From: Dichotomocladium elegans
Taxonomy: Eukaryota > Mucoromycota > Mucoromycetes > Mucorales > Lichtheimiaceae
Reading direction: 5' to 3'
Assembly: GCA_025716815.1 (NCBI GenBank)
Contig: JAIXMN010000006.1
Location: forward strand, 1 to 64,000
DNA: 64,000 nt
Under the pieces are notes generated by a model. That model had not been told where the DNA came from, searched no databases, and saw nothing but the letters and a program-made list of their open reading frames with translations. The translations under genes and the position numbers were made by a program. Positions 1-64,000 of the stretch are shown here, one piece after another. Each line of letters begins with the position of its first letter. The stretch's first letter is position 1.

Positions 1-590
1 ATTGTGGTGTTTTAGTTGTTTTTTATGGTGGACAGATAGAATACGATGAGACTCGTGGTGTCGTATCCACGACTATTTTACTTACCTAACAGCAGTGTCC
101 CTGGTTTATATGCGACATCAACACTTTGTTTCACTCTTTGAGCGCCGTTATCATAATTACTCTCGCGCTATCCGGATTCATAATTTATATCCCGGACCTG
201 TCTCAGGACGCAGTTATAATCACAAGGGTAAATGATGAACTTCTTCATCAACCTTTTAACTGGTCCACCGTCCCCGGAGACCGCCTAGATGATTATCCAC
301 ACCCAGTCTCCAGAGTGACCGTTTTGATAAGCACTTCTTATAAATAGGCCCATTGTTGGCACTTAATAAAAAACAATCCTTTTGCGAGTGTGGTGAACAT
401 TGATCCGTGTTAGAGAACTTAGCCGGTTTCACATCACTATCGCCGATATCCTGAAACTAAGACAATGATGAATTTAACACATTGATGTTCAGGGACCGAT
501 ATTTTCATATCCGCTTGCGTGACAGGACAATCGCACCTATCAAAGGTACTTCCTCTACCCAGGATCCATCACTGGTCTTGAAGAGGACTG
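1..590. other. no recognisable gene
   Basis: Only short frames are present. The plus-strand frame from 126 begins with TTG rather than ATG and matches no family I recognise. A TATA-like string (TATAAATA) occurs near 340. I see no RNA gene here. Confidence 0.4.
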
Positions 591-1990
591 TCGCGTAGGT
601 GATTGCAAGAGCACCAATGAAGTGAATATCCATGGCAATGATGTAAAGAACTGGAACAACCGCAATACAGAAACACGACTCAGCCAAGGGAAACACGATC
701 ATACATAGCCACTAGATCCATATCCACAGTCTTTTCTCCTCTATTTTTTCCCACTGGGTTTTTTGAGGTTTTACCGACGTGAGGATGGTCTGGGATTCAG
801 CTACAGGAACGAACGAAAAGTTTTTCTATGACTTGTCAAGTACCGCACCCCAACAACTCCTCTTATGGAAATTTCCAGGACAATTAACCCATGTCAATCA
901 GGCGGAATCTATTTTATCCATAACAATATATAAACAACTATGTAGTGTAGGAGTAAACAGACAGAAGAATTTTTTCTTTCTATTAAAAACACCTCCAAGA
1001 GTCTCATTGTACTTTGACAGTCTCTACAAACCTTATTTACCACAAGGACAATGAAAAGAGAATGCTCTCATCCGATATGTCCTAACAGGATTAAGCACTT
1101 ACATCGCCGTTCTAATAGAATTATTATAAAAGAGAGTTATTTATTTTTCAGGAAAAAACATCAACCTCAAAGATACTTTTATAGTTGTCTTTTTTCATTC
1201 TCTCTAATCCATCCATCTCAGCGAGTCTCACAGAATTATATTCTGTCTCTTTTTATTCTTAAAAACCCCTTGATTCCACACGTGGATGTCTTTTATTCGA
1301 ATGAAATCGGAATCCAGATCCTCCATCGCTATACATTTATCTACTATTTATATGATTTATGGGAGAGGTCCTAAATAGGTCAACTGGCTACTCCGTCTTT
1401 GTAACGACCAAACTCAACATCTCCTATATCGATCGTCAGCGAAGTCCATAGCTAGCCATCCAAATCCCCTTTTTCTTCGTAATTGTTGTTATCAGTACTT
1501 TTCTCACCATAATCTTATACACACGTATTATATATATATAGCCATAGCATTATCATTAGTAAAGAGCAATCAGTTATCTTGTTTCTTCGTTTCCATACGA
1601 TTCCTTCTGGTTCAACTCTTCTCTTGGCCTCTGTGCTTCGGTCCTGTCCTGTCCTGTCCTGTCCTATTGGTCTTGTCCTGTCTTGTCTTGTCTTGTTGGA
1701 AAGCACCTAACACCCTTCTTGTCCTGTCTTAATCCAGCTCCCAAAACATTACAGTCTTACACAGGTACTCGGAGATGGTAGCACTATTACAGATAAGGTG
1801 CTTGTGTGTGTATCGGTGACCTCTATCATAGAGTATGTATCCTTGTTCCTTTCAACCATCCTCACGTCGGTAAAACCTCATAAAAACCCAGTGGGAGAAA
1901 AGTAGAGGAAAAAAGACTGTGGAAATGGATCTGGCTATAACGCGGCGTCATGGATCCTTCAATCTGTAATCACCTATGCGACAGCTATGA
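590..1990. repeat. large inverted repeat (foldback arrangement)
   Basis: About 716-790 reads, as reverse complement, almost the same as about 1853-1931. The shared core includes GTAAAACCTCA, AACCCAGTGGGA and GACTGTGGAWATGGATCT. Weaker similarity runs further out, with the AATCACCTAYGCGACAG string present in both arms. The arms also share a short hydrophobic minus-strand reading frame at 505-702 (65 residues), cut short in the right arm. A related copy of the arm lies at 57885-58140, just upstream of the Fanzor gene. The roughly 1.07-kb interior has no recognisable transposase, so this is either a non-autonomous foldback element or two inverted copies of one repeat. Confidence 0.7.
1641..1695. 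repeat. degenerate pentanucleotide tandem repeat (TCCTG/TCTTG)
   Basis: About eleven units of a five-base motif run through this stretch, first TCCTG and then TCTTG, with one interrupting unit. The minus-strand frame across it is only a translated repeat rich in Arg, Gln, Asp and Thr. Confidence 0.85.
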
Positions 1991-2750
1991 CACTTAAAAT
2001 TTGATTTGGTTAATTTTTCTAACGAGGCTAAGGTCTGCGGTTGATGATTGGGAACAGATTAGAAAGTTGCTTGTGGTAGCATGGTTTTTATTTCTGAGGC
2101 TGTTAGAAAAGTATCATATTGGTGGTGGTTTTTGAGTATTTTACCACACGTTTATGCTACGAGAAGGGTAGCTGTGATGGATTTAGAGCAGCGAAAATCA
2201 TATGTTAGCTTGCGACGCAGATATTACTAATACCTTTTTCACATGTTAATTTTCCACACAGTGCTTCTTGCCGCAGCAAGAGCAGAAACAGTTGGACCAA
2301 TCATCACAGCAGAGGTGACCTTCTTAGATGAAACATCTAAACAGGAGCCTTGGTCTTCTAACACATGTACATAGCTCACAATAGAGGAACCAATCCTATA
2401 TATCCTAACATATGAAACTGTTTGCATCCGTGGATGTCTTACTTCTCTAAATCGAAGCTTGCTACGAATTCATATAAATATATAGATCCCATCATGCATC
2501 GGTAAACCTGAGTTTTTTCACCTATCCTACCATTCATACTTTCTGACCTCCTCTTTCTTTTCTCATATTGCTTAGCAAAGATGGTAACTTCTACTAAGGA
2601 GTATAATCGATACGCGTGACTTTTAACCATCATCACCAGGGGGATCAGTCTCCAGGAGCCTGCATCCGCGGCTCTATCACACACACCGATCCGTCCTCGA
2701 ATGATTGTCCTTTAAACGTTCGTAGAGTTCGTCCAAGAACTACGGCTACT
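1990..2750. other. no recognisable gene
   Basis: Two short minus-strand frames (2239-2427 and 2439-2684) show no family motifs or good splice context. The 5' terminus of the downstream Helitron should fall near the right edge, but I could not place its TC end. Confidence 0.4.
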
Positions 2751-2769
2751 GAGGTATGTTTTATACCGT

Positions 2770-5122
2770 ATGCAGATTCTGCTTCCAGTGGTTAACATTG
2801 ACGTATATATGCAGGAATTTGTCTCCTTTGTCCAAACCCAAAATCAAACAGCCCCAACCTGTCCTTCCTGTGGCTCCTCTTCTCATCGGCGATCAACCCA
2901 TCGCGATTGCCCTGCAAATCCGCGGCGTCGACAAGGTATTACTGAATATGCAAATATTGCGAAGAATGCCAATGTTAATTTTCAGTGTGATGCAGCTCCT
3001 GCTCCAGCCCCAGCCCCAGCCCCAGTCCCAGCTCAATCCTGTAGTCAATGCGGATCTCCTTCCCACAGCCGACGGACACACAGTCTATGCCCATTTAATC
3101 CACTCAACTTTCAGTCTCAACACGGCGCTCAGTACCAGATTGCATTCAGGATGCCATTTCAGCCTGAGAACATATTCGGACGTAGCATTTGCCACACCCC
3201 AGGCCCGAACTATCGACGTAGCATTTTTGGTCGCATGGAAGCTTCTTGCCACTTTTGCAATGCGAAAATGTGGGTTCACGAACGAACGGCCAATTCATCA
3301 CTCATCAATCCTCGCTTTGGAATGTGCTGCACGCCCAGTGGAATTCAACTTCCTCTCCCTCGCGCTCCATCACAGGAGATCATAGCACTTCTTACCAACA
3401 CGGAACCTTCTGCACGGGACTTTCGAAGATTTATTCGCGCGTACAACAATATGGTTTCCTTCGCTTCCATTAGAGGGAACTGGGACGAGCAATTGGCAAA
3501 TGGGTCAAATGGTGTTTCAACTTTCAGGATCAATGGTGCCATGTACCACCGCATCGGATCGCTGAGAGCTGAGAATTACAACAACGCCAGGTTTTCACAG
3601 ATCTACTTTGCCGACACGACTGACCAACTGGGGCTAAGGACGTCTATGTTTGCAGACCTCAACACGGATACAATCGCACTTCTCCAGCAGGTCATGGAAC
3701 GTGACAACCCCTTCGTCCGATCATACATGTCTGCAGCAGAGCGCTATCGAGATTTACCTATAGGAAGTCTCCAGGCTACCATTCGCACTGCGCGTCATAT
3801 GGGCAGGCGTTACGATCCGCAATCTCACCCAGAAGTCGCTGCTTTAGTTGTCGAGCAATCCACCGACGGACGGGTCGATCCACATGACATCGTGCTCCAT
3901 GACAGGGCAGGTGGAGCTCTTGAGACCATCAGCTCCCTGCACTCAGCATATATTCTGCTCCATTATGTTCTCATGTTCCCATTTGGAGATCAGGGGTGGT
4001 ATGACAGAATACGATGCCGGAACAATGCTGGTGACACTGAAGAGGTCACTCTACGTGAGTATTGCGCCTATATGCTCATGGTACGTGACGGGGCCCAAAA
4101 GATATACCACCATTATTTTGGGCAGACTTTTTCAACAAATGGTGGTGGATAATTATGTCCGAATTGAGAGCAGCCGCCTCAGTTATCTCCGCAGCAACCA
4201 GGACGATCTACGTAGCGAACTCTATCGTGGTATTGGTGACGGGACGGACCCTCGACAAGTTGGCCGATCTATAGTCTTACCCTCCAGTTTCACTGGAGGA
4301 CCACGATATATGAAGCAAATGCTTCAAGACTCCCTGGCTATCACACATGTTCGCGGCAATCCCAGTCTCTTTATTACCTTTACTGCAACCCAAAGTGGCC
4401 TGAGATTACCGATGAGCTTTTTCCTGGACAGACAGCCTCTGACCGCCCAGACATTTGCGCCCTTGTCTTCAACATGAAGATGAAGCATATGATCAAGCAC
4501 ATCAGAGAATCAAAATGCTTTGGCCGTGTTGAGGGATATATTGCAACTGTGGAATTCCAAAAGCGTGGTTTGCCCCATGTCCATATGCTATTCATTCTCC
4601 ACCGAGAGGACCGACCCAGGAATCCATCCGCCTATGATAAATTTGTGTGCGCAGAATTACCTGACCCAGTCGCTCACCCACAGCTGTATCGTACTGTCAT
4701 GTCGACAATGATCCATGGACCATGTGGATCTCATAGCCGGTTTCTATGCTGTGCAGCAACGGGACGGTGCGAGAAGGGATATCCGAAAAGCTTTTGCTCA
4801 GAGACACGCGACAGCAGAGACAGCTATCCTGTATATCGGAGGCGCAATAACACCGGCCAAGGATACTTCTTGGGAGAACAGCGCGGCGAGGCAGACAATC
4901 GCTGGGTGATTCCTTACAACCCTTACCTCAGCCATATGTATGATTCACACATCAATGTTTAAATCTACACGACTGCCCGGGCTGTCAAGTGCATTTGCAA
5001 ATATATCACCAAGGATACGGACCGAGCCCAACTTGAGATTGCTTCTGCTACTGCCACGGACCCAGAACCGGTCGACGAGATCACCCAGTATCAGAATGCC
5101 AGGTATGTTAGTAAAACCGTAG
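2770..5122 (+). pseudogene. Helitron Rep (HUH nickase) region, broken
   Basis: The first frame (2770-4152, 460 residues) starts with two copies of a Cys-His motif (CPSCGSSSHRRSTHRDC and CSQCGSPSHSRRTHSLC) separated by a Pro-Ala repeat, then the Helitron N-terminal domain. The conserved GRLFQQMVVDNYVRIE block appears only after a frame change near 4140. Another change near 4380 is needed to read the TYCNPKWPEI block. The HUH motif GLPHVHML sits at about 4568-4591. The tyrosine motif follows a premature TAA at 4960-4962 and reads AVKCICKYITKDTDRA, so the first of the two catalytic tyrosines appears to be Cys. No functional Rep can be made from this copy. Confidence 0.9.
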
Positions 5123-5213
5123 ACGTACATGATTAAGAATTTGCTAACGAAAACATCCAAGATATATTGGCCCATCTGAAGCGATCTGGCGTACTCTTAA
5201 GTTCGACCTCCAC

Positions 5214-7498
5214 ATGCACGATCCACCAGTTGTACGGCTACAGATCCATCTTCCGTCAGAGCAGTATGTGACGTTCCACGCATCAATGTCACAAGAACAG
5301 TTCGACGCTGTAAGACAAATGGCGGCAACGGGGACAACACTCCTCGGCTCCTTTGCTCTCTGCGCCCAGGATGAATTCGCCCGCACACTCTGCTACTCGG
5401 AAGTTCCCTACCATTACACATGGGACCAGCAGAACCGCCAGTGGAGACGACGAGCTAGAAACGAGATCGCCAACGTAGTACCGCGCATCTATTCCGTAGG
5501 GCTTTCTAACATGCCTCTCTACTGCGTTCGTTTGCTCTTACTCCGTATTCCAGGTCCAACAAGTTTTGCTGCGCTGCTTGCTAACGGTGACGATGGCCCC
5601 CACCCGACATTCAGGCAGCAGCGCTTGCACGTGGTTATTTGGAGTCTGACGAGGAATGGGATCGTGCCATGACCGAGACATCACTCACCGGATCGGCAGC
5701 ATTCCTACGCAGACTTTTCACATGCATCCTGATGTACTGCTCACCTGCCGATCCTCTTCAGTTGTGGGACAATCACCGCAAGAGGATGGCAGACGATAAT
5801 TTCTTTCAGCTCAGACGGGATAAGCAGTTGCAGAACGAACAAGACCTTGAGCAAGCCGACATTGACCGAATTTACCAGCGCACACTTGGCGACATCGACG
5901 TATGGTTACAAGCCGCAGGACATCGGCTGTCAGATTATCCCTCCTTGCTTCAGGAATATCTGTCAACCCTTTACGAGGATGTCCTGCCTGTCCACGCACT
6001 TGCCCACGCCGAGTTTTCCGAGTACTCTGCTGATGAACAATCCACCATCAACACGAACTTGGTGAATACACTCAATGACGATCAGCGAGCTGCATACAAT
6101 ACAATCTTACTGCTATCCGTGAGCAGTCTGCCTGCCCTCCTGCTCCCCGCATCTTCTTCCTAGATGGTCCTGACGGTACAGGAAAATCCCAGGTCTTCAA
6201 GACTCTCTTGAGTTACGTGCGCTCTCAGCAGCAGATTGCTCTGCCGGTTGCTTCTTCTGGAATTTCTGCCATCCTGCTCCCCGGTGGTCGGACCGCGCAT
6301 AGCCGTTTTAAGATCCCATTGAATGCTGACGAGAATAGTACCTGCTATATCAGCCTCACAAGTTCGCATGCCCATCTCATAAAAGAAGCTTCTGTAATTA
6401 TTTGGAATGAGGCCGTCATGAGCATCAAGCACAATTTTGAGGCGGTCGATAAGACGCTCAAGGATATCATGGTGCCCGCAGCTCCGCCTGCGAACGTGTT
6501 CCTTTCGGTGGTAAGGTTGTCGTGTTCGGTGGGGACTTTCGCCAGCTGCTTCCGATTATCAAGAAGGGAAATCGCTCCGAGATTGTCGCTGGGACAATTC
6601 AATCAGCTTCTTTTGGAGGGATGTTTGCATCCTCCCACTGACAATCAACATGCGCGTAAGAAATGCTGGCCCTGGAGTTGCTAACTTTGCCGATTTCCTC
6701 CTTGCCGTCGGTGACATCCGACCACCGCATGATCAGAGCATTCAGATCCCTTCAGAATGGCTCATTCGGACCGACAATAGCATGGATTTAATCCTTGCTA
6801 TTTATCCTGACATTCGCGTAGCAAATCCACAGCCCGATCAGTTCCGCGACGGTGCCATCCTTGCCGCCAAGAACTCCGACGTGGATGCGATCAACCAGCA
6901 GGCATTCGAAATCTTCCCAGGCGAAGCTGTACATTACAATTCAAATGACCGCATTCTGGACGGTGACGATCCAGCTGCTGCCACAGGAGATTTCCCCCCT
7001 GAGTTCCTCAATTCCCTCGACTGTCCAGGTATTCCTCCACATCGTCTGGAGCTCAAAGTCGGGATGCCACTGGTTCTATTGCGCAACCTCGACCCAGATG
7101 CAGGGCTTTGCAATGGGACTAAGCTCTTTGTCACAAGGCTTCTGGACAATTGCGTTGGCGTCAGGCTCTTAGCGCAAAGCAACGATGGCCCAGAGCTCTT
7201 TCTTCCGAGGATTCCGTTGTCTTCCAATGAAGGTGAGCTGCCTTTTATTCTCTGCCGCCGCCAATTCCCAGTCCGCCCTGCATTTGCCATGACCATCCAC
7301 AAGGCTCAAGGACAGACATTATCACGTGTCGGTCTTCGTCTCCACGAGCCGGTGTTTGCTCATGGGCAACTATATGTAGCTCTCTCGCGCACCACGGACC
7401 CAGGCAACCTGCGTATTTCCGTTCCTATGGATGGGAGCACTGACATCCATACAACGCCCAACGTCGTCTATCCTGAAGTCCTGCTACGCCGATGATTA
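5214..7498 (+). pseudogene. Helitron PIF1-like helicase region, broken
   Basis: This is the SF1 helicase half of the Helitron. The Walker A motif reads DGPDGTGKS (about 6162-6190) where the family usually has GPGGTGKT. The Walker B position reads WNEAVMS where DEAPM is usual. The block VVVFGGDFRQLLPI (about 6510) lies in a different frame from its neighbours. The last frame (6650-7495) carries the C-terminal helicase motifs MTIHKAQGQT and YVALSRT and ends in Arg-Arg before TGA. Frame changes at about 5640, 6160, 6480 and 6650 break it into at least five pieces. Confidence 0.88.
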
Positions 7499-7836
7499 GC
7501 TCCATTATGTCATTTATGCACAGATACATGTATACACTCCTTTGACTTATGCTCTATGATTTTCTCCATTCCATTATGCTTTTTTCAGCAATAAAGTATA
7601 TTGTTATTCTATCATGACAGACTCAAATCGAAATTCAACTCTAGCTTTTTCCACGGGATTCAGCGGGGGGTCTAGGGGGGTTTACCCCCCCAGCTAGCCG
7701 GATTCTCTGAAGCCCAGGAGGTGACTGACACGTAGCGTAGCGGAGGGGCTCAGTCAACGGATGGGCGAAAGAGGCTGAAGGCTAGTCTATCCAAACAAAG
7801 GACCCTGATTAAAAAATAGAAACTGGTCACAGTCTC

Positions 7837-8148
7837 TTGCCCTGCCAGGAGGTTGCCAGCGAAACGTTTCCCTCAGTAGTCTCTGATTTCATCAAGCAAC
7901 AACTTGAACAGCATATGATTTCGATCAATATCAAGCATATGCTACTGATGAATGAAGTACCATCACATTACAGTACAGTATTACACAATGAAGATATCTC
8001 TGAATTGGAACTCTCGGTCTATCATCATAATGGAGAAAGTCTTTGTCTATGGGAAGTGAACATGGTTGTAGACAAGGTTGGTTTCATGTCATCCCACCTT
8101 GAGGAGCATGAGCTGAATCCCAAGTTGAAATGGGTAACTATTGGGTAA
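7837..8148 (+). CDS. unrecognised reading frame, 103 residues
   Basis: This ATG frame looks protein-like (mixed hydrophobic and charged, few low-complexity runs) but matches no family I know. It starts just beyond the Helitron, so it may be a captured or neighbouring relic. No clear splice partner was found between it and the thymidylate synthase gene. Confidence 0.25.
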   Translation: MPCQEVASETFPSVVSDFIKQQLEQHMISINIKHMLLMNEVPSHYSTVLHNEDISELELSVYHHNGESLCLWEVNMVVDKVGFMSSHLEEHELNPKLKWVTIG

Positions 8149-8574
8149 TGACACATCTGAAGTTTCTTCCATTACTTATCTTAGATGTCCATCCTAGTTG
8201 CCGAATGATGATCGGATATATATGGATCCCATTCATCCATACAAGTGGCGATGATGCAAAATACGCCATTGATTGCCGAATGCAGGACTACTGCTGTGAT
8301 AAAGGGTCATCCTGACATGACAATTGTTGCTGTTAATAAAGCACGTGACGGTCATCCTTAAGGGTTTTGCTACTGTACCTTCATCTCCCATAAATTTGCT
8401 CCTGAGAATTCGTGGAAATGCCAAGAAATACTGTTCTTGCTGCTCACAACGATGTGTGTTAAGGCAACGTCAGTGATCTCGATGGCTCACTCGTACCAGT
8501 TTGGTTAAGATGTTCCCACCGCTAACCAATTTTTATATCCCGCGAACCAAAACCCAGTAATTTGGACAATTAGG

Positions 8575-8593
8575 ACGCGTTTCGGAGACGCGC
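8575..8593. promoter_or_regulatory. paired MluI cell-cycle (MCB-like) boxes upstream of thymidylate synthase
   Basis: A perfect ACGCGT lies at 8575-8580 and ACGCGC at 8588-8593, about 35-50 nt before the ATG. In yeasts, ACGCGT is the binding site of MBF (Mbp1/Swi6), and thymidylate synthase is a classic G1/S target. Control of this gene by MBF is therefore a reasonable inference, but no binding is shown here. Confidence 0.6.
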
Positions 8594-8622
8594 CTTCCAC
8601 CTTTTTCCGCTGCACATTTATC

Positions 8623-9583
8623 ATGACTGTGATTCCGCGCCATGAAGAGTACCAATACCTTGATCTCATCCAACACATTCTTGAACAAGGTGAACATCGC
8701 GTCGACCGTACTGGTACAGGCACCCTGGCCGTCTTCGCTCCGCCTCAGATGCGATTCTCCTTGAAGGACGACATCTTCCCCTTACTTACTACTAAGCGAG
8801 TCTTCTTTCGCGGTGTTCTCGAAGAGCTTCTCTGGTTCATTCGGGGAGACACAAATGCTAACCATTTGAGTGAGCGGAAAGTCAAGATCTGGGATGGCAA
8901 CGGATCCCGTGAGTATCTGGACAAAATCGGACTTACAGATCGCAAGCAAGGCGATCTTGGGCCAATCTACGGATTTCAGTGGCGCCATTTTGGGGCCCAA
9001 TATGTCGACTGTGATACAGACTACACAGGAAAAGGCGTTGACCAGCTCCAACAAGTGATTAATACTATTAAGAATAATCCTACAGACAGACGCATTATTC
9101 TTTCTGCATGGAATCCAGCAGGTAGTGAAGTACTTTCTGTTAAATCCACAAGGAATCCAGGTCTAATGGGAATTATAAGATTTGAAAAAGATGGCGCTAC
9201 CTCCATGCCATGCTTTTTGTCAGTTCTATGTGTCCACGCCCAAGCACGGAAAGAAGAGCAGTTTGTCTTGTGTCATGTACCAACGTTCCTGTGACATGGG
9301 TCTTGGCGTCCCTTTCAACATTGCATCCTACGCACTGCTGACACGTATGATTGCCCATGTCACCGGCCTAGAACCTGGCGAATTCATCCATACGATGGGC
9401 GACACACACGTGTACGTCGATCACATCAATGGTCTCAAGCAACAGCTGCAACGAGAACCTCGTCCATTCCCACAGCTCAAAATTATACGGCAAGTGGAAT
9501 CTATTGACGATTTCAAGCCAGAGGATTTCGAGGTTGTAGGCTATCAACCACATGGGAAGATTGATATGACTATGTCTGTCTAA
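8623..9583 (+). CDS. thymidylate synthase
   Basis: It methylates dUMP to dTMP with 5,10-methylenetetrahydrofolate, for DNA synthesis. There are two exons, 8623-9121 and 9180-9583, with a 58-nt GT-AG intron that joins ...SAWNPA to [11 protein letters not shown]. The predicted protein has 300 residues, normal for the family. Visible signatures are DRTGTGT near the N-terminus, [35 protein letters not shown], the catalytic Cys in [23 protein letters not shown] for dUMP binding, and HTMGDTHVY. The ATG at 8623 gives the standard start a little before the YLDLI block. The intron is not a multiple of three and carries an in-frame extension if unspliced, so splicing is required. Confidence 0.96.
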
Positions 9584-9689
9584 TGTACTGTACAGTTAAT
9601 AAAGAGCAAGCCACGAATGAATAGAGGGACTTACTCTACTATGACCAAAGTTACCCTAGGAGGAGAATACTTTTGTCTGTGGGATATAC

Positions 9690-10164
9690 TTTGATAACGA
9701 CAATATAAAGAACCTCACTCTCCCATGCTGCTGTAAAGGCTCCGTGGATGCTTCATTCATTGATTTCATCACACTTGATGATCGCACTATTCGTTGACTC
9801 GACCAATACACCATAGTAAATATGTCCACACCGACTGCATTGTATTGTGGAGGATATCCGCTGCGTGTCGAGGACGGCAGACAGTTTCTTGTGGACAACA
9901 TCATCAAGGCATTTTTTGACCTATTGCTGTGTTCTTGTATTATTTTTCTGGGGTCCACTTCAATTTATTTGCTTTCCACCTTGACACGCGAGACGAACTC
10001 AAGGAATATCCCAGCCGCCTATTTACCGAGCTTCCGCTTTGGGCCTTCCGGTGAGTAACGCTTAGCATTGCTATCGATGACTGTCATGCGCGGCGTATAC
10101 AATGGGCTAAACCATATTATCAACAAAGTCGATGAACAGATCATGCCAATGCCACCTGATCTTT
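9690..10164 (+). pseudogene. unrecognised coding relic, possibly multi-exon
   Basis: Three protein-like blocks follow one another on the plus strand. The first (about 9690-9797) contains GSVDASFIDFITLDDRTIR and runs in frame, across one TGA, into the ATG frame at 9822 (GGYPLRVEDGRQFLVDN). The second (about 9979-10049, another frame) contains LDTRDELKEYPSRLFTEL. The third (10078-10164) ends in PMPPDL and TAG. I found no clean splice sites that join them, so this is either a decayed gene or a gene with introns I cannot model. I do not recognise the family. Confidence 0.35.
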
Positions 10165-10305
10165 AGCCACTTCATTTCACTGATTCCTCCCAGCTAATGC
10201 TCTTTACATAAATGCAACAAATATTGTAAAGTTTAGAACGAGCGTGCACCAGCAAAAAGACAAATATAAAGAAAAAATTGCGCAGGACGGTGTATATACT
10301 CGAAT

Positions 10306-11260
10306 TTATTGGGCCTCAACAGATTGTGCCTCGGCAGCAGGAGCTGGTCTGCCGAATTCCTGGGTCATGGGCTCAGCAATTGGCGATTCTTCCTTAGGTT
10401 CAAGGATGGTGATGACATCAGGCAAGGCGTTTTTGGGACCCTGACGGCCAGATGGGTCGCTGTCAAGCATGATCTTCACCTTGATGCCAAGCACACCCTG
10501 GCGAAGCATGACGTGGCGAACCGCGGTAGTGATAAAATCGTTGGTGGGCTGACCGGAATGGATCATAAAACCATCACCGAACTTCATGGCCTTGGCACGA
10601 GCGGCACGGAGCTTGCCGGAAACAACAACTTCGCAGCCCTTCGCACCAGACTCCATAACAAAACGAACAACACCATAGCAAGCACGTCGAACAGCAAGGC
10701 CGTTCAACAACTTGAACTTGACAGACTCGGCCTGTGCAATGGCGCACAAACCACGATTCTGGACACGCTCGGCATATAGCTCAACCGTGTTTTCAGCGAA
10801 ACGGAACCGCTTCTGGACAAGGAATGTCAATTCACGGATACGACGGCCTTTCTCACCGAGGACGTTCTGGGTGTGGGTGGCACGGATAATGATTCTATCA
10901 TCGAGCAGAAGCATGTTCAGCCGAATGGATGTCTGGTCGACCCTCTTCAGAAGTAGAAACGTACTCAGTGCGGGCTGGAGTGACGCGAACCTCAACACCA
11001 GCGTAACCATCCTCAGCCAACTCACGGGTCAAGAACTCGTTCAATTCAGCATAGAACACACCGTCGGCGACCTGAACGCGGATATGAGCTCCGTGCATTC
11101 ATAATGAGTAGAGTGTACTTACGAACTAAATACCGCATGGATGATCATCCATCGATTATGATTGTTTAGCGTTCCATCCACTGATGTAATCTATCCATCC
11201 GTCCCTTGCATGGCCGGTTACCTTTCTCTTCTTGGAGATCTGAGCGGCTTGGGATGCCAT
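10306..11260 (-). CDS. RPS3: 40S ribosomal protein S3 (uS3)
   Basis: This small-subunit ribosomal protein sits at the mRNA entry channel and carries a type II KH domain. Three exons on the minus strand are 11260-11222, 11071-10965 and 10894-10306, giving 244 residues. The first exon is [13 protein letters not shown]; the second starts [14 protein letters not shown] and ends ...PARTE; the third starts [16 protein letters not shown], with the KH GxxG loop as GEKG. The C-terminal half keeps [15 protein letters not shown] and [13 protein letters not shown]. Intron 1 (150 nt) lies early in the gene, a pattern common in fungal ribosomal protein genes. The ATG at 11260 matches the usual N-terminus, although the frame is open upstream of it. 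Confidence 0.97.
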
Positions 11261-11575
11261 GTTTAATATGCTGAGGCAGAAAAAAGAAAGAACTCGGTGG
11301 TTCATCCCAATGGGCCTTAAGCATCCGCACTTCTGAGTTGCAAAATTTTGGATGGCTCGCTTTCGCTTCCCCATGTGAGTGCCAAGCACCGGGTGCTCCT
11401 GAAACGACTCAATCCTCGTGCAAAAAGGGAAGAATACTTCTTCAAGAGAAGCAACAGTTTTAATACCGAATACCTGCAACCGTACAGTTTACTTAATATG
11501 AACCACGGTCACAGAATAGGACGCATTATGTAGGTGCATGAAACACAAAGCGTCGAATAAAAAAACGCGCTAACA

Positions 11576-12191
11576 CTAAACCAAGAGTTCGTCGGCAATA
11601 ATCGAAAACAGGATGAAAGACTCTTTAGCTGTCATTCGACGCCGTACAGGGGTTTGTATATCATCTTGATCACTTCCTTCGTCAGACACACGCTTGCTTC
11701 CAGACGCTGCGCATGATTTAACGCGCTAGAGTCGGTGATCGTTACTGAAATCAGACATTGATCTAACATATTATTTTTCACGCACTCACGGGGTTATTCA
11801 AATAAAATGGGAAGAGAAATAATTCAGCCGTGATCTCGATCCAGAGATCGTTTAATGGAACAGGAGCACGGATGGTACAGACGTCATATATACTCTCCTC
11901 GTCGTTTGCTGCCGCGGCTTTTAATTTGTTCTTCTTGCTTTCTTTGCAGTTAGATGACGCCCCAAAGAAGTCGATAATGGTGCGATGCTCATTATTTTGC
12001 TTCCGTTTCTGAGGTATCAGCGTCGCTCTCAGAGTTGGAGGGTGGGGGCAACAATCGCGTAATGGAGATGAAGAATCGTTCTGAATTTGCTTCTTTGCGA
12101 GATTCCTATTGATGGTACCCAACGTGTCAAATGTGACGTCAGGAGCCTTTGGTCTTCCGATCACAGTGAAGCAATCAAGTCGACTGGACAT
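11576..12191 (-). CDS. small hypothetical protein with a PIP-box-like motif
   Basis: I do not recognise this family. Two exons, 12191-11790 and 11725-11576, joined by a 64-nt GT-AG intron, give 183 residues. The first exon has TIIDFFG near residue 70, which resembles the hydrophobic half of a PCNA-interacting box (I-x-x-F-F) but lacks the leading Gln, followed by a Lys-rich stretch. The second exon contains a Ser/Asp/Arg-rich segment and a hydrophobic end (ESFILFSIIADELLV). The gene lies head to tail with RPS3, about 315 nt upstream of the RPS3 ATG. A role at the replication fork is only a guess from the motif. Confidence 0.6.
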
Positions 12192-12305
12192 GGCGCAAAT
12201 GATCTGTTAAAAGAAAAAAAAGAAAAGAAAGAAAATAGCGCGGGGGGGGTGAAAAACTCAATAAGTAGAAGGGACAAGAATCATTGACAAGACCTGAAAG
12301 CATAC

Positions 12306-13830
12306 ACTATTTTCCCAAAATCAAAGTCGCACCCCTGCCAGCTCCGGAGCCGCAGGATCACAAAAATGAAATCGCCTTTTGCCCAGAATAAGCATGATGA
12401 ACAAATCAAATGTCACATGCACCCACGAGAGAGGTCGCTTCCATCCCTTTTATACGCTTTTACATTCTGAAATGAGCAATCCATTTTTCTACTGCGATGG
12501 CCAAGGTCAGGTCGTCGATGAGCGTGGCTATTCTGAACCTATGGACTATGTTGATGAAGAATTGTATTCTCTGCAATCCGTTTGTTCTCACGTTGAATAC
12601 CTTGCGAACTATATTTTGCGGAGATAACTCTGATCTTACTACCACACACATTCCCAAGCGAAAGTGTACAGACATTCGGATGAAATAAGCAGGAGTCAAG
12701 CGCAGTTACACAGCGTACATTGACAAAGACAAGGTCAGGTTTATCAAACTGATGTTTGAAGAGGTCTTGAGTCCACCAGCTGGTCCATGTTCATTCAGCT
12801 CAGCGATGGGGATTACGATACGAGAAAGACCCTGACAGCATCTTTAGGAAACCTAAAGCGAGGGATCGTTCGCGTGTTCTCAATGAAGAGCATAACAGCG
12901 TCATTTTAGAATGCATTGATGAGAATCCATCCATTGTCCTAGAGGAGCTGATGGAGCAACCGCTCCAGAGATTTGAGCGCCTTAAAAGTCTCAAGAATGG
13001 CGCCCCATCGATTTATGAAAAACGAATATAACTTGTCACTGAATGGATCGGTTCAACTTCTAGAAGGAATAGCAATGCAAAGATTGACTTAGTGCGTAGA
13101 TAGAACAGAACTGACATTAGCTTTATAAGAAACTGCGTTCTCCTTGACGAGCCTGGATTCCATATTAATATGAAACGCAGCAATGGGATGGTCCAAGAAA
13201 GGACTGCTATAGTGGTCACAATACCAAAGACAACCACAATCGTGGGAGCAATCTCAGCATTAAGGATCATTAAATGTTTCTTGAGACACTCACAGCCATC
13301 AATCAAGGAAAGAAAGAGGGCAGGTCAATCTGAAGTTGCGAGCAGAGGAACTGTAACTGGACATTACCTCAGCTTCCTTAAGGCTACGAAGGGGGAGATG
13401 GATAAGTATGAACATATGAAGGCCATTATTCGGTGATGGATAATGCACCTATCCATAAGGCTGATAATATCTCTATATGCATCGAGTCTCGAGGGTATCG
13501 ATGTGCCTATCTTCCACTATACCCGTCTGAACTCAACCCGATTGAGCGGCTTTGGTCAGTTGTAAAGAGCAAAGTAGAAAGTAATAGGTTACCCTATCAT
13601 ACCGACTTGTTCCATTCTGCAATCTTCTAAAATTGCTGATGCTCTGTAGATAACCATATCAGCCTAACTCAAGTGCTTCGAGAGGAGAAGATATGGGCTC
13701 AGGATGGGACCGTGGTTTGGCTGCACCCGCGCAGGTCTCCCATCATGGCTTCGTCGAGGTGCTTTTGTCTTCGTCTGCTTCCTCCGTTGCTTCTCCTGAT
13801 GTTTCTGCCGCTAATGTTGTGGTTGGTCCG
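12306..13830 (+). mobile_element. Tc1/mariner-IS630 type (DD34E) transposon relic, copy 1
   Basis: The left part (12306-12420) is shared with copies at 22640 and 56905. The transposase is read in pieces: an N-terminal block near 12470-12626, a helix-turn-helix region near 12680-12800, the first catalytic Asp in LDEPGFHINMKRS (about 13144), PKTTTIVGAISA (about 13230), the second Asp in MMDNAPIHKADNI (13433), and the Glu in YPSELNPIERLWSVVKSKV (13520-13575). The last two acidic residues are 34 residues apart. Several stops and frame changes between the blocks mean no active enzyme. Confidence 0.88.
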
Positions 13831-13995
13831 TCGTCATCCCTCCTCCTTCCTTCCTCTCTGTTCGCCATTGTTACCACGATGGTATACCTGGCTATCTTCG
13901 GGGTAAGTTGAAGAGTAAGAAGGGGGCTGATATTTTCTGTTGACTAGCGGGTATGCATGCGACAAATGTTTTTATTCGACATTTTATTTATATGC
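13830..13995 (+). repeat. 3'-tail repeat shared with 24640-24850 and, weakly, 60620-60805
   Basis: This stretch matches the reverse complement of about 24640-24850 through TTGGTCCGTCGTC, GCCATTGTTACC, ACCTGGCTA and CTTCGGGGTAAGTTGAAGAGTA. It ends with TTTTCTGTTGACTAG and a TGCGAC-rich tail. The GTAAGT...GACTAG part looks like a short intron (13903-13947). A similar intron-like block and TGCGACATTT tail lie after the Fanzor gene. Confidence 0.65.
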
Positions 13996-13999
13996 GTCA

Positions 14000-14470
14000 T
14001 AATTTTCCTCGCTTGCGAAGTTTCCTTTCGAAAATAAACTATAAACAACTGCATCAGGTGCTAAAAAGCATGTCACATACACCGTAATTGATTGACACAG
14101 TAGATATAGAGAGCTGGTAAGCGTTCAGTGGAGATACAAGGTCGAAACAAGAAACATGCTGACATATTTACGAATAACACAATCTACATACATAACGGGA
14201 TGTCTCTCATCTTCCCCTCAAGCACTCTGACCCAACTGAAAAGTCTGGAGTATAGCACATTCTGAAATCATCATGGCAGTCGTCATTGAAGGACTTACGC
14301 TCGTTTGTTGATATCCGACCTATTCACAATAAATTTCATTGGTTGCGGTAACTTGCTTTTGATTGGCCCACAACACTCCACTGCTCATCCCCGTGCAATC
14401 CTATTTCAGCCACCCACGAGCACGGCAGGGCTTCGCTTCTGTTCAGGTCTTCTCCTCCCGCAAATACTGT
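14000..14470. other. intergenic, probable CCT6 promoter and 5' leader
   Basis: I see no gene. The CCT6 5' exon should begin here because its start codon is split by an intron at 14480. No clear TATA box was assigned. Confidence 0.4.
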
Positions 14471-14477
14471 ACACTCA

Positions 14478-16617
14478 ATGTAAGATTCATGTTGTCAGAT
14501 GAAGTTCCCGTCGTACGATTCATTTCATCTAAACCTGTACTACTTCTGTTTATAAGGGCGTCATCTGCCCTGAAAATCATCAATCCTAACTCGGATGTTG
14601 CCCGCCGCGGCCAGGCTCTTCAGCTCAACATTACTGCTGCTATTGGTCTGCAAGATGTTTTGCGATCCAACCTTGGTCCCCGAGGCACCATAAAAATGTA
14701 CGTTAATAGGATACTTTGTATGTCCTGATCGTCTCTCCTGCGCCCTGATGCATTATGAGAAGGTGTATAACGGACGCTAGATGTCAGTTAGACGCGTCTG
14801 TGGGGGGCGCTTTTACGTCGACAATTCCATAAAATTTTGATTTAATTAAATTCTAATCATCTTTAGGCTCGTCGATGGCGCTGGTGGCATCAAGCTTACT
14901 AAGGATGGCAAGGTGTTACTGAGTGAAATGGTAGGTGAATGCTGTTCAGTTTTCTCTACAGCAGAATGCTAACGTATGCGATTTGGGCTGCTGTGGGCTT
15001 TCATAGCAAATTCAACACCCCACTGCTGCCATGATTGCAAAGGCTGCTGTTGCCCAGGATGAGATTACTGGTGATGGCACCACATCAATCGTTCTCTTAG
15101 TCGGTGAACTCCTCAAACAAGCAGAGCGCTATGTGTCCGAGGGTCTCCATCCTCGAGTCATCACCGAGGGCTACGACTATGCTAAAAAGGAGGCATTGCA
15201 GGTATTGGCTACGCATAGTCACCCTCTGTCTTACTACAACTTCCGAGATTAAACTTTTCTCGCGTCTAGTTCCTCGAGACATTTAAAAGTCCAAAAGCTG
15301 AGATTGATCGTGAGCTCCTTGTTTCTGTTGCTCGCACTTCTCTACGCACCAAGGTTCACCGCTCTCTCGCTGACACACTCACTGAAGCGGTTGTCGACGC
15401 CGTCCTTGGTATCTACCGTGTTGGCGATCCAATTGATCTACACATGGTCGAAATTATGAAGATGCAGCACCGCTCGGAGACTGAATCGAGGCTTGTACGA
15501 GGCCTGGTTCTGGATCATGGTGCACGTCATCCTGATATGCCGAAGAAGGTTACAGATGCTTTCATACTTACTTTGAACGTAAGCTTGGAGTACGAAAAGA
15601 GGTACAGTTTAGATAAAAGACCAAGGAAATGCATGTACGACGTCAGTCTGACTATGGTGAATGTAGTGAAATCAACTCGGGCTTCTTCTATTCTACACCG
15701 GAGCAACGTGAAAAGCTCGTCGAGAGCGAGCGTAAGCATGTCGATGACAAGATTCGGAAGATTGTTGAGTTCAAGAACACTGTCTGCTCAGGCGAGAACG
15801 CCAATAAGGGATTTGTGATTATCAACCAGAAGGGCATCGATCCTTTATCACTGGATATTCTTGCCAAGCATAATATCTTGGCTCTGCGCCGAGCAAAGCG
15901 CCGCAATATGGAGCGACTTCAACTCGCCTGCGGTGGTATTGCGCAGAATTCTGTAGAAGATCTTTCGGTCGACGTCTTGGGCTATGCTGGATTAGTGTAT
16001 GAGCAAGTGCTGGGCGAGGAGAAGTATACTTTTGTCGAAGAAGTCAAGGATCCCTTCAGTGTTACCATCCTCATTAAGGGTCCCAATGCCCATACTATCG
16101 CGCAAACGAACGATGCAGTTCGCGATGGCCTCCGGGCTGTCAAAAATGCCATTGAGGATAAATCGGTTATCGCTGGCGGCGGTGCTTTCCAGGTTGCACT
16201 TTCACAGCATTTGCAGGAATTCAAGAAGTCGGTTAAGGGACGCGCTAAGATGGGCGTGCAGGCTTTCGCGGATGCCATGTTGGTGATCCCGAAGGTCCTT
16301 GCGCAAAATGCCGGCTTTGATGCCCAAGACGTGATTGTTGCCTTACAGGAAGAGCACCAGAATGGATATATTGTCGGTGTTGATCTCAAGACAGGGGAAA
16401 CGATGGATCCTAAGCTTGAGGGTGTATGGGATAACTACCGCGTTCATCGTCACATGCTCCATTCTTCGTACGTATCCTGATACTGAAAAGTCTTTGATAC
16501 CATCCAGAACTTAACTGTTGTTATCATAGGTCCGTAATTGCTAGCAATCTCCTGCTTGTTGATGAAATGATGCGAGCAGGTAGAACCTCTCTTAAAGGTC
16601 CTGATGCGATGGCGTAA
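14478..16617 (+). CDS. CCT6: T-complex protein 1 subunit zeta (CCT6), cytosolic chaperonin
   Basis: One of eight subunits of the TRiC/CCT ring, which folds actin, tubulin and WD proteins using ATP. Seven exons are 14478-14479, 14557-14697, 14867-14930, 15007-15201, 15270-15601, 15667-16467 and 16530-16617, giving 540 residues, the usual size. The start ATG is itself interrupted: AT lies at 14478-14479 and the G at 14557. Motifs include [19 protein letters not shown], the ATP-site [42 protein letters not shown] and VWDNYRV. Zeta identity rests on [23 protein letters not shown] and [18 protein letters not shown] starts about 240 nt downstream on the same strand. Confidence 0.96.
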
Positions 16618-16859
16618 ACAAAAAATGCACATCTCTTGTAATTTTCTGCTTCTCTCACCATCAATAAACAAATGAATATATAACGACCTTTCTCGGTCCA
16701 TCATTAAGTCTAGATTGACTGACCCAGACTTTATGGGAGGTAATCGGCCCGAGGGTATGATTGGTGGAATAGTGAAATCAGAGATGAGCTCCGTTATTGG
16801 CCCAATGAGAAGTGTTGAATAGACTGGAGAACAGAACAGCTCTCGTGTGGCTCTTCATC

Positions 16860-18722
16860 ATGTCAGAATTCCATTCTCTTGCCAATCTCATTAAACGTCT
16901 AGAGGTTGCAACCACACGCCTCGAGGACCTGGCAATGTCGGCCTCATCAGCATCTGCTGTGTCTGCCTCATCGTTAGGGCCTGCTGCTCCATCTGTATCT
17001 TCTGCTCCTGATGCAGCTTCTCCAGCTGCAATTCCAGCTCCAGTAGCTCCCACCGACCAGACTCCTGCGATCATTCAAAAGCTTGACGATGCTGTTTCAC
17101 CTTTCCTCGAAAATTACATCTCTCTTTCCAAAGAAATTGGCGACCTTGTTGAGACGCAGGTAATCTTAGATTAGGGATGCTGATCTAAGGCGAGAAGGAG
17201 GACTAACTTGGACGTGTTGTCCCTCGTTTTTGCGCCATTCACACACACTCTGCCGTTCCTCTCAAGGCTGCTCTGGTTGCTGAGGTTTTTGACGCTCAGA
17301 AAACCATTGTTCATATTTCCGTTTTTGCGAAGAAACCTGAGATGACTTCAGCCATATTCATGAAACTCTTGGAACCTATTCAAAAGGCCCTCTCGGGTGT
17401 CGTGAGCCTTAAAGACCAAAATCGAGGACATCCACTTTTTAACCATATAAGTGCCGTTGCGGAAGGAATTCCAGCATTGGGCTGGTTTACAGTTGTATGA
17501 GAATATTTGTCTTAATGTCGGAAACACAGGCGCCTAACGAATATAATACATTAGGAGCCCACGCCTGTACCTTTTATTCGTGAAATGAAGGATGCTGCCC
17601 AATTCTATGGGAACCGGGTAGTAAAGGACTGGAAAGAAAAGTATGACAGGAATAGAGATACATCAGGGTAGGGCTCGCTCAAACCATCATTTGCAATAGG
17701 GACGCGAAGCACGTCGATTGGATACGTGCGTTTTCGAGTATGCTTGAGGCTCTTGCTCAGTTTGTCAAGGAAAATTACCCAACTGGACTCACATGGAACG
17801 CCAACGGTGAGGCTGCTGATGCTCTCATCGGGAAAGTAGGCGGCGCAGTCGTTTCCGCACCCCAGACACCTGCCGCCTGTGGTGCTTCTCCTCCGCCTCC
17901 ACCTCCGCCTCCTCCGCCAATGACTTTGGCAGACTTTGAGTCGTCCAAACCCAGTGGAGGCGCATCGGCCGTGTTTGCAGAAATCAACAAGGGTTCAAAT
18001 GTCACGGCTAATTTGCGGAAGGTGGACAAGAGCGAAATGACGCATAAGAATCCCGCCCTCCGTGCAGGCAGTACCGTGTCCTCCTCCAGTACGTCTTCTT
18101 CTCCACCCATTAAAAAACGCGGTCCACCGACGCCCACCAAGCCTGACAAATACGTGCTCAAAAAGGCGGCCAAGACTACGTTGGAGGCTAACAAATGGGT
18201 TGTCGAAAATCATGAAAACAATAATCAGGTGGTGATTGAAGACACCGCCATTAACCAGGCAGTCTACATCTACGGATGCAAGAACTCGACCATCCGCATC
18301 ACTGGCAAGGTCAACGCTGTTACCATTGGTATGTTTACAAAAAATACTAACTGATCGTTGATCTTTGGAGGATGTGTGCTTATGTATATGCTGTAAAAGA
18401 CTCCTGCGTTAAATGCGGCGTTGCTTTGGACTCGGTTGTGTCGACCATAGATCTAGTCAACTGCCGATCTGTTGGCTTACAGATTTTTCACATAACACCA
18501 ACGATCGTTGTCGACAAGTGCGATGGCGGTGAGATTTACTTGTCCAAGGAATGCATGGACGTAGAGATTTTATCTGCAAAATCGAGCTCGATTAATGTAC
18601 TCGTTCCAGAAGAAGTCGAGGAGGGTGTGACTGATTTTAAGGAAATGCCTATTCCTGAACAGCTCAAGACCACTGTTGTAGATGGCAAATTGCAGACTGT
18701 CACGGTTGAGCATACAGGATAA
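16860..18722 (+). CDS. adenylyl cyclase-associated protein (CAP/Srv2)
   Basis: An actin-monomer recycling factor; in yeast it also binds adenylyl cyclase. Five exons are 16860-17159, 17267-17494, 17555-17640, 17700-18328 and 18400-18722, giving 521 residues. The N-terminus (SLANLIKRLEVATTRLEDLA) is the cyclase-binding coiled segment, followed by an Ala/Pro/Ser linker. The helical folded domain runs through exons 2-4 (LGWFTV, FYGNRVVKDWKEK). A run of ten prolines (PPPPPPPPPP) at about residue 250 is the profilin/SH3 site. The C-terminal CARP beta domain includes WVVENHENN, YIYGCKNSTIRI, DSVVSTIDLVNC and EIYLS. I chose the ATG at 16860 over the upstream in-frame non-ATG extension. Confidence 0.95.
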
Positions 18723-18845
18723 AATACTGGAGAGAAATAAAGTGCTGCTCACCCCGGAGCTGAAATGGATTGATTTTAGGTTTGGACAACGTGTAGTCGG
18801 GTTTTGAGGAACCGCCTTTTTCGTTTTGGTGATCCCCCCAATTCA

Positions 18846-21800
18846 ATGGCTGATAAAGAGAATTCCTTGTCTTCGATTCGTGAAAGGCATGTACTCCAGA
18901 TTCTTGGTGTCATAAGCCCATTAGATGCTCCAGATCTCGATCCGACAGAGTACATCAATCGCCTGTTCCCTAATGGCAAGCCCCATTCCTTTGATGCAGC
19001 CGAATCCCCACGCATTTACCACTAATTCCTTACGCCAACAGAACAAAGTCTTGCCTCGGTAGACACAGTGCTTGACAAAATTCAGCGCAAAAAGAACGAG
19101 ATGGGTCTCGAAGCCGAGCGCTTGACAGCCATACAGTCGGACGGTGATAATCATGGTGCTGGTGAAGTCGAAAAGGCTAAGAAGACAATTCAGGTAATGC
19201 ACAACAACGCAGGGTATACAGCCAGATACGCCTTGGCACGCCCATCCACCATAGCCTTACGGAAAGTGTAATACAGTCCCTTTTTGAGAAAATCCAAGAT
19301 ATAAAGTCTAAAGCAACGCAGTCCGAGGCAATGGTGCAAGAGATCACTCAAGATGTAAAGTCCTTAGACTATGCCAAGCGCCACCTGATACACTCTGTTA
19401 CTGCTCTGAAGCGACTTCAAATGCTAGGTAGGTCGAGGAAAGAGATCTCAAGAAAGAAATCCGGTGGGGTCTTAAGTGTGACGACCACTAGTAACTGCTG
19501 TGGACCAGCTGGAAATGATCTCTCGGAATAAGCAGTACAAGGAGAGTGCGCAGCTGCTTCAAGTAATGTGCAACCAGTCTGATAGGACGAACTTTTTAAC
19601 TAAGATAATTTCTAGGCTGTGATCCAACTGATGCACCACTTTAAATCGTACAAAAGCGTGCCGCAAATTGCCCATCTTTCTGACCGTATCACAAAGCTTC
19701 AAAAAGATCTCGAGCGAGCAGTCCTGGAAGAATTTGATCAAGGGTGAGCAAAATTCTTTACTGGTCGTAGGACGATTTTCTGAGTTGGCATAAAGCTTCC
19801 AAGTCGACGGATCATTGGCGGGTCCATCCTGGCTATTGCACGATGCTTGCCTCGTCGCTACTGCCCTTGGGGAATCTACAAAGTAAGTACAAAGGAAGAA
19901 AAGAAAATCAATAACATTACTGATTGAAAACGTAGAGAAAAGTTCGTCAAGAGGTATGTGGATTTGCAGCTGGCTCCTTACCGCCAAATCTTCAAGGGCG
20001 ATGATGAGGCAAGTGCTGATAAAATGAGAGAGAAAGACGCATTCTGTGCTTGTTTGCGCATGTAAGGATGATGTCGAATGAGCTGATAATCTTAGAAACT
20101 AGATCTCGCAACTTGAGAACATTTCACGAAGATATGCCTGGCTCAAACGCATGCTAAAAACCTGTGATGAAAACCATGCTGCTATTTTTCCATCTTCATG
20201 GCGCATTTCGTGTCGTCTCTGTGAGGAATTTTGTATCACTACGAAGTAAGAGGAATAAGGAAAAGATGATTTATCTTACTCATCAATGATCTATAGATCT
20301 GATATGGAGCAAGTGCTCGCCAGCATAGAACATCTTGATGTCGTGGATTTACTTAAGGCATTTCAGCTTACAATTGAGTTTGAAACGCAGCTCACGAAAC
20401 GATACGAAAGAGCGGTAAGGCTGTTCTCTAAGGAATTAAGAAAAGCCAGAAAAAAACGATTAAAGCCGAGTGCGGAATAAGCTTGAAGGTGTCGAGAGAC
20501 GGTTCCATTTTGAAAGGTCAATCTCGGCCAGCTTCCATCCCTACCTTTGGGTGTATATTGATGCGGAGGATAAGTGAGTTAAAACAGAATGGATAGAATA
20601 GCGAAGAAAATCTTACTGGATCTATAGAACGCTGACGAACATGATCGTATCTTACGTCGAATCGGATCGACAGGTTGACGAGGATGCAAGCGCTGTGGTT
20701 TTGCCATCGAGCACCGACCTCTTTTACTTTTATCGAGAGACCCTCGTTCAGTGTGCCAAGTTCTCTACTGGCGGGGCGTTTTGGGATCTATGCCAGTTAT
20801 TTGCCAAACATCTTCATTCATATTGCGACGTAGTCTTATTAGGTGGTGTTGTTCGGTACGTCCATCGAAGAAAGTACTTCAACTGTGATAGGTATTATAC
20901 TCAGCTCGCTGGCACAGGCACGAAAAGACTCCTGTGACTACAGAGAGTTTGAGATACATCAGCCTTGCGTTAAATACAGCAGATTATTGCTGCATAACCA
21001 CTTCGCAGGTAACAATAAACGGGATAATAATTTAGGGAAGATGGACCGACTTAACACCGTGACGTATCGTTTGTAGTTGGAGGAAAAGCTGAAAGAGAAG
21101 ATTGACGAAGGTTTCAAAGGCAATGTTGACCTTCAAAACGTCCGAGACGCATTCATGAGGTATGTTAGGTTGGGTCATATATCCGCCCCTGGGAGGTTTG
21201 GTCTTATTGTTTGGAATGCCTTAGCGCGGTGTCCTATTGCATTGATGCTGCCGTCCGTGCGTTGGAAAGCAGCTGCGAGGGACAATTCCAACAAATGACA
21301 CGGCTACCTTGGAGTACTCTTGAAATAGTGGGTGACCAATCGGAATACGTCACCCAACTACAAGAGATTGTCAAGCAACACACCACTACGATCGGTCGTG
21401 CAATTGCCAGTAGACGATATTTCCGTACATTTTGCGACCGTTTCGTGGAGTAAGTTGGTTTCAAGGTAATGCTGTGGAATAGTATTGACAATTTCGCCAC
21501 AACAGGTGTTTTCTGTCGAACTACCTCTTGTACATTTTCCGCTCTAAGCCTATATCTGAAATCGGTGCAGAACAGGTATTATAGTTCTCTCATTGATACA
21601 GTACAATCGTATATCTGATATATGGTCTGTAGATGCTCCTTGATACCCATGCCATTAAAACGCTGTTGATGGAAATCCCTCAAGTTGGAACGGAAGGCAC
21701 TGGCGTTGTTCCTGCTTCGTACGATTATTTCGAAGAAAATGCATTGGTAGACCACGCTAATAAAGCGAAATAGATACGGAAAGCTTGTCGGACGCGGGAT

Positions 21801-22411
21801 CTCTAGGGCTGAATTGATCCTAAAGACGGTCATGACCCCCACCGATCCGATCGAGGGGCATGTGGAGAATTATCTATTCCTAATAGGTGACCGACACGTG
21901 GGCAACTATTCACGGCTACTGGAGCTTAAAGTATAATTAACAACAATACGTAATGTTTGATAGAAAATCTGGAGGACTAACCGCTGTACTGATGAACATT
22001 TAGGGTATAAAAAAACCGGAGCAAGGGCCGTGGATAGATGCCTTCCAACGGCGCATAATCACTTATTCTGGCGAACTGTCAAACAACTCCAATGTACTAC
22101 CGAATCCAGAGTCAACTGCACATATGACGACAGCGCTCCCTAGCGCGATCAGCTCATCTCTATCTACCATTGCCACCTCTGCCTCAAACTTTAACCCGAA
22201 CTCCCTCCAACAGTTCGGAAGATCGGTGCAGGCATCACCGACGACCCATTCTATGACACCGCTGTCGGATAGTTTGCCGTCTAGTTCTGGTGGAGGTGGC
22301 CGGACCACCGGGCGGCTTAACGAAAACTTTAGAAAGCTTGTGATGACAGGAATGGCATTCCGCAAAGATCTTCAAGAGCGACGTGAGCATCAACAACAGA
22401 ACAAGAGCTAA
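18846..22411 (+). CDS. VPS53: VPS53, GARP/EARP tethering complex subunit
   Basis: A subunit of the GARP complex, which tethers endosome-derived vesicles at the trans-Golgi. Eighteen exons: 18846-18975, 19042-19193, 19277-19427, 19492-19562, 19616-19743, 19796-19882, 19936-20008, 20103-20245, 20297-20414, 20482-20573, 20628-20855, 20918-21008, 21077-21159, 21225-21449, 21506-21575, 21633-21718, 21774-21930 and 22004-22411. All phases close, giving 830 residues, the family's normal length. Hallmarks are DPTEYINRLFP, LDYAKRHL, ISRRYAWLKRML, QLEEKLKEKI, VGDQSEYVTQLQ and GAEQMLLDTHAIKTLLMEIP. Two introns (18976-19041 and 20009-20102) use GC rather than GT donors with strong GCAAG context. The last about 90 residues are Ser/Pro/Asn-rich and probably disordered. 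CAP ends 123 nt upstream. Confidence 0.95.
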
Positions 22412-22639
22412 AGTAAAGACGGAGATAATGACAATAAAAGCGAATCAACATCGCATTTCTTTCATCTCTGTTTCACTGTAAACTTGTCTTTTCGGTCCGA
22501 GCTCTCGCTCTTCTTTGGACGGACTCATTATTGATACTTCTACTTAGTTTGATTGTGCTAGCGGCTGGATGAAGGAGAATCTAAAGTCAATGCATTCTTA
22601 CTAGGCTTTGCGATAACATCATGGAGTCAAACATGCAGT

Positions 22640-23730
22640 TCTGAAGTCATCAGATTACAAAAATAGAATCCGGGCCCCCCCAGAATCCTACGCATGACAC
22701 GGCGACAGATGTACAAAAAAGCTTCCTTCTCTAGATATGCTAGTCCGCTTTTTGACCTTGATCTTCTGAAGTGAGCAATCTACTGTTTTACGAAGATGGG
22801 CCTGGCCGTGTCGTTGATGAAGGTGGCTGTTCTTAACGTATAAATTATGTCGTTGAGGCGGAAATGTACTCTCTTCAATCCGTTTGTTCTCACACAGAGT
22901 ATCTGCGTAGTTTATCTTGCAGGGTTAACCTTGACCTAGTTGCTACTCTACGCAAAAGGATTCAGATGAAACAAGTAGATTTTAAGCCCAGTACGCAGTG
23001 CCCACCGATAAAGACCAGGTCAGACTTTCAAACTGATATTTGAAAAGATCTCGAGCGTACCTGCTGGTGCAAAACAGTGTAGGAATCCATGTTCAGTCAG
23101 TTTAGCTATGGGCTTCACAGTACAAAAAAGGACACCCACAGTTTTTCTAAGAAACGCAGAGGTAGAGGTCATCCGCGAATTCTCAAGGAAGATCATAAGA
23201 TAGCTATTTCAAAATCAGTTGATGAGAACCCATCAATTGCTCCAGAGATTTGAGGGTCTTAAAGTATAGAAAACGACGCTCCATCGATTTATTAAAGATG
23301 AATGCAACTCGTCATTAACGAGTGCTCTGCTTCAGCCTGTAGAGAGGAATAGCAATGTAAAGGTCCATGAGCGCCTTGACTTGGGTGTGTGGATCGGACA
23401 TGACTGACATTGGCTTTAGAAAAAGAACGGTGTTTTCCTTGTGGAGTCTGGATTCCTTATCACATGAAACGTAGTGTGGAATTGGTCTAAGGAAGCATCT
23501 TTTGCAGTAGGTCCAGTACCAGAAACGAGAGTAAAAACGATTACAGTGTTGGGAACAATCTCAGTATTGGGCAGCATTAAATGTTGCTTCGGACTCACGC
23601 AGCCACCAACCAGTTAACGAAGAGCGGGCAGGTCAGTATGAAGCTACGAACAAAGGAACTGTAACTGGACATACAATCATAGGAATAATGTTCACCAAGA
23701 CTTGTGGTATTCGGCGATGACGACCTGTCC
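22640..23730 (+). mobile_element. Tc1/mariner-IS630 relic, copy 2
   Basis: More decayed than copy 1. The block AGTGAGCAATCTACTG (about 22775) with the following frame corresponds to the EMSNPFFYCDGQGQV region of copy 1. Later blocks match its CAGTTTTTCTAAGAAACG, CAACTCGTCATTAACG and GGAACTGTAACTGGACAT regions. Stops and indels occur throughout. Similarity to copy 1 fades after about 23730. Confidence 0.75.
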
Positions 23731-23739
23731 AATCAATGT

Positions 23740-24630
23740 TGTTCAAGTGAGGAAGTCTTGAATAAAACACAGATTGGGTGTGTGCCGCTTCTTTTCCGAT
23801 ATAATGATAGTATAGCCGTATTGGTATGCTGCAACCATGCAGGTGGTCGAAGCTTTCGTCTTGGATATACAATGCGGTCGTAAAAGTAGTTGTAATGATC
23901 AGAGAGAAGGTGCATGCAGTAATGGTTAACGACATGTTCCAGGCCTCAACTGCTCGACCATGGACTTGCTGAGCATTAGTAAATAAAGGAATTGACCTGT
24001 GGTGGTGGTTGTGGTCGTCTGCTTTTCCTGGTCTGATAATAAGAGGTCCTAGAAAGCATCTGTTTTGACTCGAGTGTCCAGATATAACAATGCATACTAC
24101 AGAAATGGAATGGCTACGTTTGACTTTATTCACTCTGATTACTTACACCCTCAAAATATGATGCGCTTGTAGAATGGATGCTTCTGCGTTTTTCTCTTCT
24201 TCCAGTACATTCTGGTTTCACGCCCTCGCGTGTTGCTGTGTGTGTTTGATCAATGAATATTCTCACAGCATTCTGCCATTACTCTCTGATCCTATGCTCT
24301 GCCACCTTGTTCCGCTTTTGCGTTCCCTTATCGTCTTTATGGTGCATTCAGCTTGATATGTCTGGAGGCCCCAATGAGGATATGACTCTGACTAGCCGTT
24401 GTGCAACTAATACGTTACTGCAATCAGTGATTGCGGCTTCACAGGTTCACAGGCCACCTGACATCTATATACCAGGAACGCTATTTGTAAAATTTTGAAC
24501 CTTGATACTGACGTTGGAGCTCATATCGAAGACCATGCGTAAGTTACTCGAGAGAGAAGCTACAAATAATTACATTCTTTTGCTAAAGACATATCTGGAG
24601 AAGAACCACCAAGTGGTTGCGGTGACAATA
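23740..24630. other. no recognisable gene
   Basis: A minus-strand frame (23633-24133) partly overlaps the mariner relic and a plus-strand frame (24174-24356) is short and hydrophobic. Neither shows a family motif. Confidence 0.35.
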
Positions 24631-24639
24631 TTCAAGAAT

Positions 24640-24850
24640 TCTTTTATTTTCAAAAATAAAATTCGTCGCATAAATAGAGAAGGCCGTAGACATAGCCGTC
24701 AGTCAACAGAAAATATCTGCCACCTTCATACTCTTCAACTTACCCCGAAGGTAGCCAGGTGTACCATTGCGGTAACAATGGCGGGACAGGGAGGAAATGA
24801 AGGAGTCGTAGCTGTTGAGCGTCGACGACGGACCAAGGACTATATGGCTT
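24640..24850 (-). repeat. 3'-tail repeat of the mariner/Fanzor family, reversed
   Basis: On the minus strand this reads TTGGTCCGTCGTC ... GCCATTGTTACC ... CTTCGGGGTAAGTTGAAGAG ... TTTTCTGTTGACTGA and ends TGCGACGAATTTTATTTTTG. It lies downstream, in the minus sense, of the decayed Fanzor copy at 26.1-27.1 kb, as would be expected if it were that element's right end. Confidence 0.6.
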
Positions 24851-24959
24851 TGTGCATAAGAAGGGAAAGACAGAAGGAAGCATGGAAGAGCTTCTCATAT
24901 CCGCGATGGTCATGTATCCTATTTTTCCAAGAAACCATCTTGGCGCTTCCTTCACGACA

Positions 24960-26070
24960 CTGTCTTACAGCCATCAGCAACCCCCCCCCACCCCGCAAAA
25001 TGGAGTGCAGCAACGACAAATCGATACACACGATGTTGGCCGAAATTCAATCGCAGGAATGGATCATAAACCCCCTCCATTCTTTAGCTGTAATAAAGAC
25101 CAATCCCGTAAAAGCAAAAACCCGCATTGCTCGCCTCCTTCTATCATCCACTCGCCACTCTTATTCTTAACGGATCACCCGCTCTGCATATTCTTCATGG
25201 ACTTGTATAACGCCAACGCCCATCATCCGCACCGTCTTCCCCCCACCCACCCACCCACTCCACTGTGGAGGGGTGGTTTTCACACTGGCTTTCCCATCTT
25301 TTCGTGTCCGCCTTTATCGAACAAGAAAACCAACCAACACCACCGCCCCAGAAAATCCTCTTGCCCTTTTTCAATGCTGCTTTTGCTATTTTCTGGTAGT
25401 ACTAAGTTTTCAAAATCGAAGCGGAGAGTTCGAAACGCCGCGCGCACGGGGTCCACTGCGGCTGGGCTGAGGTAGAAGTTGAGTGGCGGATATAATACAT
25501 CCCGACGCCCAAACAGCAGGTATTTAAAGCTGAGCTATGAGGACACAAGCAGCTCATTCATTGATATCGTGGCACACCGGATATGTATGGCCTTGCCCAC
25601 CATTGTTAACGGCGTTTCATTGGAATCAAACTTACATGCACAATTATTTGGCTTCACCTTTGTCGATCACGCTGTGATGAAAACAATTTGCCGCACAATG
25701 TAGATCTTGGTGAGAGTAAACGTACGGGACAGTGAAGAGGACTGTGGCAGAAAAAGTTCCTTCCTTTTTTTTTTACGGCGGCTGCTTTTCATCTGCGTAG
25801 GACCCAATCAAGGCGCTTTTGAATCTTCACACCGCTACGTAGAGTATTTCTCTGCCTGTAGGCTGAGCGGAATCAGAGTTCGCACGCTATAGTAGTGGTA
25901 TGCATGATATGAACAATACTGTATGGTTCGCACACTGGCATTTTGATTTCGCCGGCGAAACATTTGACTCCTCATGGGGATGGCTGCTGCCCATACAATT
26001 CGCCTACTACGCATTACGTGGGCGGCTAGAAAAAGAGAATGCACGTTGGCATTGTTCCATCACTCCCCTC
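24960..26070. other. no recognisable gene; C-rich low-complexity stretch
   Basis: Several open frames (24852-25475, 25479-25703, 25900-26103) have no recognised motifs. A C/A-rich run (CCCACCCACCCACCCACTCC) lies near 25240-25262. Decayed 3' parts of the minus-strand Fanzor copy may lie at the right edge but could not be aligned. Confidence 0.35.
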
Positions 26071-26084
26071 TGGCGTTACAGCAG

Positions 26085-27100
26085 AATGGTCTTCCGTGTA
26101 TGATCCTGAAGCTGCTTTGTATAGCGGAAGATTAGGTGATTATCGGATGAAGAATTCTCATGAACGCAATATAACAGGTCCCTTCTGCCAGGATCAACGG
26201 TGATCCGCTGGGCTGTATGGTCTTTATTCTGGGTTATCTTTGGACTGATGTACTCGATATCTTCTATCGGGATCCCAAACCTCTGTTCAAAAACCAGACG
26301 GAAGGACAGTTGTTTTCTTGAACACTGTAACACCAACACCGTCGGCATGAATAGTCCAACGAAATTGGAGCAACTCGGACCATTGGGGCTTGAAAGCTAT
26401 AGACTTCAGGTTTACAACTCGTCTCTAGTAATCCATATTGCTTATGTGAGATCCGTTTTGCTGCCGAGGATATGATAACGGAGGATTTTGATATCGATCT
26501 CTATATAACGTGGCGAACCCGACCAATGAAGTGGAAAACAGTTGGCGTTGTAGTAGATACCGTACTCTGGTGCTGGAATTAGTAGTTCCGCGAGAATGAG
26601 TTTAAAACAGGTTGTATGAGATCGTATGTTTCCCGAAGAAACGAAGCCTCCGCAGGTATACCTTCCATCACAACGTGCGACGGGCAATGGCCAGCTTGAA
26701 TACTGTGGAATGGCAGGTGATGGTCTCATAAAGGTCCTGGCATACTTGATCGGAGGATAGGCCCTGCGCGACCAAATCTCCCTTGCCGTCGGCTTTTTGC
26801 TGGCGAAGATTCAGGACGACATTTATAACACGCCGAAGCTGTTGCCCAAATCGCATGTGAGCATTATTCATGTAGTCAGTATAGATCTTGGTGCCTTCGT
26901 AAGATGGCCATTGTTGAGAATAAGGAAACACAGGCCTTTCGTATTCGGATATCCAAAGGTCTTCATTCTTGTGATGATTAACGAACTCTCGGATACGGGG
27001 AGCTTCGCTTTGGGCGCGACCTTCGGGCTTTGTTTCACCATGGAAAGCCAAACTTCAGAAAAGAATTTCTCCGTCATGTTGTCCTGGATGTTACAATGTA
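26085..27100 (-). pseudogene. decayed Fanzor (TnpB-like) copy
   Basis: Three overlapping minus-strand frames match the intact Fanzor at 58326 from about its residue 78 to residue 440. Examples are MTEKFFSEVWLSMVK (27077), YEGTKIYTDYMNNAHMRFGQ (about 26900), FGIPIEDIEYISPKI and the RuvC-I block VDPGRRDLLYCVHENSS (about 26160-26220). The RuvC-I Asp is kept, but frameshifts separate the blocks and both ends are missing, including the second and third catalytic residues and the zinc ribbon. It cannot be functional as it stands. Confidence 0.9.
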
Positions 27101-27109
27101 CATCACACC

Positions 27110-28280
27110 TCTCGCTGCCCTCCCTGCCACCTCATCAAGTCTCTCTTCATTTCCCTTCCTATTAGATAAAACCCGTGCATATGCATCTTCTATTTTATTG
27201 CTTGATCTGCCTATGCAACGTCCTGCGCCTTCTCTTCGGTTCCCTGTAATTTCTCTTTCATCGCCCTTGCCATTCCACTGTTTCCCCCCTATGCCCTCGG
27301 GGTTGTTTAGTTCCCTTTCTTTCGGAATCGCGCGAGAACGGAGGATCTGCGAGCAACCCAGCGCTCAAACATTCGCATTCATCGACATTAACTTTGTCTG
27401 CTCCAGAGTTCGCGAAGATGAGAGAGAGAGCGGATTGACACGCGAGAATTTATAGCGGAGAGCTTGAAAAATCCAGGGTGGTGTCTGGATGACAAGCTAT
27501 GCGTCGCTTAAATTGATGAATGCTGTTAGACTTAAGTAACAAAGGGGGAGATGCCCATCGAACACCACGCAAAATCGCTATCTCAGCTATCAAAAAAAAA
27601 AACCGCTCTATTTAGTCTACTGTAGATTTCCGGCACCTATCATCTGCAAGATTGTTTATTCGATAGACAAAACGGGTATTATTTGAATAGGATACCCTAT
27701 GATAGCCGAAAAGGATCATGATCATCCACTCTGGGTAACTACAATGAATGCCGGTAGTCAGTTTGCCGGTGGCATTTGCGCCAGGCAGAGTTCAACGGTA
27801 AATCGAATGCTGGATGTATTCTCTCAATTCGGGACATGCACAGCAACAAGCGCAGTCTTGCTCATGAAAGATACAGTCGGTAATAAGTAGACGGTGTGAG
27901 AAGAGACGGTTGAGAGTATATTTTCTCGTGGGCGACATAGCCAATAGATCTAGGGCAGCTATGCTCGCCAATGACATGGCCCTGCCCGTCATATATAGTA
28001 AAATATTGTATAGGCAAAATGCCGAAAAGCTGGGCACTTTTAAAAGAGATGAATTTGCGACATATCTTACGCAGAGAATTTTTAGAGAAATGATGTATAC
28101 ATATCTATAAATGAAAAGATCTACTGTACAATACTAAAAATATGAGCCAATCGAGGCCTTTTTTTTTTTTTTGCTAACCGGGGTTTATAAGATGCATGGT
28201 GCTTCTGAACTCCCCCCATCGGCCAAAAAAAAAATGGTGGTCCGTGAACTTTGGTTGAGTAAGTCCGCTTCCGGTAATAT
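27110..28280. other. no recognisable gene
   Basis: Short plus-strand frames (27030-27455, 27699-27890, 27910-28110) show no motifs. Poly-A/T runs occur near 27590 and 28160. Confidence 0.35.
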
Positions 28281-28862
28281 TTAGTAAACAGTAGGCCGTT
28301 CGGCAGCTCTCGCCAGGAGAGAATGACGAAGTATCTGTCGACTGTGTTCCCATGCTTGATCTATCTCCTCATCTACGTCTTGGACTACAGTTCCAAGCTC
28401 ACGCCGGACCAGTTGGGCAAGAGACAGCACAGTCATGTTCGTAGGAACAGAGGTAGAAGGCGATTTTTCATCTTTCGATACTGTATATGGCAAAAATAGA
28501 TCGTCGGATGCAGAGGTAGGTGGTGTGCTGATATCGTAACTCTCATCGTCATCTCGCGCTACGAGTTCTTCTTGTCTCGGCTTTATCGACAGAGACGACC
28601 GAGAATCCGAATGACGGATGATGGGTGATGACAGAAGAAAGGAGGAGAATCGCTTGCGCATTCGAGTAGCGGTCGATGATGTGTCGAGCGATGTTGCAGA
28701 GCTTTGTTTGTGAAATGCTATGGCCAGTCTTGGTGGTTTCTTGGACAATCGATGAGATGGTAACTTTGGAGGATATTCGCCGGTTGCCACGCTAGATAGT
28801 GGCCGGGAACTAGGCGCCTGATGCTCTTTCTCGCCTGTTGAGAATTGAAACAAAGACAGCAT
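28281..28862 (-). CDS. hypothetical Ser/Pro-rich protein, 193 residues
   Basis: A single open frame from an ATG with no family I recognise. The first about 140 residues are Ser/Pro/Arg-rich and probably disordered. The C-terminal about 50 residues look helical (VLSLAQLVRRELGTVV, EEIDQAWEHSRQILRHSLL). It lies downstream of the ARF-GEF on the same strand with about 600 nt of non-coding sequence between, including an A/T-rich stretch just before its ATG. It could also be a distal exon of that gene, but no splice junction supports this. Confidence 0.45.
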   Translation of the reverse strand: MLSLFQFSTGEKEHQAPSSRPLSSVATGEYPPKLPSHRLSKKPPRLAIAFHKQSSATSLDTSSTATRMRKRFSSFLLSSPIIRHSDSRSSLSIKPRQEELVARDDDESYDISTPPTSASDDLFLPYTVSKDEKSPSTSVPTNMTVLSLAQLVRRELGTVVQDVDEEIDQAWEHSRQILRHSLLARAAERPTVY

Positions 28863-29477
28863 CGTCTACGGGTATTTTGTATGCAGGTGTATGAGAATTA
28901 GCAAGTCAAAAGGAAGAAGCGAGTTTTTTTTTATGTAAAGGAATAGGACTAACAGCGCTTCAGACTCAAATCGGACATTAATATTTGTTCACAAGGTATC
29001 GGAGCATAGATCATGTGCTGACCACTGATGCAGCAGACAAGCTTAAATTCCCACCCACTTCATAGGACAGGAAAAATACTGGTGGAGTTCAATCAGACCA
29101 TTATTTCATGCCAACTTCCTTGGAAGAGGGAGCTGCCTGACCAATCCGAGATATAAGTCTTCTACTAAAAAAGTTGTAGTGTCTGGCTTTCATTACTCAG
29201 CACCGTCACATGACGAGCTACGAAGGAAGTTCAAAGGAACATCATCTGACATAAAACAAGCGCGGACTGCTCTTTCGAACCATCTGTCTTGGGTGTTGAT
29301 AATACCCCATCTACAGTCTAGAGAGGTTATCCGGTCATCAATGCATGATTGCAGTCAGGGTTTATTTCACCCAGCGGCGCGAAGGGGAGGAGAAAGAGAG
29401 ATGGTGTCAGGGAGCGGGTGCAAGCCGTATAGGGAAAGATAAAGTGAACGTGGGAGGAAGGGAAGAAAAGGGAACAT

Positions 29478-32400
29478 CTACATTGCGCTGGCCACCTTTT
29501 GCTTGATTTCCAAAATCGTATTAATAAATTCAATTTTGCTACAAACGTTTAGGTTAAGAGAAAATTACAACACAAAAGCCAACTCTTCGCTTACTTTAAG
29601 TTATCAGAGTTTGCATTTGATAAAGTGTAAATACCCGCCATCATTTGCTCTCCCACGGCCTGCGTGACAGCGGGAGGAAAGTCTCGTAAGACTTTCAGGC
29701 ACTGCAGTATTTCCTCTTGCATGTTTTCCTATACTCTCATGTGAGCAGTTGCATGGCTTGTCGCCGAAAGTGAATACTCATCCTCCCCTCTTACATTTCC
29801 AGAGAAACAGATGCACAGACGCAAAAGAGCAACAACTGTTCGTTCGGTCACTAACACACTCTGTCGATACGCATCCTTTAGGATGGAAAAGATATAATCG
29901 ACCGCATATGGCCTACAAACGCAGAGTGGTTGTGCTATCAGATCATGCTATCGGCCCGCAAGGCCCATATGCGAAACTTGCCACAAGAGTTCTATCCGAC
30001 CGGGATTACGCATGGTGATGGTCACAATAAATTCCAGGAAAAGTACGGTAACTGGATTGTATGGAATCGTGGTCTTTTCGGAGCCAATCTCTTTCGGTTC
30101 GTACCCCACTTGCTGCATTGCCGTCACGAGAGCTGTCAAAGGCTCGCCATCCAAAGAGCTAGACACCATTTAACCATGTAAGTTCTATTCCCGTATTTCT
30201 CGATCTTGTTATACCTCATATCTGCGAACAGTTCTTCCAACTTGCATGCAGTTACACAATCCACAGCGCACATCGTGCTTTCCACTTCTTCTTCGCTTGG
30301 ATCGGCACGGTAGGCTTCGTCGCTGGAATAAGGCGATAGCAGATAGGATGACAAAGTCGATAGCAATGAACCATCGCGACGACTTGGTTGCTTTGCAGGC
30401 GGCGGTGTCTTTGGCTTGAGAGGAATGTTTGTTGTTCCTGACAGAAAATCTTCCACTTGAAGCATGGACCCAGGTAACAGTGAATTGATGAAGAGGTTTC
30501 GAATGATTTCAAGTATCTATTATGTAGCTCAGTTATTTATGTACTTTTCGCCTGGTTAGACTTACCCTCTTCCACCCTTTGCGCATCGAATTGCCATGGC
30601 GTGTAACCACAGCAAATGCCACTACCGCAGCCAATTGTCCCTTGTAGTTCCGACCGAAGCGTACCGCCAGATTGCTGACAACATATTTTTGGCCTGCAAC
30701 CTCGACAATAGGATCGGGCACAGTGCTACGGTTACCTGCTTCCTCTAACAGACCCGTCATTGTGGCAAGATTAATAACAATAGCGTCAAAAACATCATAG
30801 AGGTGAAAATGCGCTGACAACATCGCGCACTGATGAAATCCTGATATGGCCTTTTGAAGGGTCCCATCATCCTGCGCAGTATCAAACGCTGTCAAAGACC
30901 AAGTCGCAATATTAGTCTAATGCCGCTATTTTCGAGTTATGTGATCCTTTACCATATGCAATCGCAGCAAGGGCAGGCTTCCATGCTAGCTGAAACAGGT
31001 CCCTATCATATGCAGTAGTGTCGCAGACAACAAATGGGCCGCAGACTGCTGAGCGATGTAAAAGCTGCTTCCATGCATAGTTGAAACCAAGGCGACCTTC
31101 ATGCTCTGCTGGCATCACAATTTCATCCTGTCGGATTGCTTCATATATAGCTTGCTAAAGATGCCATTTTTTAGATGGTCACGTCAGACAGCAACTGATT
31201 TCTTACCAGATATTCCTTAGGAAAGTCTTTTCCATCATTGACACCTCGCAGGTTCCTCATGTATTGATCGACCGTCATGCGATTCTTCAGTTATAATATA
31301 ATGGTAAGCGATCAAGCATTGCTGTCTCTCACAGTACTTACCCTGACTTGCGGATTGTGTTGATCAGTGTTAAGCATGATAATAGAGTAAGCCATGACCT
31401 GTGCTGCTTCTGGATTGGATATTTCAAGAGGACCAGACTCATAGAATGCCTCAGCAAAGGTATCAGTAACTCGAATAATCTGCTGCGATTCGCCTGGCAA
31501 GCGGAACGTTTCTAGAACAAGCCGAAGTGCTTCATCCATTCGTTTCTTCAAAATTGCATTGTGAGATCCATATCAATGTTTAGCGCTTGATTCGCTTACT
31601 CCGCTAAATTCAAATTGCCGCATGAACACTTGAAGCAGCGATAAGTTTTCCGGTTTTCCTAAATATTCGCCAAGGCTTTTCTTGTTAAGTTGTTGGGTCG
31701 ACCGCAGGAATCTTGCAAGACTGGCATTCACATCGCCATCTTCATCTGGTTCTACAATCCCGTTTTCTAGAGACGTATCATTGTTAAAGGAGAAAACTCC
31801 TGTATGTGCTTGAGTACAAAATATACCTGTAAGGAATTGAATCCCTTCTTTTGGGCTCTCATTGAAGAGTGATGCACCCTTTAATATTAAACGTTTACGA
31901 GACTTCCGACTGAGAAGCTCATCAGACGGTGTAAGCGTCTACATAAGATGTAACTATCAGCATAATACGAGCCTCTCGCATACTAAAGAATGCAAATATA
32001 CATACCCTAGAATTATGGGATCCAGAAAACTAAGAGGGACAGCTTGTTAGTGTGCCATCAGAGTATCCATCTAGACCTCTTACATCAGCATTTGAGCGCT
32101 CTACCATCTGATCGATGAACATAAGTAGAGTGTCTAGGCAGAGGAAATGCGAGTCAATGGCAGGGTACCCGTTAGGATCTGGGAATGAATTCTGTTGCAA
32201 TATATGAGACAAGAGTCGGATTCAGTGGATGATGGCAAGTCCTTCACCTTGCTTAAAAATTGAATAATCTCCTCGAATAAATCACCACAAGATAAATCAC
32301 AATCATAGTTGAACCAAAGATCAACCATAAAAGTGGGGATACGAGAACATTGCAGTAAGCACTCCAGCAACAGTTCCCGTACTTCGGGCGATGGGGCGTT

Positions 32401-34645
32401 TTGATCGATGCCGTAGTTTTTTCCAGACCGAGCATATACACTTGGGGATGCGCTCCGAACATCAACATGTGTCGCCACCGTTTTATGGTCGATTGTCTCT
32501 TTTCCTCCCGAAGGAACAAGGGTGATATTCCCCTCTTCATCAACGTCGATGATCATACCTCTGCTTCCTGCTCCAGTTGCCGGGGAGAGACGCTCAATCA
32601 AGAAGAATAAGAATAACTCTTGCTGGAGTTTAAGGTACGGTCGCATAGTATCCATAACAGTATATATCGTTCGGAGGGTTAAGCTCAACAGCGGGGTAGA
32701 TTCTGTTTTTGCGAGCTACAACAAACGATAGTTAGATCCAGGGGTTTTATCGCAGTAGGTATATATTGGTTGTACCTGAAATAGGTATTTGCAAAAATCA
32801 TCTGCTACGAGGTTTCTGAGCGACTCAAATCGGCTAATGCTACGACCGCCGACTTCAAATGCAACATTAAGAATACCCAGTGCCATCAAGCGCATCGAGT
32901 CCGTGTGCTTGTGTTCGTGGGGATTTAAGAGCGATATCAGCACGCGAAGCAGTTCCTGGATAGCAGGTAATCCGTAAGGGCGCAACGGTGCTAATGATAT
33001 GTGCTTAGCAATACTCTCTATTTCGACCGGATATCCTTCATACCAATAAATGCGGTATTATCCTTTTCTTCCTGATTTTCTTCTCCCTCTGTTTTCTCTA
33101 CGTCCGATGGATTCACAGACATAGCATTGTTGAATGTGTTTTCATGGCTGTCGCGTTCAACAAGTCCGAATTCTGTCGTAAGCGTGTCTGCATTTCTCAA
33201 GTCTTGCTGTGTATGTTGTTGTTGGCTGTGAGGTGGTTGTGGAGATGGCGATGTCGTCGATCTAAGGGTGTCTACATGCGGTGCTTTCACGCCTAAAGTT
33301 TCCTTTACTGCATCGTTTCCGGTAGCATCAGTTGGTGAATCAATATATACCCATTCTTCTTCGAGAGTCTTCAGCCTACAATGGAATATGTAAGCGTGCT
33401 GACCCGGTTTCATTTATATGGTCAATTCTGACCTCTCGAATATGGCAATGACCATGTTGATCATTACGTGTTCAGCTGATCTGCGTAGCATTTCTAAAAA
33501 AGAATCATGAATTGTCCTCTAGTTATGTTCTATTCCACCTACCACTAAGGCGCATCTGACAGCACATGCTCAAGCCTGTCTCCATCATCTCGCATACAGC
33601 TTCATCGCTAAGCACTTGACCACATTCGCTGGTTAATGCCACCTCCAGAACCTGTAACATGCGAAGAAGTACGAGTTCGTCTGACGCAGCATCGGATGCC
33701 TCAAACTTGCAATGTGTTGCTGCGGAGGATAAGGTATTCATTGCGAACGCGATGCTTGGATTGTGTAGACCTATATCGGTGCTTCTTTGTCAATATACAC
33801 CACATATTGGTTCTTTCTTCCCCAACATTCACTTGCCAACAATCCCGTAATTAAGGAATTTTTCGATGCTGCCTAGCGCGGTTCCTGCAATGGGACCAGT
33901 TGTATTGCCAGATCGAATTACCTCAATAAAGGGTCCCAGAAGCACTAAAGCGTCCAAATCCTCCACATCTGCACAAAAGCGTTTTCATGTTCAGTGTTTC
34001 TTGAACTCTATTTCGAGCAGGAACCATCAAAAAGACGATTGTAATAGTACTATTGTTACCTTGTACAGTATCCAAGTACTCTCTCAGACTCGCAAATCCG
34101 GCCATTAGTGGATTCTCCTAAAAAATAACCTACAGGTCAGCCGCCAACTCTTCACATACTACCAACTGTTTCCCATCGTCCTAACCTGATTCCGAGAATG
34201 GGTTTCTTTGCCATTCACATGGCCTTTACGAAGACCCATGCTCATCCCGAGACCGCCCATGTTCAAACCGTTGACGTTCATACCCGACCAGCGTGCATTC
34301 TTGCGCATAGCACTTGTCACAGCTTATATGAGAGACGATAGACATAGTGAGAAAGGGAAGACATAGAGATTGCGTATCTGTTGTGAGTGATTCCGTTCCA
34401 TTTGGTACGAGGGAGGACGACATGTATGAATCTATGGTATGAGGTTTAATACCAATTATTTCCGCATGGACGAGTTGGAACCAAGTGAGTTCCGACTTGA
34501 TGCGATGGGCGGAGTCGACGACTGCGAACGAGTTTCGTCCAGATGTAGAGTGGTCAATCGAGCCCTGAACGTCGTATGGTTCAATGTGGGCCGTGCTGCT
34601 GCCCCTGCCAGCTCCGGCAGCTGGGTTCCTCCTTGCCGTCTTCAT
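29478..34645 (-). CDS. Sec7-domain ARF guanine nucleotide exchange factor, GBF1/Gea type
   Basis: It activates ARF GTPases at the early Golgi for COPI coats. The gene is multi-exon on the minus strand. Exon 1 (34645-34453) ends TWFQLVHAEII and splices to AVTSAMRKNARWSGMN. The DCB region follows (VLLRMLQVLEVALTSECGQVLSDEAVCEMME, about 33560-33710), an acidic/Gln-rich linker (33018-33413), and the HUS box (32716-32985). The Sec7 domain lies at about 31200-31700, with the catalytic glutamate in FRLPGE at 31489-31491 and AYSIIMLNTDQHNPQV downstream. Gea/GBF1 identity comes from the block EIVMPAEHEG...KQLLHRSA. HDS segments continue to about 29480. The reading ends at TAG 29478-29480, well short of typical Gea or GBF1 C-termini, so the 3' end is uncertain or truncated. 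Confidence 0.85.
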
Positions 34646-34709
34646 AAATATAGTCCAGTTGTAAATGGAGATGAGGTATTAATTGATTGGTGCAGCAGAA
34701 GTAGATAAT

Positions 34710-35620
34710 ATTTCTTTAGACTGAAGGATGGATCAGATATTATCGGGATGATGCCATTAAGGAAAAAATGAGTTCATCATCAGAATAAGCGGTACCGAAG
34801 GTTGTATCCCAGATCGAAAAGAATGTCTTGGTACTCACACTGTAGAGGCGTATGGACTTTATATATATGTACACGTATTGTGAATACTGGGCCTCAACTG
34901 GTTATGGAGTAAAATGAAAGGCACAGTATATGTCGTCGCATAACACTTCCTGACCGCTATGCTGTGACGCGACACCTATCGTAGACTGATTTGGCGGAGT
35001 TTCCTTTTTAGTTTGTCATACCATTATCATCGTTCGAACACTTAGCCGCTCTCGTCAACCCACATAAACCTCAACACATTGTCTCACTCCCATCGAACAT
35101 GTAGTCATTCTTCATCATGCCACGTAACCTTTGCCTTGTAATTAACATTACAATAGGAGTTAGATAACATATAAATATCCTCCTTTGCAAGCAATAAAAC
35201 GGAACGCAAGTTATCTTCCCAAGGTCCATATGGATCACCCTGCCAACAAAATCGCTTTTTACCCAGCGGAGATAAAAGACACTAACTTGAAATAGTCGGC
35301 AGAATGCAGTAAATAGTGGACGAATACGAAAGAAGGGCGGTTTGATAATCACATCAACTTGTGAATGCATCCTGGGTTTTCCACTGCCATTGGCGAATTC
35401 TTACAAACACGGACCTTATTACAAAAGACGGTTCGTCGACCACTGCATGAACGACAAGAAAAACAAAGAGCGCTGGATGAAAACACATATTCGAGAAGGA
35501 AAAAGTACGGGCTTCTAGGACGGAGTAAAAGCACAAATTGGTAGAAGAACCATTAGTGGTAGATGATGATTCCCCATCCTTCTCCTTTTTTCCCTTTTAG
35601 TCCCTGTAACCAATGAATAT
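34710..35620. other. intergenic, no recognisable gene
   Basis: This is the promoter side of the ARF-GEF and the 3' side of the ELP5-like gene. A microsatellite-like TATATATAT lies near 34860. Only short frames without motifs are present. Confidence 0.4.
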
Positions 35621-35623
35621 GCG

Positions 35624-36421
35624 TTAAATATCCAAATCCTCATCTGGATCTTCATCGTCAAAGTCGTCGCCGGCATCAGGCTCGTAGTAGATGGTTCCAA
35701 TGGAATGATATGTATGGTCTTGCTGCTGAACATTCATGTATGGTAGCACGACATTGCCCTTCGCTCGGCGCTGGTCATCCGTCAATGATAAATTGAACGA
35801 CAGGTTCGTCATCGGATCCGACTGCTGTGGAACAGCATCTTCGGTTTCTAATGTTGCTTCGGGCCGCTCACTCGTAAGTTTTGTGTTTGGTACCACAATC
35901 AGGCCTTAGCTGCCGAGATATAACCTTCCGTAGTATATTGAACTTTGCCACTCTTTTTGCGAGATTTGAGCACCTTGACCATCTCATATGTTCTTTGCTT
36001 GAACACCAGAAAAAATAGATGCAACTGATCGACCAAAATACAGCATTCAGTTTGGTCGTCTGCTTTTTGGATCACGGACGCTGTATGGATTCCTCCATTT
36101 GTTTTAGATTGCGCATGCGGAGCAGAGACCAATGCCAGAAGGCATAGGGGGTTCATCTGCAGCTCCAGCCCAGCCAAATGGATCAGTATATGCATCAATA
36201 GTATGAAGTTTGTGAAGTGACACGCTGTAGAGAGAAGAAATCCGATCAATCCAAGCGAGGGGAGACGCCTCGGTCATAATCGCGATCACCATTTCTTCAT
36301 CGTGCAGTGCTGTAAATGCAAAATGGGCAAGCAATGGCAGAGCGGAGGACTGCACGGAATGTTAACCAGCAGAAAGACGAGGATTTTTTGTTTCAATAAG
36401 CTGATTCAAGCAAAGGGCCAT
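35624..36421 (-). CDS. Elongator complex subunit 5-like protein, with a possible lesion
   Basis: ELP5 belongs to the Elp456 RecA-like ring of Elongator, which modifies wobble uridines in tRNA. The C-terminus is diagnostic: TIYYEPDAGDDF and EEDPDEDLDI-like ending (DDEDPDEDLDI), preceded by SLTDDQRRAKGNVVLPY. A middle exon has VKVLKSRKKSGKVQYTTEGY, and the N-terminal part has SSALPLLAHFAFTAL and MTEASPLAWIDR. The expected start is ATG at 36421 (MALCLNQLIETKNPRL), but an in-frame TAA at 36362-36364 follows. Two compensating one-base shifts would restore the usual hydrophobic strand across five codons. The middle also seems short. This is either a pseudogene, a sequencing error, or a start I have misplaced. 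Confidence 0.75.
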
Positions 36422-36429
36422 TATGGAAG

Positions 36430-38020
36430 GTTTGGAGGGAGAATTTTAACGGACTCGAACGCAGCATCTGAAACGCGCCATCTCCAAACCACATAGCCCA
36501 TTATTTCTCGTCAGAAAGGCGACCGGCATTCCCGTATTATGGATACTGACATAGAGTTGATCATGCGATTATACTAAAAATCATGAGCTGGCGGAAAGTT
36601 AAGTTTATCCGACGTCTCATTTGCATCTTTGAAGCCTTTTAAGTTCATCCTCCAGCCGTGTCGAACTTGTCATTAATTTGCAACTGATACAACAATCAAC
36701 TCAAGCAGCAAAGGCAAGTTTTTTATTTATGCATGCAACGCCGGATTATCAGGCGCAGATTTCTCATCGAGACTGCATCTAATTAGCATTTGGGCATCAT
36801 CGACTGTTCAGCAATCTTAATTTGAACGATTTGATGGTTCGTGCGGAACATCCCTTGGTTCTTTACAATTAACGTAGGATGATAAACTCTGATTTGAGTC
36901 TTGCTTTGTGTTGCCCCACATTTATGGGTGTGCTCATTTTAGCATTCCTAATCGAATTTCGCGAGACCTTCACATTGCTGTTCTTTTTACCGAATACACA
37001 CTTTCGACCCATATACGCACCCAACCCGCCTCGTGGTCTAGATTGAGGAGTACTTCTGCTTGGTCATTTCTCCCTCTCCACGGCGATTTGCCGAAGTTTA
37101 AGCGAGTGAGCAGTGTATCTCCGCAACTCTAACGGCATAGTGGAAACATGTTGGACAAATCCTTACGTCATAATCGATTGATTGTGCATTTTACACGCTC
37201 ACAAGCGCACACGATGTTTGTTATTTTCATTTTCATTTTTTTGAAAAAAAAAAAGGCCTCGTTTAGCAGGTGTGGCTGCTAAACGAGGCCATAGTTCCAA
37301 AGTAATAAAAATTAAGTCTCAAGAAACTCTTACGAGGACTTCCTGGACCCGAGAAAAATTGTTTCGTTCAAATATTTTGTTTTCGTTTAAATATTTTGGG
37401 GTTTTCGTTTTCATTAACTGAGCAGCCCGTTGGTTGAGACCCCCAAAAGAGAGCCCCGTAACAGGGATAGCCACGTGAAGGCCGGCTGCTGTGTATCCCC
37501 TCTCCTCTGCATGACCGGCGCCAATCGTGCGTCCTCAGAGAGATCCCTCCAACAAGCAGACACCGCCCCCACTCATGACGGATACTCAAGCCGAAGCTCA
37601 AGTATACTGCCTACCTCCCTCAAGTCTATACTGATGCACCAGGATTTTGACCAGCAAAATCCCAATACACCAAGACCGACCAGCGCTAAGCATGGGTAGG
37701 AGGAGGACCCACGAGACGCCAACCAACAGTTGATGCCGTGCATCATACTTCGTTGACCGGTAGTCATTGGGGCTCGGCGAGCAGGATAAGTACCCAACAT
37801 GCCAAAAGGATAAAGAGAAGAAAAAAAAAAGATGTGTGAGAAATCGCCTTTATATAGACTTTTTGCCCACCCCCCAATCACCCCCCAACCACGCAGGTGC
37901 TGGTTCCCACGAAATGCTGCGGGTACCATCCCCCACAAACAAAAACGATGTGGGTGCACACTACCAGGCTGTTTCTTCGAAGTCAGAAGTCAGATCAAGC
38001 AGGAAGTTGAATGTTGAATG
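36430..38020. other. intergenic, no recognisable gene
   Basis: It contains a strong hairpin (see 37255-37290) and repeated AAATATTTTG/TTTTCGTTTAAATATTTTG strings at 37365-37400. Frames at 37368-38156 are open by chance as far as I can tell. Confidence 0.4.
37255..37290. repeat. perfect 14-bp inverted repeat (hairpin)
   Basis: GGCCTCGTTTAGCA at 37255-37268 and its exact complement at 37277-37290 are separated by the 8-nt loop GGTGTGGC and preceded by a run of A. It could be a terminator-like or RNA hairpin, or a scar of a foldback insertion. No gene is attached to it. Confidence 0.8.
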
Positions 38021-38027
38021 GGCTGTA

Positions 38028-38293
38028 TGTAGCAGTAGCTACAGTGGCGGGTCACCACTGACCGACGACCAAGATACTGCAAGGATAACGATCACGATAA
38101 GGACCCGCTTCTCCAGCGATGGTACTATGAAGCAATTCATTTTCTCTGTACGATGATCCATTGTATCTCCCACTGCTATTACCCTGCTACTGTTTACTCT
38201 ATGAACGAGGATGTTTGGTGACATCGCGCATCCCCATGTTGTATATCAGACGTTCTTCATAAGTAGTCGCACAACAGTGCCTGTACTGTTACA
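38028..38293 (+). repeat. left LTR of the gypsy element
   Basis: It begins TGTAGCAGTAGCTAC and ends CCTGTACTGTTACA (TG...CA), 266 bp. The same sequence, with divergence, recurs at 42653-42757, 43129-43155 and 43396-43581. Confidence 0.9.
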
Positions 38294-38519
38294 GTTGATA
38301 GCTGATGTAGTTTCGAACACTGCATCATCTCGACGTGATATGTTCGCTTGTTTTCGACGTTATGAACGATGTGCCATTTTGCGCGGGTTCCTCTTTACCA
38401 TAAAAGACACGACGCTCACGGAAACTATCTTTCGACAGCACCGCCACCAAGTCCCTCTCGCTTCTTCTGTTTCCTCTCTCGACCTCCCCCACAAGGCTCC
38501 CGCTATGTTTTGATCCGAC

Positions 38520-41500
38520 GTGATGGACTGGTCAATGGGTACCCAACCCGGATTTTAATTGACAGTGGCGCTACGCACGATTTTGTGGCCAGCTCTTCCC
38601 TGAACCGTTTCCATTGAGCGACGAATTGGTCAACGACAAACGAATGTTTTCAGTGACGTTTTCCAATGGCGGCATTGGTAATTCGCTGGCGTACATTGAC
38701 GCTACTATCGTAATGGTCGACTTCAATCCCTCAGTACGATTATATACAGGTATCGTCAGTGACTCCCATGACGTTCTTTTGGGAAAAAGCTGGCTTTACG
38801 ACGAGAACCCAATATTGACTAGCAGACGAACAAGATGAGCCCTTCCGACGTCCCAATTCAAGTCGAGATCAATTATGCATCCCGGCATGAAGGGAATCAG
38901 CTCATCGACGCGCCTGACGGGGAAAGCTTTGTGGTCCTCTTTACGGAGAAGTTAGAGTCTGACGGAACCAAGGTTTTCGTACCAGGGTTAGACAAACTTC
39001 TCAAGGACTATGCTGACGTATTTACCGACGATCTTCCTACTGGACTGTCACCTGGATGCGACGTTGAACACACCATCCCTCTAGAGCCAGACGCACGACC
39101 ACCAGCTCAATGTCTATACCGCTTATCCACGGGCGAGTTGGCAGAGCTGAAACGGACGCTCGACGATTTATTGGCAAAGGGGTGGATTAAACCGTCCAGT
39201 GCGCCTTATGGTGCTCCGGTTCTGTTTGTGGGCAAGAAGGATGGTACCCTACGAATGGTAGTGGATTATCGAGCTTTGAATCGCGTTACTATACAGGACC
39301 AATGCCCATTACCTCGCACCGACGATCTCATGGAGCAGCTCCATGGTGCCAGAGTGTTCTCGAAGATGGACCTTCGTTCTGGCTATTACCAAATACGAGT
39401 CAAGGAAGACGATGTCCCAAAAACCAGTTTCCTGACGCGATATGGACTCTACGCTTTTACGGTTATGCCAATGGGTCTAGCTTCGGCTCCCTCGACGTTT
39501 ATGCGGGCTCTCAACAACGTTTTTCACGACCTCTTCGACGAGCGCGTTATTGTTTACTTGGATGATATTCTCGTGTACAGTATGACGCCTGAGGATCACG
39601 CCAAACACGTGGACAAGGTTTTGGGACGACTACCTCACCACAAGCTCTACACCAAATGGTCTAAGTGTGCTTTCGGGATGTCTCGACTTGAGTTCCTTGG
39701 ACATGAGGTAGGGGCTGATGGTGTACGGTGTGAGCCTAGAAAGCTCGACGCGGTCACGAAGTGGACGGCGCCCAAAAGTGTGGGTGACCTCCAGACGTTC
39801 CTCGGATTTTGTAACTATTATCGACGCTTTGTGCACCAGTACGCATAAGTTACTGTGCCCCTCAACAAACTCCTTCGTAAGGATGTTCCTTGGACGTGGG
39901 GTGACGAGCAACAGACGGGTGTTGACGAACTAAAGCGACGGCTTACATCTGCCCCTGTTCTTGCACTTCCTGATCCCTCTCGACGCTTTTACGTGCACAC
40001 CGACACATCGACTACGGTCGCTATTGGTGACATTCTCTGCCAGGAACAGGACGATGGTCTTTTGCAGAACGGAATTATCCAGTACACGAACTCGAGTTGC
40101 TTGCGGTCATTTTTTGCCTTAGTGAATGGCGCCATCATTTGGACGAGCATCGCTTTACGCTCTTCGCGGACAATCGCGTTATCTCCACTCTTCACACAAA
40201 CACGAATCTCTCTTCCCGACAGGCACGATGGCTGGAAAAATTCATGTCTTGCCAGTCCGACGTTTATCATATTCCTCGCGAAAAGAATGCGGTCGCTGAC
40301 GCCCTCTCTAAGCGGTCTCCGGATGAGCCGTCGCATGCTGACGCCCACATGGCGATACATCATGTGGCTCTTGTGGTCCGGGGGGAGACGCTTGGCCACG
40401 ATCTTATCAAATATTATTGTAAGGACGCACTGTGGACCGACGTTATTGCCAAGTTACGAACCGGGGAGGAGGTTGACGGTGAATACTCGATGGAGGACGG
40501 CATATTATATCGAGTTGTGGATGGACGACGACGAATCTGTGTCCCTCGCATGCCGACGCTGCTAAATCGTATACTACATGACGCACATGATGCACCAGTA
40601 GCAGGGCGTAGGGGGATCGACGCAACGCTCGAGCGCGTAGGACGTATTTACTACTGGCCTCATATGAGCAAAACTGTCCGACAATATATATCCACGTGCG
40701 ACATCTGTCAAAGGGTGAAACCGACGAATGCTAAGCCTGCAGGCCTCTCGCAACCATTGCAACCATTGCAACGGGCTCAGGGACGTTGGGCATCGGTTTC
40801 CATGGACTTTATTACGCATTTGCCCAAGACGAAACGCAATTTCGACGCTATCGCAGTATTTGTGGATCGCGTCTCCAAACGTGCCCACTTTGGTCCATGC
40901 ATGGCTACTGATACTGCTGAGGATTTTACTGATCTGTTCTTTCGAGAAATTTATCGCCAGCATGGTCTACCCGACGATCTTGTAAGTGATCGTGACGTAC
41001 GTTTTACCTCTCGATTCTGGGCAGCTCTCACAAATATGCTTGGCATCAAACGCAATTTATCGACAGCTTTCCATCCTCAAAGCGACGGACAGACGGAACG
41101 CACGAATCAGACGTTCGAAGACATGCTGCGCAACTACGTCGCTTACGATCAACGTGACTGGGATCGATGGTTACCAATTCTAGAGCATACGATAACGACA
41201 ACAAGCACGCCTCCATTGGCATCACCCATTTCTTCGCCGACTTGAGACGGAATATCTCTCCTGCTCTGACGCCTGGTACTCCATCAGACGTGGCTTCGGC
41301 CGACGAATTGGCTAGCAAACTTGACTCCATCCGCAAAGAAGTGCTTTTACAGCTCGACGCTGCGGCGGAACGACAAGCCAAGTACGCTAATGCCAGACGC
41401 CGTGAAGTGGAATTGGACGTGGGTACGCAAGTTCTTGTTGGAACGACGAATATCAATCCCGACGTATATTCCTCTTCCCCGACGAAGAAGTTGCTGCCAC

Positions 41501-41892
41501 GACGGGCAGGCCCTCCCAAGATCCGGGAACGTATTGGGCCTGTGGCATATCGTCTTGCACTCCCTGACACGATGACGGCTCATAACGTTTTTCATATCAG
41601 TGCTCTGAAGGTTGACAATGAACCTGACGATGAAGAGCGACGGCCGGAAAGACCTCCAGCAGTCATTACACGAACGAACGAATATGAGGTCGACGAGATT
41701 TTGGACGCACGCACCCGACGCGGCAAAACCCAATACCTTGTTCTTTGGAAGGGGTATCCACGTCACGAAGCCACCTGGGAACCTGCGTCAGATCTGACCA
41801 ACGCTAAGGAGTCTCTCCGACGTTTCCATGAGCAAAAGTCTATAGTGGACGTTGCTCCGCCGACTCGCCGCTCATGCCGTTTAGGCAAATAA
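38520..41892 (+). pseudogene. gypsy pol remnant (PR-RT-RH-IN-chromodomain)
   Basis: The protease motif LIDSGATHDFVA lies at about 38557-38592. Reverse transcriptase (frame 38835-39848) has LRMVVDYRALN and the catalytic VIVYLDDILVYS. A TAA at 39846-39848 interrupts the link to RNase H (YVHTDTSTTVAIG), which itself needs a frame change near 40070. The frame from 40097 carries the RNase H end, the integrase HHCC finger (ending CDICQ) and D,D,E residues (SMDFITHLP, SDRDVRF, QTERTNQ). A last frame change near 41190 leads to the chromodomain (EVDEILDARTRRGKTQYLVL, then WKGYPRHEATWEP). The element cannot move on its own. Confidence 0.92.
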
Positions 41893-42757
41893 CCGTTTGG
41901 TTGACGCTCGCCAATTTTGATTGGGACGCTTTGCACGGCTGTTTCTACAGCATTCCGCATCTAGGCTTCGTGTCCTTCAGCCTTTTTGCCACGACGAACC
42001 CTGTCTAATTTCCAATTCTCCTGTTGGGTTGACGTTACGCTTGTTCCGCTTGCGGTATGTTTGGAGTCTGTTACGCCCTGTTGATGTGATGGGGTTACCA
42101 TTTCCTTGTTACGCTTCGAGAGTATACGCGTTGTGGTGATTTTCGGATCTGATGCTTGGTAGTATGTTCTTCATCTGTTACTCTTGCGCTACCTGCAGTA
42201 TTTTGATCTTACCGCCTCTGTCTCGAGACGCCTTTTTTTCGAGGGGGAAGGAATGGATACACCCATTATATGACCGCCTTAACGACGAATCTTAACAGCT
42301 TTAGGCTACCCGACGATTAATAGGGATGTTAAGGTCGAAGAGTCATAGGGTTAACGCACGCACGACAACGCCCGTCACCGCTCTCTAGCATACGTATTTT
42401 ACAACCAGACCAGACTGTCCTCTGGCTGGGCGCAAGCAGATGCCATCCATAGTTCATGTGGATCACGACGACGATTGTGATGGGCGACGTTAGGATGACG
42501 ACGAAGACGAAGTGGTTAACTCGTGTCATCTCTGTCTCACATGTTATAGAACACGCAGGTCATTAGACGCATTATTGACGACGACGATTTCTCCTGACGT
42601 TTCCTCAGGTTTGTTCCAGTCCAAAGGTGGACTTGGTTTAGAGGGGGGAGAATGTAGCAGTAGCTACATTGACGGGTCACTCTCGACGGACGACCAAGAT
42701 ACTACAAGCATAACGATCACGATGAAGACCGCATCTCCGGCGACGATATTATGTACC

Positions 42758-43123
42758 TGTGTTGTCGTATAGAGAGTGAGTTGCGGATAGAAAAACCAAT
42801 CAGTCAAAATCGGGTCTTTGAGACGGGATCCTCTTTATTGAATAAAAACAACTCTCTTTTTATATGCGTTGGGATGGACCAGGTTAGCTTTGACGGAACA
42901 AGTGTTAGCCGTTGACACCGCTTCTCCGCTACTGTCCATCTGTAGTTATTATTCCGGGCGATTGTTCCCTCCGTCTTCATTAAGAGGAAATCACCGATTG
43001 GATAGATGTGAGATGGAAGAAGTCAGGGCATCAAGACGTACTTGCGGGAATTGTTGGATGAATAGCAGTACCGCTCACTGGTGGCTGTGAAAGTGCAGTG
43101 TCATGAACAGGAGGACTACGACA
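42758..43123 (+). repeat. solo LTR, family A (366 bp)
   Basis: It begins TGTGTTGTCGTATAGAGAG and ends GGAGGACTACGACA, flanked by GTACC at 42753-42757 and 43124-43128. An AATAAA lies in its middle. The same family occurs reversed at 48215-48577. Confidence 0.9.
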
Positions 43124-43155
43124 GTACCACACTCACTTTCTCTGTACGACGATCG

Positions 43156-43390
43156 TGTAACAGTCCGACTAACATCTATCATGTGACCTTGTTTATCAAA
43201 CAACAGTACAACAGGATTACTAAGAAATTCAATGACCTTACTAAGCTTACTCACAACTCAACTTGTCAATCAAAGATCAAACACATATCCTTAACCATTC
43301 GACCTAGTATAAATATCCCATTAGTTAGCAATAAAAGAAAAGGCAGTTCCTATTTTTATTCCGGTTCCACGTCGAAGCGCAGCTATTACA
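43156..43390 (+). repeat. solo LTR, family B (235 bp)
   Basis: It begins TGTAACAGTCCG and ends GCGCAGCTATTACA, flanked by GATCG at 43151-43155 and 43391-43395. Confidence 0.85.
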
Positions 43391-43582
43391 GATCGTATAT
43401 ATATACCACTGTAATTACCCCCGCTACTGTTTACTATATAAACAAGGATGCCCTGTGACGTTGGGAATCCCCACGTTGTATTATTATAGTCATCGTTCTT
43501 TTCGTCGCGTTCGCGCTTCCTCCCCGCTGTATACCAGACGCTCTTTGTAAGTACTCGCACAACAGTGCCTGTACTGTTACAC

Positions 43583-43940
43583 CAATTAGAGCTGAACGAC
43601 ACCATGGCCCACCCCAATTTGAGCTGAAGGACACCTTGGCCCACCCCAATTTGAGCTGAAGGACACCTTGGCCCACCCCATTTGAGCTGAACGCCACCTC
43701 GGCCCACCCCCATTTGAGCTGAACGCCACCTCGGCCCACCCCATTTGAGCTGAACAACACCTCGGCCCACCCCATTTGAGCTGAACGCCACCTCGGCCCA
43801 CCCCATTTGAGCTGAACGCCACCTCGGCCCACCCCCATTTGAGCTGAACGCCACCTCGGCCCACCCCCATTTGAGCTGAACAACACCTCGGCCCACCCCA
43901 TTTGAGCTGAACGCCACCTCGGCCAACCCAGAATGAGCTG
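43583..43940. repeat. minisatellite of about 31-bp units
   Basis: About eleven copies of a unit built from TTTGAGCTGAACGCCACC, then TCGGCCCACCCC. Several minus-strand frames of 140-200 residues across it are merely the translated repeat. The same unit occurs in opposite orientation at 46495-46620. Confidence 0.92.
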
Positions 43941-43984
43941 GGTGGCGGAAGATGGATGGAATCTGGACTGCCGAGATTGTTGTA

Positions 43985-44351
43985 CAGGATTTTCAAGAAG
44001 AACTTTGCCACAAATTTTAGTTGTTCATATAGACGGTCTAGGTTTTTCGTTTTTTTTTTTGCTTCAAATTCGAATACAAATTTTAGTATTTCGTTGCTAC
44101 CCTTTTGTCAAATTAAAAGGCAATAGCAGCAAGAACATTTCAATCAAGGCTATAGATGAGTCTTCCTTCTCCTCTTTTTACACCAGAATAGTTTTGGGAG
44201 GCCAACCATTTATGTTTCATTCTAATTTCGAAGGAAGAAGAGAAACGAAATACTAAAAGTTGTATTCGATTTTGAAGCAAAAAAAACGAAAAACCTAGAC
44301 CGTCTATACGAACAACTAAAATTTGTGGCAAAGTTCTTCTTGAAAATCCTG
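43985..44351. mobile_element. MITE with about 110-bp terminal inverted repeats and TA target duplication
   Basis: The ends read CAGGATTTTCAAGAAGAAC and its complement. The inverted arms extend about 110 bp (43985-44095 and 44240-44351) around a short unique core. TA flanks both ends (43983-43984 and 44352-44353), as for Tc1/mariner-driven MITEs. No transposase is inside. Confidence 0.85.
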
Positions 44352-44929
44352 TATTTCTTGTTCCAGGAAGAACACTGCCAATGATTGATTACAGGATCAT
44401 GGTTAATTAGAAAACGATACAGGAAAAAGAAAAAGGGTGATTTGATATCTCGATCTTTGACAAAGTAATAAAAAAAGGTAACAAGTGGTGGAATCCGGAA
44501 TTGCTTGTTGCTGATGTTGGAGTTGTTGTCGTAGTTTTGTCCTTTGAAAAATCATTGTCGCGATCGTCGTACTGGTGCATTGTGGCATGCGAAGGCCTTA
44601 CAGCCATCTCCTTTCAGTAAGGCTTCCCTGGAGAAAGACTCAAACCTGTGGCCATGATATAGGACAACGAACATGATCATGGGGAGGGACCTTTATAAAC
44701 AATAAATAAGGAGGTGTGAATGATGCTCATTGTCAAATAAGCCATGATGTTTACGACACAAAGTCAAAAAGGTCTTGCGGTGATGTGGTAAGACCAGCGT
44801 AGTCGATCACGACCACCCTAATAGGACGCAGAGCGGTCTTGGCATATGATATTAGATCCAGAAAAATATAGAAAAAATTGCACTGAGATATAATGTTGCA
44901 GGTTACTGTGTCAAGCTGGTGTTCACCTT

Positions 44930-45213
44930 GGAGGTGGTCTATAACCTGTTAGATGAAAAGCATAAGCAAAAAGTATCTCACGCCTTGTTGGCGCAGCACA
45001 GTCTGCTGTAGCATGAGATACTGCTATTCCAGCTCATCCAGAATGTATATCAACATCTAAACAGATGTCCAAGCTAATCTTTAAAAACATACACATACAT
45101 TCTGGATGAGCTGGAATAGCAGTATCTCATGCTACAGCAGACTGTGCTGCGCCAACAAGGCGTGAGATACTTTTTGCTTATGCTTTTCATCTAACAGGTT
45201 ATAGACCACCTCC
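44930..45213. repeat. perfect 119-bp inverted repeat with 46-nt spacer
   Basis: By eye 44930-45048 is the exact reverse complement of 45095-45213. Read on the arm sense (plus strand from 45095), the arm has a coding-like block LMLQQTVLRQQG followed by GTGAGATAC...CATCTAACAG, which looks like an exon end and a short intron, but one TAG interrupts it. The flanking sequences differ, so the duplication is confined to the arms. Confidence 0.9.
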
Positions 45214-45463
45214 CTTGCATGTCGCCATGGGCATGACAGATTTCCTTAGTCAGAGTGTTACGTTTTATGTCTCGTTCCAGGAGAGGAGAATTCGCAGTGC
45301 AAAAGGGGGTTACGTAAACCTTGCGGCACCGGCAGGGGTCTATCAAGATAGCTGCCATACTCTCTAATAGACGCAGGCGTGCTGACTTGGATTCGTTGGT
45401 ATGGCTTTTGCGAGTGTATCCTATTGTTGTGCATTCGCCGGTTTTGACGCTTTCGATGAACAT
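45191..45463 (-). CDS. unrecognised reading frame containing IGYTRKS
   Basis: A 90-residue ATG frame with a protein-like composition, including TTIGYTRKS, ESKSARLRLLESM and CRKVYVTPFC. Its C-terminal end runs into the palindrome arm. The Y-T-R-K-S string is superficially like the start of serine recombinases, but the rest does not support that. I cannot name it. Confidence 0.3.
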   Translation of the reverse strand: MFIESVKTGECTTIGYTRKSHTNESKSARLRLLESMAAILIDPCRCRKVYVTPFCTANSPLLERDIKRNTLTKEICHAHGDMQGRWSITC

Positions 45464-45535
45464 GTGCTTGTTAAAAAAATTCCTTGCTACTCGATCTTTA
45501 AGTCAAAAATATAAGAGATCATGATACGCTGATTT

Positions 45536-46225
45536 TTATTTTTTGAACCTAACTTGTCTTTCTTGCACTAAAAACCACATATCTCTCACGAGCGTTCGAT
45601 CGTCCTTTGTTCGTTTTCTTTTGGTCAGCCTGGTGGTAGCTGGGAGGTCATTTAACCATTGGGAAAACGTTGGCAGTGGTACCGTGGCAATGTCTGGGAT
45701 GAACCTGGCAATAATGTCGCGTATCGATTTGTTATTGATATTGTCAAATTTCTGATACAAATTGTTGTTTGGAGGTGTCGTACAAGAGATGGCCAAGCGC
45801 AAATCCATCACTGTCTTCTTCGTTGCGGTCCCTTCAAATACACCTGGTGTTGGTGTGCACGAGGACTTCGCTGCGGGTGCTATTGCAATTGCTTTTCCAG
45901 GAATCGTAACCGTGTTGATACTATTTGGGGGTTTGCTATGTGAGAACGCCAGCGATAAGAACCATATGTCAAAACTGAAGTACCTCTCAGCAGCCTACCT
46001 CCAACGTATTTCATGTATGTAATGGTGTCACGTATGATGGCCTCTTTCCCCATTATAATTGGTTGCTTGTCACCTAACTCATTCACGTACACCACATCCA
46101 GACCGGCTTGGTCAAGGACAGTGAGACAGCGATCCCCATTTTCTTGAAGCATGGGAATTCCAAAGGCTTTGCAAGCAGCTTCCGCCCTGCTGTACCGTAA
46201 GGCAATTCGAGGATTGATATACTGT
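45536..46225 (-). CDS. unrecognised, possibly spliced gene or relic
   Basis: An exon-like block at about 46222-45990 (minus) reads INPRIALRYSRAEAACKAFG, then VLDQAGLDVVYVNELGDKQP, preceded by an AG acceptor and followed by GTAGGC. A second block at 45811-45536 contains SIRDIIARFIPDIATVPLP and a basic TKRKRTKDD end. They look conserved rather than random, but I cannot place the family or a firm splice model. A start codon is not identified. Confidence 0.35.
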
Positions 46226-46494
46226 AATTGAAGATCAAAGAAAGAAATGGAAAGCTAAGAAGTGCAATTATGAGTGGACTCTTTTTATAGGCCGCAGAGT
46301 TTCTTCATAAGTCAGGCATTGGCTCCACACTGATATCTGCACGGAGACCGATTGCCCATGAGGTGGCAGTAATCAGGTCTATCGACCGTTGCAGTCATGA
46401 TCCGAAACAGCGGTAACTCCAGGGGTGCAGGAATGACCCAAAAATTGACGGTTTCAGTGGTCGAGATACTTAATCTGGCAATATTTTCCCGAAA

Positions 46495-46620
46495 TTGTGG
46501 CCCGAGGTGTAGTTCAGCTCATTTTGGGTGGACCGAGGTGGTGTTCAGCTCATTTTGAGTGGGTCAAGGTGTCTTTCAGCTCAAATGGGGGTGGGCCGAG
46601 GTGGCGTCCAGCTCATTTGT
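46495..46620. repeat. reversed block of the 43.6-kb minisatellite unit
   Basis: About four units of TTCAGCTCATTTT with GGGTGGGCCGAGGTGG, inverted relative to 43583-43940. A polypyrimidine run follows (46625-46680). Confidence 0.85.
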
Positions 46621-46639
46621 GGCTCTCTCTCTTTTTTCT

Positions 46640-46975
46640 TATCTTTTTTCTTTTCTTTTTCTTTCTCTTTTTATTTTTACCACACTGCGTGGTCGTGTCG
46701 CTTATTTGGTTGCGGCTTACCTGTTTTTATTGCTGTGCTATTGTGGGCATTGCATGGGCATTTGCTTCGACATCTTTCCCAGCATTTGTAAGAATGCGAA
46801 ACAAAGCCTTTGAGGTGGTCTTTTCCACGCTGTTCCAGGCTACCGTAATTCGTTTTGACTACCTGTCTCCCTGCAAAAATCTATGGCGTTTTACCCTACC
46901 CTTTGCCACTGCCCAGAGTTGCTCTATTGGATTAAGCTCGGGAGAATAAGTAGCTCACTTTCGTAACAGACAACA
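46640..46975 (-). mobile_element. Tc1/mariner-IS630 relic, C-terminal part only
   Basis: On the minus strand the region 46960-46800 reads SPELNPIEQLWAVAKGRVKR and continues with AWNSVEKTTSKALFRILTNA, the catalytic-Glu end of a DDE_3 transposase. It differs from copies 1-3, so it is a separate subfamily. The rest of the enzyme was not found. Confidence 0.75.
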
Positions 46976-46979
46976 ATTA

Positions 46980-48209
46980 TGTACATGATTTACTGTATGA
47001 TAATTGCGGATATCACTATAGTGTATATAATATTGGATCCTTGAAGACTACTATTCTCGTGATCCTGGAACTGTCGGAATTAGATAATAGGTATGTACCG
47101 TTTTGTCTAGGGATCGTGGATGTTCCGCAAGCATATGCTGATCCATCAGGTGCGAAGGGGTGTTTAGAACTACGTAATACTGCGTTTAATGTTGAAGTAC
47201 TCATTTTTCTTATTTTAATACCATACAATGTGTCAGGGTCTATAAAAATAAGAGGGAACAGAGATGAATTTGATGATAAAAATATGGCTGCATAGGGAAT
47301 ATAGAAGGGCTTACCAGACTTTCAATCCCTGTGCGTTGGATTATTGCTGATGCTGCTACACATCTTTTCATTCTTGACTTGACAAACACACAGATATATG
47401 TTGCCAACTGTAACACTGACGATGATGGTTAGTATCAGTATATCTTCTGATATGCGACTATATACATGTAGTCCAGTTTATCCACATTAAGAGAAATTAC
47501 AAGGGCGCCTGAGAGCACACGAAAGAAGATTATGTTGAACACATATCATCGTGAAAGTTTTATTAAAACCTGCCTGCATGAGCATAATATATCCTTAGGC
47601 GGGTATTTACATTGGGTTTTTGTCGCTGGCGTGTCCTGAGTGATTTGCGTCACGATATCAAAAGTAGAATAATTTTAGTAGTGAGGGCCACTCCGCTAGC
47701 AGTTAAGTTTATACAGACGTACACTCGTATTATGAATCTTTGTTCTTTTTCTCTGATAAAGTTCATTACCTTCGAGTCTCACGACTTATTATCGTCTGTT
47801 TATGCCATACACTGCAGTCGCATAGGTGATTACAGTATATGGTCATAGACGGGTGTATCGTAGGGACTTATCCTGTGTTGCACACGTAGGTACACATTAT
47901 GGTCATCTTTTAATAATGCATATAAAAAGGCGATCATGTCATTCAGAGAAAGTCATGTTCTCTTGCATGAACGCTCGAGGTGGTTGATATCAACAGCGAC
48001 ACGACCAAGCATCATATAAACGAGACGGTGACTGGTAGGTAATTCCAGTTATTTTGTATGAATCGAAAGCTTGGCACTTGAAATCATCCACGGACCCTTG
48101 AACCCACGCGATATGAAGGTGGTTGAAGAAAGATAAGTCCCTGAAGACGGACACCCCCGCGTCGTCAAGAGCTAAAATCGAAGATGCCTTAGTACCAGCA
48201 GTTGAATGG
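46980..48209. other. no recognisable gene
   Basis: Only short frames without motifs; A/T-rich. Confidence 0.4.
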
Positions 48210-48214
48210 ACGTG

Positions 48215-48577
48215 TGTCGTAGTCCTCCTGTTCATGACACTGCACTTGCACAGTCAGTAGTGAGCGAAACTGCTATTCATCCAACAATTCCCGCAAGTAC
48301 GTCTTGATGCCCTGACTTCTTCCATCTCACATCTATCCAATCGGTGATTTCCTCTTAATGAAGACGGAGGGAACAATCGCCCGGAATATTAACTACAGAT
48401 GGAGAATAGCGGAGAAGCGGTGTCAACGGCTAACACTTGTTCCGTCAAAGCTAACATGGTCCATCCCAACGCATATAAAAAGAGAGTTGTTTTTATTCAA
48501 TAAAGAGGATCCCGTCTCAAAGACTCGATTTGACTCATTGGTTTCTACTTGCTACTAACTCTCTACACAACAACACA
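48215..48577 (-). repeat. solo LTR, family A, reversed (363 bp)
   Basis: This is the reverse complement of the LTR at 42758-43123, with the same ends (TGTCGTAGTCCTCC ... CAACAACACA on the plus strand). ACGTG flanks both sides (48210-48214 and 48578-48582), a clean 5-bp target duplication. Confidence 0.9.
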
Positions 48578-48589
48578 ACGTGGCCACGG

Positions 48590-51100
48590 GGTTGCTACGT
48601 AGCTGTGGGTAATTCATCAGTTTCTTCGGCTGCATGTCACAAGGAGCTGATACGCGATCTATATTTGGTCCAAGGGAACTCGCGAAGGCTTACATACGCT
48701 TCACTTTGTACAATGAGGGTCTACCGCATTACACGTAAAAGCAAAAAAAAAGAAATCTAACCCTTCTAGTTTCATAGGCCTATTAGTTTTCGTCTTGCGT
48801 ATATTGAACCATCTGATGTGCACAGCAATGTGATCTTTAACGTATGATTTCATGGTCCTGTTTCTATTTGAAAGAATATGCAGCAGCGTTTATACCAAGG
48901 GCTTTCGGACATTCGCCCACTATTTGTACGGTGTTCTCTTTTTGAAAGTTTGATATAATTTTGAGCAAAAGAAGATGGAGATGGGCCATGGAAAACATTC
49001 AGCGACGTGATAGTAGCATTACAAAGCTACTCAATTGTAATGACTAGAGGGTTGTGAGTTAGTGAAGTTAGTGGGATACCGTTATACCAAAAATTCGCTA
49101 TACCGAATGGACTTTTAAACCCTTTCCGTATAGAAAGTAGCCAATAAAAATGCGTAAACATACGATTTACATATTGCTTTGTGGCAAAATCAGCCAAAGT
49201 TCTCAGGTTCAGGGACAATATTTTTCCTCCTAGCAGGCACATCAAAGTGGGCCAGAGTGAATAATTGCTGCAAAATACCGATTGCGCCTGATCAGCTCGT
49301 CTTCCATCTTAAGGACATCGCTGATCGTGGTAATGCTACGACCTTTTTCGTGTTTAAATTGCTCCTCCTTTAGCCCAGTTATGAATCTCGAGCTTCCCTC
49401 TAGTTGCGGTAGTATTCCTGCATAAACACAGATCTACTTCTTCTGAACGTTGGTTAGAGATATCTCCGCTTATTGCGCATGTCTACTGGTTATAGACTGT
49501 TATACCGAATGTTCACTACACCATATAATATCTGCTCTCACAGAGTCTTTCGGTATATCGAGCGTTGACTGTATTCAAGAACCAAAGTCAAGCCTACGAA
49601 ACGAGTTCTGATGAACAAGAGCGGCGCTGGCAGGACACAGTGTTCCCTACTGACCACCACCACTTCGTGCCTATTTTGCATTCATTATCTCTATCACAAG
49701 CTTCTGTCCACACATACTTCATCCAATCGGAAGCGCTGACACGGATTGTGGCGCACAGCGTAATCTCGGGCTGTAATAGCCGTAGCACAAGCGGCATTAG
49801 CTGCATTATCTTGCGGGTCATTGCCGCCGCCGGCCACTTGTGTTACTGATGGAAATATCATCCACGTTGGTGTGCGTCATGAGTCATGGATTTTTCAAGA
49901 AACCCCGTAGCTGCATAGCAAGTTATGATCAATACAAAATGGAGAATAAGAAAGGAGTCAGAAGGTACCTTTGCAGCTGGATGTATTTGTAGAAACGCTT
50001 GCCGAGACTGTCGCACTGGCAGGCTAAGAGTAAAACATGTACTGTAGGTGATCATTGAAAAGGCTGATGGATACATTTATCAGCTGCTTTTGAGGTTGTA
50101 TCTGCGCACTGCGGCAAGTCCAAGCAATACATGATGGGTCCCATCTAGAATGAAAGTATCAATTGTATGACATAACCAGAATCAATGATCGGAAGAGTAC
50201 AGCGCTTCTAAGCTCATACTGAAAATACGTGTTACTGTGAACATCATTAGCAGCGCTGTAACCACATCGGCGAGGAAAACGATATAGGGTACGATTGAGC
50301 ACCGAATACATTTGAAATGCTTAGAGCTGGGGTATCTGTCATTTGGAAGCCCTTGCTTACATATTGCTCTGATCCTTTTTTATGTATATATTGTAGCGTG
50401 ATAAAAGCTGTTGCCCTTTAAAATTGATCACCAAAGCAGTATCAATTACGCACGAGTATTACACACAAAATGCATGTTACTGCTAGCTCGGCCTTGTTTC
50501 ATCGCAGGAACTAAGCAAATGCTAATCTATCCGCAGGATTTATCATCTCGGGTTGTACTTGAAGAGTGTAATCCCCGCTGCAGTCCATTCCACGCTCAGA
50601 AGCCTAGAAAATAAGCGGGACAATGGCCATTTAAGAAGTATTGCGTAAGAGGTAATTGTAAACATCAGCTTCAGCGTTCTTACACGCTGAAGTCCCACAA
50701 TGTCATGGTTGGTACGCATGTGAATGCCAGTTCTCTCCATCAACCTCTTCCATGGTTGCTTGGAAGAACCAGAAGACGCTAGGAAGAGTCTACCCGCACT
50801 CAGAGGATTGCTACTGACACTGAGGTAACCGAAGAAAAGGCGGTACAGCATGCCTTGGTCTATGGGAATGCACCTTGGAAGTGCATATGTGCATTTTTAC
50901 AACAGTACCAACAAACTATTTATCTCTTATTTGCCTTATTGACAATATCAGGTTTCCGCACAAAAGAGGAAGCCTGATAAGAACCATTGGATTGCAGGAA
51001 AAGGCTTGGCGTGCATTTGGTAGCCATTACCAATCGAAAAATCGCGAGCTCGAGCTCGATGCGAATAGCGTTGCGCAGATATTGTTGAAAAAGAGAGCAA
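48590..51100. other. gene-poor stretch, no recognisable gene
   Basis: It includes strings typical of pogo-type ends (TATACCGAA repeats at 49080-49110 and 49505-49560, ending GAGCGTTGACTG then TA at 49571). These suggest a decayed pogo/Tigger-like MITE of about 0.5 kb, but the left end is unclear. Confidence 0.35.
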
Positions 51101-51109
51101 ACCTTACCT

Positions 51110-52090
51110 AAAAGAATCAACGAAGACTCTCTCCTTTTCTCCATCCATTCTGCTTCCTTTCAAGCAACAGTAACAAGAGTATCGCCATCGAGGTATCTCA
51201 GTCGGACGGGCAGTCTGTGTGTTAAGCACGTTTTCCATCCTCTTCCGGATCCCAAGCTTAAGTACACACTGGCTTGAACTGCTGCGGTAAACCACCTACC
51301 CTTTTCGTATCTGTTCCGAAGTTCACATATTAATAGGGGATATGAAGATGAAAAGTTTCCTTTTCTTTTTCTCGCCATTCTCTTCCCTTTTTACCTCGAT
51401 GATGGGCCCGTTCCTCCCCTCCACCGAGCACCAACATATCAGTCTGGGCAGAAACTAACTGTTATTTTGATTTCAAAGACGGTCTACGAGCTGGATCTTC
51501 CAGAGCATTCAACATCCTACTTCCGAAAGAAACAATTGCTTAGGTATCAGGGAAGATCGATGGGTTGGATTCTACCTAGTACGACGCGTTTCCTTCTTTC
51601 AAAGATGCCAGACATGGAGGAAGATGTAGAGTTTGATCATCCCAAGCAGCAACGAGTTTTTTCCTTTCGAAACTTGCCAGTTTCTTAGGTATCGGGGAAG
51701 ATTGACCGGACGGCAAACAAGCAGCATCGACTGGATGGGCTGTAGAGGTAGATAGCGTAACCTTTGATGTCAAAATAGCTGTTGATTTCTTTCAGGATTG
51801 ACACGTTGGTGTTCGGGGGAAGGGATGATCGGGCCGACCAGCGAAGTGTAAAAGGGAAGAGAATGGTGGAAAAAGCAAGTGGTTTACCGCAGCAGCTCAA
51901 GCCGGCGCGTACTTAAGCCTGGAATCCGGAAGAGGATGGGAAACGTGCTAATACAACCCTTCCACATGGACTGCATATCCAATAGAGATACTGTACCTCG
52001 ACGTTGCTACCCTTGCTACTGTTATTGTTGCTGCTTGAAAAAATGACAATGGATAGAGAAAAGGAACGTCTTCATCTGTCTCGAATAAAG
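51110..52090. repeat. diverged foldback element of about 1 kb
   Basis: The left arm (about 51110-51400) and right arm (about 51830-52090) are inverted copies. Shared strings include TACTTAAGC, ATCCGGAAGAGGATGG, AACGTGCT, GAGATAC and TACTGTTGCTT (with variants). The centre has a second, smaller repeat (CTTAGGTATCRGGGAAGAT at 51540 and 51687). No transposase is visible. Confidence 0.75.
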
Positions 52091-52099
52091 AAGGAGCAT

Positions 52100-52640
52100 G
52101 CGCTTTCGTTTCGACACTTTCGCTTTGAAACCATCTCGTTTATCAGTCCTGTATAATAAACTTATAAGAACACCGTCTCTATTATTATGGCTATGGTCAA
52201 TATCGTGCGCCTAGGCAATCATCCGGTTTGAGCGGATTGATGAATTACCTCGTCTATGCTGTTAAAAGGACCATGACCCATGGTTCCATGTATATGTCTG
52301 AAGGAACAAAAGAAAGGCATTCGGTGGCACATTTCTGCTCGATATATTAAACTAGCGTGCCACTGACCTTTATCAAAGTCCTCCGCCCAGTTCGTCTATT
52401 TATTGTATGACCCGTAAGGCAAACTTTGTACCGCGATATTTAGTAAGCTCTCTTACATACTTATGATCATATAGAACTTATATCCATCTCCCGTTAATAT
52501 AAACCATGTGTGGTTCTGCTGAGGTCGAAGGAAAAAGATACAATGGTTGGCAAACAAGCATGTCAACAGAGGCGGTGAACTATCCTAAACCGACGAAACG
52601 CCTTGAGTCGCCGCTTCATTAAAAATTTTTCATATTTGTC
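52100..52640. other. intergenic, promoter side of the RRM gene
   Basis: No gene seen. An ATG at 52642 opens a 23-codon upstream frame that overlaps the main start at 52680 in another phase. Confidence 0.4.
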
Positions 52641-52679
52641 TGATGGGTGAACCTCCGTCTCCGTACACTTTTCTTAAGA

Positions 52680-53414
52680 ATGGCAAAGATCGCAGCTTCA
52701 AAAAAGAAGAGCACCAAGAAAACTGATCAGCCCAAAACCGTGAGCGTCGCTGAGGAATCAGCTGGTCAGAAACGTAAAGTTCGGGCTGACGAGGAAACGG
52801 ACGAGCTCGAGAGCGAAAATAACAACAAGAAAAATCCCGGTGATCTCAGATCTAAACTTGTATGGGTATATGGAATCAAACCAGCCACTAGTGAGAAGGA
52901 ATTGCGCGATTTCTTTGAAAACTGTGGTGAGATTGTGCGCCTCGACAAAGCTGATCGCCATGCATACATTGAGTTTCGCCATAAAAAGGATCTCAAAGCC
53001 GCTCTCAACAAAAATGGGAAATCGTTGGGTGATTTGAAGCTACGAGTGGAAGTAGCTCGGGAGAGCTTGAAGCACGCTGCGACGAACACCATCTTCTTCG
53101 CCGGTTTTGACAAGGAACTTGATGTAGCCCTAATTCGCTCGGCCATCCATGAAGCATTCAGTAAACACGGAGAGATCGTTGGCGACATCCGAATCCCTTT
53201 CATCCACAGCAAAAAGGCTCTCAAGAAACCCAAAGGCATTGGATATCTGCAAATGGCATCTATCGAACAGGCCTCCAAAGCTATCAAGCACCTTTCCGGC
53301 AAGGAAATAGCCGGTGGAAAGCTTCGCCTAGACTTTAGCGAAGATCTCAAGGCACCGGAATCGAAGAAAAGGAGAAGAGGAAAGAAGTCTGACGAAGGAA
53401 GTGAAGCAAGCTGA
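52680..53414 (+). CDS. RNA-binding protein with two RRM domains, nucleolar type
   Basis: A single exon of 244 residues. The N-terminus is Lys- and Glu-rich (ASKKKSTKKTD, DEETDELESENNNKK). RRM1 starts at about residue 59 (SKLVWVYGIKP, with the RNP1 position as HAYIEFRHKK). RRM2 starts at about residue 139 (NTIFFAGFD, RNP1 as GIGYLQM). The C-terminus is basic (ESKKRRRGKK) and would serve as a nuclear signal. The layout recalls Gar2/nucleolin-like proteins that act in ribosome biogenesis, though an RGG tail is absent. I chose ATG 52680; the open frame upstream lacks an in-frame ATG. The gene converges on the septin gene, 188 nt away. Confidence 0.85.
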   Translation: MAKIAASKKKSTKKTDQPKTVSVAEESAGQKRKVRADEETDELESENNNKKNPGDLRSKLVWVYGIKPATSEKELRDFFENCGEIVRLDKADRHAYIEFRHKKDLKAALNKNGKSLGDLKLRVEVARESLKHAATNTIFFAGFDKELDVALIRSAIHEAFSKHGEIVGDIRIPFIHSKKALKKPKGIGYLQMASIEQASKAIKHLSGKEIAGGKLRLDFSEDLKAPESKKRRRGKKSDEGSEAS

Positions 53415-53602
53415 TTTTATCATTTTAAAAATTAAATCATTGTGGCAGAGAATTATTGTGTCTGCCCTTGTTTGATCAATCGATGTGTGTAACTTGTTGC
53501 TTTGATTTGATAGACAACGGAACGGATCAACCGAATGCAGGGACCGAACTAACGTGGAGGGCGGAAATGTCAGTGATGCTGTGTGAGGCATAATAAAGTA
53601 CA

Positions 53603-55196
53603 TTACTTGTTGGACTGGGCAGGGCTCCCGAGGCTGGGACTTAGGCCCATGGCAGGGTTGCTGGGAAGGGACTCCTGATGGTTGATAGCTGCAGAAGGCT
53701 GCGGTGCCAGATTAGCACCAGACGGGTTTGTCGATTCTTTGATTGCAAGTAGCTGCTTAGCCCGGAAGGCTTCATAATGTATTTGAGCAGTGGTCTCAAT
53801 AAGGTCCTGCAGATGTGTGCGGGTCAAGAAGTTGCGTAGATAAATAAACTCGCAGTGCTCCTCATTTTCCACTGAAAAAGAAACTTAGTAATGAGATAAG
53901 GTGATATAAGCAATTCAGGCATACCGTTGATAACTCCATATCTATTCTTGCGGCCACGGACTGCCTTGCCATCAATCATAACGTTACGCTCAGAGCCAAC
54001 AATAGCAAACGGCAGCATTTCCTGGAAAGTCATAGTGAGACAAATGAATAGATGGATGGTTCACTGCTTCTGCATATTCTGCTTACACGAATACTCTCAT
54101 TCAAAGCCTGTTCTTGCTCATCATCTTCGTCACTCTCGTATGGATATAACTTGATATTGTGGAATACCAATTCTGCCCTGATCTGAACCATTGCTTAGAG
54201 TTATGCTCAGTTCCATATTCGCAATCCTTACGCGCTGCTTAAAGGTGACGCGCTCCTCGATAGTCAGCGAATCAGATTTTGCGATCACCGGGACGACATT
54301 GACAACCTCTGAAAGCTTCTTGAGCACAACAATGTCGATGGGCTTAAGTCTATCAAGGAAAAGAAACTGAGTATTTTGTTGGGACATCATGCTGATTCCT
54401 ATGATAGTCCTAACTTACGCATGTCCTGTGGGACTGATAAAGAAAAGGCAGCAATGCACTCGGCTGTCCTGTATGTAGCGATCACGCGTTGCAGTCAGCT
54501 CTTTACGGAGATAAGCGGAGTGCTGGTCCTTGATGTACTTGATGATAGGCTCCCAGCTTGTGCAAGTTAGCCACAATCTTGCTCTGTTTGATTGCATTGC
54601 TCTCTCATTTTCCTATCCACTTCATTTTCTATTTACCAGTTCTCATTGTTGACCTGGTCTCCATATCCAGGAGTATCCACAATGTTCAGTCGCAAACGTA
54701 CGCCGTTCTCCTCAATCACTACAGCAAATTAATGTGCTTTAGAAGAAAAAGAAGAAGAAAGAGTAAAGGAGCTTGTTTTACAATGGGAGACCGTTTGGAT
54801 TTCGGTTGTTTGTCTCGGAGGTTCGTCTGCAGCTAAACGAGCCTTGCTCTCAATCAAATGTGATGCAAAAATAGTGTTGACAAGAGTCGATTTGCCAAGG
54901 CCCGATTGGCCTATAAAATAAAGGAAATGCATCAGATGCACGTACACACGCAGCAGATAAATAGGAGTACACAGGGAACAACCGCATTAGCGTAATGAAT
55001 GAACTCACCTACTACCATAACATTGAAGTGAAAGCCGCGCTTCAAGAGTTTTTTTTCAATTTGTTGGGTGATTGTATCAAACCCAACATAGCCCTCGAGA
55101 GAAACCTAGTCATGTATTTCTATGAGGCTAAAGGATCTTTTCTTACTACTATTTACTTACTGCAGCAGGCTCTGCGATAAGGGAAGTAGACGACAT
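53603..55196 (-). CDS. septin, Cdc10 type
   Basis: A GTP-binding filament protein of the septin ring, which acts in cytokinesis and hyphal branching. Nine exons on the minus strand: 55196-55161, 55105-55009, 54910-54782, 54718-54637, 54556-54419, 54349-54232, 54182-54087, 54021-53925 and 53871-53603. Phases close to give 353 residues. Motifs are [20 protein letters not shown], the P-loop GQSGLGKST, the G3 block [12 protein letters not shown], the G4 block AKSD, and the septin unique element ([31 protein letters not shown]). The lack of a C-terminal coiled coil and this N-terminus place it with Cdc10. The tail is Pro/Ser/Asn-rich. Confidence 0.95.
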
Positions 55197-55199
55197 CAA

Positions 55200-56070
55200 A
55201 ATTGAATAATGAGAAAGAGAGGAAAACGAGGAAAAAACGACAGGGAATCCAAAGAAAAAGAAGAGAAGGGACAGTAAAAAAGGATGGCTGAGGAGGAGGG
55301 CGAAGGGGGAGAGCGCGGAGTACTTTATGCTGGAATGCGCAGGAGGACCTGTGATAACGAAGACTCCTCATTTCTTCTTTTCGTCTCAGAAATCTACCAG
55401 CTATTAACACCTCCAAGACGAAGCCATTGAACAATATGACTGTACCAATGATCAGATCAATCGGCATGAAACTGACCGTAAACAAGTCATCATACTTTGA
55501 GGACCAGCGGAAAGGTCTCTTCCTCTCCTTTTTCAGCCCTTCCCCTCTTCTCAACCCCCTTATCTCCTTTGACCACAGGTGAGGAAGTAGTTCTCCCAAC
55601 AGGGTATAACTCTCGACCGCAACTCTTGGTTTATTGCAGGAATAAAAGCACATTAGAAAGGCAATGTAGATTACTTGAGCATTATCCAGCATCATTGGAG
55701 ATCTTAAATAGAGTATATGTGCAATCTTGCAACATTGATCGGCTGTAGTGGGAACGCGAGCAATACCAGTTTTCCTTTTAAACGTGGCAAATGTATCTTG
55801 ATTTTGTTAAACGAAAAGGGACTTTTAATTATTCTAGCAGCTCTTTCGATCTTCGCAATATGGTCCATGCGCAAGGTGGGATTTCGGTGCGCATTAGAAA
55901 TCTCATCAAAGCAGTCAGCCGAAATGAGTGCTACAGGCCTAGACTGCCCAAGCAAGCTCTCTCTAAGAACGAGTTGAGACTATGCATTGCATCAAGTCCT
56001 TATGGTAAAATATATTCTGTGGATCAAACGTGATTTCTCTTGCCCTTTCGCCTTCTCATTCTCAAATCTC
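55200..56070. other. intergenic between divergent genes; unassigned frames
   Basis: A minus-strand frame (55153-55695) overlaps the septin start and is rich in hydrophobic and basic residues. Another (55704-55955) looks somewhat protein-like. Neither has motifs or an obvious start context, so I leave them uncalled. Confidence 0.35.
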
Positions 56071-56078
56071 GCGTCGCA

Positions 56079-56838
56079 ATGATCCAGCCAGAATCCTGGC
56101 ATCTGCACCCAGAGAATGCAAGTTCCTCAGAAGAATGCTTCCAGCGAGTAAGTCCTTCTATTTTGGCCCATTTCTTCCCTCCTCAATATTAAAGCTAAAT
56201 AGAGATGCTCCTTCGCTTTGGGCGTGTGCTTCGACCGAGTATGAAAACATCTCCTCGTATAGTCGCGTATCCTGAAGTAGGTCAGAAAGAGACTTCAGGC
56301 CAGAAATCCTTTATCAAGCTTCAGAAGAGTATCCTGGAGCAAGTTGAAAAAGGAGGTATGCCTTGTTCACCCCTCGCCTTTTTTTGGTATGTCTTATTCA
56401 TACAATGTCATAGCAAATTACAAGGCCGTCTTCCGCGGCGAATGTGATGTTTTCGATACAGAAATGTCCGAACGAGTACAGCATGAACTGCAAATGTATG
56501 CGCGGAACATATTAAATCCTAGATGGATGGTGAACTTGAATGCTTCATTCTCTACCTCTCGGGAATGGTCGAGTCCAGTGCCACTTCAATGTGTTCTGAT
56601 CCTTCGAGATCCATCCATTTCGTTTCCGTTTTGCGAACTGGATCACATGGTGAATTCCGAGTCTTCTTCGATAGCAGTTCCGTGTTACGATGTTCGACGG
56701 ATATGGCAGCAACAGCAAATCGACAGCCTGATTGATCCATCTGATCAAAGAGAACGGATTGTTACTGGTATCATAAAATCCCCTGCCTCTGTAGAATTCG
56801 CAATAGCGCTTTGGCGTTGTCGACAGTATCTAGAATAG
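56079..56838 (+). CDS. unrecognised three-exon gene, 214 residues
   Basis: Exons 56079-56147, 56205-56355 and 56414-56838 join in phase with GT-AG introns of 57 and 58 nt. The protein begins MIQPESWHLHPENASSSEE, contains KTSPRIVAYPEVGQ and ERVQHELQMYARNI, and ends WRCRQYLE. The last exon has a Ser-rich loop and alternating hydrophobic stretches (VPLQCVLIL) suggesting beta structure. No transmembrane segment or catalytic motif is visible. An alternative start would be the ATG at 56205. I do not recognise the family. Confidence 0.6.
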
Positions 56839-56904
56839 ACTCAATACCCTCAGCATGTTTATGATTATATGTTGCATGATCGAAGGCCCAACATCCTTGA
56901 TATA

Positions 56905-57530
56905 TAGCATTTTTCAAAATCAAAGTCGCACCCTGCCAGTTCTGAAGTCGCAGGATCGCAAAAATACAAATCCCATTTTTTCCCGGAAATCTTTACGCGT
57001 GATGACAAAGCAAATGTCGCATACATACACGGAAAGATGTCGCAAATCCATCTCATCCTTATGACTCTTTCTCTTTATAAACTTTTACATTTTGAAATGA
57101 GCAATCTATTATTTTACAACGATGGCCAAGGTCATGTCGCTGATGAGGAAATGTACTCACTTCAATCCGTTTGTTCTTACACTGAATATCTGCGTAGCAT
57201 ATCGTGCAAAGATAACTCTGAGTTTACTCTCACACACATTCCCAAGCGAAAGGATACATACATTCGGATGAAAGAAGCGGGGATCAACGGCAGTTACACA
57301 GCATACACTGATCAAGGCAAGGTCAGATGTTTCAAACTGGTGTTTGAGGAGGTATTGAGTGCATCAGCTGCAGCAAAACAGCTAGGACTCCATGTTCGTT
57401 CAGCACAGCGATGGGCATTACAGTAAGAAAAGGATCCTGACAGCATTTTAAGAAACGTAGAAGTAGAGGGCCGATCGTGTATTCTCAATGAAGAGCATTT
57501 ATTGTTCTAGAATGCAATTGTCGCTAGAAG
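56905..57530 (+). mobile_element. Tc1/mariner-IS630 fragment, copy 3 (N-terminal half)
   Basis: The leader (CAAAATCAAAGTCGCACCCTG and the following 100 bases) and the open frame 57037-57426 match copy 1 closely. The frame reads EMSNLLFYNDGQGHV, SLQSVCSYTEYLRS, HIPKRKDTYIRMKEAG, and then a helix-turn-helix (SAAAKQLGLHVRSAQRWAL). It is cut before the catalytic domain. This copy gives the cleanest view of the DNA-binding half of the family. It lies about 0.9 kb upstream of the Fanzor ATG. Confidence 0.88.
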
Positions 57531-57539
57531 ACTAAGTTT

Positions 57540-57885
57540 ATTCTTGGAAAGAACAAAGAACTATGGGAGTGTCAATGAGCCATTTAGCCTGGGATTGTAA
57601 CTCCGAAGCTGGTTATCAAATGGAATAATGAAGTAATGGCTTTCAGGAGACTCCTGTGTTCTCATTGTAATATTCAGAGAAATTATTCATTATGTACCTA
57701 CACTTCCTGAACGTATGGATAAGGATGACAGCAGTGTCGTGTTTTGTTGTGTTGTAAGAGACTGAGAGAGTACGAAAAGAAATACAATCTTCCTACACTA
57801 CACAAGTGCCGGATATGTATCGGATTATTCTTGAGATGGTCTCTTGGAATTACTTGTTGGAATTGTTTGGGATTTCATTGTTGAT
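57540..57885. other. spacer between the mariner fragment and the Fanzor leader
   Basis: No gene seen. Sequence is A/T-rich with no recognised repeat. Confidence 0.35.
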
Positions 57886-57908
57886 TTCAGACCTCCCTCA
57901 CGTCGATA

Positions 57909-58080
57909 CAGTGGCCGCCCGTTATAGTGACACCCTCGGTTCCAGGAAATCGCATCACTATAATGAATTATCACTATAATGAATTGGAATAAGCCCTACC
58001 TGGCAATTTTGTCCTTCATAAAGTGTATCGCTATAACGAATTATCATTATAATGAATATCACTATAACGAGCGGCCACTG
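57909..58080. mobile_element. 172-bp pogo-type MITE with TA target duplication
   Basis: The ends are CAGTGGCCGCCCGTTATAGTGA and the near-exact complement (plus strand TCACTATAACGAGCGGCCACTG). The interior repeats CACTATAATGAATT and similar. TA flanks it at 57907-57908 and 58081-58082. Removing it restores the repeat arm CTCACGTCGATAAAACCTC seen at 1853-1931, so the MITE is inserted into that older repeat. Confidence 0.9.
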
Positions 58081-58146
58081 TAAAACCTCATTAAAGAACC
58101 CAGTGGGAAAAAGAAAAACACTGTGGAGATGGATCATTGCTGACAC

Positions 58147-58154
58147 TATAAATA
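58147..58154 (+). promoter_or_regulatory. TATA box candidate for the Fanzor gene
   Basis: TATAAATA lies 172 nt before the ATG at 58326, directly after the partial repeat arm (58081-58140). A promoter role is inferred from position only. Confidence 0.45.
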
Positions 58155-58325
58155 GTGATGCTCAAGCAAGCTGTCCCTTTCCATTATCCACATACAAAAC
58201 TAGAGCCCATACAGCCTACAGAAAATAACACAGCACCACATTTACGGTTGAAAGGTAATACGGCCGCTTTCATACTCGGCTCTGCGATACTAAGAAATAA
58301 TATACCCTAGGTCTTCACCCACCAA

Positions 58326-60524
58326 ATGGCCCAACCCCACCGCCCCGTCATTCCCGAAGGCATGCGCACTGGCCACAGCATTGACCGCACTGGCCGTATA
58401 ATTGGGGTGAAATCGTCCATACGGGGCATCGGCTGGCGACAGCAGTACCGTGAACGTCTGTATCAGTTGGTTGACCTTGTCCACAACACCACAACACAGG
58501 CGTACGCGTTCGCCAAATATATTTTCATCAACGAGGCAGCGCGCGATCCAACTTTTAACATACAGGAAAATATCACGGAGAAGTTCTTTTCAGAAGTTTG
58601 GCTCTCCATGGTTAACAAAGCCGAACGCCGCACCCAAGGTGAAACTGCCCGCATCCGAGAACTAATTAATCGCCACAAGGATGAGTACCTTCGGATATCC
58701 GGATACGACAGGCCTGCGTTCCCGTATTCCCAGCAATGTTCTTCTTACGAAGGCACCAAGATTTATACTGCTTACGTGAATAATGTCCACATGCGGTTCG
58801 GGCAACACCTTCGGCGTGTCATCAATGTCATCCTGAATCTTCGTCAGCGAAAAGCCGACCGCAAGCGAGAGTTAATCGCACAGGGCCTAAGCCCCGATCA
58901 AGTACGCCAGGACCTTTATGAAACCATCACCCGGCATGCCACAGGATTCAAGCTAGCAATTGCCCGTCGAGGTGTTTTGAGGGAAGACATTAATGCCGAA
59001 CCTGGATTTCTTCGGGAAGCATACGATATCCTACAACCTGTCTTAAACGCTTACCCCCGAAACCACCAATTCCAACACCAGAGTATCTATTACGACGCCA
59101 AGGCCAATCCTGTTAAGCATTTCAGCGCCTTCTTCCAGCTTGCACGCGTTTGTCAACAGAACGGAATACGCGGATTCAACTGTTTTCCACTTCGTCGCTC
59201 GTGGTCACCATGCTACATGGAGATCGATACGAAAATCCTTTGCTACCATATCCTGGGCTGCAAAATGGAATCCCACACAAGCAATATGGAGTACTGGAGA
59301 CGTGTTGTAAACCTGAAATCAAGAGCTTTCAAACCCCAAGAATCCGAGCTGCTCCAATTCCGTGGGACTATTCACACTGACGGCGTCGGTGTTACTGTGT
59401 TCAAGAAGACAAATGGCCTTCAATCGGGTTTCGGACAGAGATTTGGCATCCAGAGCGAAGATATCGAATACGTCACCCCACAGATAGTCCGGAACGAAGA
59501 CTATAGAGGACAATGGGTCACCATTGATCCTGGCAGAAGGAACCTGTTGTATTGCGTTCATGAGAACTCGTCACCCGACAACCACCAGACCTTCCGATAT
59601 ACAAAGCAGCTTCAAGATCATACACAGAAGACCAAACGGTACCGCAGACTTCGAGAACGACTCAAGTTAGAGCGACCCGAGGTCGCGTTGGCTGAGCAGA
59701 ATCTATCTCAATTTCAAAGTCATACGATTTCCGTGCCCAACTACGACGGATACCTCGCCGCCAAGAATCGGGTCTCTGTAGTTCTCAAGTCTTTCTACGC
59801 GACAACCACTACGAACCACCCGAACCCGCAATTTCTTTTTCGAAAACTTCGCCTGTCAGCGTTTTACAAGAAGCAGCAAGCAGATGAAAAGCTTCTCGAC
59901 TCTTTGAATGCGAAGTTTGGCAGTAGGTCCGTTTTCGTGATGGGAAATTGGTCTGCGCCGCATACAAAATATCACGAGCCTATCCGTGGTGTCGGCTTCC
60001 GGCGGCTGTTGAAGAAGAACAATTGCAATATTTATTTGATCGACGAGTACAAGACAAGCAAGTGCTGCCCTGTATGTGACAATGAAAGCCTTGCTACCTT
60101 TAAAATGGTTCCTAATCCACGCCCATATCGACGATCCGACAACCCGCTCACGATCTGCCATGGCCTGCTACGGTATGAAGGACGGGCATGTTGTGTTATA
60201 TTTCCAAAAGATTATAATACAGTATTTTGATGTTTCAATAGATGCACAAATCAAAACTGTACAGCAGGCATGGCAGAGGGTGTTTGTCAACCAAGGTTAT
60301 GGAACCGGGATCTGGCGGCGGCTCTCAACATGCATCATATCCTCCGGGGTCTTCGGGAAGATGGTATCATCCCAGCAAGGTTCCAGAGAAGAAATGCTGC
60401 ACAAGCATCCGCAGCTGGTGGAAGGCCACACTCACCTGAACCAGAGCAGCGCAGCGTGAGACAACGACGGGCAAGGCCAGGAAGGCCACGAGGTGCACGC
60501 TCTGGCGGGTCGAGACGACCGTAA
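58326..60524 (+). CDS. Fanzor: eukaryotic TnpB-like RNA-guided nuclease, apparently intact
   Basis: Fanzors are the eukaryotic relatives of IS200/IS605 TnpB and Cas12; tested members cut DNA guided by an RNA made from the element end. Two exons, 58326-60172 and 60242-60524, are joined by a 69-nt GT-AG intron and give 709 residues. RuvC-I is TIDPGRRNLLYC (D401), RuvC-II is LIDEYKTSKCCPVC (E574) and RuvC-III is LWNRDLAAALNM (D639). The zinc ribbon uses C581-x2-C584 and C617-x4-C622. The second pair exists only after splicing; unspliced, the frame ends at 60230 and loses D639. Residues 1-390 are helical and basic, as in the recognition lobe. The last 40 residues are Arg/Pro/Gly-rich, with nuclear-signal character. 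ATG context is CACCAAATGG. Whether it is Fanzor1 or Fanzor2 needs a tree. Confidence 0.93.
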
Positions 60525-60805
60525 CCCCAACCAAGTATTTTCCGCGTCAGTTATCGCTGACGCACCCAGGATAACCACAGCCCTTCGGGCAAGCCCCCTT
60601 CCTTTGGAAGGACGGTGTGTTGTAAGTCAACGGGATTGGAGAAGGCGTAGTGTTTTTCTGTTGACTAACAGGGTTTCATCCATGGATGGGAAATCTTTTT
60701 ACCTATTGATACGACAAATTTATATAATTCTATGCGACATTTTTCTTGTATTTTGCACGACATTATTTTATCTTGTTTACGACATTTATTTTTGACAATA
60801 AAGTA
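60525..60805 (+). ncRNA. candidate Fanzor guide-RNA scaffold and element right end
   Basis: Directly after the stop are three perfect hairpins: GCGTCAG/CTGACGC (60544-60563), GCCC/GGGC with a TTC loop (60580-60590) and CCTTCC/GGAAGG with a TTT loop (60597-60611). Then comes an intron-like block (60622-60671) with TTGACTAACAG, followed by TGCGACATTTTTC and ACGACATTTATTTTTGAC repeats and AATAAA at 60797-60802. Known Fanzor and TnpB guide RNAs start near the ORF end and run to the element's right end. Position and structure fit that; transcription is not shown. Confidence 0.4.
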
Positions 60806-61028
60806 TAGCATCAAGGAAATCAGAATACCTTTCTTACTTATTTTAGTGCGATAGAGTGGTGAAACTTATGCAGCCAATAGGATGTTGAATGTCAGGACCG
60901 CAACAATCTTACTGCAATTTCAAGCTATTTGACTTTCTCGGTGCTTTAATACGATACCTGGCCGTCACAGCAAGTATTTGCACTACCATCATACTCTCTA
61001 CCTTGCCTTTTACGTGTTGTCAAACCAA

Positions 61029-64000
61029 ATGTCAAAATCGAGACGCGGCCGTATCAGTAAAAGTCGCTTCGATGCCCTTTCTGATTGGGATCCTTTAAGG
61101 TACATTTCTGTTCCCTCCATCAATGCATTTGGATGTGCGAGCAGCGGGTTCACTGAGCAAGGGATCACAGTGATGAGAGTGGTTGGACTACTATAGATGC
61201 CTCTTTAAATCGACAAACCAAGCAGTTTGACGTCAAAAATGTGTACTCTATACCAAGTGAACGCAGCTCTTCAAATTTCAACTTTACGAACAACAATCAA
61301 AAGAGCGATCCGGCGATGGAATGGAGGGTTGATATGCAGGAGGACTGGAATATGGCTCCAGTACAACAGATCCAACCTTGGTCCCTATCGGCTCACATTG
61401 ATGAGCATACGGGCGAGCCTCGTTTTAGCAAAGAACATTCTGATAATATTCGAACCTTTAAGTTAAATGCAGACGTTGGAAACCAGCGATACTTTACAGA
61501 ACAAGTTGACTACAGCTCTTTCCGTGATCGCTCTGTCGTGCCAACCCAGGAAGATATATTAGAGGAACCGGAAGAGACCACTTACCAGGATGAACCGCAA
61601 CGCTATGGACAGGTTCCGAACGTCCCTATAAACCGAGTGCGAGGACCGTACGATAGCCCTGAGCAATATCTTTATACACAGTTTGAGCTGATGCGCAACG
61701 ATGCACTGATTCCTCTACGGAACGCTGTCAGGTCATATCGTGAAAGCTGTCATCCGGTAGAAGAGGTTGATTTCTTTGCTGACAATATGGGCACACCGCG
61801 TGCTCCCGCCACCAGCCAAAGTTTCAGATTGTTTCGGAAGTATGAGCATGTAAGCCAGAGATGATGCATGGCACTATGGTCTCCGTTGATATGCTTACAA
61901 TTTAGACAGGTTCGTCTGAATGCATTAGTGTTTGGAACGCGCCACGTATTGTATCGGATCAGTTTTCGTTTACCGCACGAAGAGAATAATGTGAAGTGGC
62001 CATCGTCAAAGCGACTTATTGAGGGCACCCTTGTCATGCTCTCGAAGGATGACTTTCAGACAGATATTAAGATCGCAACGGTGGTGGAAAGAGGCGAAAT
62101 ACCTATGCGAGGAAGTAATCGATTCGAATACATGATTGACATCAAACTGGAGAGAGATAATGAAAGACTTCCACTTGGATATGGTGATCCGCTCATCCGA
62201 GATCAAGAAAAATACACGATGGTATGACCATATAACCAGTGAACCATCATAACAATGTTAACCATGAGTGCTCGGCAGATTGAAGCTGTTGATGGCTATT
62301 TCGAAGGTAATCGCGGCATCTAGAATCAACGCTATCAATCTCCATATTGATCTGTTCACTGCAGCATATCGGCATATTCTATCTGTGATCCAGAGAACCC
62401 AGCCATCTGACCTTCCATTCTCCCCGCAACTTGTGGATGTATCACCAGATGTCCGCCTCCCTCACTATGCCGCTATGAAACGAAATTACGACATCGCAGA
62501 ATATCGCGATGGTCGATGCCAAGGCCAATCTAAACCTATCGATATCACCAGCCCATGGCCGGTGTATAATATTGGTATGGATAAGACACAGATGGACGCT
62601 TTGAAAACAATACTTTCCAACAATGTTTCTATTGTTCAGGGTATGAAGTGATGAAATGTCTTTGTGTTAGTGAATTTCTTAACATAGAGAAATTAGGTCC
62701 CCCTGGCACCGGTAAGACATTCGTTGGTACCTATGCCATGAATGTCCTATTGAATAACTTCCCTGGCAGCATTGGGCCAATTGTGTGTATATGCCAAACA
62801 AACCATGGTAAACAGATATGCAATATGGAAAGAAGATGAGTGCGCTTACAAAGAATATCTTCGAAGCTCTGGACCAATTCCTAGAGCATATTTTGAAATT
62901 CAATGATCAAATTGTGCGTGTCGGAGGTCGCTCGAAATCCGAAGAGCTAAAGGAGTACCTTCTTTATGAGTTACGCAAGCAAGGTGAAGGTGCTAAGGGT
63001 GTCAGCCGACTTTACCGGAAGCGTGATGAACTTGAGAAGAAGATTCGAGACACTATAATTCAACTTTACGAAGAGCCATGTGTGACGCTGGAATACATCA
63101 GGTCGGTCAAGGGCTTGAGTCCAAGACAGTTGGACAGCATCAAACGGTTAGGTGAGCGGGAGGCAAAACAGGTCGAAAAGGCCAATATAGCTAGCGAAGA
63201 ATACGCTTGGTTCTCTTCGCCCGCTCCTGCTTCCGTTCCAGCAACTAGCCTCCCACCACGAAAACAACAGCAGAAAAAGAAGCGCGGCGATAATCGAGCA
63301 GGGTCTAAGGACGAATGGTCTTCTGGCAATCCGAATTTAGAAGAGGATACCGAAGATAAGCTCAATCCGGTCGAAGTCTGGTTGAAGGATGCAATTGAAT
63401 ACATCAATAGCAATGGCTCTCTTTATACGGCTGCGGACGAGCTAAGAGATAAACTGCTCGAACAGGAACAAGGTCTTTTCTTTGAGGAAGATGAACAAGA
63501 TGACCTGATTGATGAGGACGAGTTGCAGGAGATCACTCTCAACTTTGAAGAGCCCCCGGATCTTCGCGGCAATAGGCAAAAATCGTTTATCAATATCGGT
63601 TATGCCTATAAAAAGAAACAGAGCCAGGGTAATCGGCAACTCTCGTTTTACGAACAGATGATGGCGGATGGCCGCAAAGATATCGGAAACGAGCGCAAGG
63701 TTATCAACTATAACAAGATCAATCCCGCGCGGAAACCTGTAGCCCTTGAAATTGATGACGAGTTTAACTTTTTTGACGATCTCATTGATCAACCAAGTCC
63801 TGAGCCTACACACTATGTCATGGAGCGATGGATGCGGGAGGAAGAAGATGCTACTTTGTGGCCGTTACCAGTACGATTGGAGGCACACAAACGTTGGGCG
63901 GAGCAGAGGAACCGGGATTTATCTGCAGTCTTGAGGGGGCTGGTGGCCCAATACGACGCGGTCTCGCAGGATATTCGAAAGGTGTTCGTGCAAAAAGATG
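61029..64000 (+). CDS. NFX1/ZNFX1-type SF1 helicase, 5' part (runs off the window)
   Basis: Family members (ZNFX1 in animals, Hrr1 in fission yeast) bind RNA and act in RNA silencing or antiviral responses. Exons are 61029-61099, 61171-61849, 61910-62221, 62279-62306, 62365-62640, 62697-62807 and 62867 to beyond 64000. The N-terminal block YDSPEQYLYTQFELMRND is the usual ZNFX1 signature, followed by VFGTRHVLYRISF. Walker A is GPPGTGKT (split by the intron 62641-62696) and motif Ia is TNHALDQFLEHIL. A long charged insertion follows in exon 7 before the downstream helicase motifs, which lie outside the window. The start ATG at 61029 is inferred from splice phase. It lies about 500 nt after the Fanzor stop. 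Confidence 0.88.

Follow-up and report, generated by a model that had tools for sequence, protein, structure and literature searches.

What does a seemingly intact Fanzor gene in the fungus Dichotomocladium elegans (Mucorales, Lichtheimiaceae) belong to, and from where would its nuclease obtain a guide RNA? In the present work, we examine these questions in a window of 64,000 nucleotides, which is the whole stretch of DNA analysed, and compare the locus with its copies elsewhere in the genome. We find that the gene lies in a multi-copy transposon, and that the unusual part of this element is the predicted guide-RNA gene at its right end rather than the nuclease. Papers are cited here by their PMC numbers.

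The Fanzor1 gene and its product

The first-pass annotation of this locus had described a Fanzor gene that encodes 709 residues after removal of a 69-nt intron, with all RuvC acidic residues, a full zinc ribbon and a basic C-terminal tail. The gene is composed of the following parts:

58326-60172, forward strand: Fanzor1 exon 1, which carries D401 and E574
60173-60241, forward strand: intron of the Fanzor coding sequence, 69 nt, gtatga...caatag, interrupting the zinc-ribbon codons
60242-60524, forward strand: Fanzor1 exon 2, with the second zinc-ribbon cysteines, D639, the basic tail and the stop

The protein length is borne out, as exons 58326-60172 and 60242-60524 join into a frame of 709 amino acids; unspliced, the frame meets a stop at 60230. 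The intron is also backed by evolution, because in six older copies (L019-L023 and L030) it measures 64 or 65 nt, neither divisible by three. In two of these the frame is open only once spliced: L019 (64-nt intron, GC-AG) gives 709 amino acids, and L022 (65-nt intron, GT-AG) gives 702.

All three acidic residues were found, D401 in IDPG, E574 in IDEYKTSKCC and D639 in WNRD. They align with D383, E541 and D606 of SpuFz1, a mapping counted by hand along the PDB-match alignment (tag offset 394), the residues of SpuFz1 being named as in PMC11423790. After splicing, a C4 zinc ribbon is present (CPVC and CTNQNC, with C581xxC584 following E574-YKTSKC), and the basic tail is contained in exon 2. The protein also carries the Fanzor fingerprint, namely DPG in RuvC-I, a glutamate six residues ahead of the zinc finger and a late RuvC aspartate; the first two of these are described as such in PMC10711439.

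Searched against the PDB sequences, the spliced protein matches PpFz1 (7e-130) and SpuFz1 (1.1e-51). The Pfam TNB model scores 12.6 bits, under its cut-off of 26.3, and Pfam, NCBIfam and Rfam gave no above-cut-off match to Fanzor or omega RNA; PF26935, listed for homologues, was not reported for the window Fanzor. In a protein search no close entry was found, the top scorers being proteins of Syncephalis and Mucor that are 46% identical. The structure prediction was made for a relative (P0001, 46% identical) and not for the spliced window protein. It has a mean pLDDT of 71.5, with a poor C-terminal part, and its seven best structural matches are PpFz, SpuFz and GtFz structures. For the clustering of D401, E574 and D639 we relied on the alignment with solved structures and not on this model.

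Sequence, triad and zinc ribbon thus uphold the view that the gene is intact: by these features the protein is a Fanzor1, and it is predicted to be an RNA-guided nuclease that cuts DNA. The earlier account is nevertheless incomplete, since it missed the multi-copy state of the gene, the sharp transposon ends, the content of the right end and the missing full transposase.

The element, its copies and its transposase

The gene lies within an element with the following features:

56911-60803, forward strand: Fanzor-carrying element, ~3.9 kb, with its ends where most of 30 copies stop matching
56903-56910, strand not assigned: left copy of a direct repeat; its sequence, TATAGCAT, is longer than usual for an element that duplicates TA
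57073-57498, forward strand: relic of the N-terminal part of a Tc1/mariner-type transposase, sharing 69% identity with residues 37-191 of the L034 transposase (475 aa)
57907-58082, strand not assigned: nested MITE of 176 bp, which has inverted repeats of 24 nt
60804-60805, forward strand: TA target-site duplication, which opens the right direct repeat 60804-60811 and is predicted to pair in SL2 once spliced

A genome search gave at least 80 matches, from 71 scored of 854 candidates, and 30 copies were fetched with their flanks for comparison. In most of them similarity drops off sharply near 56901 and 60807. Half of the copies (15 of 30) are intact as to length, splice sites and triad. For 14 of these 15, L011 being left out on account of a failed start match, we counted 35 replacement against 44 silent distinct changes. 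The resulting pN/pS of 0.24 means that selection acts on the Fanzor protein, and, judged from these substitutions, the Fanzor copies have multiplied under purifying selection.

The right terminus reads AAAATAAAG and is followed by TA, which was found in all 22 Fanzor copies with both ends read; the next base is T in 21 of the 22. The right flanks of these 22 copies are 22 different sequences, and no paralogous empty site was found among the flanks of the fetched copies. The TA target duplication is that of a Tc1/mariner (DDE_3) transposon. The window element holds no full DDE_3 transposase, only the relic: its first 0.6 kb codes for the N-terminal portion of a transposase found complete in L034 (475 aa, DDE_3 106 bits). 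Because of this reduction we regard the window element as a non-autonomous derivative.

The 475-aa transposase has two open copies at 100% identity among 116 matches, which are mostly partial or stop-bearing. These two (G000:C57:1663210-1664634 and G000:C44:468248-469672) are candidate partners acting in trans. Two more open transposases, with a 452-aa frame and 58% identical, lie in opposite orientation ~4.5 kb apart (G000:C31:604362-605696 and 610245-611579).

Some further observations concern the surroundings of the gene. In the window, L002, L015 and L025, direct repeats of 6-9 bp stand in place of TA, the right flank recurs in the bases beside the left end (TATAGCAT, TATACC, TATAGCCAT and TATACC, respectively), and the left terminus departs from its usual TACACC; microhomology repair following a break is perhaps the origin of these repeats. 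The MITE is present in young Fanzor copies, L020 and L021 without it show its empty site, and L022 carries a 92-bp form of it. Just past the element, 61157-64000 holds reading frames for a protein that has a ZNFX1 domain (PF25396, 67.5 bits in 61865-62227) and a helicase-like P-loop; short introns possibly interrupt these frames.

Intron-like signals and a covarying stem-loop in the right end

We now consider the right end, for which the following features were found or predicted:

60540-60621, forward strand: predicted omega-RNA scaffold, made of SL1 and an enlarged SL2 region
60544-60563, forward strand: SL1, a 7-bp stem with a TTATCG loop, the predicted first omega-RNA stem, covarying across families
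60622-60627, forward strand: GTAAGT, predicted 5' splice site
60661-60669, forward strand: TTGACTAAC, predicted branch point, with AG immediately after it (60670-60671)
60622-60803, forward strand: predicted right-end intron, 182 nt, containing the repeat-rich right end, its 3' AG (60802-60803) being the element terminus

Across the right ends the same order recurs: GTAAGT, 11-34 nt, a TGACTAAC-like motif, 30-142 nt, and the terminus, commonly AAAG and then TA. Our counts refer to 69 of 105 candidate right-end rows, retained by scaffold and end motifs with no filter on AG. The set includes 29 of 32 extra fetched right ends (L051, L071 and L073 are out); L001, identical to the window, was left out, and L018, L035, L036 and L041 also fall outside. 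An exact GTAAGT is present in 62 of the 69, a count that is conditioned, since rows were chosen by loose scaffold-5' splice site, branch and end motifs; the count of TA directly past the end, 64 of 69, is free of this. All right-end families are related by descent and were taken from a single genome, and relatives sought in other collections gave no match.

Exact layouts from 5' splice site to branch motif number 29 and 60 genome-wide, compared with 0 for the reversed-pattern controls. Conservation among 25 diverged copies is 0.96 for GTAAGT, 0.93 for the branch motif, 0.86 between them and 0.77 in the interior of the tail.

An AG very near a branch point should not serve as a 3' splice site, and for this reason the first 6 nt past the branch motif were skipped in the AG counts. 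From there to the terminal AG, 58 of the 69 copies are AG-free. Over the same tail stretch, 14 families less than 75% alike hold 2 AG, compared with 57 GA and 56 CT, while 1000 shuffles gave a mean of 40.5 AG and a minimum of 24. Without the skip the 14 families hold 5 AG and 61 GA (shuffle 46.5, lowest 30). Between 5' splice site and branch, AG is not depleted (43 AG, 38 GA, shuffle 37.9).

In 36 of the 69 copies, the window included (CTAACAG), an AG falls in the first bases past the branch motif, and only 23 are entirely AG-free between motif and terminus. If the intron is real, such an AG must be too close for use and be skipped. As a 3' splice site, the AAG at the terminus is weak. With the reservation of the 36 early AGs, the succession of GT, branch motif and AG with AG exclusion is that of a spliceosomal intron, and the right-end pattern is, as far as sequence can tell, that of an AG exclusion zone (PMC1431707) running from a branch point to a distant 3' splice site.

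As to the host, a scan of the window for its intron signals was not enriched, with 3 hits compared with 7 in the reversed control. The CCT6 gene of the window shows branch-like CTAAC, CTAAT or TGACTAT in three of its four introns; host branch-point usage was checked on these four, which were read by eye and confirmed by a 100% match of the protein to Dichotomocladium elegans CCT6.

Could the signals arise with no intron at all? The motifs would then reflect common ancestry and transposase-binding repeats, and AG would be missing by chance, through the composition of these repeats. The tail does contain repeated ATGCGACAT-like motifs that are AG-less, the copies are all of common descent, and the left ends, read outward, likewise show fewer AG than GA (3, 5 and 5 against 11, 10 and 10 per 140 nt). 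However, the left ends are AG-lean and not AG-free, and the loss in the right end is specific to one strand (56 CT, 2 AG in the 14 families) and starts at the branch motif. We hold this explanation to be very improbable.

Ahead of GTAAGT, 240-260 nt inside the right terminus, lies SL1, which with its TTATCG-like loop is common to families whose Fanzor proteins are only ~56% alike. Its stem changes on both sides together, as in GCGTCAG/CTGACGC, GTGTCGG/CCGGCAC and GCCATTG/CAATGGT. In 30 distinct sequences, L035 and the second of the L039 right ends being excluded, 88.6% of the cells are paired and 50 are altered on both sides; shuffles give 20.5 two-sided changes (none of 500 reaches 50) and slid controls no more than 9. 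The 7-bp SL1 of a Fanzor1 omega RNA is thus present as predicted covarying DNA; SL1 is 7 bp in all three solved Fz1 omega RNAs, and SL2 of PpFz1 is 4 bp (PMC11423790). In the short type of right end, SL1 is followed by about nine bases, TACC-UUCG-GG and then GTAAGT.

Consensus folding was calculated with alifold on 24 of the 69 right ends, picked for diversity. The 46 nt ahead of GTAAGT have a conserved fold (-5.6 compared with -0.17 for shuffled columns), and the last 75 nt at the terminus have none (0.0, in a gappy alignment). A structured scaffold abutting the right end, as in a contiguous OMEGA guide, was therefore not found in these 24 chosen and gappily aligned ends.

This result bears on the option of an ordinary contiguous omega RNA, with the last 60-90 nt as scaffold and the upstream stem-loop as an extension or unrelated. 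Such an arrangement has precedents in SpuFz1, whose mature RNA has a scaffold of 75 nt across the right inverted repeat and, in addition, 14-15 nt of flank (PMC10432273), and in SfAV, where the scaffold includes the TIR (PMC10711439). RNAfold, too, does not favour the spliced hairpin: spliced SL2 is no more stable than a hairpin formed with the unspliced GTA (-2.5 vs -3.5; -3.2 vs -3.3), the junction hairpin is the best fold in just 7 of 38 short-type copies, and the window type folds without use of the splice junction. However, the 24 chosen and gappily aligned right ends show no conserved structure over their last 75 nt, and this option leaves the AG scarcity, GTAAGT and the branch-like motif unaccounted for; we consider it quite unlikely.

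We also looked for intron-less copies with a scaffold-TA junction; the single match, compared with 5 for the reversed pattern, has no adjoining SL1 and was rejected as chance.

The same right end is found in relatives of the element, two of which lie in the window:

12299-14039, forward strand: old transposase-only relative, with SL1 near 13863, GTAAGT at 13903 and TTGACTAGC; its terminus is AAAC, not AAAG
24640-24792, reverse strand: a second relative, represented by a degenerate right end that has SL1, GTAAGT and a branch-like motif; the right end alone was read

The first of these consists of left end, transposase and right end, with no room for a Fanzor. In L034 (1822-8702) the Fanzor lies on the strand opposite to the transposase and right end, one left and one right end being recognised, and the right end retains SL1, GTAAGT and the branch-like motif despite the inverted Fanzor. 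Three other right ends (C79:1337195, C68:1209347 and C51:200819) have, by coordinates alone, a same-strand transposase match ~0.3-0.5 kb away. L035 was considered as a second case of an inverted Fanzor and rejected: GTAAGT and GTTGACTAAC are kept, the SL1 pairing is lost and the locus is rearranged, so that only L034 is counted.

These relatives help to judge a third option, in which the right-end intron is real and belongs to the 3' UTR of the Fanzor or transposase mRNA. Splicing would then alter the fate of the mRNA or fuse flanking sequence to it, and the guide would be made otherwise. The same intron signals apply, the predicted 5' splice site is 97 nt past the Fanzor stop, and in the 12299-14039 relative the layout lies downstream of the transposase. 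Unexplained would be the covarying SL1, which in the short type precedes the splice site by ~39 nt, and the layout of L034, which stands on the strand opposite the Fanzor. We regard this option as unlikely, if less than far-fetched.

A guide RNA probably completed by splicing, and known systems

The observations to be explained together are an intact multi-copy gene, defined element ends, the conserved SL1, GTAAGT, the branch-like motif and a strand-specific scarcity of AG, in a right-end layout shared with one transposase-only relative (12299-14039) and one inverted-Fanzor relative (L034). They point to an omega-RNA gene that is probably split by a spliceosomal intron, with the 3' splice site at the transposon terminus, so that splicing would join the scaffold to a guide derived from the flank. 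Since the intron-like stretch ends exactly at the element edge, splicing would probably attach the neighbouring DNA as guide:

60806-60825, forward strand: predicted guide, i.e. flanking DNA, for which 22 copies have 22 differing right flanks; the length is by analogy with PMC10432273

Starting from the insertion, the RNA of the right end would be transcribed and then spliced, and the product would be an omega RNA in which SL1 and SL2 are joined to TA and flank. SL2 would form across the junction as TACC-UUCG-GG|UA, with the TA duplication in its stem. Counting against this reading are the folding energies given above, the early AGs, the weak terminal AAG, the AG-lean left ends, the scan for host intron signals and the unpaired SL1 of L035. 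Splicing would in this way free the guide RNA of the right-end repeats, presumably kept for the transposase. After excision, a Fanzor loaded with the spliced RNA could cut the empty site (TA and flank), and repair could then copy the element back into it. We would give somewhat better than even chances to the wider proposal that the spliceosome assembles Fanzor guides at every insertion and, in addition, that transposase-only relatives with the same ends supply guides to, or share them with, Fanzors made elsewhere.

If correct, this would be a new route to a programmable guide RNA, the target sequence being spliced on at the edge of the element. It would also show how a eukaryotic transposon reconciles ends that bind a transposase with a guide RNA that reads the adjacent DNA. 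The common ends give a testable link between Fanzor and a transposase; no transposase sharing the ends was found in Spizellomyces (PMC10432273).

The best PDB match, PpFz1, is likewise a Mucorales Fanzor1 (Parasitella parasitica, PDB 9cf0-9cf3, PMC11423790). Its very short scaffold also has a 7-bp SL1 and a 4-bp SL2 (PMC11423790), and its TAM, ATN, fits the TA-T beside the insertions of the window family (third base T in 21 of 22). PpFz1 differs in having an FRI insert and in its 75-nt omega RNA, which is described without an intron (in PMC11423790 the word "intron" is absent and "splic" occurs in other senses). SpuFz1 of Spizellomyces punctatus is also a multi-copy Fanzor1 with an aligning triad, accompanied by Fanzor-less "ghost" loci that retain the omega-RNA end; these ghost omega-RNA loci were described in 2023 (PMC10432273). 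Unlike in the split predicted here, scaffold and right inverted repeat are contiguous in SpuFz1, and no transposase was found between the ends, whereas relatives of the present element carry one (PMC10432273).

PUl-4 (Bao and Jurka 2013, PMC3627910) resembles the window element in that it carries a Fanzor1 between Mariner ends, is flanked by TA duplications and lacks a transposase; for Fanzor-only Mariner elements of this type the text available describes no guide-RNA gene, and "intron" is absent from it. In the SfAV Fanzor1 reRNA, as here, the target-site duplication belongs to the scaffold and the guide begins after it, but the TIR is folded into the scaffold, while here it would be spliced out (PMC10711439). 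In a guide-RNA sense, "splic" and "intron" are absent from the main texts of PMC10432273, PMC11423790 and PMC10711439. Among the matches listed for this fungus, and for introns or splicing in connection with Fanzor or TnpB, no title or opening of an abstract mentions a spliced omega RNA, in a collection largely outside the subscription literature; the nearest report concerns circular omega RNAs in archaea (PMC12558985).

If omega RNAs can be split in this manner, searches for scaffolds at right ends would miss them. A related conflict between intron and TnpB guide RNA exists in bacterial IStrons, where the intron ends at the transposon end and the element can carry a TnpB-family gene. The IStron intron is, however, a group I intron that removes the whole insertion, whereas the intron predicted here is of spliceosomal type, lies inside the right end and would complete the guide RNA.
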